A model generated the notes under the pieces. That model was not told the origin of the DNA. It saw nothing but the letters and a program-made list of their open reading frames with translations, and did no database searches. The position numbers and the translations under genes were made by a program. 64,000 nt of DNA from Neoroseomonas marina (GTDB lineage: Bacteria; Pseudomonadota; Alphaproteobacteria; Acetobacterales; Acetobacteraceae): NCBI RefSeq assembly GCF_012927745.1, contig NZ_JABBKX010000004.1, forward strand, positions 186,001 to 250,000, read 5' to 3'. Below, one piece after another: positions 1 to 64,000 of the stretch (position 1 is its first letter; each line of letters opens with the position of its first letter).

Positions 1-586
1 CGTTCCAGATCGCCATGATGGCGTCGCCGATATACTTGTCGATCGTCGCATGCTGCTCGAGCAGCGTGTCCGTCAGCGCCTGGAAGTAGGTGGAGGTGAT
101 GTGCATCAGCTCCTCCGGGTCCATGCGCTCGGCGATGGTGGTGAAGCCCTGCACGTCGGAGAACATCACCGTCAGGCGGCGTCGTTCCCCGCCGAGCTTC
201 GCCTCGGCGCCCTCGGCCATCAGCTTCCGCACCAGGTCGCGCGGGACATAGACGCTGAACAGCCGCAGCGCCGATTTCATCCCGCCCATCGCATCGGCCA
301 GCGCATCGACCTCGGCGGCGCCGCCCGGCGTCGGCGGCGTGCCGGCGAGGTCGAGCCGGCGGATGCCCTCCGCCTCCTTCGTCAGCACGCCCAGCCCGCG
401 TCCGACCCGATGCGCCGCGTAGGCAAGCCCGCCCGCCACGACGAGGATGCCTGCCGCGGCGACGAGGAAGGCGATGATCGAATTGCGCCCCGTTGCGGCG
501 ATCGCCACCGCGGCGAACAGCACGCCGCAACCGGCGAAGGCCATGCCGAGCATCGTCACCAGAAGCGAGGTCCCGCGGGACTTCAT
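1..586 (-). CDS. Class III adenylate/guanylate cyclase with membrane anchor and HAMP region (partial)
   Basis: The visible 195 residues start at ATG and run off the left edge of the window, so the C-terminus is missing. Two hydrophobic segments at about residues 8-28 and 33-53 form a membrane hairpin. A HAMP-like linker follows, then the start of a class III nucleotidyl cyclase domain with VMFSDVQGFT (first metal Asp) and TIDKYIGDAIMAIW (second metal Asp). The family makes cAMP or cGMP from ATP or GTP at the inner membrane; which substrate is used cannot be told because the specificity residues lie partly outside. The start codon overlaps the stop of the upstream HD-domain gene (ATGA), so the two are translationally coupled. 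Confidence 0.85.
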   Translation of the reverse strand, partial: MKSRGTSLLVTMLGMAFAGCGVLFAAVAIAATGRNSIIAFLVAAAGILVVAGGLAYAAHRVGRGLGVLTKEAEGIRRLDLAGTPPTPGGAAEVDALADAMGGMKSALRLFSVYVPRDLVRKLMAEGAEAKLGGERRRLTVMFSDVQGFTTIAERMDPEELMHITSTYFQALTDTLLEQHATIDKYIGDAIMAIWN

Positions 587-1506
587 GGGGGCGTCCGGCT
601 CCAGGCGAGGAGCGCCTCCGCATCCGCAATGTCCATGCCGTCCAGCGCCGCGGCCCCCGCCTCGGGCGTCGGCGGATCGATGGCGAGCCGTTGTGCGGCC
701 TGGCCGTACGCCTCGATCTGCGCGGCCCGAACGGCATCGAGACCCAGCAGGCGCGCTGCCGCTGTCGGTGCCGGCTGCATCCGCAGCAACGCGAGCCGCG
801 CGGCATGGCTCGCAACCTCCTCCGGGGAGGGCTGGCCGGCCGCGGCGAGTTCCACGGCCAGCAACCGGCCGAGCCGCGGGCCGAGCGTGGGCAGGGAACT
901 GCCGAACAGATCCGCCTCCCGCGCCAGCCGGCAGGCGAGATCGGGCGCCTCCGCGTCCTCCCAGGGCCAGGTGGTGGCGAGGATGATGCGGCGCATCTCC
1001 GCCACGCCCGCCGGATCCATGCCGCAGTCTGTGGCAATCTCGGCCGCGGCATCGGCCGAACGGCGTTCCAGTACGCCGCGGTCCCCATGGACCTTCCCAT
1101 CGTGCAGGAGGTCATGGGCGGTCATCGCGACAACGGCGATCGCCGCTTCGGCGGGCCCGAGCAGACCGAGCCGGCGCGCCGCCCCGGCGAGCCAGCCCAT
1201 GGCCAGCGCCGTTTCGGCCTGATGGTGGCGGCTGTGATAGGCAGGTTCGGCGCCTGGAGCGAATCCGGCGCCGTGCCGTTCCACCGCAGCGGCGATCCGG
1301 ATCGCGGCAGCGCCGGCGGGATCCGCATCCGCCTGCGCGTCGCCCGTGGCGGCGGTCAGGGCCTGTCGAACCGCGCCGACGACATCCGGGGGCGCCGCAC
1401 GGCGCAGCAACAACTGTCGTTCTGCGCTGGCGAGGGCCGCGCCCGGCGGTCCCGCGCCCAGCGCCAGGCTCAGCACGCTGTCGGCGCTCTCGGGCCCTGC
1501 GGCCAT
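583..1506 (-). CDS. HD-domain protein with class I cyclic-nucleotide phosphodiesterase-like metal site
   Basis: 307 residues from an ATG preceded by GGCGAGG; an ATG 27 nt further upstream is possible. The C-terminal two thirds carry an HD fold: YHSRHH (residues 90-95), AHDLLHDG (His131-Asp132, His135, Gly137) and EADLFG (Asp199). This resembles the class I 3',5'-cyclic nucleotide phosphodiesterase signature YHN-x2-H ... HD-x2-H-x-G ... ADL, with the same 36-residue step between the first ligand His and the HD pair. The gene overlaps the following cyclase gene by 4 nt, which fits turnover of the cyclase product. The function is inferred from motifs only; a generic HD phosphohydrolase is the alternative. 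The N-terminal 80 residues are Ala-rich and unassigned. Confidence 0.7.
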   Translation of the reverse strand: MAAGPESADSVLSLALGAGPPGAALASAERQLLLRRAAPPDVVGAVRQALTAATGDAQADADPAGAAAIRIAAAVERHGAGFAPGAEPAYHSRHHQAETALAMGWLAGAARRLGLLGPAEAAIAVVAMTAHDLLHDGKVHGDRGVLERRSADAAAEIATDCGMDPAGVAEMRRIILATTWPWEDAEAPDLACRLAREADLFGSSLPTLGPRLGRLLAVELAAAGQPSPEEVASHAARLALLRMQPAPTAAARLLGLDAVRAAQIEAYGQAAQRLAIDPPTPEAGAAALDGMDIADAEALLAWSRTPP

Positions 1507-1585
1507 GGTCCTCGCCGGAAATCGGGCGAGCATCCTAGACCGCAGGGCGCCCCGGAGGGAAAGCCCCCCGAAGGCCCCGCCGATG

Positions 1586-3892
1586 TCAGGCGGCGGCGAC
1601 CTTCGGCCCGAGGCCGAGCGTCTTGCGCATCCGCACCAGCATCTCGCGTGCCTTGTCGCCGAGTTCCTCGTCCGGGCCGGCGACATGCTCGACGGCGGCC
1701 AGCGCCTTGCGCCGCTCCGCGGCTTCCGGCAGCAGCGTCGTCAGCGTGTCGAGCGCCTCGTCGCGCATCAGGGTCACGATCACCGTCTGCTCGCGGATGA
1801 TCGCCTGGCGCGCGGCGGGGCTCATGCCCACGAAGGGCGGCTCGGTCGTCAGCAGCGCGTTGGAGCGGGCGAGGCGGGAGCGCCGCACGCCGCCACGGGC
1901 ATCGGCGAGCAGGATCATCATGCGGATCACCGCCTCGGCGTAGCCGCCCTCGGCGACCTTGGCGCGCGCCTCGGAGAGATGCGCCGGCTCGACCTGCACC
2001 GACCGCCGCGCCGCCTCGGCCTCGGCCGCCGTGTCGTCCCCGGTCACGCCGACGGCCGCGAGGCCGCCATAGATCGCGTGGAAGGCGGTCTCGATGCTGG
2101 CGTCGCGCATGTCGCGCCAGGCGTCGATGCTGCGCTCGACCGTGTCGGCCCAGGCCTTCTCGAGGGCGAGGAACGGGTTGTCCTGCGCCGCGGGCTTGCG
2201 GTTCTGCCGCGCCATGCCCGCCATGGCCCGGATCGGCATCATGAAGGGGTTCATGTCGGAGAACATGTAGCGCCGCATGCGCATCGGGCTGGCCTGGCGC
2301 CGCGCCTCCGCGCCCGCCTCGGTCGCCGACTGGCGCACGATGGGGGAGACCAGCACGTCATAAAGATGCTGGTTCATCTCGGAGATCTTGGCGACGGCGG
2401 GGAAGGCCTCGTTGCTCGCGTCGCCCGACAGGGTGCGGATGTCGGCGATCTTCCGCTCCACCAGCTCGACCTGCCATTCCTCGTTGGCGCCGGTGCCCTC
2501 GTGACCGGTTATCTTCATCTCATAGAGACCGGGGGCGACCGCCTCGATCATCTCGAGCGTGGTCGCGATCTCGGAATGCTCCTTCTTGGCGACGGCGCCC
2601 GAGACGAAGATGCCGAGATGCCCGATCTGGTCGTGCAGCAGGTAGACGATGGTCTGGCCGAGCGACTTGATCTCCTGCTCGTCGCGATAGACGTCGGCGA
2701 TCCAGCGCAGGGCCTGGCCCACGGGCGTGATGTTGTCGCCCGAGGAGGCGAAGACGATCACCGGCGCCTTCACTTCCCGCATGTTGAAGGTCTCGCCGCC
2801 GCCCTGGGCGATCTGGCCCGAGGAGAAGCGGTTGCCGATGAAGAGGTTGTCGACGATCCACCGGATCTCGTCGCTCGTCATCAGGAAGTAGCCGCCCCAC
2901 CAGCGTTCGAACTCGAGGAAGCGGTCGGCCTCGCTGTCCACCTTCGAATAGAGGTCGAAGTACTTCTTGAACCAGGTGTTGCCGGGCGAGAGGCTCTCGA
3001 AATTCGCGACCAGCGACGCGCCGTCGAACTTCCCGTTGCCGAGGTCGGCCATCAGCGAGGCCGGCCAGCCGCCGCCCGCGAGGCCGCCGAGGTAACGCAT
3101 CGGGTTCCGGCCCTTCTCGCCGGCCCAATAGGACAGCGGGGCGCCGTTCAGCACGAGCGCGCCGACGGACTCAGGGGCCGCGGCCCCCAACATCATCGTC
3201 GCCCAGCCGCCCTGGCAGTTGCCGATCACGACCGGCTTCGGCGCGTCCGGATGCACCTTGGCGATGTGGGCCAGGAAGGTCGCCTCGGCCGCGGTCACGT
3301 CGAGGATCGTCTGCCCCTTCTCCGGCTCGCGGTAGAAGATGACGAAGTAGACGGGGTGGCGGCGGCGCAGCGCCACGCCGACCTGGCTGTCCGACTTGAA
3401 GCCGCCGATGCCCGCGCCGTGGCCGGCGCGCGGGTCGATGATGACGAAGGGGCGCAGCTTGGGGTCAGTCGCCGGGAAGCCCTCGGGCGGGGTGATCCGG
3501 ACCAGGGCGTAGTTCACCGGTCGGGCCAGTTTCCGGCCGTCGACCACCGTCTCGTAGTCGAAGACGAGCACCGGCGGGCAGCCCGCGCGCTCATGCTCGA
3601 CGAAGTTGTTCCCCGCCTGGCGCATCACGTCCCAGAACAGGATCAGCCGCTGCGCGGCATCGGCCGCATAGGCCTGCGCGTCCTGGGCCAGGGCGGCGGG
3701 GGTGCGGGCGAAGCGCGCGGCGAGGTCGCGCATCGCCTCCGCCGCGCCTGGGGGCGGGAAGGCGGGGGTCTGCACCGCGGCGTGCCGGCCTATCACGTCC
3801 GCGAGGGTGCGGACCTGGTCGAGCACGCGGGTCGTGGTCTCGCTCGCCTTCTCGGCGAACTCGCGGGCGGGAAAGCTCGGGGTCGCGGGCAT
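1586..3892 (-). CDS. DUF3141 family protein, PHA-synthase-like alpha/beta hydrolase
   Basis: 768 residues. The centre has an alpha/beta-hydrolase fold with a GNCQGG nucleophile elbow at Cys226, the G-x-C-x-G-G lipase-like box of polyhydroxyalkanoate synthases. SSGDN (Asp386) and DQIGHLG (His425) complete a likely Cys-Asp-His triad. A helical N-terminal region (1-130) and a long C-terminal region (440-768) without recognised motifs flank it. I assign DUF3141 from the overall sequence and from its usual neighbours, acetate kinase and the MaoC-Pta fusion. The family's reaction is not established; acyl transfer or polyester synthesis/turnover is a reasonable guess. It is the sixth gene of the minus-strand cluster, 49 bp after ackA. 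No signal peptide is seen. Confidence 0.85.
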   Translation of the reverse strand: MPATPSFPAREFAEKASETTTRVLDQVRTLADVIGRHAAVQTPAFPPPGAAEAMRDLAARFARTPAALAQDAQAYAADAAQRLILFWDVMRQAGNNFVEHERAGCPPVLVFDYETVVDGRKLARPVNYALVRITPPEGFPATDPKLRPFVIIDPRAGHGAGIGGFKSDSQVGVALRRRHPVYFVIFYREPEKGQTILDVTAAEATFLAHIAKVHPDAPKPVVIGNCQGGWATMMLGAAAPESVGALVLNGAPLSYWAGEKGRNPMRYLGGLAGGGWPASLMADLGNGKFDGASLVANFESLSPGNTWFKKYFDLYSKVDSEADRFLEFERWWGGYFLMTSDEIRWIVDNLFIGNRFSSGQIAQGGGETFNMREVKAPVIVFASSGDNITPVGQALRWIADVYRDEQEIKSLGQTIVYLLHDQIGHLGIFVSGAVAKKEHSEIATTLEMIEAVAPGLYEMKITGHEGTGANEEWQVELVERKIADIRTLSGDASNEAFPAVAKISEMNQHLYDVLVSPIVRQSATEAGAEARRQASPMRMRRYMFSDMNPFMMPIRAMAGMARQNRKPAAQDNPFLALEKAWADTVERSIDAWRDMRDASIETAFHAIYGGLAAVGVTGDDTAAEAEAARRSVQVEPAHLSEARAKVAEGGYAEAVIRMMILLADARGGVRRSRLARSNALLTTEPPFVGMSPAARQAIIREQTVIVTLMRDEALDTLTTLLPEAAERRKALAAVEHVAGPDEELGDKAREMLVRMRKTLGLGPKVAAA

Positions 3893-3941
3893 TGGCGGGG
3901 CTCCCTGGTTTGACCTTTTCTGCGCCCCCGGGCCGGAGGCA

Positions 3942-5138
3942 TCAAGCCCATTTGCTGCGGCGCAACAAATTCAGGACATGCCGCGCGATCATGCCTTCCT
4001 CGTCCGTGGCGCGGACCAGGACGCGGGTGGCCGCCCCGGGGCGGGAGATCTCCCGCTCATTGGCTTGGTTCCGCGCCGGATCGATGTCGATTCCGAGGAA
4101 TCCGAGGCCTTCGCAGATGCGGGCGCGCAGATCCCGCGCGTTCTCCCCGATGCCCGCGGTGAAGACCAGGCCGTCGAGGCCGCCGAGCGCGGCCGCCAGG
4201 GCCCCGATCTCCCGCCGCACCCGCCAGGCGTAGTAGGCGAGCGCCTGCGCGGCGCGGGGCTCGGCGCTGGCCTCGAGGTCGCGGACATCCTGGCTGATCC
4301 CCGACATGCCCTTCAGCCCGGCATTGCCGTAGAGCAGCTTCTGGAGCGCGGCGGGCTCCATGCCTTCCGTCATCAGCAGATGCAACAGCACGCCGGGATC
4401 GATCTGCCCGCAGCGCGTGCCCATCGGCACGCCGTCCAGCGCGGTGAAGCCCATGGTGCTGTCCACGCTCCGTCCGCCGCGCATGGCACAGAGCGAGGAA
4501 CCGTTCCCGAGATGCGCCACCACGACGCGGCCGGCGGCCAAAGCGGGCTCCGCCTCGGCGAGGTTGGCGGCGATGTATTCGTAGGACAGGCCGTGGAAGC
4601 CGTAGCGCCGGATGCCTCGCGCGTAGAATTCGGGCGGCAGGGCGAAGGTGTCGGCCTCCCACGCATGGCTGCGGTGGAAGGAGGTGTCGAAGCAGGCGAC
4701 CTGCGGCACGCCCGGCAGCCGCGCCCGGGACGCCGCGATGCCGGCGAGGTTGTGCGGCTGGTGCAGCGGGGCGAGCGGGGCCAGCGCCTCGAGCTGCGCC
4801 ATCACCGCATCGTCGATCAGCACAGGCGCGACCAGGTCCGGCCCGCCATGCACCACGCGGTGCCCGACCGCGATGATCCGCCGCCCGGCCATGGCCGGGG
4901 AGAGTTCCTTGGCGATGACCTCGAGCGCCGCGCCGTGGTTCGCCACGTCCGGCCCGGCCCAGCGATGGTCGGCCAGCACGTGCCGCGTCGCGTCGCGCGC
5001 GATGAGGTGGGGGCTGGCGCCGATGCCTTCCATCTGCCCTTCGAAGCGCGTCTCCGCATCCCCGCCGACGATGTCGAAGAGCTCGAACTTGATGGAGGAG
5101 GAACCGGCGTTGAGGACGAGGATTGCGTCGCTCGTCAT
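3942..5138 (-). CDS. ackA: Acetate/propionate kinase
   Basis: 398 residues, the usual length. The start is the ATG that overlaps the stop of the upstream MaoC-Pta gene (ATGA); a longer reading frame upstream is not needed. The N-terminus ILVLNAGSSSIKFELF is the ASKHA phosphate-1 signature of acetokinases, VAHLGNGSS and the DTTMGF-like stretch (here DSTMGFTALDGVPMGTR) are the family signatures, and FTAGIGEN lies near the C-terminus. It catalyses ATP + acetate (or another short acid) to acyl phosphate + ADP, reversibly, in the cytosol. Together with the phosphotransacylase domain next door it links acyl-CoA to substrate-level phosphorylation or acid activation. Confidence 0.95.
   Translation of the reverse strand: MTSDAILVLNAGSSSIKFELFDIVGGDAETRFEGQMEGIGASPHLIARDATRHVLADHRWAGPDVANHGAALEVIAKELSPAMAGRRIIAVGHRVVHGGPDLVAPVLIDDAVMAQLEALAPLAPLHQPHNLAGIAASRARLPGVPQVACFDTSFHRSHAWEADTFALPPEFYARGIRRYGFHGLSYEYIAANLAEAEPALAAGRVVVAHLGNGSSLCAMRGGRSVDSTMGFTALDGVPMGTRCGQIDPGVLLHLLMTEGMEPAALQKLLYGNAGLKGMSGISQDVRDLEASAEPRAAQALAYYAWRVRREIGALAAALGGLDGLVFTAGIGENARDLRARICEGLGFLGIDIDPARNQANEREISRPGAATRVLVRATDEEGMIARHVLNLLRRSKWA
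3952..3965. promoter_or_regulatory. TTGC-N6-GCAA site near the 3' end of ackA, upstream of DUF3141
   Basis: TTGC-TGCGGC-GCAA lies in the last codons of ackA, about 60 nt upstream of the DUF3141 start. The same TTGC-N6-GCAA arrangement occurs in the divergent promoter region of fabI. An operator role is inference; the TGC/GCA-rich palindrome is reminiscent of sites of PhaR-type regulators, which I cannot verify. Confidence 0.3.
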
Positions 5139-6553
5139 GCGCCGAGCTCCGGCACCAGGCATGTCCCCGTCCGCCGCCAATGGCCGTAGAGCACCGCGAG
5201 TGCGGCCGACATCAGCCGGGCGTGCTCGTCATCGGCACGCGAGGTCAGCATCACCGGCACCTTGGCGCCGACCACGATGCCGCCGGTGTCGGCCTGGGAG
5301 AGGAACACCAGCTGCTTCGCCAGCATGTTCCCCGCCTCGAGGTTCGGCGCCACCAGCACGTCGGCGCGGCCCGCGACCGTGGAATGGATCCCCTTGGTGC
5401 GTGCGGCCTCGAGGTCCACGGCGTTGTCCATGGCGAGCGGCCCATCGACCAGCCCGCCCTTGATCTGCCCGCGATCGGCCATCTTCGCCAGCGCGGCCGC
5501 GTCGATGGTGGACGGGATCGCCGGGTTGATGGTCTCGACGGCCGACAGGATGCCGACGCGCGGTTCCCCGATGCCGATCGCCTGCGCCAGGTCGATCGCG
5601 TTCTGCACGATGTCCGCCTTGGTGGTCAGGTCGGGCAGGATGTTGATCGCCGCGTCGGTGATTATCATCAGCCCCTCATGACCCGGGATGTCGAGCACGA
5701 AGCAGTGGCTGATCCGCCGCCCGGCGCGCAGCCCGCCGTCGGATTTGGTGACGTGGCGCAGCACCTCGTCGGAATGGATGTTGCCCTTCATCACCGCCTC
5801 GGCCTTGCCCTCGTGGACCAGGCAGACGGCGCGGGCGGGGGCGTCGTGGGCATCGGCGACGTTCTCGATCGCGACGCCGGCGAGATCCCAGCCGATCTTC
5901 TGCGCCTCGGCGCGGATCTTCGCCTCGGGACCGACCAGGATCGGGGCGATCAGGCCTTCCTTCGTCGCTTCCCACGCGCCGCCGAGCGAATTGTCGTCCG
6001 TGGGCGCCGCGATCGCGGTGGGCATCGGCGGGATGCCGCGGCAGGCGGCGAGGAGCCGCGAGAACTTACCGCGCTTCACCAGCGTCAGCTCGGGGATGAC
6101 GACGCCATCGGTCTCGACGCGCGTCAGCGGCGGGCTGATCTCCGCCGTGCCGTCGCAGACCAGCGTCCCATCCGCCTTCTCGAGCCGGCAATCCATGACG
6201 AGGATGTTGCCGGCCAGCTTCTCGCGCACGGTCACGGTGGCGATGACGGCGTCGCCGGCCTCGACGCGGGCGAGGAAGCGCAGCTGCTGCGCGCGGTACA
6301 CCGTGCCCGGCCCTGGCAGCCTGTTGCCGAACACCGCCGAGAACAGCGAGCCGCACCACATGGCGGGCGCGACGGGCGGACGGCCGATCTCCTGCTCGGC
6401 TTCGCCCGGCAGGTGAGCGGGGTTCAGGTTGCCCGAGGCATGGGCGAAGACGACCAGGTCGTTCGGCGTGCAGACGCGCGTGAGGCTCGCGCTTTCGCCT
6501 TCCTTGATGTCGTCCCAGGAACGCCCGACCAGGGCAGGGGCGGTGATCGTCAC
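5135..6553 (-). CDS. Bifunctional MaoC-type hydratase / phosphate acyltransferase
   Basis: 472 residues from a GTG start that overlaps the stop of the CoA-transferase beta gene (GTGA). Residues 1-145 form a MaoC/hot-dog domain (FAHASGNLNPAH holds the dehydratase-type D/H region, here Asn-Pro-Ala-His). Residues about 165-472 form a phosphate acetyl/butyryltransferase domain (VGPEAKI, GNIHSDEVL, ITDAAINI, VDGPLAMDNAV). The family interconverts acyl-CoA + phosphate and acyl phosphate + CoA. The fusion is known in alphaproteobacteria as enoyl-CoA hydratase/phosphate acetyltransferase. Chain-length preference cannot be read from the sequence; a butyryl-type substrate would fit the MaoC partner. 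In the hydratase motif the position often occupied by Asp is Asn, so the first domain may bind rather than hydrate enoyl-CoA. Confidence 0.9.
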   Translation of the reverse strand: MTITAPALVGRSWDDIKEGESASLTRVCTPNDLVVFAHASGNLNPAHLPGEAEQEIGRPPVAPAMWCGSLFSAVFGNRLPGPGTVYRAQQLRFLARVEAGDAVIATVTVREKLAGNILVMDCRLEKADGTLVCDGTAEISPPLTRVETDGVVIPELTLVKRGKFSRLLAACRGIPPMPTAIAAPTDDNSLGGAWEATKEGLIAPILVGPEAKIRAEAQKIGWDLAGVAIENVADAHDAPARAVCLVHEGKAEAVMKGNIHSDEVLRHVTKSDGGLRAGRRISHCFVLDIPGHEGLMIITDAAINILPDLTTKADIVQNAIDLAQAIGIGEPRVGILSAVETINPAIPSTIDAAALAKMADRGQIKGGLVDGPLAMDNAVDLEAARTKGIHSTVAGRADVLVAPNLEAGNMLAKQLVFLSQADTGGIVVGAKVPVMLTSRADDEHARLMSAALAVLYGHWRRTGTCLVPELGA

Positions 6554-7200
6554 AGGCGCATCTCCGGGACGGTGTCGGGAATGGTGAGCGGGGCGGTGGT
6601 GGCGGCCAGGATCTCCTCCACAGACACGCCCGGCGCCCGTTCGCGCAGCACCAGGCCCTTCGGCGTGGGTTCGATCACGGCAAGGTCCGTGACCACCAGG
6701 CTCACGGGCCGCGCCGAGGTCGGCGGCAGCGTCAGCTCGGGTACGATCTTGGCTTCGCCCCTGGCCGCATGCTGCATGGCGACGATGACCCGGCGCGCGC
6801 CGGCGACGAGGTCCATCGCGCCGCCCATGCCGGCGACCATCTTCCCCGGCACCATCCAGTTCGCGAGGCGGCCCGTCGCGTCCACCTGCAACCCGCCGAG
6901 CACCGTCATCTCGAGATGCCCGCCGCGGATGAGCGCGAAGGAGGTCGCGCTGTCGAAGGCGTAGGCACCGGGCAGGGCGGAGATGAAGCCGCCGCCGGCA
7001 TCCGTCAGGTTGGGATCTTCCATGCCTTCGGGCGGACGGGCGCCGAAGCCGATGATGCCGTTCTCGCTCTGGAAAGCGACGAGCATGCCGTCGGGCACGT
7101 AGCGCGCGACCAGCGTCGGCAGCCCGATGCCGAGGTTCACCAGCGTGCGGTCACGCAGTTCCTGCGCCACGCGGCGGGCGATGATTTCCTTGGCGTCCAT
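6550..7200 (-). CDS. 3-oxoacid/acetate CoA-transferase, beta subunit
   Basis: 216 residues. The start MDAKEIIARR begins one base after the stop of the alpha subunit. SENGIIGFG contains the catalytic glutamate (Glu46) that forms the glutamyl-CoA thioester in family I CoA-transferases, and NLGIGLPT is the conserved N-terminal loop. Together with the alpha subunit it moves CoA between short-chain acids, for example acetoacetate and succinate or acetate. The length and pairing match AtoA/PcaJ/ScoB-type proteins; which acids are used cannot be told from sequence. It is coupled by overlap to the phosphotransacylase gene downstream. Confidence 0.93.
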   Translation of the reverse strand: MDAKEIIARRVAQELRDRTLVNLGIGLPTLVARYVPDGMLVAFQSENGIIGFGARPPEGMEDPNLTDAGGGFISALPGAYAFDSATSFALIRGGHLEMTVLGGLQVDATGRLANWMVPGKMVAGMGGAMDLVAGARRVIVAMQHAARGEAKIVPELTLPPTSARPVSLVVTDLAVIEPTPKGLVLRERAPGVSVEEILAATTAPLTIPDTVPEMRL

Positions 7201-7201
7201 C

Positions 7202-7864
7202 TCAGTGCGGCCTCTCGACGAGGTGCGTGACCAGGATGCCCGGCGTGCGGACATGGTCGGGCGGGATGACGCCGATCGGCACCACCTCGTCCGGCTCGGC
7301 GATGACGACCTTGGCCGCCATGGCCATCAGCGGGTTGAAGTTCTGCGCCGTCAGCCGGTAGGTCAGGTTGGCGTAGTAGTCGGCCTCGAAGCAGTGCAGC
7401 AGGGCGACGTCGGCGCGCAGCGGCTTTTCCAGCAGGTAATCGCGGCCATCGACCGTGAGGACCTGCTTGCCCTCGGCGACGCTCGTCCCGACGCCGGTCG
7501 GCGTCAGGATGCCGCCCAGGCCCGCCCCGCCGGCCCGGATGCGTTCGGCGAGCGTGCCCTGCGGCACCAGTTCGACCTCGATCTCGCCGGCGATCATCTT
7601 CTGCTGCGTCACGGGGTTGGTGCCGATGTGGCTGACGATGGCCCTGGCGACGCAGCCGGCGACCACGAGTTTCCCGATGCCGAGGTCGGGCCGCCCGGTG
7701 TCGTTGCCGATCACCGTCAGCCCCTTGGCGCCGCGCGCGACGAGCGCGTCGATCACCCGCCGCGGGGATCCGACGCCGAGGAAGCCGCCGATCATCACCG
7801 TCGCGCCATCGGGCACCAGGGCGGCGGCCTGGTCCGGCGTCAGCGCCTTGCGTTGCGTGCTCAT
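7202..7864 (-). CDS. 3-oxoacid/acetate CoA-transferase, alpha subunit
   Basis: 220 residues. The ATG overlaps the fabI stop (ATGA). The N-terminal GATVMIGGFLGVGSP is the glycine-rich CoA-binding signature of alpha subunits (AtoD/PcaI type), followed by the usual NDTG and GGAGLGGILTPTGVGT segments. It works as a heterodimer with the beta subunit in the next gene and is cytosolic. Its place between fabI and the MaoC-Pta fusion adds a third route, CoA exchange, to a cluster that otherwise handles acyl-CoA through acyl phosphate. Confidence 0.93.
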   Translation of the reverse strand: MSTQRKALTPDQAAALVPDGATVMIGGFLGVGSPRRVIDALVARGAKGLTVIGNDTGRPDLGIGKLVVAGCVARAIVSHIGTNPVTQQKMIAGEIEVELVPQGTLAERIRAGGAGLGGILTPTGVGTSVAEGKQVLTVDGRDYLLEKPLRADVALLHCFEADYYANLTYRLTAQNFNPLMAMAAKVVIAEPDEVVPIGVIPPDHVRTPGILVTHLVERPH

Positions 7865-8688
7865 GCGACGTTGTGCAGCCCGGCGTCCACGTAGACCGTG
7901 TCGCCCGTCATGCCCGAGGAGGCGCCGCCCACCAGGAAGGAAACCACGCGCCCGACCTCCGCGATGTCCACCAGGCGGTGCTGCGGGGCGCGTTCCTGTG
8001 CCATCTGCACCAATTCGTCGAACTGCGCGATGCCACTCGCCGCCCGCGTCTTGAGCGGGCCCGGGGACACGGCAAAGACCCGGATGCCCTTCTCGCCGAG
8101 CTCGTCCGCCGCGTAGCGCACCGCGCCTTCGAGTGCGGCCTTCACCGGGCCCATGAGGTTGTAGTTTCCGACCACCTTGTCGGCCCCGTAGTAGGACATG
8201 GTGACCAGCACGCCGCCTTGCGTCATCAGCGGTTCGGCCAGCTTCGCCATGCGCAGGAACGACCAGCAGGAGACGTGCATCGCCTGGGCGAAGCCCTCGG
8301 CGCTGCAGTCGATGACCCGGCCGTGCAGGTCCGCCCGCGGGGCGAAGGCGATGGAATGGATCACGAAGTCGAGCCGGCCCCAGTCCCGGCCGATGCGCTC
8401 GAACAGCGCCTCGAGCTGGCCGGGCTGCTGGACGTCGAGGGGGGCGATGATCTGCGCCTGCAGCTGCTCGGCGAGGGGCCGGACGTACTTCTCCGCCTTC
8501 TCGTTCAGGTAGGTCACGGCGAGATCGGCGCCGAAGGCGCGCAGCTTCACCGCGCAGCCATAGGCGATGGAATCGGCGTTCGCGACGCCGACCACCAGGC
8601 CGCGCTTGCCCTTCAGCATGTCGCCGACGCGGCTGTTCGGGTCCCAGACGGTGGGCAGCGGATCGATCGGGCGGGATTCGGTCGGCAC
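7861..8688 (-). CDS. fabI: Enoyl-[acyl-carrier-protein] reductase (NADH), FabI type
   Basis: 275 residues from a GTG with a GAGAGGTG Shine-Dalgarno 5-6 nt upstream; the first internal ATG (codon 24) would remove part of the N-terminus. The SDR fold begins GLVVGVANADSIAYG, a FabI-type GxxxxxSI nucleotide loop. Tyr166, Tyr176 and Lys183 have the exact spacing of E. coli Tyr146, Tyr156 and Lys163. The C-terminus ends in the usual GDTVYVDAG stretch. It reduces enoyl-ACP, or possibly enoyl-CoA given the neighbours. It is the first gene of the minus-strand acyl-CoA cluster, and its promoter must lie in the 175 bp shared with the alcohol dehydrogenase. Whether it is the housekeeping FabI or a second copy cannot be judged here. 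Confidence 0.9.
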   Translation of the reverse strand: MPTESRPIDPLPTVWDPNSRVGDMLKGKRGLVVGVANADSIAYGCAVKLRAFGADLAVTYLNEKAEKYVRPLAEQLQAQIIAPLDVQQPGQLEALFERIGRDWGRLDFVIHSIAFAPRADLHGRVIDCSAEGFAQAMHVSCWSFLRMAKLAEPLMTQGGVLVTMSYYGADKVVGNYNLMGPVKAALEGAVRYAADELGEKGIRVFAVSPGPLKTRAASGIAQFDELVQMAQERAPQHRLVDIAEVGRVVSFLVGGASSGMTGDTVYVDAGLHNVA

Positions 8689-8785
8689 GGTGCACCTCTC
8701 ATGCTGCGTCGGGCCTCCGCATCCCACGGGGGCCGGTCCGCTGCCTTGACGTAGAGCAGATTCCCACGTCCGGGGCATTGCGATT

Positions 8786-8799
8786 TTGCGGCATCGCAA
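8786..8799. promoter_or_regulatory. TTGCG-GCAT-CGCAA palindrome between fabI and the alcohol dehydrogenase
   Basis: A perfect 5+5 palindrome with a 4-nt centre. It is nested in a second one, TTGCGAT at 8778-8784 paired with ATCGCAA at 8793-8799. It lies in the 175-bp divergent region and is the only clear symmetry there. It shares TTGC-N6-GCAA with the site in front of DUF3141, so it is a candidate operator for the acyl-CoA cluster. Confidence 0.4.
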
Positions 8800-8863
8800 C
8801 ATCCCCGTCGCCTGGACCGATCGGCGCCCCGGTGCTTGGCTCGGCGCGACAGGAGGAATGCCA

Positions 8864-9928
8864 ATGAAGGGTGTCGTCTTTGCCGGGGACCGGAAGCTCG
8901 AGTTGATGGATTTCCCCGATCCCTCGCCGGGCCCGGGCGAGGTGGTGCTCGAGATCCGTGCCTCGGGCATGTGCGGCAGCGACCTGAAATTCTACCGGGC
9001 GCCCGGCGGGCCGGGGCGGACGGCGGCCCTCGGCCTCGGGGCGACCTCCGGGCCCCTGATCGCGGGGCACGAACCCTGCGGCGTGGTCGTGGCGGTGGGC
9101 CCGAACGTGCCGCAGAACCAGGCCTGGGTCGGCATGCGGGCCATGCAGCACCACTACCGGGGCTGCGGCGTCTGCCCGCAATGCAGTACCGGCTGGATGC
9201 AGCTGTGTGACGATGGCGTGAAGGAGGTCTACGGCGTGACGGGCCACGGCGCCCACGCCCGCTACATGAAGTGCCCGGCGCGCACGCTGGTCGAACTGCC
9301 CGAGGCCCTTTCCTTCGAAACCGGCGCGGCGATCTCCTGCGGCACGGGCACGGCCTGGGGCGCCCTGCAGCGGCTCGGGCTGATGGGGGACCAGACCATC
9401 GCGGTGTTCGGGCAGGGCCCCGTCGGACTGTCGGCGACGTTGCTCGCGGCGAAGATGGGCGCGCGGGTGATCGCCCTCGATACCGCTCCCGAGCGGCTCG
9501 GTCGTGCGAAGGAGTTCGGGGCCGACCTGCTGATCAATCCGGCGGAGACCAACGACGTGCTCGGCGCGATCAAGGAAGCGACGCACGGGCTCGGTGCGCA
9601 TGCCTCGCTCGACGCATCCTCCAATCCGCTGGCGCGGCGGCAGGCGGTGCAGTGCGTGCGCACCTGGGGCAAGGCGTGCTTCGTGGGGGAGGGCGGGGAC
9701 GTCACGCTCGACGTCAGCCCCGACATGCTGCGCCGCCAGGTCACGCTGATCGGCTCCTGGACCTTCTCCACGGTCGGGCAGGCCGAATGCGCCCGCTACG
9801 TCGCGGATCGCGGCGTGCCGGTGGACCGGCTCTTCACGCATCGTTGGACGCTCGAGCAGGCGGAAGAGGCCTACACGCTGTTCGACAAGCAGACGACCGG
9901 CAAGGGCGTCTTCCTGCCGGCGGCCTGA
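8864..9928 (+). CDS. Zinc-dependent alcohol dehydrogenase (MDR family)
   Basis: 354 residues. The second of two close ATGs is chosen because AGGAGG sits 7 nt before it and only 1 nt before the first. Catalytic zinc ligands are Cys37 (GMCGSD) and His69-Glu70 (AGHEPCG); the structural zinc site is complete with Cys101, Cys104, Cys107 and Cys115. The Rossmann loop VFGQGPVGLSA binds NAD(P). Substrate is unknown; it oxidises an alcohol or polyol in the cytosol. The gene is divergent from fabI and 63 bp ahead of the NIPSNAP gene, which may be co-transcribed. Confidence 0.9.
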   Translation: MKGVVFAGDRKLELMDFPDPSPGPGEVVLEIRASGMCGSDLKFYRAPGGPGRTAALGLGATSGPLIAGHEPCGVVVAVGPNVPQNQAWVGMRAMQHHYRGCGVCPQCSTGWMQLCDDGVKEVYGVTGHGAHARYMKCPARTLVELPEALSFETGAAISCGTGTAWGALQRLGLMGDQTIAVFGQGPVGLSATLLAAKMGARVIALDTAPERLGRAKEFGADLLINPAETNDVLGAIKEATHGLGAHASLDASSNPLARRQAVQCVRTWGKACFVGEGGDVTLDVSPDMLRRQVTLIGSWTFSTVGQAECARYVADRGVPVDRLFTHRWTLEQAEEAYTLFDKQTTGKGVFLPAA

Positions 9929-9991
9929 CCCCGCCTTGCGCCACGGCGCGGCGCGGACGAAGGTGCCGCGCCCGCTTCCAGAGGAAACGCG

Positions 9992-10672
9992 ATGTACATC
10001 GAGCACCGCCAGTACACCTTCCACCCCGGCAAGCAGCCCGTGTGGCTCGACGCCTTCGAGAAGTTCGGCTTCCCGTCGTCGCAGCGGACGCTGGGTGCGC
10101 CCTCGCTCGGCACCTTCGTGGCCGATGTCGGGCCGATCAACCGCTTCGTCTTCATGCGCGGCTGGGACGACATCGACACCCGCGACGCCGGCATCGCGGC
10201 ACGCGAGAAGGACGAGCAGTGGGGCGAGTTCAAGAAGCATTCCGCCGGCTGCCTGATGGCGCAGGAGGTGAAGTTCCTGAAGCCGACCTCCTTCTCCCCC
10301 ATCCAGTCGGCCAAGGGCTTCAAGTTCGAGCGCAAGATCGGCGGCACCGGCATGGTGGTCGATCACCGCACCTACGACTTCGTCCCGGGGAAGATGCCGG
10401 CCTGGCTGAAGGCCTACCAGGAGGTCGGCCTGCCGGTGCAGCAGCGCCTGCTCGGTCAGTTGCTGGTCTTCGCGGTGACCGAGATCGGCCCGATCAACCA
10501 GGTGGTCTTCTGCTGGCTGTACGAGTCCTATGGCGACCGCGACGCGCGCCGCACCGCCATGGCCAACGATCCGCAGTGGCAGGAATTCGGGAAGATGGTC
10601 GGCGGCCTCGGCGCGCTGAAGCAGCAGACCGTGATGGGGCTGCGGCCGACGAGCTTCTCGCTGGTGAAGTGA
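9992..10672 (+). CDS. NIPSNAP family protein with two tandem domains
   Basis: 226 residues with AGAGGAAA before the ATG. Two related halves are visible: residues 1-105 (EHRQYTFHPGK, GPINRFVFMRGWDD, MAQEVKFLKPTSFS) and 120-226 (DHRTYDFVPGK, GPINQVVFCWLYES, QQTVMGLRPTSFS). This ferredoxin-like dimeric fold occurs in small-molecule oxygenase or binding proteins; bacterial members often sit next to dehydrogenases of degradative pathways, as here. No catalytic residue can be named and no signal peptide is seen, so it should be cytosolic. Function unknown. Confidence 0.85.
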   Translation: MYIEHRQYTFHPGKQPVWLDAFEKFGFPSSQRTLGAPSLGTFVADVGPINRFVFMRGWDDIDTRDAGIAAREKDEQWGEFKKHSAGCLMAQEVKFLKPTSFSPIQSAKGFKFERKIGGTGMVVDHRTYDFVPGKMPAWLKAYQEVGLPVQQRLLGQLLVFAVTEIGPINQVVFCWLYESYGDRDARRTAMANDPQWQEFGKMVGGLGALKQQTVMGLRPTSFSLVK

Positions 10673-10677
10673 GGTCG

Positions 10678-10701
10678 CCGGAGGGGCCTCGCCCTCTCCG
10701 G
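10678..10701 (+). terminator. GC-rich hairpin after the NIPSNAP gene
   Basis: CCGGAGGGG and CCCTCTCCGG can pair with one bulge around a 5-nt loop, 6 nt after the stop codon. No T-run follows. It resembles the GGAGGGGC...CCTCC block of the inverted repeat between tmk and holB. Confidence 0.35.
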
Positions 10702-10734
10702 TCCGGCGGCACCTTCACCGCCGCTTAAGATCCC

Positions 10735-10759
10735 GGGGCGAGGATGCGAGCCTCGCCCC
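10735..10759 (+). other. Perfect 9-bp hairpin in the leader of the EAL gene
   Basis: GGGGCGAGG and CCTCGCCCC pair perfectly around ATGCGAG, ending 10 nt before the start codon. With no T-run it may be an upstream terminator remnant or may limit ribosome access. Confidence 0.35.
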
Positions 10760-10769
10760 AGGACGCGCC

Positions 10770-12350
10770 ATGCAGGAAACCGTTCGCCACCCGGTCGCCA
10801 ACTCCGTGGACCGGTTCCTGACCTTCGCTTTCGCCGCCGCCGAGCTTCTCGTCGAAACCGATGCCGACGGCCGGATCACCTTTGCCGAGGGCGCCTTTCC
10901 CGCGCGCTTCGGCCGGCCGGGTCGCACCTTCCTCGGTCATCCCGTTCAGGAACTTGTCGCGCGCGACCTGCGCTCCGGGATGGGCACGGCCCTCGAACTG
11001 CTCAACGCAACGGGCCGCATCCGGCCGACCGCGATCCGGCTGTCCGATCGGGACCGCTCGGCCTTCAGCGTCGCCGGCCTCGCCGCACCGGGGCGGTCCG
11101 GACGGTTCTGCCTGACCTTCTCCCCGCTGCCGGACGACCTGCCGGGAGGGCCATTGCCGGGTGGCCCGGGGTTCGCCCGCGCCGCCGAGGAAGTTCTGCG
11201 CCGTGGGGAGGGGGCGGCCGCGCTCGGGCTGATCGAGCTGACGGGGGATGGCGGAGCGCTGGCCCCGCGGGCGGATCTCGCGGCGCGCATCCAGTCCGTG
11301 CTGGCGGCGCAGGGCGGGACCGGGACGGTCGCGGCCGACCTCGGCGCCGGCCGCTTCGGGCTCCTTCCGGGGGAAGGGGCACCGGATCTCGCGGAGGTCT
11401 CGGCGCATGTCGCGCGGCTGCTCGCGCAGCACGGGCTGCCGGGGCGGGTCGGAGCGCGCGCGCTGCCGCTGGCCGGGGAGGGGCTGAGCCCGCTTCAGGC
11501 GACGCGCGCGTTGCGCTTCGCGCTGTCCGCCTTCGCCCGCGGCGGCGATGCGGCGTTGGAGAAGGCCGGCTTCGCCGGCGGCCTCGCGGGCTTCGTCGAC
11601 AGTGCGGCCGAGCGTGCGGCGGCATTGCGCGCGACCATCGCGGACCGCCGCTTCCGCCTCGCCTTCCAGCCGATCGTGCTGCTGGCCGACCGCCAGCCGC
11701 ACCATTACGAGGCCCTGCTGCGGCCGATCCCGACGCCGGGCACGCCGTTCTCCGAAGCCTCGGAGTTCATCGCCCTGGCGGAAACCGTGGGATTGTCGGA
11801 GACGCTCGACTGGGCGGTGGTGGAGACCGCCTGCGAGGCCGCGCGCGCAGCCAGCGGGGCGCGGATCGCCTGCAACCTGTCGGGCCTGTCGCTGCAGTCC
11901 CGTGCGTTCCGGGACCGGCTCTGCGGCATGCTGCGGGAGGCTCCCGCCCTGGCCGAGCGCCTGCTGGTCGAGATCACCGAGACGGCCGAGATCGAGGACG
12001 AGCCCGAGGCCCGGCGCACCGTCGACGCGCTGCGCGACCTCGGCCTGCCGATCTGCCTGGACGATTTCGGCGCCGGGGCGGCGGCCTTCCGCTATCTCCG
12101 GGCCTTCCGCGTGGACTTCGTGAAGGTGGACGGGGTCTATGTCTCCCATGCGGTCGAAAGCGCCCGCGACCGGGGCTTCATCGCGGCCATGGTCGACCTG
12201 GCCCGCACCGTGGGTGCCGAGGTGGTGGCCGAGCGCATCGAGACCGAGGCGCAGGCCACCCTGATGCGCGATCTGGGCGTGGGATTCGGGCAGGGCTACC
12301 TGTTCGGGCGCCCCGGCGCGCTTCCTGGCGGCGACGGGCCCTATCGCTGA
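10770..12350 (+). CDS. EAL-domain cyclic-di-GMP phosphodiesterase with PAS-like and degenerate GGDEF regions
   Basis: 526 residues, no membrane segment. Residues 15-120 look like a PAS sensor (LLVETDADGRITFAEG). Residues 145-260 resemble a GGDEF domain in which the signature is replaced by LGAGRFGLL, so it should not make c-di-GMP. The C-terminal EAL domain is complete: Glu314 in YEALLRP, NLSG, the Glu of EITE, DDFGAG, the Lys of VKVDG, the Glu of AERIET and the Gln of GQGYLFGRP. It should therefore linearise c-di-GMP to pGpG in the cytosol. The partner signal is unknown. The next gene, mntP, follows after 63 bp with its own regulatory palindrome. Confidence 0.9.
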   Translation: MQETVRHPVANSVDRFLTFAFAAAELLVETDADGRITFAEGAFPARFGRPGRTFLGHPVQELVARDLRSGMGTALELLNATGRIRPTAIRLSDRDRSAFSVAGLAAPGRSGRFCLTFSPLPDDLPGGPLPGGPGFARAAEEVLRRGEGAAALGLIELTGDGGALAPRADLAARIQSVLAAQGGTGTVAADLGAGRFGLLPGEGAPDLAEVSAHVARLLAQHGLPGRVGARALPLAGEGLSPLQATRALRFALSAFARGGDAALEKAGFAGGLAGFVDSAAERAAALRATIADRRFRLAFQPIVLLADRQPHHYEALLRPIPTPGTPFSEASEFIALAETVGLSETLDWAVVETACEAARAASGARIACNLSGLSLQSRAFRDRLCGMLREAPALAERLLVEITETAEIEDEPEARRTVDALRDLGLPICLDDFGAGAAAFRYLRAFRVDFVKVDGVYVSHAVESARDRGFIAAMVDLARTVGAEVVAERIETEAQATLMRDLGVGFGQGYLFGRPGALPGGDGPYR

Positions 12351-12362
12351 TTTGAATTATTG

Positions 12363-12380
12363 AACATCTATTCAGATGTT
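12363..12380. promoter_or_regulatory. 18-bp perfect palindrome upstream of mntP, candidate MntR-type operator
   Basis: AACATCT-ATTC-AGATGTT lies in an AT-rich island in otherwise GC-rich DNA, 34 nt before the mntP start. The arms AACAT...ATGTT match the outer half-sites known for the manganese regulator MntR. A TTGAAT 6 nt upstream could be a -35 element. The 63-bp gap leaves no room for a yybP-ykoY manganese riboswitch. Confidence 0.6.
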
Positions 12381-12413
12381 GTAGGAACGGCGCCCCAAGC
12401 CGGAGCCGCACGC

Positions 12414-12989
12414 GTGACCCCCCTCACGACCCTGACCCTCGCCTTCAGCATGTCCGTCGACGCCTTCGCCGCGGCCATCGGCAAGGGGGCTGCCCTCGAC
12501 CGGCCGCGGCTGGCCGAGGCGCTGCGCACCGGGGTCATCTTCGGCAGCGTCGAGGCGGTGACGCCGGTGATCGGCTGGGCGGCCGGCCTTGCGGCGAGTG
12601 CCAGCGTCGCGGCGGTGGACCACTGGATCGCCTTCGCGCTGCTCGCGCTGGTGGGCGGACGCATGTTGCTCGCCGCCTTGCGGGGGCAGGATGACGAGGA
12701 AGCTCCCCGCCGGCCACAGCGGCGGCATGGCACCGCGATCCTGCTCGCCACCGCCGTCGGCACCAGCCTGGATGCCATGGCGGTCGGCGTGACCCTCGCC
12801 TTCATCGGCGCGGACATCGTCGTGGCGGCCTTGGCGATCGGGCTGGCGACGGCGCTGATGGCGACCTTCGGGATGCTGATCGGCCGCTTCCTCGGCGGGC
12901 GCTTCGGCCAGGTCGCGGAGGCGTTGGGCGGCGTCGCCCTGATCGGCCTCGGCTGCAAGATCCTGGCCGAGCACACCCTCTTCGGTTGA
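12414..12989 (+). CDS. mntP: Manganese efflux pump MntP
   Basis: 191 residues from a GTG with GGAG 9 nt upstream; this start gives the usual MntP length and an N-terminus in the first membrane helix. Six hydrophobic segments form two repeats, each with the family's acidic motif: [15 protein letters not shown] near residue 15 and [14 protein letters not shown] near 120. The protein exports Mn2+ across the inner membrane. Regulation by manganese is suggested by the palindrome directly upstream. A longer reading frame upstream contains that palindrome and is not the likely product. Confidence 0.93.
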
Positions 12990-13028
12990 CCGCTTGCCCT
13001 TCCGCGCAGCGCGGCGCAGGAAGCCGAC

Positions 13029-14132
13029 ATGACGGAGCCCGCCCCGCCACGACTCGCAGTCGTCATCCCCTGCTACAACGAGGCCGCGAACGTCGCGCCC
13101 ATGGTGGCGCGGCTGGATGCGGCGCTCACGGGCATCCCGTGGGAAGCGATCTTCGTCGATGACGACAGCCTGGACGGCACCGCTGCCCGCGCCAAGGCCA
13201 TCGCGGCGCAGGACACCCGCATCCGCTGCATCAGGCGCATCGGTCGGCGCGGCCTCGCCTCGGCCTGCGTCGAGGGCATCCTGTCCACCGCCGCCCCCTA
13301 TGTCGCGGTCATCGACGGGGACCTGCAGCACGACGAGACGATCCTGCCGCAAATGCTCGCCGTCCTGGACTCCGGGGAAGCCGAGATCGCCGTCGGCAGC
13401 CGCAACGTCGAGGGCGGGACCAAGGGGGAGGGCCTGTCCCCGATCCGCCGCATGGTCTCGGACGGCGGCGCGGCGCTGGCCAACGCGGCCCTGCCGGTGA
13501 AGGTCGCGGACCCGATGAGCGGGTATTTCGCCCTGCCGCGCGCCCTGTTCGACGAACTCGCCCCGCGGCTGACGGCGACGGGGTTCAAGATCCTGCTCGA
13601 CGTGCTGCTTTCGGCCGGGCGGCCGCTGAGGGTGGCGGAGATCCCCTACACCTTCCGGGCGCGGGAGGCCGGCGAGAGCAAGCTCGACGCGACGGTGCTG
13701 CTCGAATTCGGCGGGCTGCTCGCGGACAAGGCGCTCGGCGGCATCGTGCCGTTGCGCTTCATGGCCTTCGCCCTCGTGGGCGGCATCGGCGTCCTGGTGC
13801 ACCTGGCCGTGCTCGGCGTGCTCCACGGTCTCGGCCCGATCGGCTTCTGGCCGGCGCAATGGGCGGCGACGCTGGTCGCCATGACCGCGAACTTCCTGCT
13901 CAACAACCGCATCACCTATCGCGACCGGCGCCTGCGGGGGCCGCGGCTGTTGCGGGGGCTGATCCTGTTCTACGTCGTCTGCGGCCTCGGGGCCGCGGCC
14001 AATGTCGGCATTGCCGGGTTGCTGCTCCATGACGGCGTGGCCGGCTGGGGGCTGGCCGGCGCGGCTGGGGCGCTGCTGACGGTGGTGTGGAACTACGCCG
14101 TCTCCTCCACCCTGGTATGGCGCGCGCGCTGA
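13029..14132 (+). CDS. Polyprenyl-phosphate glycosyltransferase fused to a GtrA membrane domain
   Basis: 367 residues. Residues 8-230 are a GT2/DPM1-like transferase: VVIPCYNEAANV, VDDDSLDGT (UDP/GDP-sugar site) and DGDLQHDE (metal-binding DxD region). Residues 240-367 are a GtrA-like four-helix membrane domain (RFMAFALVGGIGVLVHL, TANFLLNNRITYRDRR, SSTLVW). The enzyme should load a sugar onto undecaprenyl/polyprenyl phosphate and the GtrA part may flip it. It overlaps the next gene, a PMT-type transferase that uses such lipid-linked sugars, so the pair probably glycosylates a cell-surface acceptor, perhaps lipid A or LPS. Confidence 0.9.
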   Translation: MTEPAPPRLAVVIPCYNEAANVAPMVARLDAALTGIPWEAIFVDDDSLDGTAARAKAIAAQDTRIRCIRRIGRRGLASACVEGILSTAAPYVAVIDGDLQHDETILPQMLAVLDSGEAEIAVGSRNVEGGTKGEGLSPIRRMVSDGGAALANAALPVKVADPMSGYFALPRALFDELAPRLTATGFKILLDVLLSAGRPLRVAEIPYTFRAREAGESKLDATVLLEFGGLLADKALGGIVPLRFMAFALVGGIGVLVHLAVLGVLHGLGPIGFWPAQWAATLVAMTANFLLNNRITYRDRRLRGPRLLRGLILFYVVCGLGAAANVGIAGLLLHDGVAGWGLAGAAGALLTVVWNYAVSSTLVWRAR

Positions 14133-15586
14133 TGCCCTGGCTCGCCGCACTCGCGGCGCTGACGGCGCTACGCCTGGCCGTGGCCGGACTGACGCCGCTC
14201 GCGCCCGACGAGGCCTATTACTGGGTCTGGTCGCGGGACCTGCAGGGCGGCTACCTCGATCACCCGCCGATGGTCGCGCTGTTCATCCGCGCGGGCACGA
14301 TGATCGCGGGGGAGACCGCGCTCGGCGTCCGCCTGCTGGGGCCGCTGTCCCTCGCACTCGGATCGGTGCTGCTGGCCCGCGCCGCCGAGGATCTGTTTCC
14401 CGGCCGCAAGGCCGGACCCTGGGCGGCGGGGCTGCTGAATGCGACGCTCCTCGCCGGTGTCGGCGGCGTAACCATGACACCGGACACGCCGCTGCTGTTC
14501 TTCTGGACCTGTGCATTGTGGGCGGTCGCGCGGCTGCATCGGACGCAGGACGGGCTTTGGTGGCTCGCCATCGGCCTCTTCGCGGGGCTCGGTCTTGCGA
14601 GCAAGTACACCATGGTGCTGTTCGGCACCGGACTCCTGCTGTGGATGCTGCTCGACGGCCGGGCGCGCGGTTGGCTTCTTCGCTGGCAGGTCTGGACGGG
14701 CGGGGCGATCGCCGCGCTGGCCTTCGCACCGGTCGTGCTGTGGAACGCGACCCATGACTGGGCGTCCTTCGCCAAGCAGGGCGGCCGCACGGCGAGCGGT
14801 GGCATGGGACAGTCCCTCCGCTATCTCGGCGAACTGGTCGGCGGCCAAGCGGCGTTGGCGACACCGCTTGTCTTCCTGCTGTGCGCAGCGGGCGCGGGCG
14901 CTGCTGCGTGGGCCTGGTGGCGCCGGCGGGATTCGGCGGCGCTGTTGCTGGCGACGCTGGTTCTGCCGGGCGCCGCGCTGTTCGTCTGGCAATCGCTCGG
15001 CAGCCGGGTGCAGGGGAACTGGCCGGCGGTCCTGTATCCGGCGGCGGCGATCGCCGCCGCCGCGTTGCTGGACAGTGTCCGATGGCGGCGACTGCGGGTG
15101 CCGGCCGTAGCCCTCGGCGGCGTCATGTGCGGAGTGGTCTATCTCCAGGCAGTGGCGGCCCCTGTCGCACTCCGGCGGGGCCAGGACCCCACGCTGGCGC
15201 GGCTGGGCGGCTGGGACGACTTCACCGCGGCGGTCGCGGCGAGGGCGCGGCAGGACGGCGCCGGCTTCGTTGCCGCCGAGGAGTACGGCCTGGCCTCGGT
15301 CCTGGCCTTTCGCCTGCCGCCGGGCATCGTCGTGGTCGCCATGGATCCGCGTTGGGCATTCTTCTCGCTGCCGGTGCCGCAGCCGGGCGTAACCGGATTG
15401 CTGCTTCGCAGCGAAAGGCGAGGGGAGTGGCCCCCCAACTGGCCCGGCGCCGAGGCGATTGCCGGGCCGGACGGGCGGCTGCTCCGCTCCCGGCGGGGCA
15501 TCGAGGCCGAGGCCTACCGCCTCTACCGCGTCACCACGGGCGCGGGCCAGCCGCCCGCTGCCGTGCTGCCGCGCCCGGGATCGTGA
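14132..15586 (+). CDS. ArnT/PMT-type (GT39/83) membrane glycosyltransferase
   Basis: 484 residues if the ATG overlapping the upstream stop (TGATG) is used; an ATG 15 nt earlier is equally possible. About ten hydrophobic helices. The first periplasmic loop has PDEAYYWVWSRDLQGGYLDHPP, the Asp-Glu and Tyr-Leu-Asp-His-Pro-Pro signature of this family, with the catalytic acid after the first helix. It transfers a sugar from a polyprenyl phosphate donor to an envelope acceptor on the periplasmic side. The donor is probably made by the overlapping upstream gene. Acceptor unknown; lipid A or a surface polysaccharide is the best guess. Confidence 0.85.
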   Translation: MPWLAALAALTALRLAVAGLTPLAPDEAYYWVWSRDLQGGYLDHPPMVALFIRAGTMIAGETALGVRLLGPLSLALGSVLLARAAEDLFPGRKAGPWAAGLLNATLLAGVGGVTMTPDTPLLFFWTCALWAVARLHRTQDGLWWLAIGLFAGLGLASKYTMVLFGTGLLLWMLLDGRARGWLLRWQVWTGGAIAALAFAPVVLWNATHDWASFAKQGGRTASGGMGQSLRYLGELVGGQAALATPLVFLLCAAGAGAAAWAWWRRRDSAALLLATLVLPGAALFVWQSLGSRVQGNWPAVLYPAAAIAAAALLDSVRWRRLRVPAVALGGVMCGVVYLQAVAAPVALRRGQDPTLARLGGWDDFTAAVAARARQDGAGFVAAEEYGLASVLAFRLPPGIVVVAMDPRWAFFSLPVPQPGVTGLLLRSERRGEWPPNWPGAEAIAGPDGRLLRSRRGIEAEAYRLYRVTTGAGQPPAAVLPRPGS

Positions 15587-15645
15587 CGAGGCGCTTGTAA
15601 TCCCCGCAGGACGCCTGATTCTGTCGGAGGTTGGGAGAGTTCACG

Positions 15646-16581
15646 ATGCCGATCCTGATCCGTCGCGGCTGGGAGATCCCCGAAGCCCGCGTCACGCCCG
15701 AGCACCTGGTCTTCGGTCGCCGCAAGGCGATGCTCGCCGGGGCCGGCCTGCTGGCCGCGCCGGCCATGGCCTCCGCGCAGGAGGCGGCGCCGCTGCGGGC
15801 GATGCGCAACACGCGCTACGTGCCGGGCCGCGACATCACGGGCGAGCGCGAGGCGACGACCTTCAACAACTACTACGAGTTCGGCAGCGACAAGGGCATC
15901 AGCCGCCCGGCGCAGCGCCTGCCGCAGCGCCCCTGGACCGTGAAGGTCGAGGGCATGGTCGAGACGCCGCGCGAATTCGGCATCGAGGACCTGCTGCGCA
16001 CCATGCCGCTCGAGGAGCGGGTCTATCGGCTGCGCTGCGTCGAGGCCTGGTCGATGGTGGTGCCCTGGACCGGCTTCCCGATCTCGGCGTTGCTGGAGGT
16101 GGTGAAGCCGCTCGCCTCCGCGCGCTACGTGGTGTTCGAAACGGCGGCGATCCCCGCGGTCATGCCGGGCTTGCGGCAGTCCTGGTACCCCTGGCCCTAT
16201 ATCGAGGGCTGCACGGTCGCCGAGGCGGCCAATGACCTGTCGTTCCTCGTGGTCGGCGCCTACGGCAAGCTGCTGCCGCCGCAGAATGGCGGCCCGATCC
16301 GCTTCCACCAGCCTTGGAAGTACGGCTTCAAGGCGGGCAAGAGCATCGTGCGGATCACCCTCACCGATCGCCGCCCCGTCTCCTTCTGGGAGCAGATCCA
16401 GGCGAGCGAGTACGGCTTCTGGGCGAACGTGAACCCCGAGGTCGCGCATCCACGGTGGAGCCAGGCGAGCGAGCGCGTGCTCGGGACCAATGCGCGGATC
16501 CCGACGCAGCTCTTCAACGGTTACGGCGAGTTCGTCGCGGGCCTGTATACCGGCCTGCAGAACGAACGACTCTGGGCATGA
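15646..16581 (+). CDS. msrP: Protein-methionine-sulfoxide reductase catalytic subunit MsrP
   Basis: 311 residues; ATG preceded by GGGAGAG. A Tat signal is visible at residues 25-44 (RRKAMLAGAGLLAAPAMASA), so the protein is folded with its molybdopterin cofactor and exported to the periplasm. Cys131 in RLRCVEAWSMVVPW is the molybdenum ligand of the MsrP/YedY sulfite-oxidase fold. It repairs methionine sulfoxide in periplasmic proteins. The usual partner MsrQ, a haem b membrane protein, does not follow; a short membrane protein starts 4 nt later instead. Confidence 0.92.
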   Translation: MPILIRRGWEIPEARVTPEHLVFGRRKAMLAGAGLLAAPAMASAQEAAPLRAMRNTRYVPGRDITGEREATTFNNYYEFGSDKGISRPAQRLPQRPWTVKVEGMVETPREFGIEDLLRTMPLEERVYRLRCVEAWSMVVPWTGFPISALLEVVKPLASARYVVFETAAIPAVMPGLRQSWYPWPYIEGCTVAEAANDLSFLVVGAYGKLLPPQNGGPIRFHQPWKYGFKAGKSIVRITLTDRRPVSFWEQIQASEYGFWANVNPEVAHPRWSQASERVLGTNARIPTQLFNGYGEFVAGLYTGLQNERLWA

Positions 16582-16585
16582 CCTG

Positions 16586-16846
16586 ATGATCCTGCGGACC
16601 CTCGCCATCGTCTTCCTCGTCGCGTCGCTGCTCACGGCCCTCTATGCGGGGCCCGGGCGGACGGTGGGCGATGCGCTCGCCGGGTCCACGATGAACACGG
16701 CGGAGGGTCTGGTGGCCCGTTACATGACGCCCGCGCTGTGGGACATGCTGATCTATCCGTTCCTCTCCCTGCCGGTCTGGGCCGGGTGGCTGGTGCCGGC
16801 AGGCATCTTCCTCGTCGCGGCGGCCCTGCGTCCGGGCCGGGGCTGA
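16586..16846 (+). CDS. Small two-helix membrane protein next to MsrP
   Basis: 86 residues. Hydrophobic segments at about 4-22 and 58-80 flank a short loop (PGRTVGDALAGS, ARYMTPALWDMLIYP). There is no histidine, so it cannot bind haem as MsrQ does. It starts 4 nt after msrP and ends 7 nt before the response regulator, so it is in the same transcript. I do not recognise the family; a membrane anchor or electron-transfer scaffold for MsrP is only a guess. Confidence 0.7.
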   Translation: MILRTLAIVFLVASLLTALYAGPGRTVGDALAGSTMNTAEGLVARYMTPALWDMLIYPFLSLPVWAGWLVPAGIFLVAAALRPGRG

Positions 16847-16853
16847 GGCGGGA

Positions 16854-18227
16854 GTGACGGCGCGGCTGTTGCTGGTCGAGGACACGCTCTCCCTCGCCGC
16901 GCTCTATCGCGAATACCTGCGCGACGAGGCGTATGAGATCGAGCACGCACCGAACCTGGCTGCGGCGCGGTCCGCGTTGGTCGCGCGCCCCCCCGATGCG
17001 GTCATGCTCGACCTCCGGTTGCCGGATGGCGACGGCCTGTCGCTTCTCGCCGAGATCCGCGCGATGCGAACCCCGCCGCCGGTCGTCGTGATGACGGCGC
17101 ATGGGTCCGTCGCGACGGCGGTCGAGGCCATGCGCGGCGGTGCCGCCGACTTCCTGGTCAAGCCCTTTGCGGCCGAGCGCCTCGTCGTCACCCTCGCCAA
17201 CGTCCTCGACCGCGCGGCGCTCCGGAAGGAGGTCGCGAGCCTGTCCGCCGGCGCTGCCCGGCGCGGCTTCGCGGGTTTCATCGGCGCCGCGCCGGCCATG
17301 CAGGGCGTCTATCGCATCCTCGAGAATGCCGCGGCATCCCGCGCCACGGTCTTCGTCACGGGGGAAAGCGGGACCGGCAAGGAACTTGCCGCAGAGGCGG
17401 TGCACGCGCTGTCGCCGCGTCGGGAGGGCCCATTCGTCGCCCTGAACTGCGCCGCGATCCCGAAGGACCTGATCGAGAGCGAGATCTTCGGCCATGTGCG
17501 CGGCGCCTTCACGGGCGCGGTGGCCGACCGTCCCGGCGCGGCGCGCGCGGCCGATGGCGGCACGCTCTTCCTGGATGAGATCTGCGAAATGGAGCTGGCG
17601 CTGCAGGGCAAGCTGCTGCGCTTCATCCAGACCGGCAGCTTCGTTCCGGTCGGCGCGACGAAGCCGGTGACGACGGATGTCCGATTCGTCTGCGCGACCA
17701 ACCGCGACCCGCTCGCCGAGGTGCGGGCCGGCCGCTTCCGGGAGGATCTGTACTACCGGCTGCATGTTGTGCCGGTCCCCCTGCCGCCGCTGCGCGACCG
17801 GGGCGAGGACATCGTGATGCTCGCCGAGGCCTTCCTGGCGCGGAGCGCCGCGGAGGAAGGCAAGCGATTCACCCATTTCGCGCCGGAGGCGCTCGCGTTG
17901 CTGCGCGGTCATCGCTGGCCCGGCAATGTGCGCGAACTGGAGAACGCGATCCGCACGGCCGTCGTGCTGCACGACGCGGAGGAAGTGACCGCCGCCATGC
18001 TGCCGGTCACCGTGCGCGGCGGGTCTGTCGCACAGGCCGCCGACGTGCCGCCGCGCCCCGTCGATCCGGCGCGACGGATCCGTCCGCTTGCCGAGGTTGA
18101 GCGCGAGGCGATCGAGGAGGCGATCCGCCTGTGCGGCGGGAACATCCCGAAGGCGGCCGCCTTCCTCGGCGTCAGCCCCTCCACGCTCTACCGCAAGCGG
18201 GAGGCGTGGGAGGGGCGGCGCGGCTGA
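16854..18227 (+). CDS. Sigma-54-dependent NtrC-family response regulator (orphan)
   Basis: 457 residues from a GTG with GAGGCGGGA before it. Receiver domain 1-120 with acidic pocket Glu9-Asp10, phosphoacceptor Asp53 and Lys103. AAA+ domain from about 140 with Walker A GESGTGKE (170-177) and an intact sigma-54 contact loop GAFTGA (217-222). A Fis-type helix-turn-helix closes the protein (GGNIPKAAAFLGVSPSTLYRKR). It should open RNA polymerase-sigma54 complexes when phosphorylated. No histidine kinase lies near it, so its signal is unknown; it ends 1 bp from the convergent TctC gene. Confidence 0.93.
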   Translation: MTARLLLVEDTLSLAALYREYLRDEAYEIEHAPNLAAARSALVARPPDAVMLDLRLPDGDGLSLLAEIRAMRTPPPVVVMTAHGSVATAVEAMRGGAADFLVKPFAAERLVVTLANVLDRAALRKEVASLSAGAARRGFAGFIGAAPAMQGVYRILENAAASRATVFVTGESGTGKELAAEAVHALSPRREGPFVALNCAAIPKDLIESEIFGHVRGAFTGAVADRPGAARAADGGTLFLDEICEMELALQGKLLRFIQTGSFVPVGATKPVTTDVRFVCATNRDPLAEVRAGRFREDLYYRLHVVPVPLPPLRDRGEDIVMLAEAFLARSAAEEGKRFTHFAPEALALLRGHRWPGNVRELENAIRTAVVLHDAEEVTAAMLPVTVRGGSVAQAADVPPRPVDPARRIRPLAEVEREAIEEAIRLCGGNIPKAAAFLGVSPSTLYRKREAWEGRRG

Positions 18228-18228
18228 C

Positions 18229-19242
18229 CTATTCCATCCGCGCGCCGGAGATCTCGACCAGCCGCTGCCACCGCGGCGTCTCGGCCCGGATCATGGCTGC
18301 GGCCGCGGCCGGGCTTTCGCTGAGCACGATGCCGTAGCCCAGGGGCGACAGGCGCTCGACCATCTCCCGCTGCCGCGCAACGGTCTGCACCGCCTCGAAC
18401 AGGCGCTGGACCACGGGGGCGGGCGTGCCGCCGGCCGTCGTCACCACGTTCCAGTTCACCAGCGCGTGGTCGCCGAGGCCGAGATCGGCGAAGGCCTTCA
18501 TGCCCGGGATATTGGGGAGCATCGGCAGCGGATCCGCCGAGGACACGGCGAGCGCCTTGAACTTCCCGGCTTCGACATGCGGCATCAGCGCCGGCATGAC
18601 GTCGAACATCATGTCGATGGTGCCCGCGAGCAGGTCGTTGATGGCCGGCCCGCCGCCACGATAGGGCACATGGAGGATCTTGGCGTCCGCGAAGCGGTTG
18701 ATGGCCGAGATGTTGAGGTGAGAGGAGGTGCCGGAGCCCGAGGAGCCCATGCGCACCTGCTCGGGATTCGCCTGTGACCAGCGGATCAGGGCACGGAAAT
18801 CGGTCCAGCCGCGCTGCTGCGCGGTCTGCGTGTTCACGACGCAGAGCAGCGCGCCGTCGGTGAGCTGGGTGATGGGCGTGAGGTCGCGCTGCGGCTCGAA
18901 GGGCATCCGCGCATGCATGAACTGCGCGGCGCACCAGGTCGTCGCGCTGATCAGTCCGATCACGCCGCCATCCTTCTCCCCCTTCGCCAGCGCATCGGCC
19001 CCGATCAGACCGCCGGCGCCTCCGCGATTCTCGACCACGACCGTCTGGCCGAGGACGGGCCCGAGGCGTTCGGCGAAAAGCCGGCTGGTGATGTCGACCG
19101 CGCCGCCGGGCGGGAAGGGGACGATGAGGCGCACAGGGCGCCCGGCGGCCACCGGCTGCGCGCCGGCCAGGCTGGGCACGGCAAGCAGACCCGCCGTCGC
19201 CGCCATCAGGTGGCGTCGGCGCGTCGCAACAGTCGTGGTCAT
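18229..19242 (-). CDS. Tripartite tricarboxylate transporter substrate-binding protein (Bug/TctC family)
   Basis: 337 residues; ATG with GGAGA 7 nt upstream. An N-terminal signal with RRRH and a hydrophobic core ending in LAGA (about residues 9-28) sends it to the periplasm. The mature part opens with RPVRLIVPFPPGGAVDITSR, then ENRGGAGG and VPYRGGGPAINDLLAG, all typical of Bug proteins. It binds a carboxylate or similar solute. No tctA or tctB membrane gene is nearby, which is common for the large orphan Bug sets of this group. Ligand unknown. Confidence 0.92.
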   Translation of the reverse strand: MTTTVATRRRHLMAATAGLLAVPSLAGAQPVAAGRPVRLIVPFPPGGAVDITSRLFAERLGPVLGQTVVVENRGGAGGLIGADALAKGEKDGGVIGLISATTWCAAQFMHARMPFEPQRDLTPITQLTDGALLCVVNTQTAQQRGWTDFRALIRWSQANPEQVRMGSSGSGTSSHLNISAINRFADAKILHVPYRGGGPAINDLLAGTIDMMFDVMPALMPHVEAGKFKALAVSSADPLPMLPNIPGMKAFADLGLGDHALVNWNVVTTAGGTPAPVVQRLFEAVQTVARQREMVERLSPLGYGIVLSESPAAAAAMIRAETPRWQRLVEISGARME

Positions 19243-19309
19243 GGGAAGGTCTCCGGCTGGGGTGTGGGTCGGAGCCTGCCGCGAGCGCGGTTGCGGGGGA
19301 AGGGCTGCC

Positions 19310-19573
19310 TCAGCGGCAGCGGCAACTCCCCCCGACATCCGAGCGCAGATTCTGCCGCACCCAGGTCACGCCGTCCGGCTGGAAGTCGAAGGAGGGGCCG
19401 ATGATGCAGATCTCGGAATGGCCACGGCCGCTCTGCATCTGCGACATTGTTGCCCGCTCCACCATGATGCGGTTGTTCACGCAGTAGACGACGGCGGGCG
19501 TGCTCTGCGCGGACGCCACGGACGCAGTGCCGCAGAACAGGGCTGCGAACAGGAGGGCTGATCGCATCGACAT
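19310..19573 (-). CDS. Small secreted cysteine-containing protein
   Basis: 87 residues with a clear signal peptide (MSMRSALLFAALF...SVASAQ, cleavage near 22-23). The mature 64 residues contain four cysteines (YCVNN, EICII and CRCR at the end), which could form two disulfides in the periplasm. I do not recognise a family. The stretch SGRGHSEICIIG has no known catalytic pattern. It lies between the TctC gene and the Nudix operon on the same strand, with gaps of about 70 bp on both sides. Confidence 0.65.
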   Translation of the reverse strand: MSMRSALLFAALFCGTASVASAQSTPAVVYCVNNRIMVERATMSQMQSGRGHSEICIIGPSFDFQPDGVTWVRQNLRSDVGGSCRCR

Positions 19574-19646
19574 GCCGGCGAACCCCTTCGGTACGTTGCG
19601 GAATCACAATGCTGCGACAAGGCCGCCGGAGCAACGAAATCCCGCT

Positions 19647-20099
19647 TCAGCGCGCGTCGCTGGCTGTCCGGGCGAGGGCCTCCCGCGCCGCCGCCACCGC
19701 GCGATGCGTTTCGGGCGTGAGGTCGAACGGACCGAAATCCTCGGGATGGACCCAGGCCACGTCGCTGACGTCGTCGGCCGCGGCGGCGTCGCCGTGCAGC
19801 CATTCCGCGGCGAAGTCGATGATCGTGTAGTGGTAGCGGGGCCGCCCGTCCTCATCGCGGGTGATGCCGTCGACGACGATGGCAAGCGAGAGCGGGCCGA
19901 CCTCGATGCCCGCTTCCTCGCGCAACTCGCGCCGGGCCGCTTCCTCCGCGCGCTCGCCGACATGCTGCGCGCCGCCGGGCAGCGACCAATGACCCATGCG
20001 CGGGGGCTTGCCGCGACGGACCAACAGGACGCGGCCTTCCTTGAAGACGATGCAGCCGATGCCGACCCAGGGACGGTCGGGGTATTCCCGACCCGTCAC
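19647..20099 (-). CDS. Nudix hydrolase
   Basis: 150 residues from a GTG that overlaps the stop of the DUF4340 gene (GTGA). The Nudix box GGAQHVGERAEEAARREL followed by REEAGI fits G-x5-E-x7-REUxEExGU. It hydrolyses a nucleoside diphosphate linked to another group, with Mg2+; the substrate cannot be told. The first strand GIGCIVFKEGRVLLVRRGKPP resembles ADP-ribose or MutT-like pyrophosphatases. It is the last gene of the ABC/GldG-like operon. Confidence 0.92.
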   Translation of the reverse strand: MTGREYPDRPWVGIGCIVFKEGRVLLVRRGKPPRMGHWSLPGGAQHVGERAEEAARRELREEAGIEVGPLSLAIVVDGITRDEDGRPRYHYTIIDFAAEWLHGDAAAADDVSDVAWVHPEDFGPFDLTPETHRAVAAAREALARTASDAR

Positions 20100-21178
20100 T
20101 GCTGGCGCGGGGATTCGGCGGGTGTTTCGGGTGCTGTGGCCGGGGGGGCCTCGCCCTCGGGCTCAGGCTCGGGGGCAGGTTGTTCCTGGCGGCGGAGCTC
20201 GGTCAGGAGCGGCACGAAGGCCTTCTCCTTCCACTGGCCGACCTGGTAGGCCCAGCCGCGCCAGCGGGCGTTCAGCCGCGCCGCCTCGTCGTCGCCCTCC
20301 GCGGCCAGCGTCACCCAGATCGCGTCGCCCTCCTTGCGGGGGCGCACGACGATGGCGAGGTTGTCCGACAGTTCGAAGCGCGCCTCGCCCAAGGCCTCGC
20401 CGGGGATCTCGGCCTCGGGCTTGACGTCGAGGAAGGTGAGGAACTCGAAGGCGCGGCCGACCTCGTCGAGGCTGCTCTCATCCGTCGGCGGGGCATCGGC
20501 CGGCGTCGTGACCTCGAGCTTGCCGTCCGGACCCTCGGCGCGCGTCAGCACCAGGGGCGGCTCGCCCCTGCGATTGATGGCGACGCGGCGGACGCGCTCG
20601 CGCGGCAGGTTCGCGATGTCGCGGTCGAGCCAGAGCTGCGGGTCGGCATCGACCGGGATCCGGCCTTCGGCGAGCCAGGCCTGGCTCTCGTTGGGCCGGC
20701 GCACGAAGGCGGCCTCCGGCACGTTGCCCTGGGTCCGGACGCGCCGGCGGCCGATCACCAGGTCCGCGATCACCCCGCCTTGGGCGTCGAGCACGCGCAG
20801 CAGCGTGGAAGTCGCGCCCTCCCGCGACGGATCCTCGAGGCCGAGGCGGTCCAGCATCTCGGGGTTCGCCGTGCGCGGCTCGGTCAGGCGCAGCTCGGTC
20901 AGGCCGGTGAGCAGCTCGCGCACCTTCTCCTGGCGCACCGGGTAGCCGCCCTTGGAGGGCAGCCCCCAGGTCTCGCCGTGGCGGACCACCTCGAGCGTGC
21001 CGTCATGGCGCTTCGCCTCGATCCGTGCCGCGACCTGCAGGCGCTGGGCGAGGCCTGGGAAGGCCAGCGCGCCGGCTTCCGGTGCCGGCGGCGGCGCATT
21101 GTCCGGCTGCAGCAGCAGCGCGCCGCCAATGGTCGCGACCGCGGCCGCGCTGACGAGGAGGAGGGTGCGTCGCTGCAT
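20096..21178 (-). CDS. DUF4340 domain-containing membrane-anchored protein
   Basis: 360 residues. One N-terminal hydrophobic anchor (RRTLLLVSAAAVATIGGALLL), then a periplasmic domain with the DUF4340 pattern (WGLPSKGGYPVRQEKVRELLTGL, LRLTEPRT, WLDRDIANLPRERVRRV) and an acidic, proline-rich tail. DUF4340 genes usually follow a GldG-like gene, as here with 12 nt between. It is probably a periplasmic partner of the ABC/GldG complex. Biochemical role unknown. Confidence 0.85.
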   Translation of the reverse strand: MQRRTLLLVSAAAVATIGGALLLQPDNAPPPAPEAGALAFPGLAQRLQVAARIEAKRHDGTLEVVRHGETWGLPSKGGYPVRQEKVRELLTGLTELRLTEPRTANPEMLDRLGLEDPSREGATSTLLRVLDAQGGVIADLVIGRRRVRTQGNVPEAAFVRRPNESQAWLAEGRIPVDADPQLWLDRDIANLPRERVRRVAINRRGEPPLVLTRAEGPDGKLEVTTPADAPPTDESSLDEVGRAFEFLTFLDVKPEAEIPGEALGEARFELSDNLAIVVRPRKEGDAIWVTLAAEGDDEAARLNARWRGWAYQVGQWKEKAFVPLLTELRRQEQPAPEPEPEGEAPPATAPETPAESPRQQ

Positions 21179-21190
21179 CGGCGTCTCTCC

Positions 21191-23131
21191 TCAGGACCGC
21201 GCCGCGGCGCGCCGGCGCGACCGCGCGACGCCGAGGCCGATGGCGAACAGCCCGAGCAGCAGCGGCACGGCCGCGATGTTCAGCACCTTCAGCCAGGTCT
21301 CCGTCCGCTCGATGTCGCGGCGGAGATCGAGCTGCACGGCGCGGAGCTGCTGGCGGGTCTGCAGGATCTGCGCGCGGGCGGCGTCAATCTCGGCGCGCTG
21401 CTCGGGCGTGATGACGGCGCTGCCCTGGCCGCGTTCGCCACCCTGGCCCTGGCGGAGCTCGCGCAGGCGGCGCTCGGTCTGCTGCAGGCGCTCCTGCAAT
21501 TCACGCTCGGTGGCGCGGAAGCGGGCGTCGGCGTCGCGGCGGATGTCGTCGACCACCGTGAAGGGCCGCAGGGATTCACCGCGCGAGCGCAGCGAGATCA
21601 GCGCATCCCCGCCCGAGAGCGTGTCGGCGAGATTCGCCACCAGCGCGCCGTTGTCGCTGAAGGGGGTCGCGACCTGCTGGCCGAAGAAGTCCTGCACGCG
21701 GACCCAGAAGCGGTCCTCGAGGATGTCGGCATCGGCGACGACGACGATGTTGGCGGGGCCCTCGGTGCGGGCGCGATGGGCGGGAAAGTCGGCCGGGCGC
21801 TGCGCGCCCTCGGGAAGGGCCGGCGCGCCGTCGGGGAAGGCCGAGGCGAACTCGCCACGCAGGCGTGCAGCGATGACGTGACGTTCGCCGTCCGGGCGGA
21901 ACTCCGCCAGGATGCGGGCCGGGTCCGGGTTCTCCCGCACCAGGTTCACGGCCCCCAGCATGGCGCGGTCGCTGCTGCGCAGCAGCGGGACGAGTTCGAC
22001 GGTCGCGCCGTCGCGGCGGCGGATCTCGCCGGCGGAAGCGACGGTGACCTGGTTCAGCTGGGCGGTCGCGACCTCGGAATCCGAGATCGAATCCCCCTGC
22101 ATGTTGAACCAGGCGACGTAGTCCACCGCTTGCACGCGATCGGTGGGGTTCGCGCGCACGCGCCAGGCGCCGCGCAGGTCGAGCACGACCTTGTCGTGCG
22201 GCGTCTCGACGCCCCAGGCGTTCAGCAGGCGATCGAGGCTGGAGGCCGTGTCGGTCGGCGGCTGGCCGCCCGGGCCGGGCCGCATCGCCTGGCCTTCGGA
22301 ATGCGGGTCGACGAAGACGATGAGCTTGCCGCCGCGCATGACGAACTGGTCGATGGCGTATTGCGTCGCGTCCGAGAGGTTCTGCGGATGCACCACCATC
22401 AGCACCTGCACCCCATCCGGGATGCGCTGCGCATCGAGCGGCACGTCCTGCACGGTGAGGAACTGCCGCAGCGTCTGCATCACCGCATAGGGCTGCGCCT
22501 GCGGGCTGTTGCGCATCATCATCATCATGCGCGGGTCGCCGTTGAGCGGCAGGGTGGACATGACGCCGACGACCGGGCGGCGCGGGTTCGACAGCTCGTA
22601 GACCAGTCGCGTCAGGTCGAATTCGAGGAAGCGTTCGCGATCGGACTGGAAGAAGGGGATCGTCCGCTCGTCGTCGAGAAGGTTGACGCCCGCGAGGCCG
22701 AAATAGATCTGCTCGCCCGACTGGTCGACGGGAACGCCCTGCAGGCCGAAGGCCAGGGCGCGGTCCTCGGTCTCGCTGAAGGGTTCGGGGTCGAAGACCT
22801 CGAGCCGCACCTTGCCGTCGGACAGCGCGACATACTCGTCGAGCATGGCGCGCACGCGCTCGGCATAGGAGCCGTAGGCGGGCACCGCGGCGCCGAGGCG
22901 GCGCGAGTAGAACAGCCGCAGCGTCACCGGGTCCTGCAGGCCGCGCAGCACGGACCGCGTGCCTTCCGACAGGGTGTAGAGGTGCTGCTGGGTGAGGTCG
23001 AGCCGCGCCCGCGGCGCCAGCCGGTCGACCAGCATGTTCACGCCGATGGCGAGCGCCGCCGCTGCGACGAGGCCGAGGGCCGATGACCAGACCCGGCGCG
23101 AGCCGGGACGGGGGGAAGAGGAGCCGCTCAT
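21191..23131 (-). CDS. GldG-like ABC transport auxiliary protein
   Basis: 646 residues. A membrane helix near 17-36 and a second near 615-635 bracket a large extracytoplasmic domain; residues 535-605 are a charged, heptad-rich region that should be coiled coil. The start LDLTQQHLYTLSEGT is the family signature of GldG-like proteins that sit beside an ABC-2 permease, and VVHPQNLSDATQYAIDQFV recalls the ThuA/GldG-type fold. In Bacteroidetes GldA-F-G serve gliding; in proteobacteria the role is unknown. It begins 3 nt after the permease stop. Confidence 0.85.
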   Translation of the reverse strand: MSGSSSPRPGSRRVWSSALGLVAAAALAIGVNMLVDRLAPRARLDLTQQHLYTLSEGTRSVLRGLQDPVTLRLFYSRRLGAAVPAYGSYAERVRAMLDEYVALSDGKVRLEVFDPEPFSETEDRALAFGLQGVPVDQSGEQIYFGLAGVNLLDDERTIPFFQSDRERFLEFDLTRLVYELSNPRRPVVGVMSTLPLNGDPRMMMMMRNSPQAQPYAVMQTLRQFLTVQDVPLDAQRIPDGVQVLMVVHPQNLSDATQYAIDQFVMRGGKLIVFVDPHSEGQAMRPGPGGQPPTDTASSLDRLLNAWGVETPHDKVVLDLRGAWRVRANPTDRVQAVDYVAWFNMQGDSISDSEVATAQLNQVTVASAGEIRRRDGATVELVPLLRSSDRAMLGAVNLVRENPDPARILAEFRPDGERHVIAARLRGEFASAFPDGAPALPEGAQRPADFPAHRARTEGPANIVVVADADILEDRFWVRVQDFFGQQVATPFSDNGALVANLADTLSGGDALISLRSRGESLRPFTVVDDIRRDADARFRATERELQERLQQTERRLRELRQGQGGERGQGSAVITPEQRAEIDAARAQILQTRQQLRAVQLDLRRDIERTETWLKVLNIAAVPLLLGLFAIGLGVARSRRRAAARS

Positions 23132-23134
23132 CGC

Positions 23135-23866
23135 TCAGTCCGCCTTCCGGTGGTCGATCACCACCGCGTTCACGAACAGGAAGAAGCCTATGAAGGAGGC
23201 GAAGAAGACGACGTCGCGCAGCGCGATCACCCCGCGCTGGAGGATGTTGAACCGCTCGATCAGCGAAATGCCGCGCGCGAGTTCCGCGAGCACCGGCACG
23301 CGCTGGGAGAGGAACTCGGTGACCACCGGGCTGCCCGCCGCGGCGAACAGGAAGCAGACCGCGACGGCGAGGACGAAGGCGATGACCTGGTTCTTGGTCA
23401 TGGCCGACATCGCGGCGCCGACGGCCAGATAGGCGCCCGCGACCAGCAGGCAGCCGACGTATCCGGCCGCGATCACGCCATTGTCCGGCCGGCCGAGGTA
23501 GTTGACCGTCACCACCAGCGGGAAGGTCAGCGCGAGCGCGATGGCGCAGAAGGCCCAGGCCGCGAGGAACTTGCCCAGCACCGCCTGCCATTGCGGCAGC
23601 GGCAGTGTCAGCAGCAGCTCGATGGTGCCGAGCCGCCTTTCCTCGGCCCAGAGCCGCATGGTCAGCGCCGGCACCAGGAACAGGAACAGCCAGGGCACGA
23701 AGTTGAAGAAGGGCGAGAGGTCCGCCTGGCCGCGCTGGAAGAAGCCGCCGATGGTGAAGGTCAGCGCGCCGGCCATCATCAGGAAGATGACGATGAAAAC
23801 ATAGGCGACGGGGGTGGCGAAGTAGCCCGCCAGTTCCCGCCGCGCGACCGCCAGGGTGCCGCCCAT
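23135..23866 (-). CDS. ABC-2 type permease (GldF-like)
   Basis: 243 residues from the ATG that overlaps the stop of the ATPase gene (TGATG); a GTG one codon earlier is possible. Six hydrophobic segments. AVARRELAGYFATPVAYVFI, LTMRLWAEERRLGTIELLLTLPL and the closing RDVVFFASFIGFFLFVNA are typical of the permease partners of GldG-like proteins. It forms the membrane channel with the ATPase upstream and works with the GldG-like and DUF4340 proteins downstream. Substrate unknown. Confidence 0.9.
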   Translation of the reverse strand: MGGTLAVARRELAGYFATPVAYVFIVIFLMMAGALTFTIGGFFQRGQADLSPFFNFVPWLFLFLVPALTMRLWAEERRLGTIELLLTLPLPQWQAVLGKFLAAWAFCAIALALTFPLVVTVNYLGRPDNGVIAAGYVGCLLVAGAYLAVGAAMSAMTKNQVIAFVLAVAVCFLFAAAGSPVVTEFLSQRVPVLAELARGISLIERFNILQRGVIALRDVVFFASFIGFFLFVNAVVIDHRKAD

Positions 23867-24597
23867 CACGCGGCCTCCGCGGGGCGGGCGGTGAGGTCGC
23901 GGAAGACCTGCTCGAGCGACTTGCCGGGCTTCGCCAGCGCCGAGGGCGGGGAATCCGCCAGCACCTTGCCGTGGGCGATGATGATCGCGCGGGTGCAGAC
24001 CGCGTCCACTTCCTCGAGGATATGGGTCGAGATCAGGATCGCCTTGTCGGGCGCCATGCGGCGGATCAGCTCGCGGACCTCGTGCTTCTGGTTGGGGTCG
24101 AGGCCATCGGTCGGTTCGTCCAGCACCAGCACGGGCGGGTCGTGCAGCAACGACTGCGCGAGGCCGACGCGGCGCTTGAAGCCCTTCGAGAGCGTCTCGA
24201 TCGGCTGCAGACGAACGCCCTGTAGCTGCGTCAGCTCCATCGCCGCCGTGACGCGGTCCGCCGCCTCGCCGCCGCGGTAGCCGCGGATGCGCGCGACGAA
24301 GCGGAGGAAGGCGGTGACCGTCATCTCCGGATAGGTCGGCGCGCCTTCGGGCAGGTAGCCGAGGCTGCGCTTGGCGGCCACCGGATCGTCCACCACGTCC
24401 TTGCCGCAGATCCGCGCGGTGCCGGCGGATGGCGTCACGAAGCCCGCCAGCATCTTCATCGTCGTGGACTTGCCCGCACCGTTGGGGCCGAGGAAGCCCA
24501 CGACCTCCCCGCGGTCGACCGAGAACGACACGTCGTCCACGGCCGTGAAGGCGCCGAAGCGCTTCGTCAGGCGCTCGATCTCGATCAGCGCGGCCAA
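23866..24597 (-). CDS. ABC transporter ATP-binding protein (GldA-like)
   Basis: 243 residues. A TTG start is chosen: GGGAG lies 7 nt upstream and the first strand IEIERLTKRFGAFTAVDDVSF follows at once; longer starts add a residue stretch unlike any ABC protein. Walker A GPNGAGKS, signature LSKGFKRRVGLAQ and Walker B VLVLDEPTDGLD are present, with the switch His in STHILEE. It powers the permease encoded next. The gene lies 96 bp downstream of recG on the same strand and may share its transcript. Confidence 0.92.
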   Translation of the reverse strand: MAALIEIERLTKRFGAFTAVDDVSFSVDRGEVVGFLGPNGAGKSTTMKMLAGFVTPSAGTARICGKDVVDDPVAAKRSLGYLPEGAPTYPEMTVTAFLRFVARIRGYRGGEAADRVTAAMELTQLQGVRLQPIETLSKGFKRRVGLAQSLLHDPPVLVLDEPTDGLDPNQKHEVRELIRRMAPDKAILISTHILEEVDAVCTRAIIIAHGKVLADSPPSALAKPGKSLEQVFRDLTARPAEAA

Positions 24598-24693
24598 TGC
24601 CGGTCTCCCGAATGCTGGCCCGGTCCGGGCGGCCGGCGATTTGACGCGCCCGGGACCGGGATGCAACCCCCCGGCCCGTTACGATGCGTGACG

Positions 24694-26814
24694 CTAGCCG
24701 GCGTCGAGCGGGGCCATGGAGATGTCATGGCCGAAGATCGCCAGCAGCAACTGGACGGCCCGGCCCCTGGGCCCGGCGAGGCCGGGGTCCTTCTGCAGCA
24801 ACAGTTCGGCGTCGCGATGGGCGATCTCGACCAGGCGGCCGTATTCCTCGGGGTCCTCGCGCGGGTCGAGCAGCCGGGCGCCGGGCAGGCCGGCCTGCCG
24901 GGCGCCCAGGGCATCGCCGCCGCCGCGGGCGCGCAGGTCCTCCTCGGCGATCACGAAGCCGTCGTCGGAGTCGCGCAGGACGAGCAGGCGGCGCTTCTCG
25001 CCTTCCGTCAGCCCCGGCGAATGGACCAGCAGGCAGGAGGAGGGCCGGGAGCCGCGCCCAACCCGGCCGCGCAGCTGGTGCAGGGCGGCGAGGCCGAACC
25101 GTTCCGCCTGCTCGATGAGCATGATGGTCGCCTCGGGGACGTCGACGCCGACCTCGATGACCGTGGTCGCGACCAGGATCTTCGTGCGGCCCGCCGCGAA
25201 GTCGCCCAGCGCCGCCTCGCGCACCTCGATGTCCTGCAAGCCGTGGGCGAGGCCGACCTGGCCGGGGAAGCGGGCGGCGAGCTCGGCGAAGCGGTCCTCG
25301 GCGGCGACGGAATCGTCGCGCTCGGAGCCGGTGATGGCGCGCACCACCCAATAGGCGCGTTCCTCCCGCGCGATCGCTTCCCCGAGGCGCTCCACGATCT
25401 CGGGCAGGCGGTCCTGGCTGACGACGCGGGTGGTGATGGGCTGGCGACCGGGCGGCTTCCCGGCCAGGCGGCTGACCGCCATCTCGCCCCACTGAGTCAG
25501 CAGCAGGGTGCGCGGGATGGGCGTGGCGGTCATGACCAGCATGTCGACCGCGTCGCCCTTCTCGGCCAGCATCAGGCGCTGCGCGACGCCGAAGCGGTGC
25601 TGCTCGTCCACCACGGCGAGCGCCAGATCCTTGAAGGCGACCCCTTCCTGGAACAGGGCATGGGTGCCGAGCACCAGCGGGATCGACCCGTCCGCGAGGC
25701 CGGCGAGCACGCGCTTGCGTTCCTTGCCCTTCACGCTTCCCGTCAGCAGCGCGACCGGCACGCCGGCGGCGGCGCAGAGCTTCTCGAAGGTCCGCAGGTG
25801 CTGGCGGGCGAGAAGTTCCGTCGGCGCCATCAGCGCGGCTTGGGCCCCGGCCTCGACCGCGCGGAGCATGGCCATGACCGCGACGAGAGTCTTGCCGGCG
25901 CCGACATCGCCCTGGAGCAGCCGGAGCATCCGCCGCGGCGCCTTGAGGTCGGCGTCGATCTCGGTCACGGCTTGGTGCTGGGCCTCGGTGGGCGGGAAGC
26001 CGAAGGCGGCGAGCGCCTTCGCGCGCAGCGACCCATCGCCGGACAGGGGCCGGCCCGGCCGTTCGCGCGACCGCCGCCGTACCAGGCCGAGCGCGACCTG
26101 CCCCGACAGCAATTCGTCATAGGCGAGGCGGCGGCGCGGTTCCTCGCCCGGTTCCTCGGCGGGCGCCTGGATGGCGCGAAGCGCCGGGGCGAAGCCGGGC
26201 CATTTCTCCCGCCGCTGCAGCGGCGCGTCCTGCCATTCGGGCAGGTCGGGCAGCAGGGCCAGCGCCGCGGCCATGGCCTTCGTCACCTGCGGCTGGGTCA
26301 GCTTCCCGGTCAGCGGCCAGATCGGCTGCAGGGCCGGGATGCCGTCCTCCCGCACCGAGACCTGCGGATTCACGATGACATGGTCCTCGCCCTCCGCCTT
26401 CAGCAGGCCCGCGAACCAGCGCGTCGCGCCGACGGGCAGGGCCTTCTCCGCCCAGGCCTTCTGCCAGTTCATCAGGTAGGCGGTCAGCGGCTCACCGCCC
26501 GCCTCGCAGCGCAGCCGGACGTAGGGCCGTCCCTGGGCCGACCGGCCGGCCTTGTGGGAGCCGACCACGACCTGGATCAGCACCTCGCCGTCCACCGGCG
26601 CCTGGGACGGACGCTCGATCCGGTGGCGCACCAGGTAGCGTTCGGGCAGGTGCAGCAGCAGGTCGAGCACCCGCGTCCCGCCCGCCGCCTTGGCGATCAG
26701 CCGGGCCTCGGCCTCCTTGACCCCCTTCAGCGCGGCGAGCGGGGCCATCAGCGGCGCCAATGCATCGGCGCCCTGCGGCAATGTCGTATCGGGTCGGGCT
26801 GACACGATTCCCAT
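24694..26814 (-). CDS. recG: ATP-dependent DNA helicase RecG
   Basis: 706 residues, near the family length. An OB-fold wedge domain lies around residues 60-160, then superfamily 2 helicase motifs: Walker A GDVGAGKT, DEQH box in VVDEQHRFGV, TATPIPRT, and motif VI QLRGRVGR. It remodels stalled replication forks and branched recombination intermediates. The 5' end overlaps the promoter of the divergent sdhE-mfd pair, whose start is only 27 bp away, so the control signals of both genes lie within or right against recG coding DNA. Confidence 0.96.
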   Translation of the reverse strand: MGIVSARPDTTLPQGADALAPLMAPLAALKGVKEAEARLIAKAAGGTRVLDLLLHLPERYLVRHRIERPSQAPVDGEVLIQVVVGSHKAGRSAQGRPYVRLRCEAGGEPLTAYLMNWQKAWAEKALPVGATRWFAGLLKAEGEDHVIVNPQVSVREDGIPALQPIWPLTGKLTQPQVTKAMAAALALLPDLPEWQDAPLQRREKWPGFAPALRAIQAPAEEPGEEPRRRLAYDELLSGQVALGLVRRRSRERPGRPLSGDGSLRAKALAAFGFPPTEAQHQAVTEIDADLKAPRRMLRLLQGDVGAGKTLVAVMAMLRAVEAGAQAALMAPTELLARQHLRTFEKLCAAAGVPVALLTGSVKGKERKRVLAGLADGSIPLVLGTHALFQEGVAFKDLALAVVDEQHRFGVAQRLMLAEKGDAVDMLVMTATPIPRTLLLTQWGEMAVSRLAGKPPGRQPITTRVVSQDRLPEIVERLGEAIAREERAYWVVRAITGSERDDSVAAEDRFAELAARFPGQVGLAHGLQDIEVREAALGDFAAGRTKILVATTVIEVGVDVPEATIMLIEQAERFGLAALHQLRGRVGRGSRPSSCLLVHSPGLTEGEKRRLLVLRDSDDGFVIAEEDLRARGGGDALGARQAGLPGARLLDPREDPEEYGRLVEIAHRDAELLLQKDPGLAGPRGRAVQLLLAIFGHDISMAPLDAG

Positions 26815-26827
26815 CGCCCTCTATATG
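26799..26827 (+). promoter_or_regulatory. Sigma-70-like promoter for sdhE-mfd, partly inside recG
   Basis: CTGACA and TATATG are separated by 17 bp, 14 nt before the sdhE start codon. The -35 half lies within the recG coding sequence. The expected transcript start leaves a leader of fewer than ten bases, so the sdhE message may be nearly leaderless. Confidence 0.5.
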
Positions 26828-26841
26828 CCAGCGCGCACGCC

Positions 26842-27141
26842 ATGCCCGAACCCCAGGACCTCGATCCGCGTCGCCGCCGCCTCGTCTTCCGCGCGCTGCA
26901 CCGCGGGACCAAGGAAGCCGACCTCATGATCGGCGGCTTCGTCACCCGCAACATCGCCGTCTTCTCCGAAGCCGACCTCGATGCCATCGAGGCGATCCTC
27001 GAGCATTGGGACGTCGACCTGGCCGACTGGCTGTGCGGCCGCCGGCCCATCCCGCCCGAGGCCGACAGCCCGATGCTGCGCCGCATGGCCGAGGAATGCG
27101 GGCGGACGGGCGCCGGCGTCCCGCCGGGGGCGGAGCGGTGA
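26842..27141 (+). CDS. sdhE: FAD assembly factor SdhE (succinate dehydrogenase flavinylation)
   Basis: 99 residues. RGTKEADLMIGGF contains the conserved RGxxE motif that is needed to attach FAD covalently to SdhA; the small helical domain ends around residue 80. It acts in the cytosol before the flavoprotein joins succinate dehydrogenase. Its stop overlaps the GTG start of mfd (GTGA), so the two are translated together, a common arrangement in alphaproteobacteria. Confidence 0.92.
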   Translation: MPEPQDLDPRRRRLVFRALHRGTKEADLMIGGFVTRNIAVFSEADLDAIEAILEHWDVDLADWLCGRRPIPPEADSPMLRRMAEECGRTGAGVPPGAER

Positions 27142-30100
27142 GGGCGGTCCCGGTCCACGGCGCCCCCGAAGGCTTCGACGCCCTCCTGCTGTGCCGCCGC
27201 CGGGCGGAAACCGACGCTCCGGTGGTCCATGTCTGCCGCGACGACGCCCGCATGGCCCGCATGGCCGAGGCGATCGGCTTCTTCGCCCCCGAGGTCGAGG
27301 TGCTGCGTTTTCCGGCCTGGGACTGCCTGCCCTACGATCGCGTTTCCCCGAACCCCGAGATCGTCGCCGAGCGCGTCGCGACCCTGACCCGGCTGCTCGA
27401 ACAGCCGACGCGGCCGCGCATCCTGCTCACCACGGTCAATGCGCTCGCCCAGAAGGTGCCGCCGCCCGAGACCTTCCGCGGCGCGACCCTGCACCTGAAG
27501 AAGGGCGGGCGCGTGCAGCCGGAGGCGCTGACCGCCTTCCTCGAGGCCAATGGCTACCACCGCACCGGCACGGTGATGGAACACGGCGAGTACGCCGTGC
27601 GCGGCGGCATCGTGGATCTCTATCCCGCCGGCGAACCCGATCCCGTGCGCCTCGACCTGTTCGGCGACGAGATCGAGGACATGCGCCGCTTCGATACGGC
27701 GAGCCAGCGCAGCGGCAAGGTCGTGCCGGAACTGCGCCTGCGCCCCGTGGGAGAGGTCTTCCTCGACGAGGAGTCCCGCGCGCGCTTCCGCAGCGCCTAT
27801 CGCGACCTGTTCGGCGCGGCGGCGGCGGAGGATCCGCTCTACGTCTCCGTCAGCGCCGGGCGGAAGCACCCGGGCATGGAACACTGGGCCGGGCTGTTCC
27901 ACGACCATATGGCGACGCTGATCGACTACGCGCCGGGCGCCTCCGTCAGCCTCGACCACCAGGCCGAGGACGTCGCGGCGGCGCGCTTCGAGATGGTCGC
28001 GGACCACTACCAGGCCCGCCGCGTGCCGGTGCGCGTCAGCGAGGGCGAAGTGCCCTACCGCCCCGCGCCGCCCGAGACCCTGCACCTCGACCGCGCCGGC
28101 TGGACCGAGATGCTGGCCCAAGGGCCGGTGCTGCAGTTCATCCCCTTCGCCAAGCCCGACGGCGTCGAGGGCATCGAGGCCGGCGGCCGTCCCGGCCCGC
28201 TGCTGACCGATGCGCGTACCGCGGGGGAGAACGTCTTCGCGGCCTATGCCGCGCTGGCCGGCGGGCAGGTGAAGGCAGGCCGGCGGCCGCTGCTCGCCGC
28301 CTGGTCCAAGGGTTCGCGCGAGCGCATGGCGAATCTGCTGCGCGAGAACGGCGTCGCCGCCGCCTCGGCCGAGGACTGGAAGGCCGCGCGCGCGATGCCG
28401 GACGGCGTCGTCGCACTGGTGGTGATGGGCCTCGAGCGCGGCTTCGTGGCCGAGGGCATCTGCGTCACCGCGGAGCAGGACGTCCTCGGCGAGCGCATTG
28501 CCCGCCCGCCGCGGCGGCGCCGCCGCGCCGACCAGTTCATCGCGGACGCCACCGAGATCGCCGAGGGCGACCTGGTGGTCCATCAGGACCACGGCATCGG
28601 GCGGTATGAGGGGCTCGTGACCATCGAGGTCAACGGCGCCCCGCATGACTGCCTCAAGCTGACCTATGACGGCGGCGACCGGCTGTTCGTGCCGGTCGAG
28701 AACATCGAGATCCTCTCGCGCTTCGGCACGGAGACGGCGGGCGTAGCACTCGACAAGCTCGGCGGCGTCTCCTGGCAGAACCGCAAGGCCAAGGCGAAGT
28801 CGCGCATCCGCGACATGGCGGGCGAGCTGATCCGCACCGCGGCGCTCCGCCGGATGAAGGACGGCGTGCTGGCCACGCCGCCCGAAGGCCTGTGGGACGA
28901 ATTCTGTGCCCGCTTCCCCTTCGCCGAGACCGAGGACCAGGCACGCGCCATCGCCGACGTGATGGAGGACCTGTCCGCCGGCCGCCCGATGGACCGCCTG
29001 ATCTGCGGCGATGTCGGCTTCGGCAAGACCGAGGTCGCGCTGCGCGCGGCCTTCGTCGTGGCCATGTCCGGCGCGCAGGTCGCGGTCGTGGTGCCGACGA
29101 CGCTGCTTGCCCGCCAACACAGCCGCATCTTCACCGCGCGCTTCGAAGGCTTCCCGGTGAAGGTCGCGCAGCTGTCGCGGATGGTCACCGCCAAGGACGC
29201 AACGCTGGTGCGCGAGGGGTTGAAGTCCGGCGCCATCAACATCGTCGTCGGCACGCATGCGCTGCTCGCCAAGGGCGTGGAGTTCGCCGACCTCGGCCTG
29301 GTGATCGTCGACGAGGAGCAGCATTTCGGCGTCAAGCACAAGGAAGCGCTGAAGTCGCTCAAGGCCGATGTGCATGTGCTGACGCTGACCGCCACACCCA
29401 TCCCGCGCACGCTGCAACTGGCGCTGACCGGGGTGCGGGAGATGAGCGTCATCGCGACGCCGCCCGTCGATCGCCTGGCGGTCCGCACCTTCATCATGCC
29501 CTGGGACAGCGTCGTGATCCGCGAGGCGATCCAGCGCGAGCGCTTCCGCGGCGGCCAGGTCTTCTGCGTCGTGCCGCGCATCGAGGACATGGCGAAGGTC
29601 TCCGAACGCCTTGCCGAGATCGTGCCCGAGGCGCGCATCGTCCAGGCCCACGGCCGCATCAGCCCGACCGAGCTGGAACGGGTGATGACGGAGTTCGGCG
29701 ACGGCAAGCACGACATCCTGCTGTCGACCAACATCGTGGAATCCGGCCTCGACATGCCGGCGGTGAACACGCTGCTGATCCACCGCGCGGACATGTTCGG
29801 CCTGGCGCAGCTGTACCAGCTGCGCGGACGCGTCGGGCGCGGGAAGCTGCGCGGCTATGCCTACCTGACCTGGCCGCAGTCGCATCGCCTGTCCGGCGCA
29901 GCCGAGAAGCGGCTCGAGGTGATGCAGACGCTCGACAACCTCGGCGCCGGATTCACGCTGGCCAGCCACGACCTCGACATCCGCGGTGCGGGCAACCTGC
30001 TGGGCGAGGAGCAGTCGGGCCAGATCCGCGAGGTCGGCATCGAGCTGTACCAGCAGATGCTCGAGGAGGCGGTCGCCGACATCAAGGCGGGTCAGGGGAA

Positions 30101-30584
30101 GGACGGCGCGGAATCCGAACGCGACTGGACGCCGCAGATCAACCTCGGCCTGCCGGTGCTCATCCCCGAGACCTATGTGACCGACCTGCCGGTGCGCCTC
30201 GGCTTCTATCGCCGCATCGGCGCGCTCGCCTCGGATGCCGAGACGGATGCGATGGCCGCCGAACTCGCCGATCGCTTCGGGCCGGTGCCGACGGAAGTCG
30301 AGAACTTGCTGCAGGTCGTCGCCATCAAGCGGCTGTGCCGCGAGGCGGGCGTCGAGAAGCTCGATGCCGGGCCGAAAGGCGTGGTGCTGTCCTTCCGGGG
30401 CAACCGCTTCGCAAACCCAGGCGGGCTGGTGGCCTGGGTGCAGTCGCAGAAGGGCGCGGTAAAGCTGCGGCCCGACCATAAGCTCGCGCTTCTGCAGGAG
30501 ATGGATTTGGCACAACGCGTGAAGGCGGCCCGCGAGCTGCTGCGGGCGTTGGCCCGGGTCGTGCGGCAGGCCCGCGCCGCCTGA
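27138..30584 (+). CDS. mfd: Transcription-repair coupling factor Mfd
   Basis: 1148 residues from the GTG overlapping the sdhE stop. The N-terminal part is UvrB-like (PAWDCLPYDRVSPNPEIVAERV, HGEYAVRGGIVDLYP). The RNA polymerase-interacting domain starts near GDLVVHQDHGIGRYEGL. The translocase has Walker A GDVGFGKTE, a DEEQ box in IVDEEQHFGVKHKE, TATPIPRT and YQLRGRVGRG. The C-terminal TRCF domain follows (INLGLPVLIPETYV). It removes RNA polymerase stalled at lesions and recruits UvrA. Confidence 0.96.
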   Translation: MRAVPVHGAPEGFDALLLCRRRAETDAPVVHVCRDDARMARMAEAIGFFAPEVEVLRFPAWDCLPYDRVSPNPEIVAERVATLTRLLEQPTRPRILLTTVNALAQKVPPPETFRGATLHLKKGGRVQPEALTAFLEANGYHRTGTVMEHGEYAVRGGIVDLYPAGEPDPVRLDLFGDEIEDMRRFDTASQRSGKVVPELRLRPVGEVFLDEESRARFRSAYRDLFGAAAAEDPLYVSVSAGRKHPGMEHWAGLFHDHMATLIDYAPGASVSLDHQAEDVAAARFEMVADHYQARRVPVRVSEGEVPYRPAPPETLHLDRAGWTEMLAQGPVLQFIPFAKPDGVEGIEAGGRPGPLLTDARTAGENVFAAYAALAGGQVKAGRRPLLAAWSKGSRERMANLLRENGVAAASAEDWKAARAMPDGVVALVVMGLERGFVAEGICVTAEQDVLGERIARPPRRRRRADQFIADATEIAEGDLVVHQDHGIGRYEGLVTIEVNGAPHDCLKLTYDGGDRLFVPVENIEILSRFGTETAGVALDKLGGVSWQNRKAKAKSRIRDMAGELIRTAALRRMKDGVLATPPEGLWDEFCARFPFAETEDQARAIADVMEDLSAGRPMDRLICGDVGFGKTEVALRAAFVVAMSGAQVAVVVPTTLLARQHSRIFTARFEGFPVKVAQLSRMVTAKDATLVREGLKSGAINIVVGTHALLAKGVEFADLGLVIVDEEQHFGVKHKEALKSLKADVHVLTLTATPIPRTLQLALTGVREMSVIATPPVDRLAVRTFIMPWDSVVIREAIQRERFRGGQVFCVVPRIEDMAKVSERLAEIVPEARIVQAHGRISPTELERVMTEFGDGKHDILLSTNIVESGLDMPAVNTLLIHRADMFGLAQLYQLRGRVGRGKLRGYAYLTWPQSHRLSGAAEKRLEVMQTLDNLGAGFTLASHDLDIRGAGNLLGEEQSGQIREVGIELYQQMLEEAVADIKAGQGKDGAESERDWTPQINLGLPVLIPETYVTDLPVRLGFYRRIGALASDAETDAMAAELADRFGPVPTEVENLLQVVAIKRLCREAGVEKLDAGPKGVVLSFRGNRFANPGGLVAWVQSQKGAVKLRPDHKLALLQEMDLAQRVKAARELLRALARVVRQARAA

Positions 30585-30703
30585 CAGAAAGCGCCCTGGA
30601 CATGGTCATCGCGTCAAGCGCGGGCGTACCCGACCGTCAAGGCCAGTTGCCAGCGGGCGCAGGCGGCCCTAAGCGAAGATCGTTTCGACCAGGGTCTCTC
30701 CAC

Positions 30704-31537
30704 ATGACTATTGCTCCGTCCTCGGCAGCCCGCCTTCTCGGTCTGGCGGGCGTCGCGGTCCTGCTCGCGGCCGGCGGCCCGCCGCCCGACCGGACGACCA
30801 CGCCGCGCGCTCAGGCGCTGCCGGCATCGGGCGCCGCGCCGGCGGCGGCTTCGCCCGTCGTCTCGCCGGCGCCTGCCGCCGCGCCCGCCTCCGAGCCGGC
30901 GCCGGTGCCGGGCCCCGCATCGGCGGCAGCGGCGACGGCACTCGTCACCGCCACCACGCCCGATCTGTCAGGGCTGTCGCCAGGCGACCGTGCCCGTGCC
31001 CTCGCCGATGCGCGGCGCTGGTCGGGCACGCTGTTCGTCGGGTCGTCCGTCGCGGACGGCTACCTCCGCGAGCTGATCATCGAGCCCTGGACCGGTTCCT
31101 GGGGCGACGACACGCTGGTCGGCGGTGCGGTGCAGTACCGTGTCGGCCGGTTCTGGCGCTTCTTCATGGTCGACCTCGAGGTCGGCGGTGCCTACCGCTT
31201 CGGGCAGACGGAGGGCGGCGAGTTCTGGACCGTCGCCTATCTGCGCTACGACGGCTTCCCCTGGACGGATTACGTCTACACCACCTTCGGCCTCTCCTTC
31301 GGTCCGGACTACGTGACGCGGCTGCCGCAGGTCGAGCGCGGCACGGACCAGAGGCCGGAGGCGAACCAGTCGCACTTCCTGAACTTCTTCTCGCCCGAAC
31401 TCACCTTCGCGCTGCCGGACTCCCCGCAATACGAAGTGGCGCTGCGCTACATGCACCGCAGCGGCATCTTCGGCACCTACAACGGGGTCTGGGAAGGCGC
31501 GAACAGCTTCGTCGTGGGCTTCCGCTACCGCTTCTGA
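30704..31537 (+). CDS. Outer-membrane beta-barrel protein, possible PagL-like lipid A deacylase
   Basis: 277 residues from the ATG that opens a signal-peptide-like segment (residues 8-24, no lipobox Cys). Residues 35-85 are a low-complexity Ala/Pro linker. From residue 105 the sequence shows alternating strands and ends in FRYRF, with a terminal Phe as in outer-membrane barrels. YMHRSGIFGTYNGVWEGAN has His251-x-Ser253 and Glu264, close to the His-x-Ser...Glu site of PagL (acyloxyacyl hydrolase family), though His to Glu is 13 rather than 14 residues. If active it would remove a 3-O-acyl chain from lipid A. The function remains inference. Confidence 0.6.
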   Translation: MTIAPSSAARLLGLAGVAVLLAAGGPPPDRTTTPRAQALPASGAAPAAASPVVSPAPAAAPASEPAPVPGPASAAAATALVTATTPDLSGLSPGDRARALADARRWSGTLFVGSSVADGYLRELIIEPWTGSWGDDTLVGGAVQYRVGRFWRFFMVDLEVGGAYRFGQTEGGEFWTVAYLRYDGFPWTDYVYTTFGLSFGPDYVTRLPQVERGTDQRPEANQSHFLNFFSPELTFALPDSPQYEVALRYMHRSGIFGTYNGVWEGANSFVVGFRYRF

Positions 31538-31544
31538 GGCGGCT

Positions 31545-31569
31545 GGCACGAAGGCCCGGCCTTCGTGCC
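31545..31569 (+). terminator. Strong hairpin after the outer-membrane barrel gene
   Basis: GGCACGAAGGC and GCCTTCGTGCC pair perfectly (11 bp) around CCG, 8 nt after the stop codon. A long T-run is lacking, so termination may be partial. Confidence 0.55.
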
Positions 31570-31941
31570 TCCCCGGACGCCGGGCCGCATCATCGGCACC
31601 TGGGCGTCGCTCGCGACGTCGTGCACCCGCTCCGCCATGGGCGAAAGCCCGCCGGCACCGAAGCGGACATACGCAATCCGGCGCTCCCTGCAGGCCGACA
31701 TCTTGCGCCGGACTGCGAACGCGCATGCGCGATCGAGCTCAAGCCAAGAGCGATGCCATCCGATACGCCGCAGGGCGCGGCGGACCAATGCGCGTCATCA
31801 TGCGGCCCGAGGCCTCGCCTCGGGTTGGGAGCGCGCATGCACGCCCGCGCCATCCGTTGAAGGCCAGCGGTTCAGTTCACGCCGCGTGAGCCAAGCCCGC
31901 GCATACGGGCGCCGGCACTTGATGCAAATTGTAGAGGAAAT
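31570..31941. other. Intergenic stretch without a supported gene
   Basis: No frame here shows a believable protein. A perfect 8-bp hairpin (CCCGAGGC at 31806-31813 with GCCTCGGG at 31817-31824) is the only structure I see; on the minus strand it lies about 120 nt past the tRNA-Val gene and might end that transcript. Confidence 0.4.
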
Positions 31942-32016
31942 GGTGGGCGCACGTGGGATCGAACCACGGACCTCCTGCGTGTCAAGCAGGCGCTCATACC
32001 ACTGAGCTATGCGCCC
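31942..32016 (-). tRNA. tRNA-Val (anticodon GAC)
   Basis: Acceptor stem GGGCGCA/TGCGCCC, D-loop AGCTCAGTGGTATGAGC, anticodon stem CCTGC/GCAGG around TTGACAC, T-arm CGTGG-TTCGATC-CCACG, discriminator A and an encoded CCA. 75 nt. Confidence 0.95.
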
Positions 32017-32075
32017 CCCGTCCCGGCGGGGCCGCCTAACTAGACGCGGCGCGCGAGGAGCGCAACCCCCGCTCG

Positions 32076-32735
32076 TCAGCCTTCGACGAGGGCGACGTCG
32101 ATCAGGCGTTCGATGACTTCCGGTTCCTGCGCACCGGCGATGGCATGGCGGCCGGCGACGACGAAACAGGGCACGCCGTTGATGCCGAGGCGATGCGCGC
32201 GGAGGTTCTCGGCATGCACCGCATCCGCTTCCGCGCCCGAATCGAGGAAGCGGTGCACCGCGCCATGTTCGAGGCCCACCCGCGTCGCGATGCGCACCAG
32301 CGAGTCGATGTGACCGAGGTCGAGGCCCTCGGCGAAGTAGCCGTGGAACAGCGCCTCGACCATCTGGTCGGCCTGGCCTTCGCGCGCGGCGTAGCGGACC
32401 AGGCGATGGGCATCGAGGCTGGAGGGCATGCGCAGGATGCGGTCGAAGCGGAAGGGTACGCCTTCCGCCCGGCCGAGCTCGGAGATCGTCGCATGCAGGC
32501 GGCGTGCACGTTCCTCGCCGCCGAACTTGCGGGTGAGGAAATCCTGTCGCGGCAAGCCGGCGGCCGGGATGTCCGGGTTCAGCAGGAAGGGGCGCCACAG
32601 GATGTCGGCGACGATGTCGGGGCGCGCGCGCAACGCCCGGCGCAGGCGGCGCGTGCCGAGGTAGCACCAGGGGCAGACGAGATCGAAGACGACCTCGATC
32701 TGCAGCCGGGCGCGGGGAGGGGCGAGCAGGTTCAC
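32076..32735 (-). CDS. DsbA-family (FrnE-like) thiol oxidoreductase
   Basis: 219 residues, no signal peptide, so cytosolic. The thioredoxin-fold start EVVFDLVCPWCYLG has the active CxxC as Cys21-Pro-Trp-Cys24. The helical insertion and the cis-Pro strand INGVPCFVV match the FrnE/2-hydroxychromene-2-carboxylate isomerase-like branch of DsbA proteins. It probably oxidises, isomerises or reduces thiols; substrate unknown. It stands alone between tRNA-Val and the GGDEF-like gene, with 53-60 bp gaps. Confidence 0.9.
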   Translation of the reverse strand: MNLLAPPRARLQIEVVFDLVCPWCYLGTRRLRRALRARPDIVADILWRPFLLNPDIPAAGLPRQDFLTRKFGGEERARRLHATISELGRAEGVPFRFDRILRMPSSLDAHRLVRYAAREGQADQMVEALFHGYFAEGLDLGHIDSLVRIATRVGLEHGAVHRFLDSGAEADAVHAENLRAHRLGINGVPCFVVAGRHAIAGAQEPEVIERLIDVALVEG

Positions 32736-32788
32736 GGCGTGCAGATTACCGCGCCCGGGTCACGCCGTCGCGTCTCTTCGCGTGCGGG

Positions 32789-33604
32789 TCAGGCGGCTTC
32801 CGCGTGCCGATGCGGGGGCGGTTCGGCCAGACGGATACCGTCCCCGCCGGCGTCCATGACGCGGATCAGGGCGGTTTCGGCGGCGTCCATCGCCTCATCC
32901 AGCGTCGCACGGCCGATGCCCTGGTCGATCGCTGCGATGCCGATCGAAACGGTCATGCGGCTGCCGTCCATCGAGGGATGGGGCAGTCGCTCGGCGACCT
33001 GGGCGCGCAGGCGCTCGGCGAGGCGCTGGGCCGCCTCGGCGGCCGTGCCGGGCAGCATCGCCGCGACGACGGTCGGCGCCAGGTGGCCCGGCAGGTCCCC
33101 GGCCCGGGCGGTGTCGCGCAGCACGGCGGCAAGGTCGCGCAGCGCGTCCTCGGCGGTGGCGGGGCCGCGGCGGGCTTCGATATCCCCCAGGCCGTCGATC
33201 GCGACGGCGAGGATGGCGGCCGGCACGCCGTCCCGCCGGCAGCGCGCCATGGCCGGCGTCATCTGGGCGATGAAGGTCGAACGGTTGGGCAGGCCGGTGA
33301 CGGCGTTCTGATGGGCCGCGGCGGCGACGCGTCGCGAGGACCGATCCTGTCGCGCCAGGGCCCGCAGCAGGGCGATGAAGAAGACGATGGCGGCTGCGTC
33401 CGGCAGCAGCCGCAGCCAGGCTGCGCTCCCATAGGATGTGGTGCGCGCCGCCACGATCGCCAGGGCGGCGGCGATGCCGAGGACGCAGACGAGGAAACGC
33501 GAGCGCTCGAAGCGCCAGCGCCAGGCGGCGTAGGCCCCCGCGCCAGCAGCCAGGATCGCGCCGAGCGTGACCAACGTTCCGGCCAGTCCGGCGAGGCCGT
33601 TCAC
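32789..33604 (-). CDS. Membrane protein with a degenerate GGDEF domain
   Basis: 271 residues. Three hydrophobic segments within residues 5-90, then NAVTGLPNRSTF, the opening motif of GGDEF domains. Where GGDEF should be, the sequence reads HLAPTVVAAMLP, so the catalytic loop and the metal-binding acids are gone. The rest of the fold (TVSIGIAAIDQG, AMDAAETALIRV) is kept. It should not synthesise c-di-GMP; binding GTP or c-di-GMP, or protein contacts, is more likely. It ends 53 bp before the DsbA-family gene on the same strand. Confidence 0.85.
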   Translation of the reverse strand: MNGLAGLAGTLVTLGAILAAGAGAYAAWRWRFERSRFLVCVLGIAAALAIVAARTTSYGSAAWLRLLPDAAAIVFFIALLRALARQDRSSRRVAAAAHQNAVTGLPNRSTFIAQMTPAMARCRRDGVPAAILAVAIDGLGDIEARRGPATAEDALRDLAAVLRDTARAGDLPGHLAPTVVAAMLPGTAAEAAQRLAERLRAQVAERLPHPSMDGSRMTVSIGIAAIDQGIGRATLDEAMDAAETALIRVMDAGGDGIRLAEPPPHRHAEAA

Positions 33605-33719
33605 GCCAATCCTGCCGCATGCGGGGCGGGGTTCGCGGGCATCATGCTCGGAGGTTCACGGAGGTCGCGCATCGCTCGCACCGTGGCGGGGCTGCGGCAG
33701 TGTTGCAAGCGGAAGCCCG

Positions 33720-33809
33720 TGGCGGATGGGGTGGGATTCGAACCCACGGTGGGCGTGAACCCACGCCGGTTTTCAAGACCGGTGCCTTAAACCGCTCGGC
33801 CACCCATCC
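33720..33809 (-). tRNA. tRNA-Ser (anticodon UGA)
   Basis: Class II tRNA of 90 nt with acceptor GGATGGG/CCCATCC, anticodon stem CCGGT/ACCGG around CTTGAAA, a long variable arm (CGTGGG...CCCACC region), T-arm TGGG-TTCGAAT-CCCA and encoded CCA. Confidence 0.95.
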
Positions 33810-33817
33810 TGGCGAAG

Positions 33818-33839
33818 CGCCGGGGATTACTCCCCGGCG
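33818..33839 (-). other. Hairpin spanning the MmgE/PrpD stop codon, just upstream of tRNA-Ser
   Basis: CGCCGGGG and CCCCGGCG pair perfectly (8 bp) around a 6-nt loop that contains the TAA stop. It ends 9 nt before the tRNA-Ser 5' end. It could terminate the protein mRNA or guide processing of a joint transcript. Confidence 0.4.
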
Positions 33840-35227
33840 AGGCGCGCGGCCATCATCGGCGCACCGAGGCGCAGCATCCCGTGCACGTCGGACGCCTTGT
33901 CGAGGTTGAGCACCGCATCGGCCAGCTGCTTCGCGCGATCCGCGCCCAGCACCGCATCCGCGAGGCCATGGAACTTCGCGCGCAGTTCCTGCTCGGTCAG
34001 GAAGTTCGCGGGCTCGCCCTTCGGCACGTTGACTTTCTTCACGAAGGTCTGGCCGCGCGCCTTCACCGTCAGCTTGCCCGACATGTATTCGGGGAAGTCG
34101 GCTTCCACCTCGGCGTCTTCCTGCGGGAGGATCTTCCGCATCAGGGTGCGCAGGTCGGGATCCTGCAGCCAGGCGTAGGAATCCCAGCCGAAATGGCCGC
34201 GTGCCAGCGCGCAGGCCACGACGAAGGGGCCGGAGAACTGGCCGTCCACGATGTTCTGCGGGTTCTGCTTGTACTGCGTCGGCGCGCCGACCAGCAGCAT
34301 GCCCTTGTTGGGCAAGCCCATGGTCACGCTCTCGATCTCCTCGGCCTTGAGGCCGAGCTCGGCGCGCAGCGCGAGCGCCGCATCGACATTGGCGTGGCCG
34401 TAGCGGCAGGACGGATAGGGCTTCACCGCCGTCTCCATCAGCTCCCACTCGCTGCCGAGGCCCTGCAGCGCGCGCTCGGGCTTCGGGTTCGGGGCATAGG
34501 CACGAAGGAAGCCGGCGCGGCCTTCCAGCGCCTCTCCGGCGCCGCGGAAGCCTTCCCGCGCCAGGCAGGCGGCCGTCAGGCCGTTCAGCGCCGACCAGCC
34601 AACCTGGAAGCGCTTCGTCCACGCGCCGTTGTTGAGGAACTGCAGCGAGCCCGCCGCCTGGGACAGGGCAATGCCGAAGGCGCTTTCCACCTGCTCGGTG
34701 GACAGGCCGAAGACGCGGGCGGCAGCCGCCGCGCCGCCGAATGCGCCGCAGGTCGCGGTCGGGTGGTAGCCGCGCTCGTAGTGGTCGCCGCCGGGCAGGG
34801 AAAGCGCGAGGCGGCAGGTCACCTCATAGCCCGCGACGATCGCCGCGAGGACGGTCTTGCCGTCGGCGCCGACCATCTCCGCGGCGGCGAGCGCGGCCGG
34901 GATCACCGGGGCGCCGGGATGCAGCGTGCCGGCCGCGTGGGTGTCGTCGAAGTCGAGCGAATGCGCCGTGGTGCCGTTCACCAGCGCCGCGCCGGCCGGC
35001 GTGTAGCGCGCGGAGTCCCCGAACACCGCCGCCGACCCGGCCGCGAGGCCGAGCGACCGGACCGCGGCGAGCAGCGGGGCAGTGCTCTCGGTATCGTGAC
35101 GGCCGCGCAGCATGTTGCCGACGAGGTCGAGGACGAGGAAGCGCGTGCGCTCCTGCACTTCGGCGGGCAGGGTTTCGTAGCGGATCCCTGCGGTGAAAGC
35201 GGCGAGTTCGCGCGTTACGGCGGCCAT
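33827..35227 (-). CDS. MmgE/PrpD family protein
   Basis: 466 residues, the family length. The all-helical N-terminal domain holds NGTTAHSLDFDDTHAAGTLHPGAPVIPAAL, the diagnostic His/Asp-rich motif of 2-methylcitrate dehydratase-like proteins, then RGYHPTATCGAFGGAAAAARVFGL; the C-terminal half has YPSCRYGHANVDAAL and KARGQTF. Family members dehydrate 2-methylcitrate or related hydroxy acids. No methylcitrate-cycle gene is nearby, so the substrate is uncertain. The start MAAVTRELAAF is preceded by GGAGGA. Confidence 0.9.
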   Translation of the reverse strand: MAAVTRELAAFTAGIRYETLPAEVQERTRFLVLDLVGNMLRGRHDTESTAPLLAAVRSLGLAAGSAAVFGDSARYTPAGAALVNGTTAHSLDFDDTHAAGTLHPGAPVIPAALAAAEMVGADGKTVLAAIVAGYEVTCRLALSLPGGDHYERGYHPTATCGAFGGAAAAARVFGLSTEQVESAFGIALSQAAGSLQFLNNGAWTKRFQVGWSALNGLTAACLAREGFRGAGEALEGRAGFLRAYAPNPKPERALQGLGSEWELMETAVKPYPSCRYGHANVDAALALRAELGLKAEEIESVTMGLPNKGMLLVGAPTQYKQNPQNIVDGQFSGPFVVACALARGHFGWDSYAWLQDPDLRTLMRKILPQEDAEVEADFPEYMSGKLTVKARGQTFVKKVNVPKGEPANFLTEQELRAKFHGLADAVLGADRAKQLADAVLNLDKASDVHGMLRLGAPMMAARLAGE

Positions 35228-35317
35228 GGCGTTGTCCTCCAGTCAGGGGACCGAGCTTAAGCGTAGGGGCGACCGCGGCCAAGGCGCCCACACTTCGTTT
35301 GCGTCGAGGGGCGCCGC

Positions 35318-36358
35318 ATGGCACCTCCTGTGGCCATGATCCCGCGCCGAATCTTCCTGGCCGCTGCACCGCTCGCCGGCTGCACCGCCGCCGCGACGCC
35401 CTCCGCGCCCCCGGCCCCCATTGCTGCGGCCACCCCGGTCGAGCCGCCGATGACCTCGGTCTCGAGCGTGCCCTTCGACCGCTTCGTCGACGGGGTGAAG
35501 ACCGAGGCGCGCCGACGCGGCATCTCTCAGACGACCCTGGCCGCGGCGTTCAGCGGCGTGCGCCCGAATCAGCGGGTCATCGAGCTTGACCGCCGCCAGG
35601 CGGAAGGCGGGCTGCAATGGGAGGATTACCGGGACCGCATCATGGTCTCGCCGACCCGCGTGCAGAACGGCCGCCGCAACTATCTCGAGAACGCCGACCT
35701 GCTGCGGCGGATCGAGCAGCGCTTCCGCGTGTCCCCCAGCATTATCGTCGCGATCTGGGGCGTCGAGACGAACTTCGGCGGCAACACCGGCGGCTTCAAG
35801 GTGGTCGAGGCGCTGGCGACCCTCGCGTGGGAAGGGCGCCGCGCGGCCTATTTCCGCACCGAGTTGTTCGCCGCGCTGAAGATCCTCGAGGACGGCCACA
35901 TCCGCACCGACCGGATGACGGGCTCCTGGGCCGGCGCGATGGGGCAGCCGCAGTTCATGCCGACCAATTTCGAGCGCCTCGCGGTCGACTTCGACGGCGA
36001 CGGGCGGCGCGACATCTGGGACAGCAAGGCGGATGCGCTCGCCTCCATCGCCAATTACTTCGCCCGCAACGGCTGGCGGGATGGGGAGCCCTGGGGCCTC
36101 GCCGTCACCCCGCCGCCGGGCTTCAGTGCCGCCGGGGCCGACACCTCCATGCGGCCCATGCGCGATTTCGCCCGCATGGGCTTCCGGACCGAGGCCGGCC
36201 GTCCGCTGCCCGACGGGCCGGATGCGCAGGTGGTGTTGCCCAACCGGGGCAACGGCCAGGTCTTCCTCGGCCATCACAACCTGCGGGTCATCCGCCGCTA
36301 CAACTCGCCGGTGAATTACGGCCTCGCGGTCGGGCTGCTGTCGGACCGGGTGGGGTGA
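35318..36358 (+). CDS. Lytic murein transglycosylase, MltB type lipoprotein
   Basis: 346 residues; GAGGGG 6 nt before this ATG favours it over an ATG six codons later. Signal peptide with lipobox PLAGC (Cys22), so an outer-membrane lipoprotein. Glu150 in AIWGVETNFGG is the catalytic glutamate of MltB/SltB enzymes; GAMGQPQFMPTNF and the DIWDSKADALASIANYF stretch complete the family pattern. It cleaves peptidoglycan glycan strands to 1,6-anhydro ends. Its stop overlaps the start of the RlpA-like gene. Confidence 0.93.
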   Translation: MAPPVAMIPRRIFLAAAPLAGCTAAATPSAPPAPIAAATPVEPPMTSVSSVPFDRFVDGVKTEARRRGISQTTLAAAFSGVRPNQRVIELDRRQAEGGLQWEDYRDRIMVSPTRVQNGRRNYLENADLLRRIEQRFRVSPSIIVAIWGVETNFGGNTGGFKVVEALATLAWEGRRAAYFRTELFAALKILEDGHIRTDRMTGSWAGAMGQPQFMPTNFERLAVDFDGDGRRDIWDSKADALASIANYFARNGWRDGEPWGLAVTPPPGFSAAGADTSMRPMRDFARMGFRTEAGRPLPDGPDAQVVLPNRGNGQVFLGHHNLRVIRRYNSPVNYGLAVGLLSDRVG

Positions 36359-37218
36359 GGGCGCTCCTCCTCGCCGGCCTTCTGCTGGCCGGCTGCAGCG
36401 GACCCGCCCCGCGCTACGTTGTCGGCGAGCCCTACCGGATGGGCGGGGTATGGTCCTACCCGCGGGAGGATTTCTCCCTGACCGAGACCGGCCTGGCGAC
36501 CCGCCAGGCAGGGCCTGGGTGGAACGCGACCACGGCGAATGGCGAGGCGTGGAGTGGATCCCGCGCTCTGGCCGCGCACCGGACATTGCAGTTGCCGGCG
36601 GTCGTGACCGTGACGAACCTCGAGAACGGGCGGTCGCTGACCCTGCGCGTCAATGACCGCGGACCGGTGAACCCCGGCCGGGTCATCGGGCTGTCCGACC
36701 GCGCGGCCGACCTGCTGGGCGTGCCAGCGGGCGCGGCGACCCAGGTCCGCCTGGCAGTGGACGGCGACCGGAGCCGGGCGCTGTCCGATGCGGTGCCGGG
36801 GCGCGAGGTGCCCCGCGTGGCGATCGAGACGGCGCCGCGCGCGGCGGTCGCGGCCGAAAGCCTCGAACCCCCGCCCGGTGCCCGGTCGTCGGGATCCGTG
36901 GCCCCCGTCGCAACGCGCGTCGCCGCCGAGGAGGCCCCGGCGGCCCGCCCACGCGATGTCGCTCTGCCGGAGACGGTCTCGCAGGGATCGCCCCAGCCGG
37001 GCAGGCTCTATGTCGAGCTCGGTACCCTCTCGCGGCCGGACTCGGCGCAGCGACTCGCGGCCCGCGTGCCGGGCGCGCGCATCGAGACCATCGGCACACG
37101 GCGCGATCGCCAGTACCGCGTCCGGCTCGGCCCGTATCCAGATGTAACGGGGGCCGACGCGGCGCTTGAGCGGAGCCTGTCCGCAGGCGTATCCGGAGCG
37201 CGCATCCTGGTGGACTGA
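36355..37218 (+). CDS. rlpA: RlpA-like septal ring lytic transglycosylase with SPOR domain
   Basis: 287 residues from a GTG overlapping the upstream stop (GTGA). Lipobox LLAGC puts the lipid on Cys14. A double-psi beta-barrel (residues 45-140) has TTANGEAWSG, the His of AAHRTLQLP and the Asp of VNDRGPV, the catalytic-site residues of RlpA. An Ala/Pro-rich linker leads to a SPOR domain (RLYVELGTLSR ... RQYRVRLGPYPD), which binds denuded glycan at the septum. The C-terminal SPOR unit and the MltB neighbour indicate a division-related cell-wall group. Confidence 0.88.
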   Translation: MRALLLAGLLLAGCSGPAPRYVVGEPYRMGGVWSYPREDFSLTETGLATRQAGPGWNATTANGEAWSGSRALAAHRTLQLPAVVTVTNLENGRSLTLRVNDRGPVNPGRVIGLSDRAADLLGVPAGAATQVRLAVDGDRSRALSDAVPGREVPRVAIETAPRAAVAAESLEPPPGARSSGSVAPVATRVAAEEAPAARPRDVALPETVSQGSPQPGRLYVELGTLSRPDSAQRLAARVPGARIETIGTRRDRQYRVRLGPYPDVTGADAALERSLSAGVSGARILVD

Positions 37219-37249
37219 CATGGCCGCCGATTCGATGGGGGTTGCGGAC

Positions 37250-38464
37250 ATGACCGATCGCCGAACGATCCTGCTGGGCACGCTCGGTGCGACGCTCGCG
37301 ACGCCGGCGCTCGCGCAGCGCGGCGCACAGCCGCAAGGCCGGCGTCAGGCCGCGGCCGCACGGCCGCCCGGCGCCCCCGCCGACACGCCGCTCGGGCCGC
37401 TCGACGTGCAGGCGCGCCAGGCGATCATGGTCGACTTCTCGACAGGGGCGACGCTGCTCGAGAAGAATGCGGACGAGCGCATGGCGCCGTCCTCCATGTC
37501 CAAGCTGATGACGATGTATGTCGTCTTCGAGAAGCTGAAGGCCGGGCAGCTGCAGCTCGACCAGATGCTGCCGGTCAGCGAGCGCGCCTGGCGCATGGGC
37601 GGGTCCAAGATGTTCGTGGACCTCGGCGCCCAGGTGAGGGTCGACGACCTGATCCGCGGCGTCATCGTTCAATCAGGCAACGATGCGTGCATCGTGCTGG
37701 CCGAGGCGATCAGTGGCAGCGAGCAGCAATTCGCCGAACTGCTGAACGAAACGGGCCGCCGCATCGGCCTGCAGAACAGCACCTTCCGCAATGCCACCGG
37801 CTGGCCCGATCCGGAACACCGTACGACATGCCGGGATCTCTCGATCCTGGCCCGGCGGATCATCTCCGACTTCCCGGAATACTTCCCGTACTACAACGAA
37901 AGGTCCTTCCGGTTTAACAATATTTCCCAGGACAACCGGAACCCGCTCCTGTCGCGGGTCGCAGGAGCGGATGGACTCAAAACCGGGCACACCGAGGAAG
38001 CGGGCTACGGCCTGACCGGAACCGTGAAGCGCGGCGACCGCCGCGTGATCATGGTGGTGAACGGCCTGCCCTCGATGCGTGCCCGCGCCGAGGAAAGCGA
38101 GCGGCTGATGGAATGGGCTTTCCGCGAGTTCGAGGCAGTTGTCCTGTTCCGGGCCCAGGACACGATCGAGGAAGTACCGGTCTACCTCGGCGAGCGGTCC
38201 AAGGTGCCGATGGTGGGCGGACGCGACCTGGTGCTGACCCTGCCGCGGCAGTGGCGGTCCCGCCTGCAGGTGCGCCTGCGCTACGACGCCCCGCTGACGG
38301 CGCCGATCGCGCGGGGGCAGCAGATCGGCGAGATGATGGTCGGCGGGCAAGGCGTGCCGGAACTGCGGGTGCCGCTGATGGCCGGGGCGGATGTGGAACG
38401 GCTCGGGCTCGTCTCACGCATCCCCGCGGTGGTGAGCCGGATGGTCTTCGGCGCCCGCACCTGA
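37250..38464 (+). CDS. D-alanyl-D-alanine carboxypeptidase (DacA/PBP5-6 type)
   Basis: 404 residues with a start that places a signal peptide at once (TDRRTILLGTLGATLATPALAQ); an ATG 30 nt upstream, 1 nt past the rlpA stop, is an alternative. Penicillin-binding motifs are complete: SMSK (Ser82-Lys85), SGN (142-144) and KTG (244-246). The C-terminal beta domain (300-390) is present; the end (SRIPAVVSRMVFGART) could form an amphipathic membrane helix. It trims pentapeptides in periplasmic peptidoglycan. It is the third cell-wall gene in a row and is followed by tmk. Confidence 0.95.
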   Translation: MTDRRTILLGTLGATLATPALAQRGAQPQGRRQAAAARPPGAPADTPLGPLDVQARQAIMVDFSTGATLLEKNADERMAPSSMSKLMTMYVVFEKLKAGQLQLDQMLPVSERAWRMGGSKMFVDLGAQVRVDDLIRGVIVQSGNDACIVLAEAISGSEQQFAELLNETGRRIGLQNSTFRNATGWPDPEHRTTCRDLSILARRIISDFPEYFPYYNERSFRFNNISQDNRNPLLSRVAGADGLKTGHTEEAGYGLTGTVKRGDRRVIMVVNGLPSMRARAEESERLMEWAFREFEAVVLFRAQDTIEEVPVYLGERSKVPMVGGRDLVLTLPRQWRSRLQVRLRYDAPLTAPIARGQQIGEMMVGGQGVPELRVPLMAGADVERLGLVSRIPAVVSRMVFGART

Positions 38465-38507
38465 AGGCGGGTTTCCCAGCGGCGCGGAGTGCGGCATTCC
38501 TGCGGGC

Positions 38508-39134
38508 ATGATTGCGCGCGGACGGTTCATCACGCTCGAGGGCGGAGAGGGCGCGGGGAAGTCCACCCAATCCCGTCGGCTGGCCTCGGCGCTCGCCGCG
38601 GCCGGGCTGCCCGTGTTGCGCACCCGCGAACCCGGCGGCACGCCCGGGGCGGAACGGATCCGCGACCTTCTGCTCAGCCACGGTCCCTGGGAGACGGTCG
38701 CCGAGGCCATGCTGCATTTCGCCGCGCGCCGGGAGCACGTCGCGCGCGTCATCCGCCCGTTCGTCGAGGCCGGGGGCTGGGTGGTCTGCGACCGCTTCGC
38801 CGATTCGACCCTGGCCTACCAGGGCGCGCAGGGCCTGCCACGCGAGGTCTGGGCGCGGCTTGCGGATGTGGCGCTGGAAGGGTTCGGGCCGGACCTGACG
38901 CTGGTGCTGGACCTGCCGGTCGAGGCGGGCATCGCGCGCGCGGCGGCGCGCAGCAGTGCCGACCGCTACGAGCGGATGGGCGCGGCTTTCCACCGGCGGG
39001 TGCGGGAGGGGTTCCTCGCGATCGCGGCCGCTGAGCCGCAACGCTGCGCTGTGATCGATGCAGGTGCGGGGGCGGAGGCGGTGTTCGCGGCGGTCGCGGG
39101 GACTGTGCGCGAACGGCTTGGGGCAGCGCTGTGA
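38508..39134 (+). CDS. tmk: Thymidylate kinase
   Basis: 208 residues. P-loop EGGEGAGKST, the DRFADSTLAYQGAQG motif that holds the dTMP-binding Arg, and RYERM in the lid. It phosphorylates dTMP to dTDP. The pair tmk-holB is a common order in proteobacteria; here a 139-bp inverted repeat lies between the two. Confidence 0.95.
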   Translation: MIARGRFITLEGGEGAGKSTQSRRLASALAAAGLPVLRTREPGGTPGAERIRDLLLSHGPWETVAEAMLHFAARREHVARVIRPFVEAGGWVVCDRFADSTLAYQGAQGLPREVWARLADVALEGFGPDLTLVLDLPVEAGIARAAARSSADRYERMGAAFHRRVREGFLAIAAAEPQRCAVIDAGAGAEAVFAAVAGTVRERLGAAL

Positions 39135-39136
39135 CC

Positions 39137-39275
39137 GGAGGGGCGCCGCCCCTCCGGGCCTCCCCGCCAAAGGCCCGGAGGCCTTTGGAAACCGATACTT
39201 ACGGGCCCCAAATCACGGTTCCCGAAGGCCCTTCGGCCTTTGGCGGGGTGGGTCCGGGAGGGGCGGCGCCCCTCC
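39137..39275. repeat. Complex inverted repeat between tmk and holB
   Basis: Two blocks are repeated in inverted order: a 19-nt block (39137-39155 and 39257-39275), itself palindromic, and a 14-nt block CCCCGCCAAAGGCC (39162-39175 with 39235-39248). They are separated by 6 and 8 nt in the two arms. Inside the left arm CCAAAGGCC-CGGA-GGCCTTTGG forms a further perfect 9-bp hairpin. It looks like a dispersed palindromic (REP-like) unit; no coding capacity is seen. Confidence 0.75.
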
Positions 39276-39285
39276 CGCTGCGCCC

Positions 39286-40287
39286 ATGACCGATCCGCGC
39301 TCCACGCCCGACTTGGCAGGCCACGACGAGGCCGCGCGCGCCCTCGAAGCCGCTGCCCGTTCCGGCCGCCTGCACCATGCCTGGCTGCTGTGCGGCCCGC
39401 CCGGCATCGGCAAGGCGACGCTCGCCTGGCGCTTCGCGCGGTGGTTGCTGGCGGGCATGCCCGAGGGGCCGTCGCCGCTCTATGTGGACCCCGCCAGTTC
39501 CGTCTTCCGTCGCGTCGCCGCCGACACCCATGCCGACTGCTTCACCCTGGAGCCGAACACCGGCGACCGGGGCACCAAGCGCGTGCTGCGCGTCGAGGAC
39601 GCCCGCGAGGCTGTCCGCTTCCTGACCCAGACGGCGGCCGAGGGCGGCTGGCGCGTCGTGGTGATGGACGAGGCTGAGCGCGCCGACCAGGCCGCTGTGC
39701 AGAACACGCTGCTCAAGACACTCGAGGAGCCGCCGCCGCGGACGGTGCTGCTGCTCGTCTGCTCGGCGCCGCAGCGGCTGCTGCCGACGATCCGCAGCCG
39801 CTGCCGTCGGCTCGACCTCAATCCGCTCGCCCCGGGCGAGATGGAGGCCCTGCTCGCCCGCCTGCTGCCGGAGACGGGCAAGGCGGAGCGCGCGCGGCTC
39901 GCGGTGCTGGCGCAGGGCTCGCCGGGCCGCGCGCTGGCGCTGGCCGAGGCGGGCGGGCTCGAACTGCAGGCGATGGTGGACAAGACGCTCGGGGCGCTCG
40001 CGAAGGGCGACCCGCCGCGGGACCAAGCGCTGGCGGATCGGCTCGCGATGGACCGCACGGGCGGCGCCTTCGGGATCTTCATGGGGCTGCTGCGCGGGAC
40101 GATCGCCGGTGCGCTGCGCGACGCCGCGCGGGGGCAGGCCGCACCGGCCTGGCTCGCCCGCCATCCGCTTGCCGTCTGGGCGTCGCTGTGGGATAGGCTC
40201 GGCACCCTCGCGGACGATACCGAGCGGTTGAACCTCGACCGCAAGCAGGCCGTGCTCACGGGCCTTTCCTGGCTCGCGCGCCCCTGA
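39286..40287 (+). CDS. holB: DNA polymerase III delta-prime subunit
   Basis: 333 residues. AAA+ fold with GPPGIGKAT P-loop, VVVMDEAERADQAAVQNTLLKTLEEPPPRT and the SRC motif RSRCRRLDL typical of clamp-loader subunits. It is part of the gamma complex that opens the beta clamp. The zinc-module cysteines usually found near residue 50-65 of delta-prime are absent. The ATG comes 10 nt after the inverted repeat. metG follows after 32 bp. Confidence 0.92.
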   Translation: MTDPRSTPDLAGHDEAARALEAAARSGRLHHAWLLCGPPGIGKATLAWRFARWLLAGMPEGPSPLYVDPASSVFRRVAADTHADCFTLEPNTGDRGTKRVLRVEDAREAVRFLTQTAAEGGWRVVVMDEAERADQAAVQNTLLKTLEEPPPRTVLLLVCSAPQRLLPTIRSRCRRLDLNPLAPGEMEALLARLLPETGKAERARLAVLAQGSPGRALALAEAGGLELQAMVDKTLGALAKGDPPRDQALADRLAMDRTGGAFGIFMGLLRGTIAGALRDAARGQAAPAWLARHPLAVWASLWDRLGTLADDTERLNLDRKQAVLTGLSWLARP

Positions 40288-40319
40288 ACGGAGCGGCCGG
40301 ACCTCTCACCGGACAGCCC

Positions 40320-41894
40320 ATGGCGAAGCCACCGATCTACTACACCACGCCGATCTATTACGTGAACGACAAGCCCCATATCGGGCACGCGTACACCTCG
40401 CTCGCGACCGACGTGCTAGCGCGCTTCAAGCGGCTGGACGGGCACGAGGTCTTCTTCCTGACCGGCACCGACGAGCACGGCCAGAAGGTCGAGAAGGCGG
40501 CGAAGGACGCCGGCGAGGACCCGCAGGCCTTCACGGATCGCGTCAGCCAGGCCTTCCGCGACCTGACGGTCACGATGGGCTTTTCCAACGACGACTTCAT
40601 CCGCACCACCGAACCGCGCCACAAGGCGGCCTGCGTCGCGCTGTGGAAGGTGCTGGCGGAGCGCGGCGAGATCTACCTCGGTGACTACGAGGGCTGGTAC
40701 GCCGTTCGCGATGAAGCATTTTACGGCCCGGACGAGCTGACCGAACGCGACGGCGTGAAGTACGCGCCATCGGGCGCGCCGGTGGAGTGGGTGAGGGAGC
40801 CGTCCTACTTCTTCCGCCTGTCGAAGTGGCTCCCGGAACTGCTGCGCCGCTTCGACCTGTCGGACGGCGACCCCGAGCGTATCGACATCCAGCCCGAGAG
40901 CCGGCGGAACGAGGTGCGCGCCTTCGTCGCCCAGGGGCTGAAGGACTTCGCCGGCAAGCCGGAGAAGCTTGATCTTTCGGTCTCCCGCACCTCCTTCACC
41001 TGGGGCGTGAAGGTGCCGGGGGACGAGGCGCATGTGATGTATGTCTGGGTCGATGCCCTGACGAACTACATCACCGCCGCTGGCTACCCCGACACGACGA
41101 ATCCGCGCTGGAAGTTCTGGCCGGCCGACGTGCATTTCGTCGGCAAGGACATCGTGCGGTTCCACACCATCTACTGGCCGGCGATGCTGCTCGCCGCCGG
41201 GCTGGCGCCACCGAAGCGAGTCTTCGCGCATGGCTGGTGGACCAACGAGGGCCAGAAGATCAGCAAGTCGCTGGGCAACGTGATCGACCCGGTGTCGCTG
41301 GTGGAGGAATACGGGCTCGATCCGGTGCGCTACTTCCTGCTGCGGGAAGTGCCCTTCGGCCAGGATGGAGATTTTGCGCGCAAGGCGCTGATCAACCGGC
41401 TGAACGGCGAACTGGCGGACGCGCTGGGCAACCTCGCGAACCGGACGCTGTCGCTGATCCAGCGGAACTGCGAGGGAAAGCTGCCGGCGGCCGCCGCACG
41501 GACCGAGGAGGACGGGGAGCTGTTCGCCTCGGTCGACGCTCTCGCCGAGACGGTGCGCAAGCAACTGGACCAGCAGCATTTCCACATCGCGCTCGAGACC
41601 ATCTTCGCGAGCGTGCGCGAGGCCAACGGCTACATCACCAAGATGGCGCCCTGGGCGCTGAAGAAGACCGATGTGGTGCGGATGGCGGCGGTGCTGCGGC
41701 ACCTGCACACGGCGCTGCGGACCTACGCAACGCTGCTGCAGCCCTTCATGCCGACGACCATGGCCGCGCTGCTCGACCAGCTCGCCGTGCCGGCGGGGGC
41801 GCGGGACATCGCCGCCCTCGGCAAGCCGATGGCCGATGGCGTCGCCCTGCCGCCGCCCACGCCGCTGTTCCGCAAGATCGAGCTGCCGGCCTGA
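40320..41894 (+). CDS. metG: Methionyl-tRNA synthetase
   Basis: 524 residues. HIGH is present (PHIGHAY, near residue 20), KISKS replaces KMSKS (near 313). The zinc-knuckle region reads EAFYGPDEL without cysteines, so this is the short, zinc-free form, and no C-terminal dimerisation domain is attached. It charges tRNA-Met. The stop overlaps the start of tatD by one base (TGATG). Confidence 0.96.
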   Translation: MAKPPIYYTTPIYYVNDKPHIGHAYTSLATDVLARFKRLDGHEVFFLTGTDEHGQKVEKAAKDAGEDPQAFTDRVSQAFRDLTVTMGFSNDDFIRTTEPRHKAACVALWKVLAERGEIYLGDYEGWYAVRDEAFYGPDELTERDGVKYAPSGAPVEWVREPSYFFRLSKWLPELLRRFDLSDGDPERIDIQPESRRNEVRAFVAQGLKDFAGKPEKLDLSVSRTSFTWGVKVPGDEAHVMYVWVDALTNYITAAGYPDTTNPRWKFWPADVHFVGKDIVRFHTIYWPAMLLAAGLAPPKRVFAHGWWTNEGQKISKSLGNVIDPVSLVEEYGLDPVRYFLLREVPFGQDGDFARKALINRLNGELADALGNLANRTLSLIQRNCEGKLPAAAARTEEDGELFASVDALAETVRKQLDQQHFHIALETIFASVREANGYITKMAPWALKKTDVVRMAAVLRHLHTALRTYATLLQPFMPTTMAALLDQLAVPAGARDIAALGKPMADGVALPPPTPLFRKIELPA

Positions 41895-42667
41895 TGCTCG
41901 TCGATAGCCACTGCCACCTCGACTACTATGTCGAGGCCGAGATCGAGCAGGTGATCGCCCGCGCCCGGGAAGCCGGGGTCGGCCGCATGGTCACGATCGG
42001 CGTCCGCATGTCCCAGGCCGCCAAGGTCAAGGAACTGGCGGAACGCTTCCCCGATGTCTGGGGCACGGTCGGCATCCACCCCCACAATGCCGGGGAGGGC
42101 CCGCTGCCGACCGCCGAGGAGATCGCCGCCGCGGCCGACCATCCGCGCATCGTCGGCATCGGCGAAAGCGGCCTCGACTACTTCTACGACAAGGCCCCGC
42201 GCGACGCGCAGGCGGAGAACTTCCGCCGCCACATCCGGGCCGCGCGCCTGGCCGGGCTGCCGCTCGCGATCCATGCCCGCCAGGCGGATGACGACATCCT
42301 CGCCATCCTGCGCGAGGAGCGGGAGGCGGGCGGGCCTTTCGACTTCCTGCTGCACTGCTTCAGCAGCGGGCGCGAGCTGGCAGAAAAATCGGTGGAAATG
42401 GGTGGGTATGTGTCTTTCTCGGGCATCCTGACCTTCCCCAAGAGCCAGGATATCCGCGACGTCGCCCGCGACCTGCCGGCCGACCGCCTGCTGGTGGAGA
42501 CCGACGCGCCCTACCTTGCCCCGGTGCCCTTCCGCGGCAAGCGGTGCGAACCGGCGATGGTCGCCCACACGGCCAAGGTGCTGGCGGAGGTGCGGGGGCT
42601 CGACATCCGGGCGATCGAGGACCTGACTACGTCGAATTTCCTTCGCCTGTTCAAAAAGGCCGCCTAA
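41894..42667 (+). CDS. TatD family metal-dependent hydrolase
   Basis: 257 residues. VDSHCHLD opens the metal site, followed by GIHPHNA, GIGESGLDYFYD (bridging Glu), AIHARQADDD, LLHCFS and VETDAPYLAPVPFRG. All metal ligands of the TatD amidohydrolase fold are present. Members act as DNases or D-aminoacyl-tRNA deacylases; the role here is not fixed by sequence. The gene is coupled to metG and the MBL gene, an order widespread in alphaproteobacteria. Confidence 0.92.
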   Translation: MLVDSHCHLDYYVEAEIEQVIARAREAGVGRMVTIGVRMSQAAKVKELAERFPDVWGTVGIHPHNAGEGPLPTAEEIAAAADHPRIVGIGESGLDYFYDKAPRDAQAENFRRHIRAARLAGLPLAIHARQADDDILAILREEREAGGPFDFLLHCFSSGRELAEKSVEMGGYVSFSGILTFPKSQDIRDVARDLPADRLLVETDAPYLAPVPFRGKRCEPAMVAHTAKVLAEVRGLDIRAIEDLTTSNFLRLFKKAA

Positions 42668-42671
42668 GCCC

Positions 42672-43463
42672 TTGCTGAAGGTCACGATCCTCGGCTGCGG
42701 CGGGTCCGGCGGCGTGCCCCAGATCGGGGGCGAGGACGGTGCCGGCTGGTGGGGGGCGTGCGACCCAACCAACCCCCTGAACCAGCGTACGCGGTCATCC
42801 ATCCTGATCGAGGGCGGTGCGGGCGGTCGGCTGCTGGTGGACACGGGGCCGGACCTGCGGACGCAGCTGCTCGCCTGCCGCGTGCCGTCGGTCGACGCGA
42901 TCCTCTACACCCATGATCACGCCGACCACATCATGGGCATGGACGAGGTCCGGATCCTGAACCGGCTGGTCGGGCGCCCGCTCGAGGCCTTCGGGATGGA
43001 GCGGACGCTCGCCATCCTGAAGCAGCGCTTCGACTACGCCTTCCTGCCGGCGACCGGCCCGGTCTTCTACCGCCCGGCAGTCGATCCGGTGCCGTTACAG
43101 GCAGGGGATGTCGTCACCATGGCGGGGCATCGGGTCCAGACCTTCCTGCAGGACCATGCGGTGATGGACACGCTCGGGGTCAGGGTCGGGGACTTCGCCT
43201 ATTCGACCGACCTGGTGCATCTGCCCGAGGAAAGCCTCGCCCTCCTTCACGGGCTGGATACCTGGGTGGTGGGATGTTTCCAGCGGCGGCCCCACAAGGT
43301 GCATGCCAACCTGGACCAGGTGCTGGATTGGGTCGCCCGGCTCCGGCCTCGGCGCACCGTCCTGACCCATATGAGTCCGGACATGGATCATGGCTGGATG
43401 CTGGCAAACCTGCCCCCGGGGGTCGAGCCGGCCCATGATGGGATGGTGCTGACATCGGCTTGA
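42672..43463 (+). CDS. MBL-fold metallo-hydrolase (PhnP-like)
   Basis: 263 residues from a TTG 4 nt after tatD. The metal motif THDHADHIMG (HxHxDH) and later His residues (THMSPDMDHG) indicate a binuclear hydrolase. The start LGCGGSGGVPQIGG and GACDPTNPLNQRTRSS resemble PhnP/tRNase Z-like phosphodiesterases. A phosphodiesterase role is plausible, but no phn genes are here and the substrate is unknown. The start codon choice is supported by the immediate beta strand KVTILGCG. Confidence 0.88.
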   Translation: MLKVTILGCGGSGGVPQIGGEDGAGWWGACDPTNPLNQRTRSSILIEGGAGGRLLVDTGPDLRTQLLACRVPSVDAILYTHDHADHIMGMDEVRILNRLVGRPLEAFGMERTLAILKQRFDYAFLPATGPVFYRPAVDPVPLQAGDVVTMAGHRVQTFLQDHAVMDTLGVRVGDFAYSTDLVHLPEESLALLHGLDTWVVGCFQRRPHKVHANLDQVLDWVARLRPRRTVLTHMSPDMDHGWMLANLPPGVEPAHDGMVLTSA

Positions 43464-43496
43464 TCCAGCCGGGACCGGAAGGATCGGCGGGCAGGG

Positions 43497-43525
43497 CTTT
43501 CGCAGGTGCGGGCCATGCCCCACAT
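43497..43525 (+). promoter_or_regulatory. Heat-shock-like promoter of clpP
   Basis: CTTT, 18 bp, then CCCACAT, ending 54 nt before the clpP start. The same spacing and -10 sequence occur before lon, and a related one before clpX. Similar to RpoH-type CTTG...CCCAT promoters; assignment is inference. Confidence 0.4.
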
Positions 43526-43579
43526 TCCCGTGTGATGACGGCGGGCTGATTCGGCGCCGCCGCGACGAAAGGATGCGTC

Positions 43580-44227
43580 ATGGCTTGGGATCGCGACCCG
43601 GTCGAAGTCTACAACAACACCCTGGTGCCGATGGTCATCGAGCAGACAGCTCGGGGCGAGCGGGCCTTCGACATCTATTCGCGCCTTCTGAAGGAGCGGA
43701 TCATCTTCCTGACGGGGCCGGTTTTCGACCAGGTTTCTTCGCTGATCTGCGCCCAGCTGCTGTTCCTTGAGAGCGAGAACCCGACCAAGGACATCGCCTT
43801 CTACATCAATTCTCCGGGCGGCGTGGTTTCGGCCGGCCTCGCGATGTACGACACCATGCAGTACATCCGCGCGCCGGTCTCCACGGTCTGCATCGGGCAG
43901 GCGGCCTCGATGGGCTCGCTGCTGCTCTGCGCGGGGGCCAAGGGCAAGCGCTACGCCTTGCCGAACAGCCGGATCATGGTCCACCAGCCGTCCGGCGGCG
44001 CCCAGGGCCAGGCGGCGGACATCGAGATCCAGGCTCGCGAGATCCTCAAGCTGCGCCAGCGGCTGAACGAGATCTACGTGAAGCATACCGATCAGCCGAT
44101 CGAGGCGATCGAGAAGAAGCTCGACCGCGACAGCTACATGTCGGCCGAGGAGGCCCGCGATTTCGGCCTGGTCGACCACGTGGTCGAGGAGCGGCCGGTG
44201 CCCGTTTCGGACCCGGCCAAGGCGTGA
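43580..44227 (+). CDS. clpP: ATP-dependent Clp protease proteolytic subunit
   Basis: 215 residues with AAAGGA before the ATG. The triad is Ser110 (GQAASMGS), His135 (MVHQPSGG) and Asp184 (KLDRD). FYINSPGG is the oxyanion strand. It forms the 14-mer barrel degrading substrates fed by ClpX, whose gene follows 121 bp downstream. A short propeptide is likely at the N-terminus. Confidence 0.97.
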
Positions 44228-44240
44228 CGCCGAAGCCGCA

Positions 44241-44281
44241 CCCGGGGCCTCCCGCGGCGGCCCGGGCCGGCTTTCGCTTTT
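44241..44281 (+). terminator. Hairpin between clpP and clpX
   Basis: CCCGGGGCC pairs with GGCCCGGG with one bulged G; the stretch CTTTCGCTTTT follows. It may end or attenuate the clpP transcript, with clpX served by its own promoter. Confidence 0.45.
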
Positions 44282-44305
44282 CCCTCGGGCGCCCGGGGGC
44301 TACAT
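44277..44305 (+). promoter_or_regulatory. Heat-shock-like promoter of clpX
   Basis: CTTT, 18 bp, then GCTACAT, 43 nt before the clpX start; same layout as before clpP and lon with two changes in the -10 part. Confidence 0.35.
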
Positions 44306-44315
44306 TCTTGTTGCA

Positions 44316-44337
44316 GTTCCCCGAACGTCCGGGGAAC
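44316..44337. promoter_or_regulatory. Palindrome just upstream of clpX
   Basis: GTTCCCCG and CGGGGAAC are perfectly complementary around AACGTC, ending 11 nt before the ATG. It could be an operator or a leader hairpin close to the ribosome-binding site. Confidence 0.4.
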
Positions 44338-44348
44338 ACGGAGACCGC

Positions 44349-45605
<1,257 letters not shown>

Positions 45606-45609
45606 TTGT

Positions 45610-45633
45610 ACGGGGCGTGCGACGGCGCCCCGT
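45610..45633 (+). terminator. Hairpin after clpX
   Basis: ACGGGGCG and CGCCCCGT pair perfectly around an 8-nt loop, 4 nt after the clpX stop. No T-run follows. Confidence 0.45.
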
Positions 45634-45639
45634 CAAGAT

Positions 45640-45668
45640 CTTGAGCGGGCGTCGCCCGGGTCCCACAT
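45640..45668 (+). promoter_or_regulatory. Heat-shock-like promoter of lon
   Basis: CTTGAG begins an 18-bp-spaced pair with CCCACAT (CTTG-N18-CCCACAT), 73 nt before lon. This is the best match of the three to an RpoH-type promoter. Confidence 0.5.
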
Positions 45669-45741
45669 CGGGGACATGCCGTGGCGCCCCGCCCGTGCCG
45701 CCTTTGGGCGGGCCGGGCGCCGACTGTCCCAGTGAGGTCAC

Positions 45742-48147
<2,406 letters not shown>

Positions 48148-48177
48148 CCTTCCGGACCCCGACGGACCACTGAAAAG

Positions 48178-48208
48178 CCCCGGCGGAGCATGGCTTCGCC
48201 GGGGTTTT
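48178..48208 (+). terminator. Rho-independent terminator after lon
   Basis: CCCCGGCG and CGCCGGGG pair perfectly around an 11-nt loop, followed by TTTTCT and preceded by AAAA, 30 nt past the lon stop. Confidence 0.85.
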
Positions 48209-48295
48209 CTGTGGAAAACCCAGGATAGCGTTGCGCTTTTGCCGCATCGCCTGCCGGAAACGGCGGTTTTCCGCCGCGAATCGGATGCTCTCTCG

Positions 48296-48325
48296 TTGAC
48301 GCTGTGGAATCCGCGCTCCTACTCT
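48296..48325 (+). promoter_or_regulatory. Sigma-70-like promoter of hupB
   Basis: TTGACG and TACTCT are 18 bp apart, 62 nt before the HU start codon. Confidence 0.5.
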
Positions 48326-48387
48326 CCGCCCCGACCCGGTCGGTCGACTCGCCGGCCTGTCATCCGCACCAACGGAGGGGATACCCA

Positions 48388-48660
48388 GTGAACAAGCAGG
48401 ACCTCATCACCGCCGTCGCCGAGGCGGCCGATCTCCCGAAGGCGAAGGCTGGCGACGTCGTCGACGCCGTGTTCGAGGCGATCCAGAAGTCGCTGAAGAA
48501 GAAGCAGGAAGTTCGCCTGGTCGGCTTCGGCACCTTCTCGACCTCCAAGCGCAAGGCCGGCAAGGGCCGCAACCCGCGCACGGGCGAGGAGATCAAGATC
48601 CCGGCGAGCACGACCGTGCGCTTCAAGGCCGGCAAGGGCCTGAAGGACGCCGTGAACTGA
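48388..48660 (+). CDS. hupB: DNA-binding protein HU
   Basis: 90 residues from a GTG preceded by GGAGGGG; a longer reading frame upstream is unlike HU. NKQDLITAVAEAADLPKAKA is the HU N-terminal helix pair; GFGTFSTSKRKAGKGRNPRTGEEIKIPAS is the beta arm with the Arg-Asn-Pro tip that enters the minor groove. It compacts and bends DNA as a dimer. The gene has its own promoter and terminator. Confidence 0.96.
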   Translation: MNKQDLITAVAEAADLPKAKAGDVVDAVFEAIQKSLKKKQEVRLVGFGTFSTSKRKAGKGRNPRTGEEIKIPASTTVRFKAGKGLKDAVN

Positions 48661-48687
48661 TTTCGTCCACCAGGACGGAAGACCGGG

Positions 48688-48719
48688 GGGCTGGCCTGCA
48701 AAGGCCGGCCCTTCGTGTT
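48688..48719 (+). terminator. Terminator after hupB
   Basis: GGGCTGGCCT and AGGCCGGCCC pair (10 bp, one G-T) around a GCAA tetraloop, then TTCGTGTT. It lies 27 nt past the stop and just ahead of tRNA-Val. Confidence 0.7.
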
Positions 48720-48733
48720 ATTGGGGGCGGCAC

Positions 48734-48805
48734 GGGCACTTAGCTCAGCGGTAGAGCGCCTGTCTTACACACAGGATGTCGGCGGTTCGAACCCGTCAGT
48801 GCCCA
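48734..48805 (+). tRNA. tRNA-Val (anticodon UAC)
   Basis: Acceptor GGGCACT/AGTGCCC, anticodon stem CCTGT/ACAGG around CTTACAC, T-loop TTCGAAC, discriminator A. CCA is not encoded, unlike the other three tRNAs except that it must be added. Confidence 0.94.
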
Positions 48806-49028
48806 TTCCTTTCCGGCCCCGCGGGGGCTGGAAGAGAATCCCTCGGAGGGAGAGCGCAGCGACCCGCGACGCACCGCGTCGCGGCGCGGACCACCGCAAG
48901 CGACACCCGGTTCGTGCGTCGTCTCCACGCCACTTTCACCACGATCTCCATCCTGTTGCGGAATCTCTGCTGACCCCCGCTTGACTAACCCCGCGAGCGG
49001 CCGTATCCCCCGCCACCTGTCGCGGTGA
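48806..49028. other. Spacer between tRNA-Val and tRNA-Asp
   Basis: No supported gene. A GC-rich hairpin CGCGACG-CACCG-CGTCGCG lies near its middle. Confidence 0.4.
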
Positions 49029-49105
<77 letters not shown>

Positions 49106-49124
49106 CGCGACGGACTACGAAGCC

Positions 49125-49168
49125 AAAGCGGCGCTTCAGGAGCCATCCTGGAGCGCCGCTTTCGTTTT
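49125..49168 (+). terminator. Strong terminator after tRNA-Asp
   Basis: A 17-bp stem (49125-49141 with 49146-49162, one G-T pair) closed by GCCA and followed by CGTTTT. It separates the tRNA from the nuo operon. Confidence 0.88.
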
Positions 49169-49191
49169 CAAGGCGTCACGCCTGATTCAGG

Positions 49192-49219
49192 TTGAAAACA
49201 CCCCTTCACGGCCTATGGC
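49192..49219 (+). promoter_or_regulatory. Possible sigma-70 promoter of the nuo operon
   Basis: TTGAAA and TATGGC lie 16 bp apart in the 156-bp gap between the tRNA-Asp terminator and nuoA; the leader would be about 100 nt. Confidence 0.35.
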
Positions 49220-49324
49220 GAAGCGCCGCGACCGGGGGTAATGTCCGGCCACGCTGCGCTGCGGCATCACGCCGGGCGCCGCGCTGTCATGCCCGGAACA
49301 GGGCAGGGGAGAACCGAGGCGCAC

Positions 49325-49693
49325 ATGACCCAGCCCTTGCTGGCCGATTATTTCCCGATCCTCGTCTTCCTGGGCATCGCCGGCGGCATCGCCATCGCCA
49401 TGGTCGGCGGGGCGTATCTCGCAGCGCGGCAGAAGCCCTATGCGGAGAAGCTGTCCACCTACGAATGCGGCTTCGCGCCCTTCGAGGACACGCGGCATCG
49501 CTTCGATGTTCGATTCTACCTGGTCGCCATCCTCTTCATCATCTTCGACCTCGAGGTGGCGTTCCTGTTTCCCTGGGCGATCGCGCTCGGGGACATCGGC
49601 TGGCTCGGCTTCGGTTCGATGATGGGCTTCCTCTTCGTGCTGACGGTCGGCTTCGTCTACGAGTGGCGCAAGGGCGCCCTGGACTGGGAGTGA
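49325..49693 (+). CDS. nuoA: NADH-quinone oxidoreductase subunit A
   Basis: 122 residues, three membrane helices. The loop [34 protein letters not shown] carries the conserved Cys (active/deactive switch loop) and the acidic pair in helix 2. GAGG precedes the ATG. It is the first of fourteen complex I genes in standard order, all on this strand and mostly overlapping or within 15 bp. Confidence 0.96.
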
Positions 49694-49700
49694 CCGCAGC

Positions 49701-50258
49701 ATGAGCGGCGCCAACAACGAGATCGCCTGGAACAGCCAGGCCCTGCCGCCGGGTGCGGCGCAGGACACGGTTATCAACGCCGTGACCGACGAGATCCAGG
49801 ACAAGGGCTTTGTCGTCGCCAACATCGACAAGGTCGTGAACTGGGCGCGGACCGGTTCGCTGTGGCCGATGACCTTCGGCCTGGCGTGCTGCGCGGTGCC
49901 GATGATCCACTCCTACATGGCGCGCTACGACCTCGACCGCTTCGGCGTGATCCCGCGCGGGTCGCCGCGGCAGTCCGACGTGATGATCGTGGCCGGCACG
50001 CTGACCAACAAGATGGCTCCCGCGCTGCGCAAGGTCTACGACCAGATGAGCGAGCCGCGCTGGGTGATCTCGATGGGGTCCTGCGCGAACGGCGGCGGCT
50101 ACTACCACTACTCCTACAGCGTGGTGCGCGGCTGCGACCGCATCGTGCCGGTGGACGTCTACGTGCCGGGCTGCCCGCCGACGGCCGAGGCGCTCGTCTA
50201 CGGCATCCTGCAGCTGCAGAAGAAGATCCGGCGGACGGGGACCATCCTTCGTGGCTGA
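49701..50258 (+). CDS. nuoB: NADH-quinone oxidoreductase subunit B
   Basis: 185 residues. The tandem cysteines in GLACCAVPM together with Cys in GSCANGG and PGCPP bind the terminal cluster N2, which passes electrons to ubiquinone. It is a peripheral subunit at the quinone site. Its last codons overlap the nuoC start. Confidence 0.97.
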
Positions 50259-50919
50259 GAACGAGATCGCGACGGCCGAGCCGGCCGCGCCCGAGAACCC
50301 GCTGCGTGTGCTGGGCACGGCGATCGCCGCCGCCGCCGGCGGCGCGGTGACCGAGGTCCAGCTCGCCCGCGGCGGCGCCGAGCTGGTGCTGCGCGCGCAG
50401 CGCGACTCGTTGATTCCGCTGATGCTCCTGCTGCGCGACGACCCGCGCTTCGCCTTCGAGCAGTGCATGGAGCTCTGCGGCGTCGACTGGCCCGAGAGGG
50501 CCGAGCGCTTCGAGGTCGTCTACAACCTGCTCAGCCTGTCCCATAACCACCGCGTCCGCGTGATCGTGACGACGGATGGCGTGGCGAGCGTGCCTTCGGT
50601 CGTCGGCATCTGGCCGAGCGCGACCTGGTTCGAGCGCGAGACCTGGGACATGTACGGCGTGGTCTTCGAAGGCCAGCCGGACCTGCGCCGCATCCTGACC
50701 GACTACGGGTTCGAGGGGCATCCGCTGCGCAAGGATTTCCCGCTGACCGGCTTCGTCGAGCTCCGCTACGACGAGGAGCTGAAGCGCGTGGCCTATGGCC
50801 CGGTGAAGCTCACGCAGGAATTCCGCAGCTTCGACTACCTCAGCCCCTGGGAAGCGATGACCACGCTGCCCGGTGACGAGAAGGTCCACCTGAACCGTCT
50901 GGAGGGGCCGAAGGAATGA
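50251..50919 (+). CDS. nuoC: NADH-quinone oxidoreductase subunit C
   Basis: 222 residues from a GTG inside the nuoB end. The 30-kDa subunit signature [24 protein letters not shown] and [12 protein letters not shown] are intact. It is not fused to NuoD, unlike in enterobacteria. A variable 25-residue N-terminal extension precedes the domain. Confidence 0.95.
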
Positions 50920-52142
50920 ACAGCCAGGCGATCATCCCCGCCGGCGAGGCCGCCGAGACCGTGACGCGCAGCGTCGAGGTCGACAGCCACACCATCAATT
51001 TCGGCCCCCAGCATCCGGCCGCGCATGGCGTGCTGCGCCTCGTGCTCGAGATGAAGGGCGAGGTGGTGGAGCGCGCGGATCCGCATGTCGGACTGCTGCA
51101 CCGCGGCACCGAGAAGCTGATCGAGTACAAGACCTATATCCAGGCGCTGCCGTATTTCGACCGGCTGGATTACGTCGCGCCGATGAGCATGGAGCATTCC
51201 TTCGCCATCGCGACGGAACGGCTCCTCGGCATCGAGGTGCCGGAGCGCGGGCAGTACATCCGCGTGCTGTTCGCCGAGCTGTCGCGGCTGCTGAACCACC
51301 TGCTCAACATCACCACCTACGCGATGGATTGCGGTGCCATCACGCCGGCGTTGTGGGGCTTCGAGCAGCGCGAGACGCTGCTGGAGTTCTACGAGAACGT
51401 CTCGGGCAGCCACTACCATGCGAACTACTTTCGTCCGGGTGGCGTGGCGAAGGACTTGCCGGCCGGACTCGAGCAGAAGATCGCCGACTGGGCCGCGAAA
51501 TTCCCGGCCTTCATGGACGATCTCGAGCGGCTGCTGAGCGAGAACCGCATCTTCAAGCAGCGCACCGTCGACATCGGCGTGATGAGCGCGGAGCAGGCGA
51601 TCGAGTGGGGCTTCTCGGGGCCCTGCCTGCGCGCCTCCGGCTGCGCGTGGGATCTGCGCAAGGCGCAGCCCTACGATGTCTACGACCGCATGGAATTCGA
51701 CGTGCCGGTCGGCACGCGCGGGGACTGCTACGATCGCTATCTCGTGCGCATGCTCGAGATGAAGGAGAGCCTGAAGATCGTGAAGCAGTGCCTGGCGCAG
51801 ATGAAACCGGGCCCGGTCAAGATCCAGGACAACAAGATCACGCCGCCGAAGCGTGGCGAGATGAAGCGCTCGATGGAAGCGCTCATCCACCACTTCAAGC
51901 TCTACACCGAGGGGTATCACGTGCCCGAAGGCGCGACCTACACGGTGACGGAAGCGCCGAAGGGCGAGTTCGGTGTCTACCTGGTGGCGGACGGCACCAA
52001 CCGGCCGTACCGCTGCAAGATCCGCTCGCCCGGCTATGCGCATCTCCAGGCGATGGAGGTGCTTTCCAAGGGCCACATGCTCGCCGACGCCGTGGCGATC
52101 ATCGGCTCGCTCGACGTCGTCTTCGGGGAGATCGACCGGTGA
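50916..52142 (+). CDS. nuoD: NADH-quinone oxidoreductase subunit D
   Basis: 408 residues; ATGA overlap with nuo[15 protein letters not shown] carries the His that lines the quinone pocket, and [22 protein letters not shown] and the closing [11 protein letters not shown] are family signatures. It forms the quinone-binding cavity with NuoB and is related to NiFe hydrogenase large subunits, without their metal-binding Cys. Confidence 0.97.
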
Positions 52143-52759
52143 CCGCCCCCCACCACGAGGAACCCGCTTCCTTCGCCTTCGATGCGGAGAGCGAGGCCAA
52201 GATCGCGACCATCATCAGGCGGTATCCGGAGGGCAAGCAGGCCTCCGCCGTGATCCCGCTGCTGTACGTCGTGCAGAAGCAGATGGGCCGGCTGACCGGC
52301 AGCGCCTGGGTGCCGCGCGTGGCGATGGATGTCGTGGCCGAACGGCTCGGCATGCCGCCGATCCGCGTCTACGAGGTCGCGACCTTCTACTTCATGTTCA
52401 ACACCAAGCCGATTGGGAAGTTCCACCTGCAGGTCTGCGGCACGACGCCGTGCTGGCTGCGGGGCTCGGATGAGGTGCTGCGCGCCTGCAAGGATGCCGG
52501 CGGGCTGAAGGGCTACGGCGACACCAGCGCCGACGGCAACTTCACGCTGACCGAGATGGAATGCATGGGTGCCTGCGTGAACGCGCCGATGATCGCGGTC
52601 GATGACGACTACTACGAGGACCTCGACTACGAGAGCACCGTGAAGCTGATCGAAGCGCTGAAGCGCGGCGAGCGGCCGGCGCCGGGCAGCGTGACCGGCC
52701 GGCGTTCCAGCGAGGCGGCCGGCGGTGCCACGGCGCTGACCGGCGCGGAGAGCGAGTGA
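52139..52759 (+). CDS. nuoE: NADH-quinone oxidoreductase subunit E
   Basis: 206 residues from a GTG overlapping the nuoD stop (GTGA). VCGTTPCW and [11 protein letters not shown] bind the [2Fe-2S] cluster N1a. A 30-residue Ala/Gly/Ser-rich tail extends beyond the thioredoxin-like domain. It is part of the NADH-oxidising module with NuoF and NuoG. Confidence 0.96.
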
Positions 52760-52760
52760 C

Positions 52761-54056
<1,296 letters not shown>

Positions 54057-54062
54057 GGCGGC

Positions 54063-56108
54063 ATGGCGAAGGTCACCGTCGACGGTATCGAGGTCGAGGT
54101 CCCGAACGGGTCCTCGGTGCTGCAGGCCTGCGAGGCCGCCGGCAAGGAAATCCCGCGCTTCTGCTACCATGAGCGCCTGAGCGTCGCTGGCAATTGCCGG
54201 ATGTGCCTGGTGGAGGTCGAGAAGGCGCCGAAGCCGGTCGCCTCCTGCGCCTTCCCGGTCAATGACGGCATGAAGGTGTTCACCGACACGCCCGTCGTGC
54301 GCAATGCGCGCCGCGGCGTGATGGAATTCCTGCTGATCAATCACCCGCTCGACTGCCCGATCTGCGATCAGGGCGGCGAATGCGACCTGCAGGACCAGGC
54401 CTACGCCTACGGCGCCGATGCTTCCCGCTACGGTGAAGCGAAGCGCGCCGTGAAGGACAAGGACATCGGGCCGCTCATCAAGACGGTCATGACGCGGTGC
54501 ATCCAGTGCACGCGCTGCGTCCGGTTCGCCGCCGAGGTTGCGGGCACGCCGGAGCTCGGCGGCACGAACCGCGGCGAGAACATGGAGATCGGCACCTATG
54601 TCGAGAAGGCGCTGACCTCGGAGCTCAGCGGCAACCTGATCGACATCTGCCCGGTCGGCGCGCTGACCTCCCGGCCATACGCCTATGTCTCGCGGCCGTG
54701 GGAACTGAAGAAGACCGAGAGCATCGACGTCCTCGACGCGGTCGGCGCGAACATCCGTGTCGATGCGCGCGGACCCGAGGTGCTGCGCATCATCCCCCGC
54801 ATCAACGATGCGGTGAACGAGGAATGGATGGCCGATCGTGGCCGCTTTTCCTTCGACGGGCTGAAGCGGCGGCGGCTTGATCGCCCCTGGGTGCGCAAGG
54901 ACGGCAAGCTGGTCGCGGCGACATGGCCGGAGGCCTTCGCGGCGATCGCGACCAGGTTCGCCTCGCTGCCGGGCGAGCGGATCGGGGCGGTCGCCGGTGC
55001 GCTGGCGGATGCCGAGAGCACGCTCGCGCTGAAGGACCTCATGGCGGCCTACGGGTCGGCCAATCTCGATTGCCGCGACGACGGGTCGGCGATCGATGCC
55101 TCACGGCCGGAATTCTATCGCTTCAACACGACCATTGCCGGCATCGATGAGGCCGATGCGCTGCTGATCATCGGCAGCGATCCGCGCAAGGAAGCGCCGG
55201 TGCTGAACGCGCGCATCCGCAAGCGCTGGACGCAGGGCAAGTTCCCGGTCGGCTATGTCGGGCCGCGCGGGCTCGACCTGACCTATCCGGCGCAGCATCT
55301 GGGCGAGACGCTCGCCGCGCTGGAAGGGTCCGCCTTCCTCGAGACGCTGAAGGCCGCGCAGAAGCCGATGCTGATCCTCGGCCGCGGCGCGCTGCAGCGG
55401 CCGGACGGGGCGGCGGTGCTGGCGGCGGCGTGGAAGATCGCCGCCGAGACCGGGATGCTGACGGCCGAGTGGAACGGCTTCAACCTGCTGCACCTGTTCG
55501 GCGGTCAGGTGGGCGGGTTGGAACTGGGTTTCCTGCCCGGCTCCGGCGGCAAGGATCTCAACGCCATGCTGGCGGGCGGGGTCGACGCCCTGTGGCTGCT
55601 CAACGCCGACGGCTTCGATCCGGCGCGCATCCCCGCGAGCACCTTCGTCGTTTACCAGGGGCACCACGGTGACGCGATGGCGGCGCGGGCCGACGTGATC
55701 CTGCCCGGCGCAGCCTATACCGAGAAGGATGCGACCTGGGTCAATACCGAGGGTCGTGCGCAGCGCGGGCTGCTCGCCATCTTCCCGCCCGGCGAGGCGA
55801 AGGAGGATTGGCGCATCATCCGCGCCTTCAGCGAGGGCGTCGGCAAGACGCTGCCCTACACCGACGCGGCCGCGATCCGCATGCGACTGGCCCAGGCCAG
55901 CCCGGTCTTCGCGCGGGTGGGGGAGGTGGTCCGGGCCGGCATCGCCGACACGACGGGCCCTGCCGGCGATGCGGGGGCGGTGAACACCATGCCCTTCGTG
56001 CTGCCGATCCCGGTCTATCACCAGGCGGATGTGGTCAGCCGCGCCTCGGATGTGATGGCGCAATGCGCCGCGATCTACGGGCCGGCGCCGGCCCTGGCGG
56101 CGGAGTGA
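54063..56108 (+). CDS. nuoG: NADH-quinone oxidoreductase subunit G
   Basis: 681 residues. The N-terminal [2Fe-2S] ferredoxin domain has [15 protein letters not shown] and a further Cys; [18 protein letters not shown] gives the His-Cys3 ligation of N5; [11 protein letters not shown] and CPVGAL hold N4. The C-terminal two thirds are a molybdopterin-oxidoreductase-like domain without cofactor-binding features. No N7 cluster motif is seen. Confidence 0.96.
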
Positions 56109-56112
56109 CGCC

Positions 56113-57126
56113 ATGATGGACTTCCTGTTCAACCACCCGATCGGGATCCTGATCCTGACCGTGGTGAAGGCGCTGGCCCTGCTGGTGCCGCTGCTGGTGG
56201 GCGTTGCCTACCTCACCTATGCGGAACGCAAGGTGTTGGCGGCGATGCAACTGCGCAAAGGGCCGAACGTGGTCGGGCCCTTCGGCCTGCTGCAGCCCTT
56301 CGCAGACGCCATCAAGATGCTGATGAAGGAAACGATCGTGCCCACGGGCGCGAACCGGGTCCTGTTCCTGCTGGCGCCGATGCTGACCTTCGCACTGGCG
56401 ATGATCGCCTGGGCGGTCATCCCGGTGAACGACGGCTGGGCGATCGCCGACATCAATGTCGGCATCCTGTATCTGTTCGCGATCAGCTCGCTCGGCGTCT
56501 ACGGCGTCATCATCGCGGGGTGGGCGTCGAACTCGAAATACGCCTTCCTCGGCGCGATGCGCTCGGCGGCGCAGATGGTCTCCTACGAAGTCTCCATGGG
56601 CTTCGTCATCGTGACCGTGCTGCTCTGCGTCGGCTCGCTGAACCTGACGGAGATCGTGCGCGCGCAGCAGACGGTGTGGTTCGCCATCCCGCTGTTCCCG
56701 ATGTTCGTGATCTTCTTCATCTCGACCCTCGCCGAAACCAACCGCGCGCCCTTCGACCTGCCGGAAGGCGAGTCCGAGCTCGTGGCGGGCTTCTTCGTCG
56801 AATACAGCTCGATGTCCTTCGCGCTGTTCTTCCTCGGCGAGTACGCGAACATGATCCTGATGTCGTCGCTGACGACGATCCTGTTCCTGGGCGGCTGGCT
56901 GCCGCCGATCGACATCGCGCCCTTCAACTGGATCCCGGGGCCGATCTGGTTCGTGCTGAAGATCTGCCTCTGCCTGTTCACGTTCATCTGGGTCCGCGCG
57001 ACCTTCCCGCGCTACCGCTACGACCAGCTCATGCGCCTCGGCTGGAAGGTGTTCCTGCCGTTCTCGCTCGTGTGGCTGGTGCTGACGGCGGCGGTGCTGA
57101 AGCTGACCGGCTGGCTGCCGGCTTGA
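56113..57126 (+). CDS. nuoH: NADH-quinone oxidoreductase subunit H
   Basis: 337 residues, eight or more membrane helices. [33 protein letters not shown] and [21 protein letters not shown] are the conserved loops that line the quinone entrance. It joins the peripheral arm to the proton-pumping membrane arm. Confidence 0.97.
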
Positions 57127-57139
57127 TGGGGCTCTGAGA

Positions 57140-57628
57140 ATGGCAACCCTCGATCGCGCCGCACGCAGCCTGCTCCTGTCCGAGCTCGTGTCGGGCATGG
57201 CGCTGACGCTGAAGTACTTCTTCAAGAAGAAGGCGACCATCAACTACCCCTTCGAGCGCGGGCCCCTCGGTCCCCGCTTCAAGGGCGAACACGCGCTGCG
57301 CCGCTATCCCAACGGGGAAGAACGCTGCATCGCCTGCAAGCTGTGCGAAGCCGTCTGCCCCGCCCAGGCCATCACCATCGAGGCCGAACCGCGCGAGGAC
57401 GGATCCCGCCGGACCACGCGCTACGACATCGACATGACGAAGTGCATCTACTGCGGCCTCTGCGAGGAGGCCTGCCCGGTCGATGCCATCGTCGAGGGGC
57501 CCAACATGGAATTCGCCGCCGAGACGCGCGAGGAGCTGATCTACACCAAGGAGAAGCTGCTCGATAACGGCGACCGCTGGGAGCCCATGCTCGCCGAGCG
57601 GTTGCGCCTCGACGCGCCCTACCGGTGA
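57140..57628 (+). CDS. nuoI: NADH-quinone oxidoreductase subunit I
   Basis: 162 residues. Two ferredoxin motifs, [12 protein letters not shown] and [12 protein letters not shown], each with a further Cys-Pro, bind clusters N6a and N6b, which link NuoG to N2 in NuoB. An amphipathic N-terminus touches the membrane. Confidence 0.97.
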
Positions 57629-57635
57629 CCGTGCG

Positions 57636-58322
57636 ATGATCGCAGCGCTTTCCTTCTACGCCTTCGCCGCCATCCTGATCGCCTCCGCGGTCATGGTGGT
57701 GACCAGCCGCAACCCGGTCCACTCGGTCCTGTTCCTGATCCTGGCCTTCTTCAACGCGGCCGGGCTGTTCCTGATCGCGGGCGCCGAGTTCCTCGCGATG
57801 ATCCTGGTCATCGTCTATGTCGGCGCAGTCGCGGTGCTGTTCCTGTTCGTCGTGATGATGCTGGACATCGACTTCGCGCAACTGCGCGAGGGCTTTCAGC
57901 GCTACGCGCCGATTGGCGCCGTCATCGGCGCCATCCTGTTGATCGAGCTGTTCATGGTGCTCGCGACTTGGCGCTTCGCGCCTGAGGCCGCGACGCTGCG
58001 GCTGAATCCGATGCCGTCGGGGGTGACCAACGCCGAGGCGTTGGGTCGCATCCTCTATACGGACAACGTCTTCCTCTTCCAGGCCTGCGGTCTGGTGCTG
58101 CTGGTCGCCATGATCGGCGCCATCGTGCTGACGCTGCGCGAGCGGCCCGGCACGCGCCGGCAGAGCATCGCCGAGCAGGTCGCGCGCGCCGGCACCGTCA
58201 GCGTGCGTTCGGTGCCGCTCGGCGCCGGGCTGAAGGAGATCGGCATCGCCCGACCTCCGTCGCCCGAGGAGGAGGAGCCCAAGCAGGTGGAGCACCACCA
58301 TGGCCATGGGGGGCATCACTGA
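57636..58322 (+). CDS. nuoJ: NADH-quinone oxidoreductase subunit J
   Basis: 228 residues, five membrane helices; [20 protein letters not shown] holds the conserved helix-3 pi-bulge. The C-terminus carries an unusual acidic then histidine-rich tail (EEEEP ... HHHGHGGHH) on the cytoplasmic or periplasmic end. It lies 1 bp ahead of nuoK. Confidence 0.94.
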
Positions 58323-58323
58323 G

Positions 58324-58632
58324 ATGGCCGTCTCGCTCGCGCACTACCTGACCGTCTCGGCGATCCTGCTCGTCCTCGGCGTCTTCGGCATCTTCCTCAA
58401 CCGGAAGAACGTCATCGTCATCCTGATGTCGGTCGAGCTGATCCTGCTCGCGGTCAACCTGAACATGGTCGCCTTCTCGTCCGCGCTCGGGGACCTCACC
58501 GGTCAGGTCTTCACCATGTTCATCCTGACGGTGGCGGCTGCGGAGGCTGCGATCGGCCTTGCCATCGTCGTCATCTACTTCCGCAACCGCGGAACGATCG
58601 AGGTCGAGGATATCTCGACCCTGAAGGGCTGA
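58324..58632 (+). CDS. nuoK: NADH-quinone oxidoreductase subunit K
   Basis: 102 residues, three helices, with the Glu of [14 protein letters not shown] and the later Glu of [13 protein letters not shown] that relay protons. The ATG after the nuoJ stop gives the standard length; an ATG 24 nt earlier is out of line with the family. Confidence 0.96.
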
Positions 58633-58636
58633 AGCG

Positions 58637-60553
58637 ATGTTCGTCGGGGCCGTCTTCTTCCCGCTGCTGGGTGCGAGCATCGCCGGCTTCTTCGGTCGCT
58701 GGATCGGCGACCGGGCCGCGCAGCTCGCGACCGTCATCTGCATGGTTCTGGCCGCGGCCTGCGGGCTGACCGCCTTCTGGCAGGTGGCACTCGGCCATTC
58801 CTCGCAGACGATCGAGATCCTGACCTTCGTCGATGTCGGCGGGCTCGAGGTGTCCTGGGCGCTGCGCTACGACACGCTCTCGGCCGTGATGGTCGGGATG
58901 GTCACGCTGATCTCGACGCTGATCCACATCTACAGCGTCGGCTACATGTCGCATGACCCGAGCCGGCCGCGCTTCTTCGCCTACCTCTCGCTCTTCACCT
59001 TCATGATGCTGATGCTGGTGACGGCGGACAACCTCGTACAGCTGTTCTTCGGCTGGGAAGGCGTCGGCCTCGCCTCCTACCTGCTGATCGGCTTCTGGTA
59101 CGAGAAGGAGAGCGCCTGCGCCGCGGCGATGAAGGCCTTCATCGTCAACCGCGTCGGCGACCTGTTCTTCATGCTCGGCCTGGCGTTGACCTTCTGGACC
59201 TTCGGGTCGGTCGAGTTCAGCACGATCTTCGGGTCGATCGACCAGCACATGGACGCGACCTTCGCGGGCTTCCGCGCCTATGAGGTGATCGGGGTGCTGC
59301 TCTTCCTCGGCGCCTGCGGCAAGTCGGCGCAGCTCGGCCTGCACACCTGGCTGCCGGATGCCATGGAAGGCCCGACGCCGGTCTCCGCGCTGATCCATGC
59401 CGCGACGATGGTCACCGCGGGCGTGTTCCTCGTCGCGCGCATGTCGCCGGTGTTCGAGTATGCGCCGACGGCGCTTGCCGTCGTCACCGTCGTGGGCGCC
59501 TCGACGGCACTGTTCGCGGCGACGATCGGCTGCGTGCAGAACGACATCAAGCGCATCATCGCGTATTCGACCTGTTCGCAGCTCGGCTACATGTTCTTCG
59601 CGGCGGGCGTGGGCGCGTACCAGGGTGCGATCTTCCACCTGTTCACCCACGCCTTCTTCAAGGCGCTGCTGTTCCTGGGCGCGGGGTCCGTCATCCATGC
59701 GATGTCGGACGAACAGGACATCCGCAAGATGGGCGGCATCTGGAAGAAGATCCCGGTCACCTACGCGGTGATGTGGATCGGCTCCCTCGCGCTCGCGGGC
59801 GTACCCTACTTCGCCGGCTACTACTCCAAGGACTTCGTGCTCGAGGCCGCTTTCGCCGCGCATTCGGGCGTGGGCACCTATGCCTTCTGGTGCGGCATCG
59901 CGGCGGCCTTCCTGACGGCCTTCTACTCCTGGCGCCTCATCATCCTGACCTTCCACGGTACGCCGCGTGCCGATCATCACACGATGGAACACGTGCACGA
60001 GAGCCCGGCCGTGATGCTGGTCCCCCTGCTGGTGCTCGCCGCCGGCGCGGTGCTGACGGGCGCGGTCTTCGCGCCGGACTTCATCGGTCATCATTGGGAG
60101 GAGTTCTGGCGCGGCGCCATCGTCAACGCGCCGCACAACGAGATCATGCACCATGTCCATGAGGTGCCGGAGTGGGTGCCGCTGCTGCCGACCGTGGTCG
60201 GCCTGTCGGGCATCGCGCTCGCCTACATCCTCTACATGCTGGCGCCGTCGATCCCGGGCAAGCTCGCCTCGACCTTCGGCGGCGTGTATCGGTTCCTGCT
60301 GAACAAGTGGTATTTCGACGAGCTTTATGACGCGATCTTCGTCCGTCCGACGCGCGCCCTGGCGCGGGTGCTCTGGCAGACGGGCGATGCGACCATCATC
60401 GACGGCGTGCCGAACGGCGCGGCCGCGCTTGCCGCCGATGTCGCGCGGGGCGCGGTGCGCCTGCAGACCGGGCGCGTCGCTTCCTATGCCTTCACCATGA
60501 TCGCGGGCCTCGCGGTCTTCGTTACCATGCTCGCCTTCGGAGCCGCCCGATGA
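58637..60553 (+). CDS. nuoL: NADH-quinone oxidoreductase subunit L
   Basis: 638 residues. Antiporter-like fold with conserved Glu in FFGWEGVGLASYLLIGFWY, Lys in GKSAQLGLHTWLPDAMEGPTPVSALIHAATMV and the His of the broken helix. The C-terminal lateral helix runs along the membrane arm. It is the most distal proton-pumping subunit. Confidence 0.97.
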   Translation: MFVGAVFFPLLGASIAGFFGRWIGDRAAQLATVICMVLAAACGLTAFWQVALGHSSQTIEILTFVDVGGLEVSWALRYDTLSAVMVGMVTLISTLIHIYSVGYMSHDPSRPRFFAYLSLFTFMMLMLVTADNLVQLFFGWEGVGLASYLLIGFWYEKESACAAAMKAFIVNRVGDLFFMLGLALTFWTFGSVEFSTIFGSIDQHMDATFAGFRAYEVIGVLLFLGACGKSAQLGLHTWLPDAMEGPTPVSALIHAATMVTAGVFLVARMSPVFEYAPTALAVVTVVGASTALFAATIGCVQNDIKRIIAYSTCSQLGYMFFAAGVGAYQGAIFHLFTHAFFKALLFLGAGSVIHAMSDEQDIRKMGGIWKKIPVTYAVMWIGSLALAGVPYFAGYYSKDFVLEAAFAAHSGVGTYAFWCGIAAAFLTAFYSWRLIILTFHGTPRADHHTMEHVHESPAVMLVPLLVLAAGAVLTGAVFAPDFIGHHWEEFWRGAIVNAPHNEIMHHVHEVPEWVPLLPTVVGLSGIALAYILYMLAPSIPGKLASTFGGVYRFLLNKWYFDELYDAIFVRPTRALARVLWQTGDATIIDGVPNGAAALAADVARGAVRLQTGRVASYAFTMIAGLAVFVTMLAFGAAR

Positions 60554-62061
60554 ACGCCGCCGGCTTCCCGCTGCTCAGCCTGCTTACCTTCCTGCCGCTG
60601 GCGGGGGCGATCTTCATCCTCACCCTGAAGGGTGAGGACAAGGTCGTCGCCGACAATGCGCGCTGGGCGGCGCTGTGGACCAGCCTGATCGTCTTCGCGC
60701 TGTCGCTGATCCTGTGGTTCCGCTTCGACAAGACGGATCCGGGCTTCCAGTTCGTCGAGCGCCTGGACTGGCTGACGGACTTCGGCATCAGCTACCATAT
60801 GGGCGTGGACGGCATCTCGGTGCTGTTCGTGCTGCTCTCGACGCTACTGACGCCGATCTGCGTGCTGGCGTCCTGGGACGCGATCCAGACCCGCGTGCGC
60901 GAGTACATGGTCGCCTTCCTCGTCCTCGAGACGATGATGGTCGGCATGTTCGCCGCGCTCGACTTCATCGTCTTCTACGTCTTCTTCGAAGGCGTGCTGA
61001 TCCCGATGTTCCTCATCATCGGGGTGTGGGGCGGCAAGCGGCGCGTCTACGCGTCCTTCAAGTTCTTCCTCTACACGCTGCTCGGCTCGGTGCTGATGCT
61101 GCTGGCGATCCTGCTGCTGTGGTATCGCGCGGGCACCACCGACATCCCGGCGCTGTTCCAGCACGCCATCCCGCCAGCGGTGCAGACCTGGATCTTCCTC
61201 GCCTTCTTCGCCTCCTTCGCGGTGAAGGTGCCGATGTGGCCCTTCCACACCTGGCTGCCGGATGCGCATGTCGAGGCGCCGACCGCAGGTTCGGTGATCC
61301 TGGCAGGCGTGCTGCTGAAGATGGGCGCCTACGGCTTCCTGCGCTTCAGCCTGCCGCTGCTGCCGCATGCCTCGGCCGACTTCGCGCCGGCCATCTACGT
61401 CCTGTCCATCGTCGCGGTCGTCTACACCTCGCTCGTGGCGCTGGCGCAGGAGGACATGAAGAAGCTGATCGCCTACTCGTCGGTCGCCCATATGGGCATC
61501 GTCACGCTCGGCATCTTCACCTTCAACGTGCAGGGGCTGTCCGGCGCGCTGTTCACCATGCTCTCGCACGGCGTGGTGTCGGGCGCGCTCTTCCTCTGTG
61601 TCGGCGTGCTCTATGACCGCGTCCATTCGCGCGAGATCGCGCGCTACGGCGGGGTCGCGAAGATCATGCCGTCCTACGCGGTGATCTTCATGCTGTTCAC
61701 CATGGCATCGGTCGGGCTGCCCGGTCTTGCCGGCTTCCCCGGCGAACTCCTGGTCATCGTGGCCGCATGGAAGGTGAACCCGACTGTCGCCTTCGGCGCG
61801 GCGCTCGGCATGATCCTGGGCGCGGCCTACATGCTCTACCTCTACAAGCGTGTCGCCTTCGGGCGCATCACGAAGGACGACCTTCGCGGACTGCTCGACA
61901 TGTCGCCGCGCGAGCATCTGGTCTTCGCACCGCTGATCCTCCTCGCGATCTGGATGGGCGTCTCGCCGCAGACCTTCCTCTCCTTCTTCGAAGCCTCGGT
62001 CACGGCGCTGGTGGTGCGGCATGAAGCCGCGCTGGGCGCCGCCCGCCTGGCGGGGATGTGA
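60550..62061 (+). CDS. nuoM: NADH-quinone oxidoreductase subunit M
   Basis: 503 residues; ATGA overlap with nuoL. VFFEGVLIPMFLIIG (conserved Glu), KVPMWPFHTWLPDAHVEAPTAGSVILAGVLLKMG and YSSVAHMG show the second antiporter-like proton channel. Confidence 0.97.
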   Translation: MNAAGFPLLSLLTFLPLAGAIFILTLKGEDKVVADNARWAALWTSLIVFALSLILWFRFDKTDPGFQFVERLDWLTDFGISYHMGVDGISVLFVLLSTLLTPICVLASWDAIQTRVREYMVAFLVLETMMVGMFAALDFIVFYVFFEGVLIPMFLIIGVWGGKRRVYASFKFFLYTLLGSVLMLLAILLLWYRAGTTDIPALFQHAIPPAVQTWIFLAFFASFAVKVPMWPFHTWLPDAHVEAPTAGSVILAGVLLKMGAYGFLRFSLPLLPHASADFAPAIYVLSIVAVVYTSLVALAQEDMKKLIAYSSVAHMGIVTLGIFTFNVQGLSGALFTMLSHGVVSGALFLCVGVLYDRVHSREIARYGGVAKIMPSYAVIFMLFTMASVGLPGLAGFPGELLVIVAAWKVNPTVAFGAALGMILGAAYMLYLYKRVAFGRITKDDLRGLLDMSPREHLVFAPLILLAIWMGVSPQTFLSFFEASVTALVVRHEAALGAARLAGM

Positions 62062-62065
62062 GCCG

Positions 62066-63487
62066 ATGAACTGGATCCTCGCCCTGCCGGAGCTCGTGCT
62101 CGCGCTCTCCGGCCTCGCCATCCTCGGCATCGGCGTGCTGCCGAAGCGCAACACGCATTTCGCCTGCGCCATGGCCGCGGTCGGCGCCTTCCTGTTGGCC
62201 GCAGCACTTGCGATCGGCGCGCCGGAGGGCTCGGCCTTCGGCGGTCAGATCGTCTCGGACGCCTTCACCCGCTTCGCCAAGGTGCTGATCCTGATCGGTG
62301 CCGCGGCGGGCGTGGTGCTCTCGCTGGACTACAACGCGCGGGAAGGGCTCGACCGCTTCGAGTATCCCGTGCTGCTGGTCTTCGCGACGCTCGGCATGCT
62401 CGTCATGGTCTCGGCCAACGACCTGATGTCGCTCTATATCGGGCTCGAGCTGCTGTCGCTCAGCCTCTATGTCGTCGCCGCCTTCAACCGCGACGACGAA
62501 CGTTCGGCCGAAGCCGGTCTGAAGTACTTCGTGCTCGGCGCCCTCGCTTCGGGCCTGCTGCTCTACGGCTCCTCGCTGACCTACGGGTTCACGGGCACGA
62601 CGAATTTCGACCGCATCGCCGATGCGCTGTCGGACCCGTCGAAGGCGAGCTCCGGGCTCGTGGTCGGCATGGTGTTCGTGATCGTCGGCCTGGCGTTCAA
62701 GGTCTCGGCCGTGCCGTTCCACATGTGGACGCCGGACGTCTATGAGGGCGCGCCGACCCCGGTGACCGCCTTCTTCGCGGCCGCGCCGAAGGTCGCCGCG
62801 ATCGGCCTCTTCGCGCGGGTGCTCGGCGGGCCCTTCGGGGATCTCGCCGGCCAGTGGCAGCAGGTGATCGTGCTGATCTCGCTGCTGTCGATGGTCCTCG
62901 GCGCCTTCGCCGCGATCGGGCAGTCGAACATCAAGCGGCTGATGGCCTATTCCTCGATCGGCCATGTCGGCTACGCGCTGGTTGGCCTTGCCGCGGCCTC
63001 CGAGGCCGGCATGCGCGGCCTGCTCGTCTACATGGCGATCTACCTGCTGATGAACCTCGGCGCCTTCGCGGTGCTGGTGGCGATGCGCCGGCAGGGCAGG
63101 GCGGTCGAGCGGGTGGAGGACCTCGCGGGCCTCGCGCGCACCGACCTCTCCATGGCCGTGTGGATGGCGATCTTCATGTTCTCCATGGCCGGCATCCCGC
63201 CGCTCGCCGGCTTCTTCGGCAAGATGTTCGTCTTCAAGGCGGCGATCGATGCAGGGCTCTGGACGCTCGCCATCGTCGGCGTGCTGTCCTCGGTCGTCTC
63301 GGCCTTCTACTACCTGCGGATCGTGAAGGTGATGTTCTTCGACGAACCGGCGGGCGCGCTCGACCCGCGTCCGGCCAGCGTCTCCTTCGTCATGGCGGCC
63401 TCGGGCGTCTTCACCACGCTGTTCTTCCTCTACCCGGCGCCGCTGGTGGCGGCCGCGCAGGCGGCGGTCGCCGCGCTGCTCGGGTGA
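62066..63487 (+). CDS. nuoN: NADH-quinone oxidoreductase subunit N
   Basis: 473 residues; the ATG 4 nt past nuoM gives the standard N-terminus NWILALPELVLALSGLAIL. YIGLELLSLSLYVVAAF (conserved Glu), KVSAVPFHMWTPDVYEGAPTPVTAFFA and YSSIGHVGYAL mark the third antiporter-like subunit. Its stop overlaps birA. Confidence 0.97.
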   Translation: MNWILALPELVLALSGLAILGIGVLPKRNTHFACAMAAVGAFLLAAALAIGAPEGSAFGGQIVSDAFTRFAKVLILIGAAAGVVLSLDYNAREGLDRFEYPVLLVFATLGMLVMVSANDLMSLYIGLELLSLSLYVVAAFNRDDERSAEAGLKYFVLGALASGLLLYGSSLTYGFTGTTNFDRIADALSDPSKASSGLVVGMVFVIVGLAFKVSAVPFHMWTPDVYEGAPTPVTAFFAAAPKVAAIGLFARVLGGPFGDLAGQWQQVIVLISLLSMVLGAFAAIGQSNIKRLMAYSSIGHVGYALVGLAAASEAGMRGLLVYMAIYLLMNLGAFAVLVAMRRQGRAVERVEDLAGLARTDLSMAVWMAIFMFSMAGIPPLAGFFGKMFVFKAAIDAGLWTLAIVGVLSSVVSAFYYLRIVKVMFFDEPAGALDPRPASVSFVMAASGVFTTLFFLYPAPLVAAAQAAVAALLG

Positions 63488-64000
63488 CGGCGGCGCACCG
63501 CTTCTGTCTTCGCGTCCACGAGGCGCTGCCGAGCACCTCGGACCTCGTGGCGCGGCTGGCGGAGGCGGGCGAGCCGGACGGCCTCGCGGTCCTCGCCCGC
63601 CGCCAGACGGCGGGGCGGGGCACGCAGGGGCGGTCCTGGGAAGGGCCTTCGGGCAACCTGCACATCACCATGCTGCTGCGGCCGGCGGAGCCGATGCGGC
63701 ATGCGCCGCAATGGTCGCTGCTGGCCGCCGTCGCGCTTGCCGACGCCGTCGCGCCGATGTTGCCCGACCCGTCCATCCTGGCGCTCAAATGGCCGAACGA
63801 CCTGCTGCTGGGCGGCGCCAAGGCGGCCGGCATCCTGACCGAGGCCTCCGCCACGCCGGAGGGCGGCATCGCCTGGCTGTCGATCGGCATCGGGGTGAAC
63901 CTGGCGCATGCGCCGGAGGTGCCGGGGCGCCGGACGGCCTGCCTGGCTGACACGGGCATCGCGCCCCCGGCGCCCGAAGCCTTCGCCGAGGCGCTGCTCG
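63484..64000 (+). CDS. birA: Biotin-[acetyl-CoA-carboxylase] ligase (partial)
   Basis: 172 residues are visible; the gene runs off the right edge. It starts with GTG in the nuoN stop (GTGA). There is no N-terminal helix-turn-helix, so it is the ligase-only form. GRGTQGRSWEGPSGNLHITMLLR is the biotinyl-AMP loop (Thr replaces the more usual Arg), and LKWPNDLLLGGAKAAGILTE is the catalytic Lys region. It biotinylates carboxylase carrier proteins. nuoN-birA is a usual alphaproteobacterial junction. Confidence 0.93.
   Translation, partial: MTAAHRFCLRVHEALPSTSDLVARLAEAGEPDGLAVLARRQTAGRGTQGRSWEGPSGNLHITMLLRPAEPMRHAPQWSLLAAVALADAVAPMLPDPSILALKWPNDLLLGGAKAAGILTEASATPEGGIAWLSIGIGVNLAHAPEVPGRRTACLADTGIAPPAPEAFAEALL

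Follow-up and report, generated by a model that had tools for sequence, protein, structure and literature searches.

Class I cyclic-nucleotide phosphodiesterases (PDEs) are the family targeted by sildenafil and roflumilast; the cAMP PDEs known from bacteria have, to our knowledge, other folds. Class I enzymes have been placed in eukaryotes (PMC8115329, PMC11988041), and a few bacterial and archaeal examples have been noted (PMC10865986). That an adenylate cyclase (AC) and a class I PDE can be joined is known from plants, in the protein CAPE (COMBINED AC with PDE; PMC5159850). The PDE domains of plant CAPEs carry Asn or Thr in place of the canonical purine-binding Gln; the Marchantia protein has Thr at this position and a PDE described as specific for cAMP (PMC8115329), so an enzyme without the Gln may still be active.

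Here we analyse a gene pair at the edge of a 64,000-nucleotide stretch of the Neoroseomonas marina genome (hereafter the window; G000:C26:186001-250000, from a genome of 5.15 Mb), in which a gene encoding an HD-domain protein overlaps a membrane cyclase gene. We put at roughly two in three the probability that the pair consists of a translationally coupled adenylate cyclase and a minimal bacterial class I-like PDE, predicted to set cAMP levels together. Computed support for the coupled unit comes from gene coupling, conservation, fold class, the catalytic residues of the HD protein and the adenylate-type residues of the cyclase. The open-access literature searched, from which subscription journals are largely missing, yielded no account of such a pair in bacteria.

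Coupling and co-occurrence of the two genes

The HD-domain protein (P0001; 307 aa, class I PDE-like) is encoded at positions 583..1506 on the minus strand; a longer alternative frame opens at 1686, and relatives start at the ATG at 1506. The HD protein of its closest named relative, Neoroseomonas oryzicola, is 80% identical. A membrane class III adenylate-type cyclase follows on the same strand, with its first 195 codons at 1..586; the gene runs past the first base of the window to G000:C26:185378 (L001:5378), and the full protein (P0002; L001:5378-6586, minus strand; 402 aa) was read from the genome beyond. As the first-pass annotation had proposed, the two genes overlap by 4 nt, at an ATGA (583..586, minus strand) that combines the cyclase start with the TGA stop of the HD gene, and this overlap recurs in many genomes: of 19 loci, which span several genera, 17 overlap by exactly 4 nt and one by 1 nt, and that of Rubrivivax has a 2-nt gap instead.

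The order HD-cyclase-patatin is kept in Neoroseomonas, Plastoroseomonas, Falsiroseomonas, Siccirubricoccus and a Roseomonas MAG, and outside the genus the three genes recur behind pta-ackA genes. In the homologous pair of Rubrivivax the cyclase sensor is CHASE2 rather than dCache, which identifies the PDE and cyclase, not the sensor, as the conserved unit. Chance adjacency, for which nothing speaks beyond the presence of class III cyclases in the genome (three only), is refuted by this conservation, since order and overlap recur across several genera, Rubrivivax with its differently built cyclase among them; its probability is negligible.

A survey of related genomes, which the first-pass annotation had suggested, revealed strong co-occurrence. 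Among 35 genomes of the genus the HD gene was detected in 17 and the orthologous cyclase in 18; the one apparent ‘cyclase only’ genome (G013) was rejected as such, its HD gene running off the end of a contig. Both genes are thus present in 18 genomes and neither in 17 (Fisher 2e-10, kinship ignored), a split that overstates the number of independent events, the genomes of a genus being related. Sequence identities of the HD protein and the cyclase co-vary across the 19 loci (Spearman 0.89), as expected under vertical co-inheritance.

More divergent HD relatives in two Burkholderiales genomes (L152, L156) lie within a few kb of a class III cyclase, in differing arrangements. Several distant relatives have no adjacent cyclase, which indicates that the HD family can operate without such a neighbour. 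A search for plasmid copies of the pair found none. In Elioraea thermophila (L084 / L171) frame breaks interrupt the DUF3141, HD, cyclase and patatin genes alike within one stretch, which suggests general local decay or sequence error; co-decay of the pair is not claimed, the DUF3141 and patatin genes at this locus being broken as well.

The HD protein and class I phosphodiesterases

Alignment of a 28-member family profile (A3) with PDE4D by HHalign pairs H91, H95, H131, D132, H135, G137, E147, T178 and D199 of the HD protein with PDE4D catalytic residues (PDE4 numbering was re-derived on a PDE4D sequence that proved identical to the PDB chains). In YHSRHH (residues 90-95; 1222..1239, here and below on the minus strand), H91 corresponds to the PDE4 general acid H160 and H95 to the metal ligand H164; in HDLLHDG (131-137; 1096..1116), H131 and D132 correspond to H200 and D201, H135 to H204, and G137 to G206. 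E147 of VLE (145-147; 1066..1074) aligns with E230, T178 of LAT (176-178; 973..981) with T271, and D199 of EADLFGSS (197-204; 895..918) with the metal ligand D318. The motifs YHSRHH, HDLLHDG and EADLFG (197-202), and the 36-residue step from His 95 to the HD pair, all named in the first-pass annotation, are confirmed. The class I metal ligands (H95, H131, D132, D199) and the catalytic H91 are all present, and every one of the aligned catalytic and metal residues is invariant in 28 relatives.

This invariance bears on a further reading, in which the HD protein does not hydrolyse but regulates the cyclase or binds cyclic nucleotides as its partner, and the pair encodes a complex. Subunits of one complex also show 4-nt overlaps and identical phyletic patterns; conserved metal and acid residues, however, are unneeded by a pseudo-enzyme, and we regard a partner without hydrolytic activity as quite improbable.

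Relative to PDE4, the HD protein is shortened at two places, between HDxxHxG and VLE, where about 14 residues preceding E230 have no counterpart before E147, and between AT and ADL. The distance from the HD Asp (132) to the last Asp (199) is 67 residues as against 117 in PDE4, in keeping with the earlier remark that it is shorter than in eukaryotic PDEs. The step from H95 to the HD pair (131/132) is 36 residues, equal to that from H164 to H200 in PDE4, as had been claimed; its use as proof of class I identity was rejected, the same step being common to another HD family. Members of that family (YHNxEHT...HDIGY, AADFIGQLGDP; L111, L112, L114, L115, L117, L118, L120) score just under PDEase_I, and within the family of the HD protein itself the step varies from 34 to 40 residues.

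The PDE4 purine-binding residue Q369 sits in a QxxFI stretch that motif alignment matches to RxxLL or RxxFL in the HD family. The canonical Gln therefore seems to be replaced by Arg, the candidate being R237 (796..798, minus strand), which is invariant wherever sequence covers the position; Q263 (718..720, minus strand), present in 27 of the 28 relatives, is an alternative candidate for a base-contacting Gln. The class I signature H-D-[LIVMFY]-x-H-x-[AG]-x(2)-[NQ]-x-[LIVMFY], as given in PMC10865986, is not matched by P0001, which reads HDLLHDGKVHGD and has no N/Q (H140); it is matched in full by L088 and L089, both among the 28 relatives, and by L061.

P0001 scores 11.2 bits against Pfam PDEase_I (PF00233), under the cut-off of 24.8 and hence outside formal membership; single-sequence searches gave weak matches, with both Pfam families short of their cut-offs (PDEase_I 0.3, HD 0.058) and PDE8A in the PDB at 1.2, and profiles did much better. 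Among distant members PDEase_I is the commonest Pfam match and usually the best family, nearly always slightly under the cut-off, which one of them (L062) exceeds with 27.6. Searched against PDB sequences, profile A3 matched class I PDEs, with a best value of 1.7e-4 and PDEs making up all 60 matches listed; extending the profile with more distant members gave 3.4e-7 and 4.1e-8. A control profile (A5) built on the YHNxEHT...HDIGY family reached an insignificant 0.017 against PDEs, and with a second (A6), from a Burkholderiales HD family, PDE matches were not found; the PDE signal of the HD family therefore exceeds a generic YH...HD match, and its margin over the controls is two orders of magnitude, not ten. 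The profile search that had been proposed as a check turned up no other HD family above its own cut-off in the libraries searched, COG profiles not being among them. Scans of 14 whole control genomes with PF00233 gave no match, an absence that means little because the HD family falls below the reach of this model.

The fold points the same way. An AlphaFold2 model of P0001 is confident (pLDDT 94.8, pTM 0.92) and shows the predicted all-helical class I catalytic fold; its 50 best Foldseek matches in the PDB are class I PDEs throughout (PDE2A, 5A, 10A, 8A, 6C), at probability 1.00 and a moderate TM of 0.37-0.56 over about 300 columns. For the Rubrivivax homologue (L088:5833-6675), modelled separately (pLDDT 92.1), ranks 1-34 are class I PDEs only, including trypanosomal, choanoflagellate and yeast enzymes, with TM up to 0.67 for PDE4D2; the next HD proteins follow at E of 0.3 or worse. 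Structure prediction, a further check proposed at first pass, thus put class I catalytic domains ahead of the other solved HD families. As far as fold comparison and profiles could probe them, neither of the two outcomes that the first-pass annotation had named as refuting was observed. Uncharacterised phage HD phosphohydrolases in a viral model library, S5WK87 of Pseudomonas phage PaBG among them, resemble P0001 to about the same degree as the PDEs. By these models the fold is class I-like among solved proteins, and the fold alone leaves the substrate unfixed.

The class I PDE-like identity claimed for the HD protein is accordingly supported by fold, profile and invariant residues, and fails at the formal Pfam PDEase_I cut-off. 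That shortfall, the apparent Arg at the presumed purine-binding position, the phage phosphohydrolase matches and the existence of cyclase-free relatives would all suit an enzyme of class I fold acting on some other substrate (a different nucleotide, a phosphomonoester or a phosphodiester), with a metabolic or regulatory link to the cyclase. We nevertheless consider such a substrate unlikely, given the persistent one-to-one pairing with a cyclase, a complete class I catalytic set including HDxxHxG, VLE, AT and ADL, and good matches among solved HD proteins to class I PDEs only; the plant CAPE PDEs are without the Gln, and for the Marchantia one cAMP specificity is described (PMC8115329).

The cyclase and the neighbouring genes

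The cyclase matches Pfam Guanylate_cyc (PF00211) with 66.8 bits (cut-off 21.9) and has two TM-like helices, at residues 12-30 and 37-55. Alignment with the adenylate cyclases CyaB and CyaC identifies the first metal Asp, D144 (155..157, minus strand), in FSDVQGF, and the adenine-type Lys, K184, and second metal Asp, D188 (K184 to D188 at 23..37, minus strand), in DKYIGD; together with T258, N265 and R269, these residues match both reference enzymes and make up the class III adenylate cyclase set (two metal Asp, Lys/Thr, Asn, Arg). A Lys and Thr in the adenine pocket predict cAMP over cGMP. Because the cyclase has these adenine-type residues, cAMP is the better supported of the two as its predicted product.

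In Plastoroseomonas, Falsiroseomonas, a Roseomonas MAG and some Neoroseomonas the cyclase is about 700 aa long and carries HAMP, and several of these long forms have a sub-threshold dCache_1 match. CHASE2, considered as the sensor of the long form, was rejected for Acetobacteraceae, where the sub-threshold dCache_1 and HAMP stand in its place, and is right for Rubrivivax. About ten Neoroseomonas genomes, including that of the window, encode a cyclase that lacks the periplasmic sensor of about 300 residues and keeps the two TM helices (L001:5378-6586, compared with L025:3884-5998, L064, L067, L071 and L075); others retain the 700-aa form. In the sensor-less Neoroseomonas, signal input is lost while the pairing with the PDE gene is retained.

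Upstream of the HD gene, at a distance of 79 nt, lies a DUF3141 gene (1586..3892, minus strand) that all 35 genomes of the genus carry, those without the pair included. Beyond it are the conserved neighbours acetate/propionate kinase (3942..5138, minus strand) and MaoC-type hydratase/phosphate acetyltransferase (5135..6553, minus strand); a CoA transferase is also among the conserved metabolic neighbours, with the hydratase/phosphotransacetylase, acetate kinase, DUF3141 and patatin genes. This setting suggests, without proving it, a tie between the pair and acyl-phosphate or PHA metabolism. A PAS-EAL protein, a probable c-di-GMP phosphodiesterase, is encoded about 9 kb from the pair (10770-12350, plus strand).

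On the downstream side, a patatin-like phospholipase gene (L001:4349-5371) begins 6 nt after the cyclase and stays beside the pair in the loci of Acetobacteraceae; it is a possible member of the operon and a possible part of its output. A cyclase beside a phospholipase gene could also point to anti-phage defence of the Pycsar/CBASS type, in which the HD protein would serve as off-switch, and PADLOC PycC models do match the cyclase domain (best 3.7e-31); the patatin has weak matches (4.4e-7) to phospholipase effector models. These matches were judged generic and the Pycsar/CBASS identity was rejected: the cyclase is adenine-type in its Lys/Thr and resembles ordinary sensor-bearing adenylate cyclases, the Pfam content of the phospholipase is a patatin domain only, the NCBIfam CBASS_lipase score of 22.8 lies below the required 200, and the locus lies within a conserved metabolic neighbourhood. 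The Pycsar combination of a pyrimidine cyclase and a cNMP-binding effector was not found here, the residues being adenine-type and the neighbour patatin-only. We give an anti-phage function very little credence.

Proposed function and comparison with known systems

In the cAMP-setting unit that we favour, one message would yield the soluble hydrolase first and then, by re-initiation at the ATGA, the membrane cyclase, and coupled translation would fix the ratio of the two. The HD protein would be a soluble, shortened class I-type PDE with a metal centre of H95, H131, D132 and D199 and with H91 as general acid, and would hydrolyse 3',5'-cAMP. The cyclase would raise cAMP only when stimulated, and the hydrolase would hold the resting level low and end the signal quickly; relatives of the cyclase appear to sense through a periplasmic dCache-like domain with HAMP, and the window copy appears to have lost the periplasmic part. 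Nine cNMP-binding domains above cut-off in the genome are candidate readers of the signal, none of them linked to the pair. The output may extend to acetyl-phosphate/PHA-type metabolism and to the downstream patatin gene.

If this is true, a conserved bacterial class I-like family paired one-to-one with adenylate cyclases would offer a compact system in which to study how cAMP signals are made and broken down, and a way to approach the origin of the class I fold; a gene that many Acetobacteraceae carry without annotation would also gain a function. More tentatively, and with somewhat less than even confidence, the family could represent an undescribed bacterial branch of class I PDEs, pared down further than the eukaryotic one and perhaps predating it, that is encoded in operons with class III adenylate cyclases in Alpha- and Betaproteobacteria as a two-gene counterpart of the plant CAPE fusion.

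Several described systems share parts of this design. The class I PDEs (PDE4, PDE7, PDE8, PDE2; PF00233) resemble the HD protein in fold, in the motif series YHxxxH...HDxxHxG...VLE...AT...ADL and in the 36-residue step, whereas the HD protein is bacterial, about 50 residues shorter from HD to last Asp and under the Pfam cut-off, and in the window lacks the signature N/Q and apparently has Arg at the Gln-switch position. Pseudomonas aeruginosa CyaB and Spirulina CyaC share the catalytic domain and all six key residues with the cyclase, which differs in being paired with a PDE gene and in having a sensor that is dCache-HAMP, CHASE2 or lost. The class III PDEs CpdA and Rv0805, which are metallophosphoesterases, have presumably the same task, cAMP removal, and are unrelated to the HD protein in fold and motifs (PMC4320098, PMC13087886). 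Pycsar and CBASS are alike in placing a cyclase next to a patatin-like gene; the pair departs from them in its adenylate-type cyclase, its HD enzyme, its metabolic context and the lack of any cNMP-binding effector found. The nearest known analogue is CAPE of Marchantia and other streptophytes (PMC5159850, PMC8115329), in which a class I PDE is likewise followed, from N- to C-terminus, by a membrane-associated class III adenylate cyclase, and in which the PDE domain lacks the canonical Gln, a residue that seems to be replaced in the HD protein as well. CAPE is one fused eukaryotic protein, whereas the pair consists of two overlapping bacterial genes with a stop codon between them.
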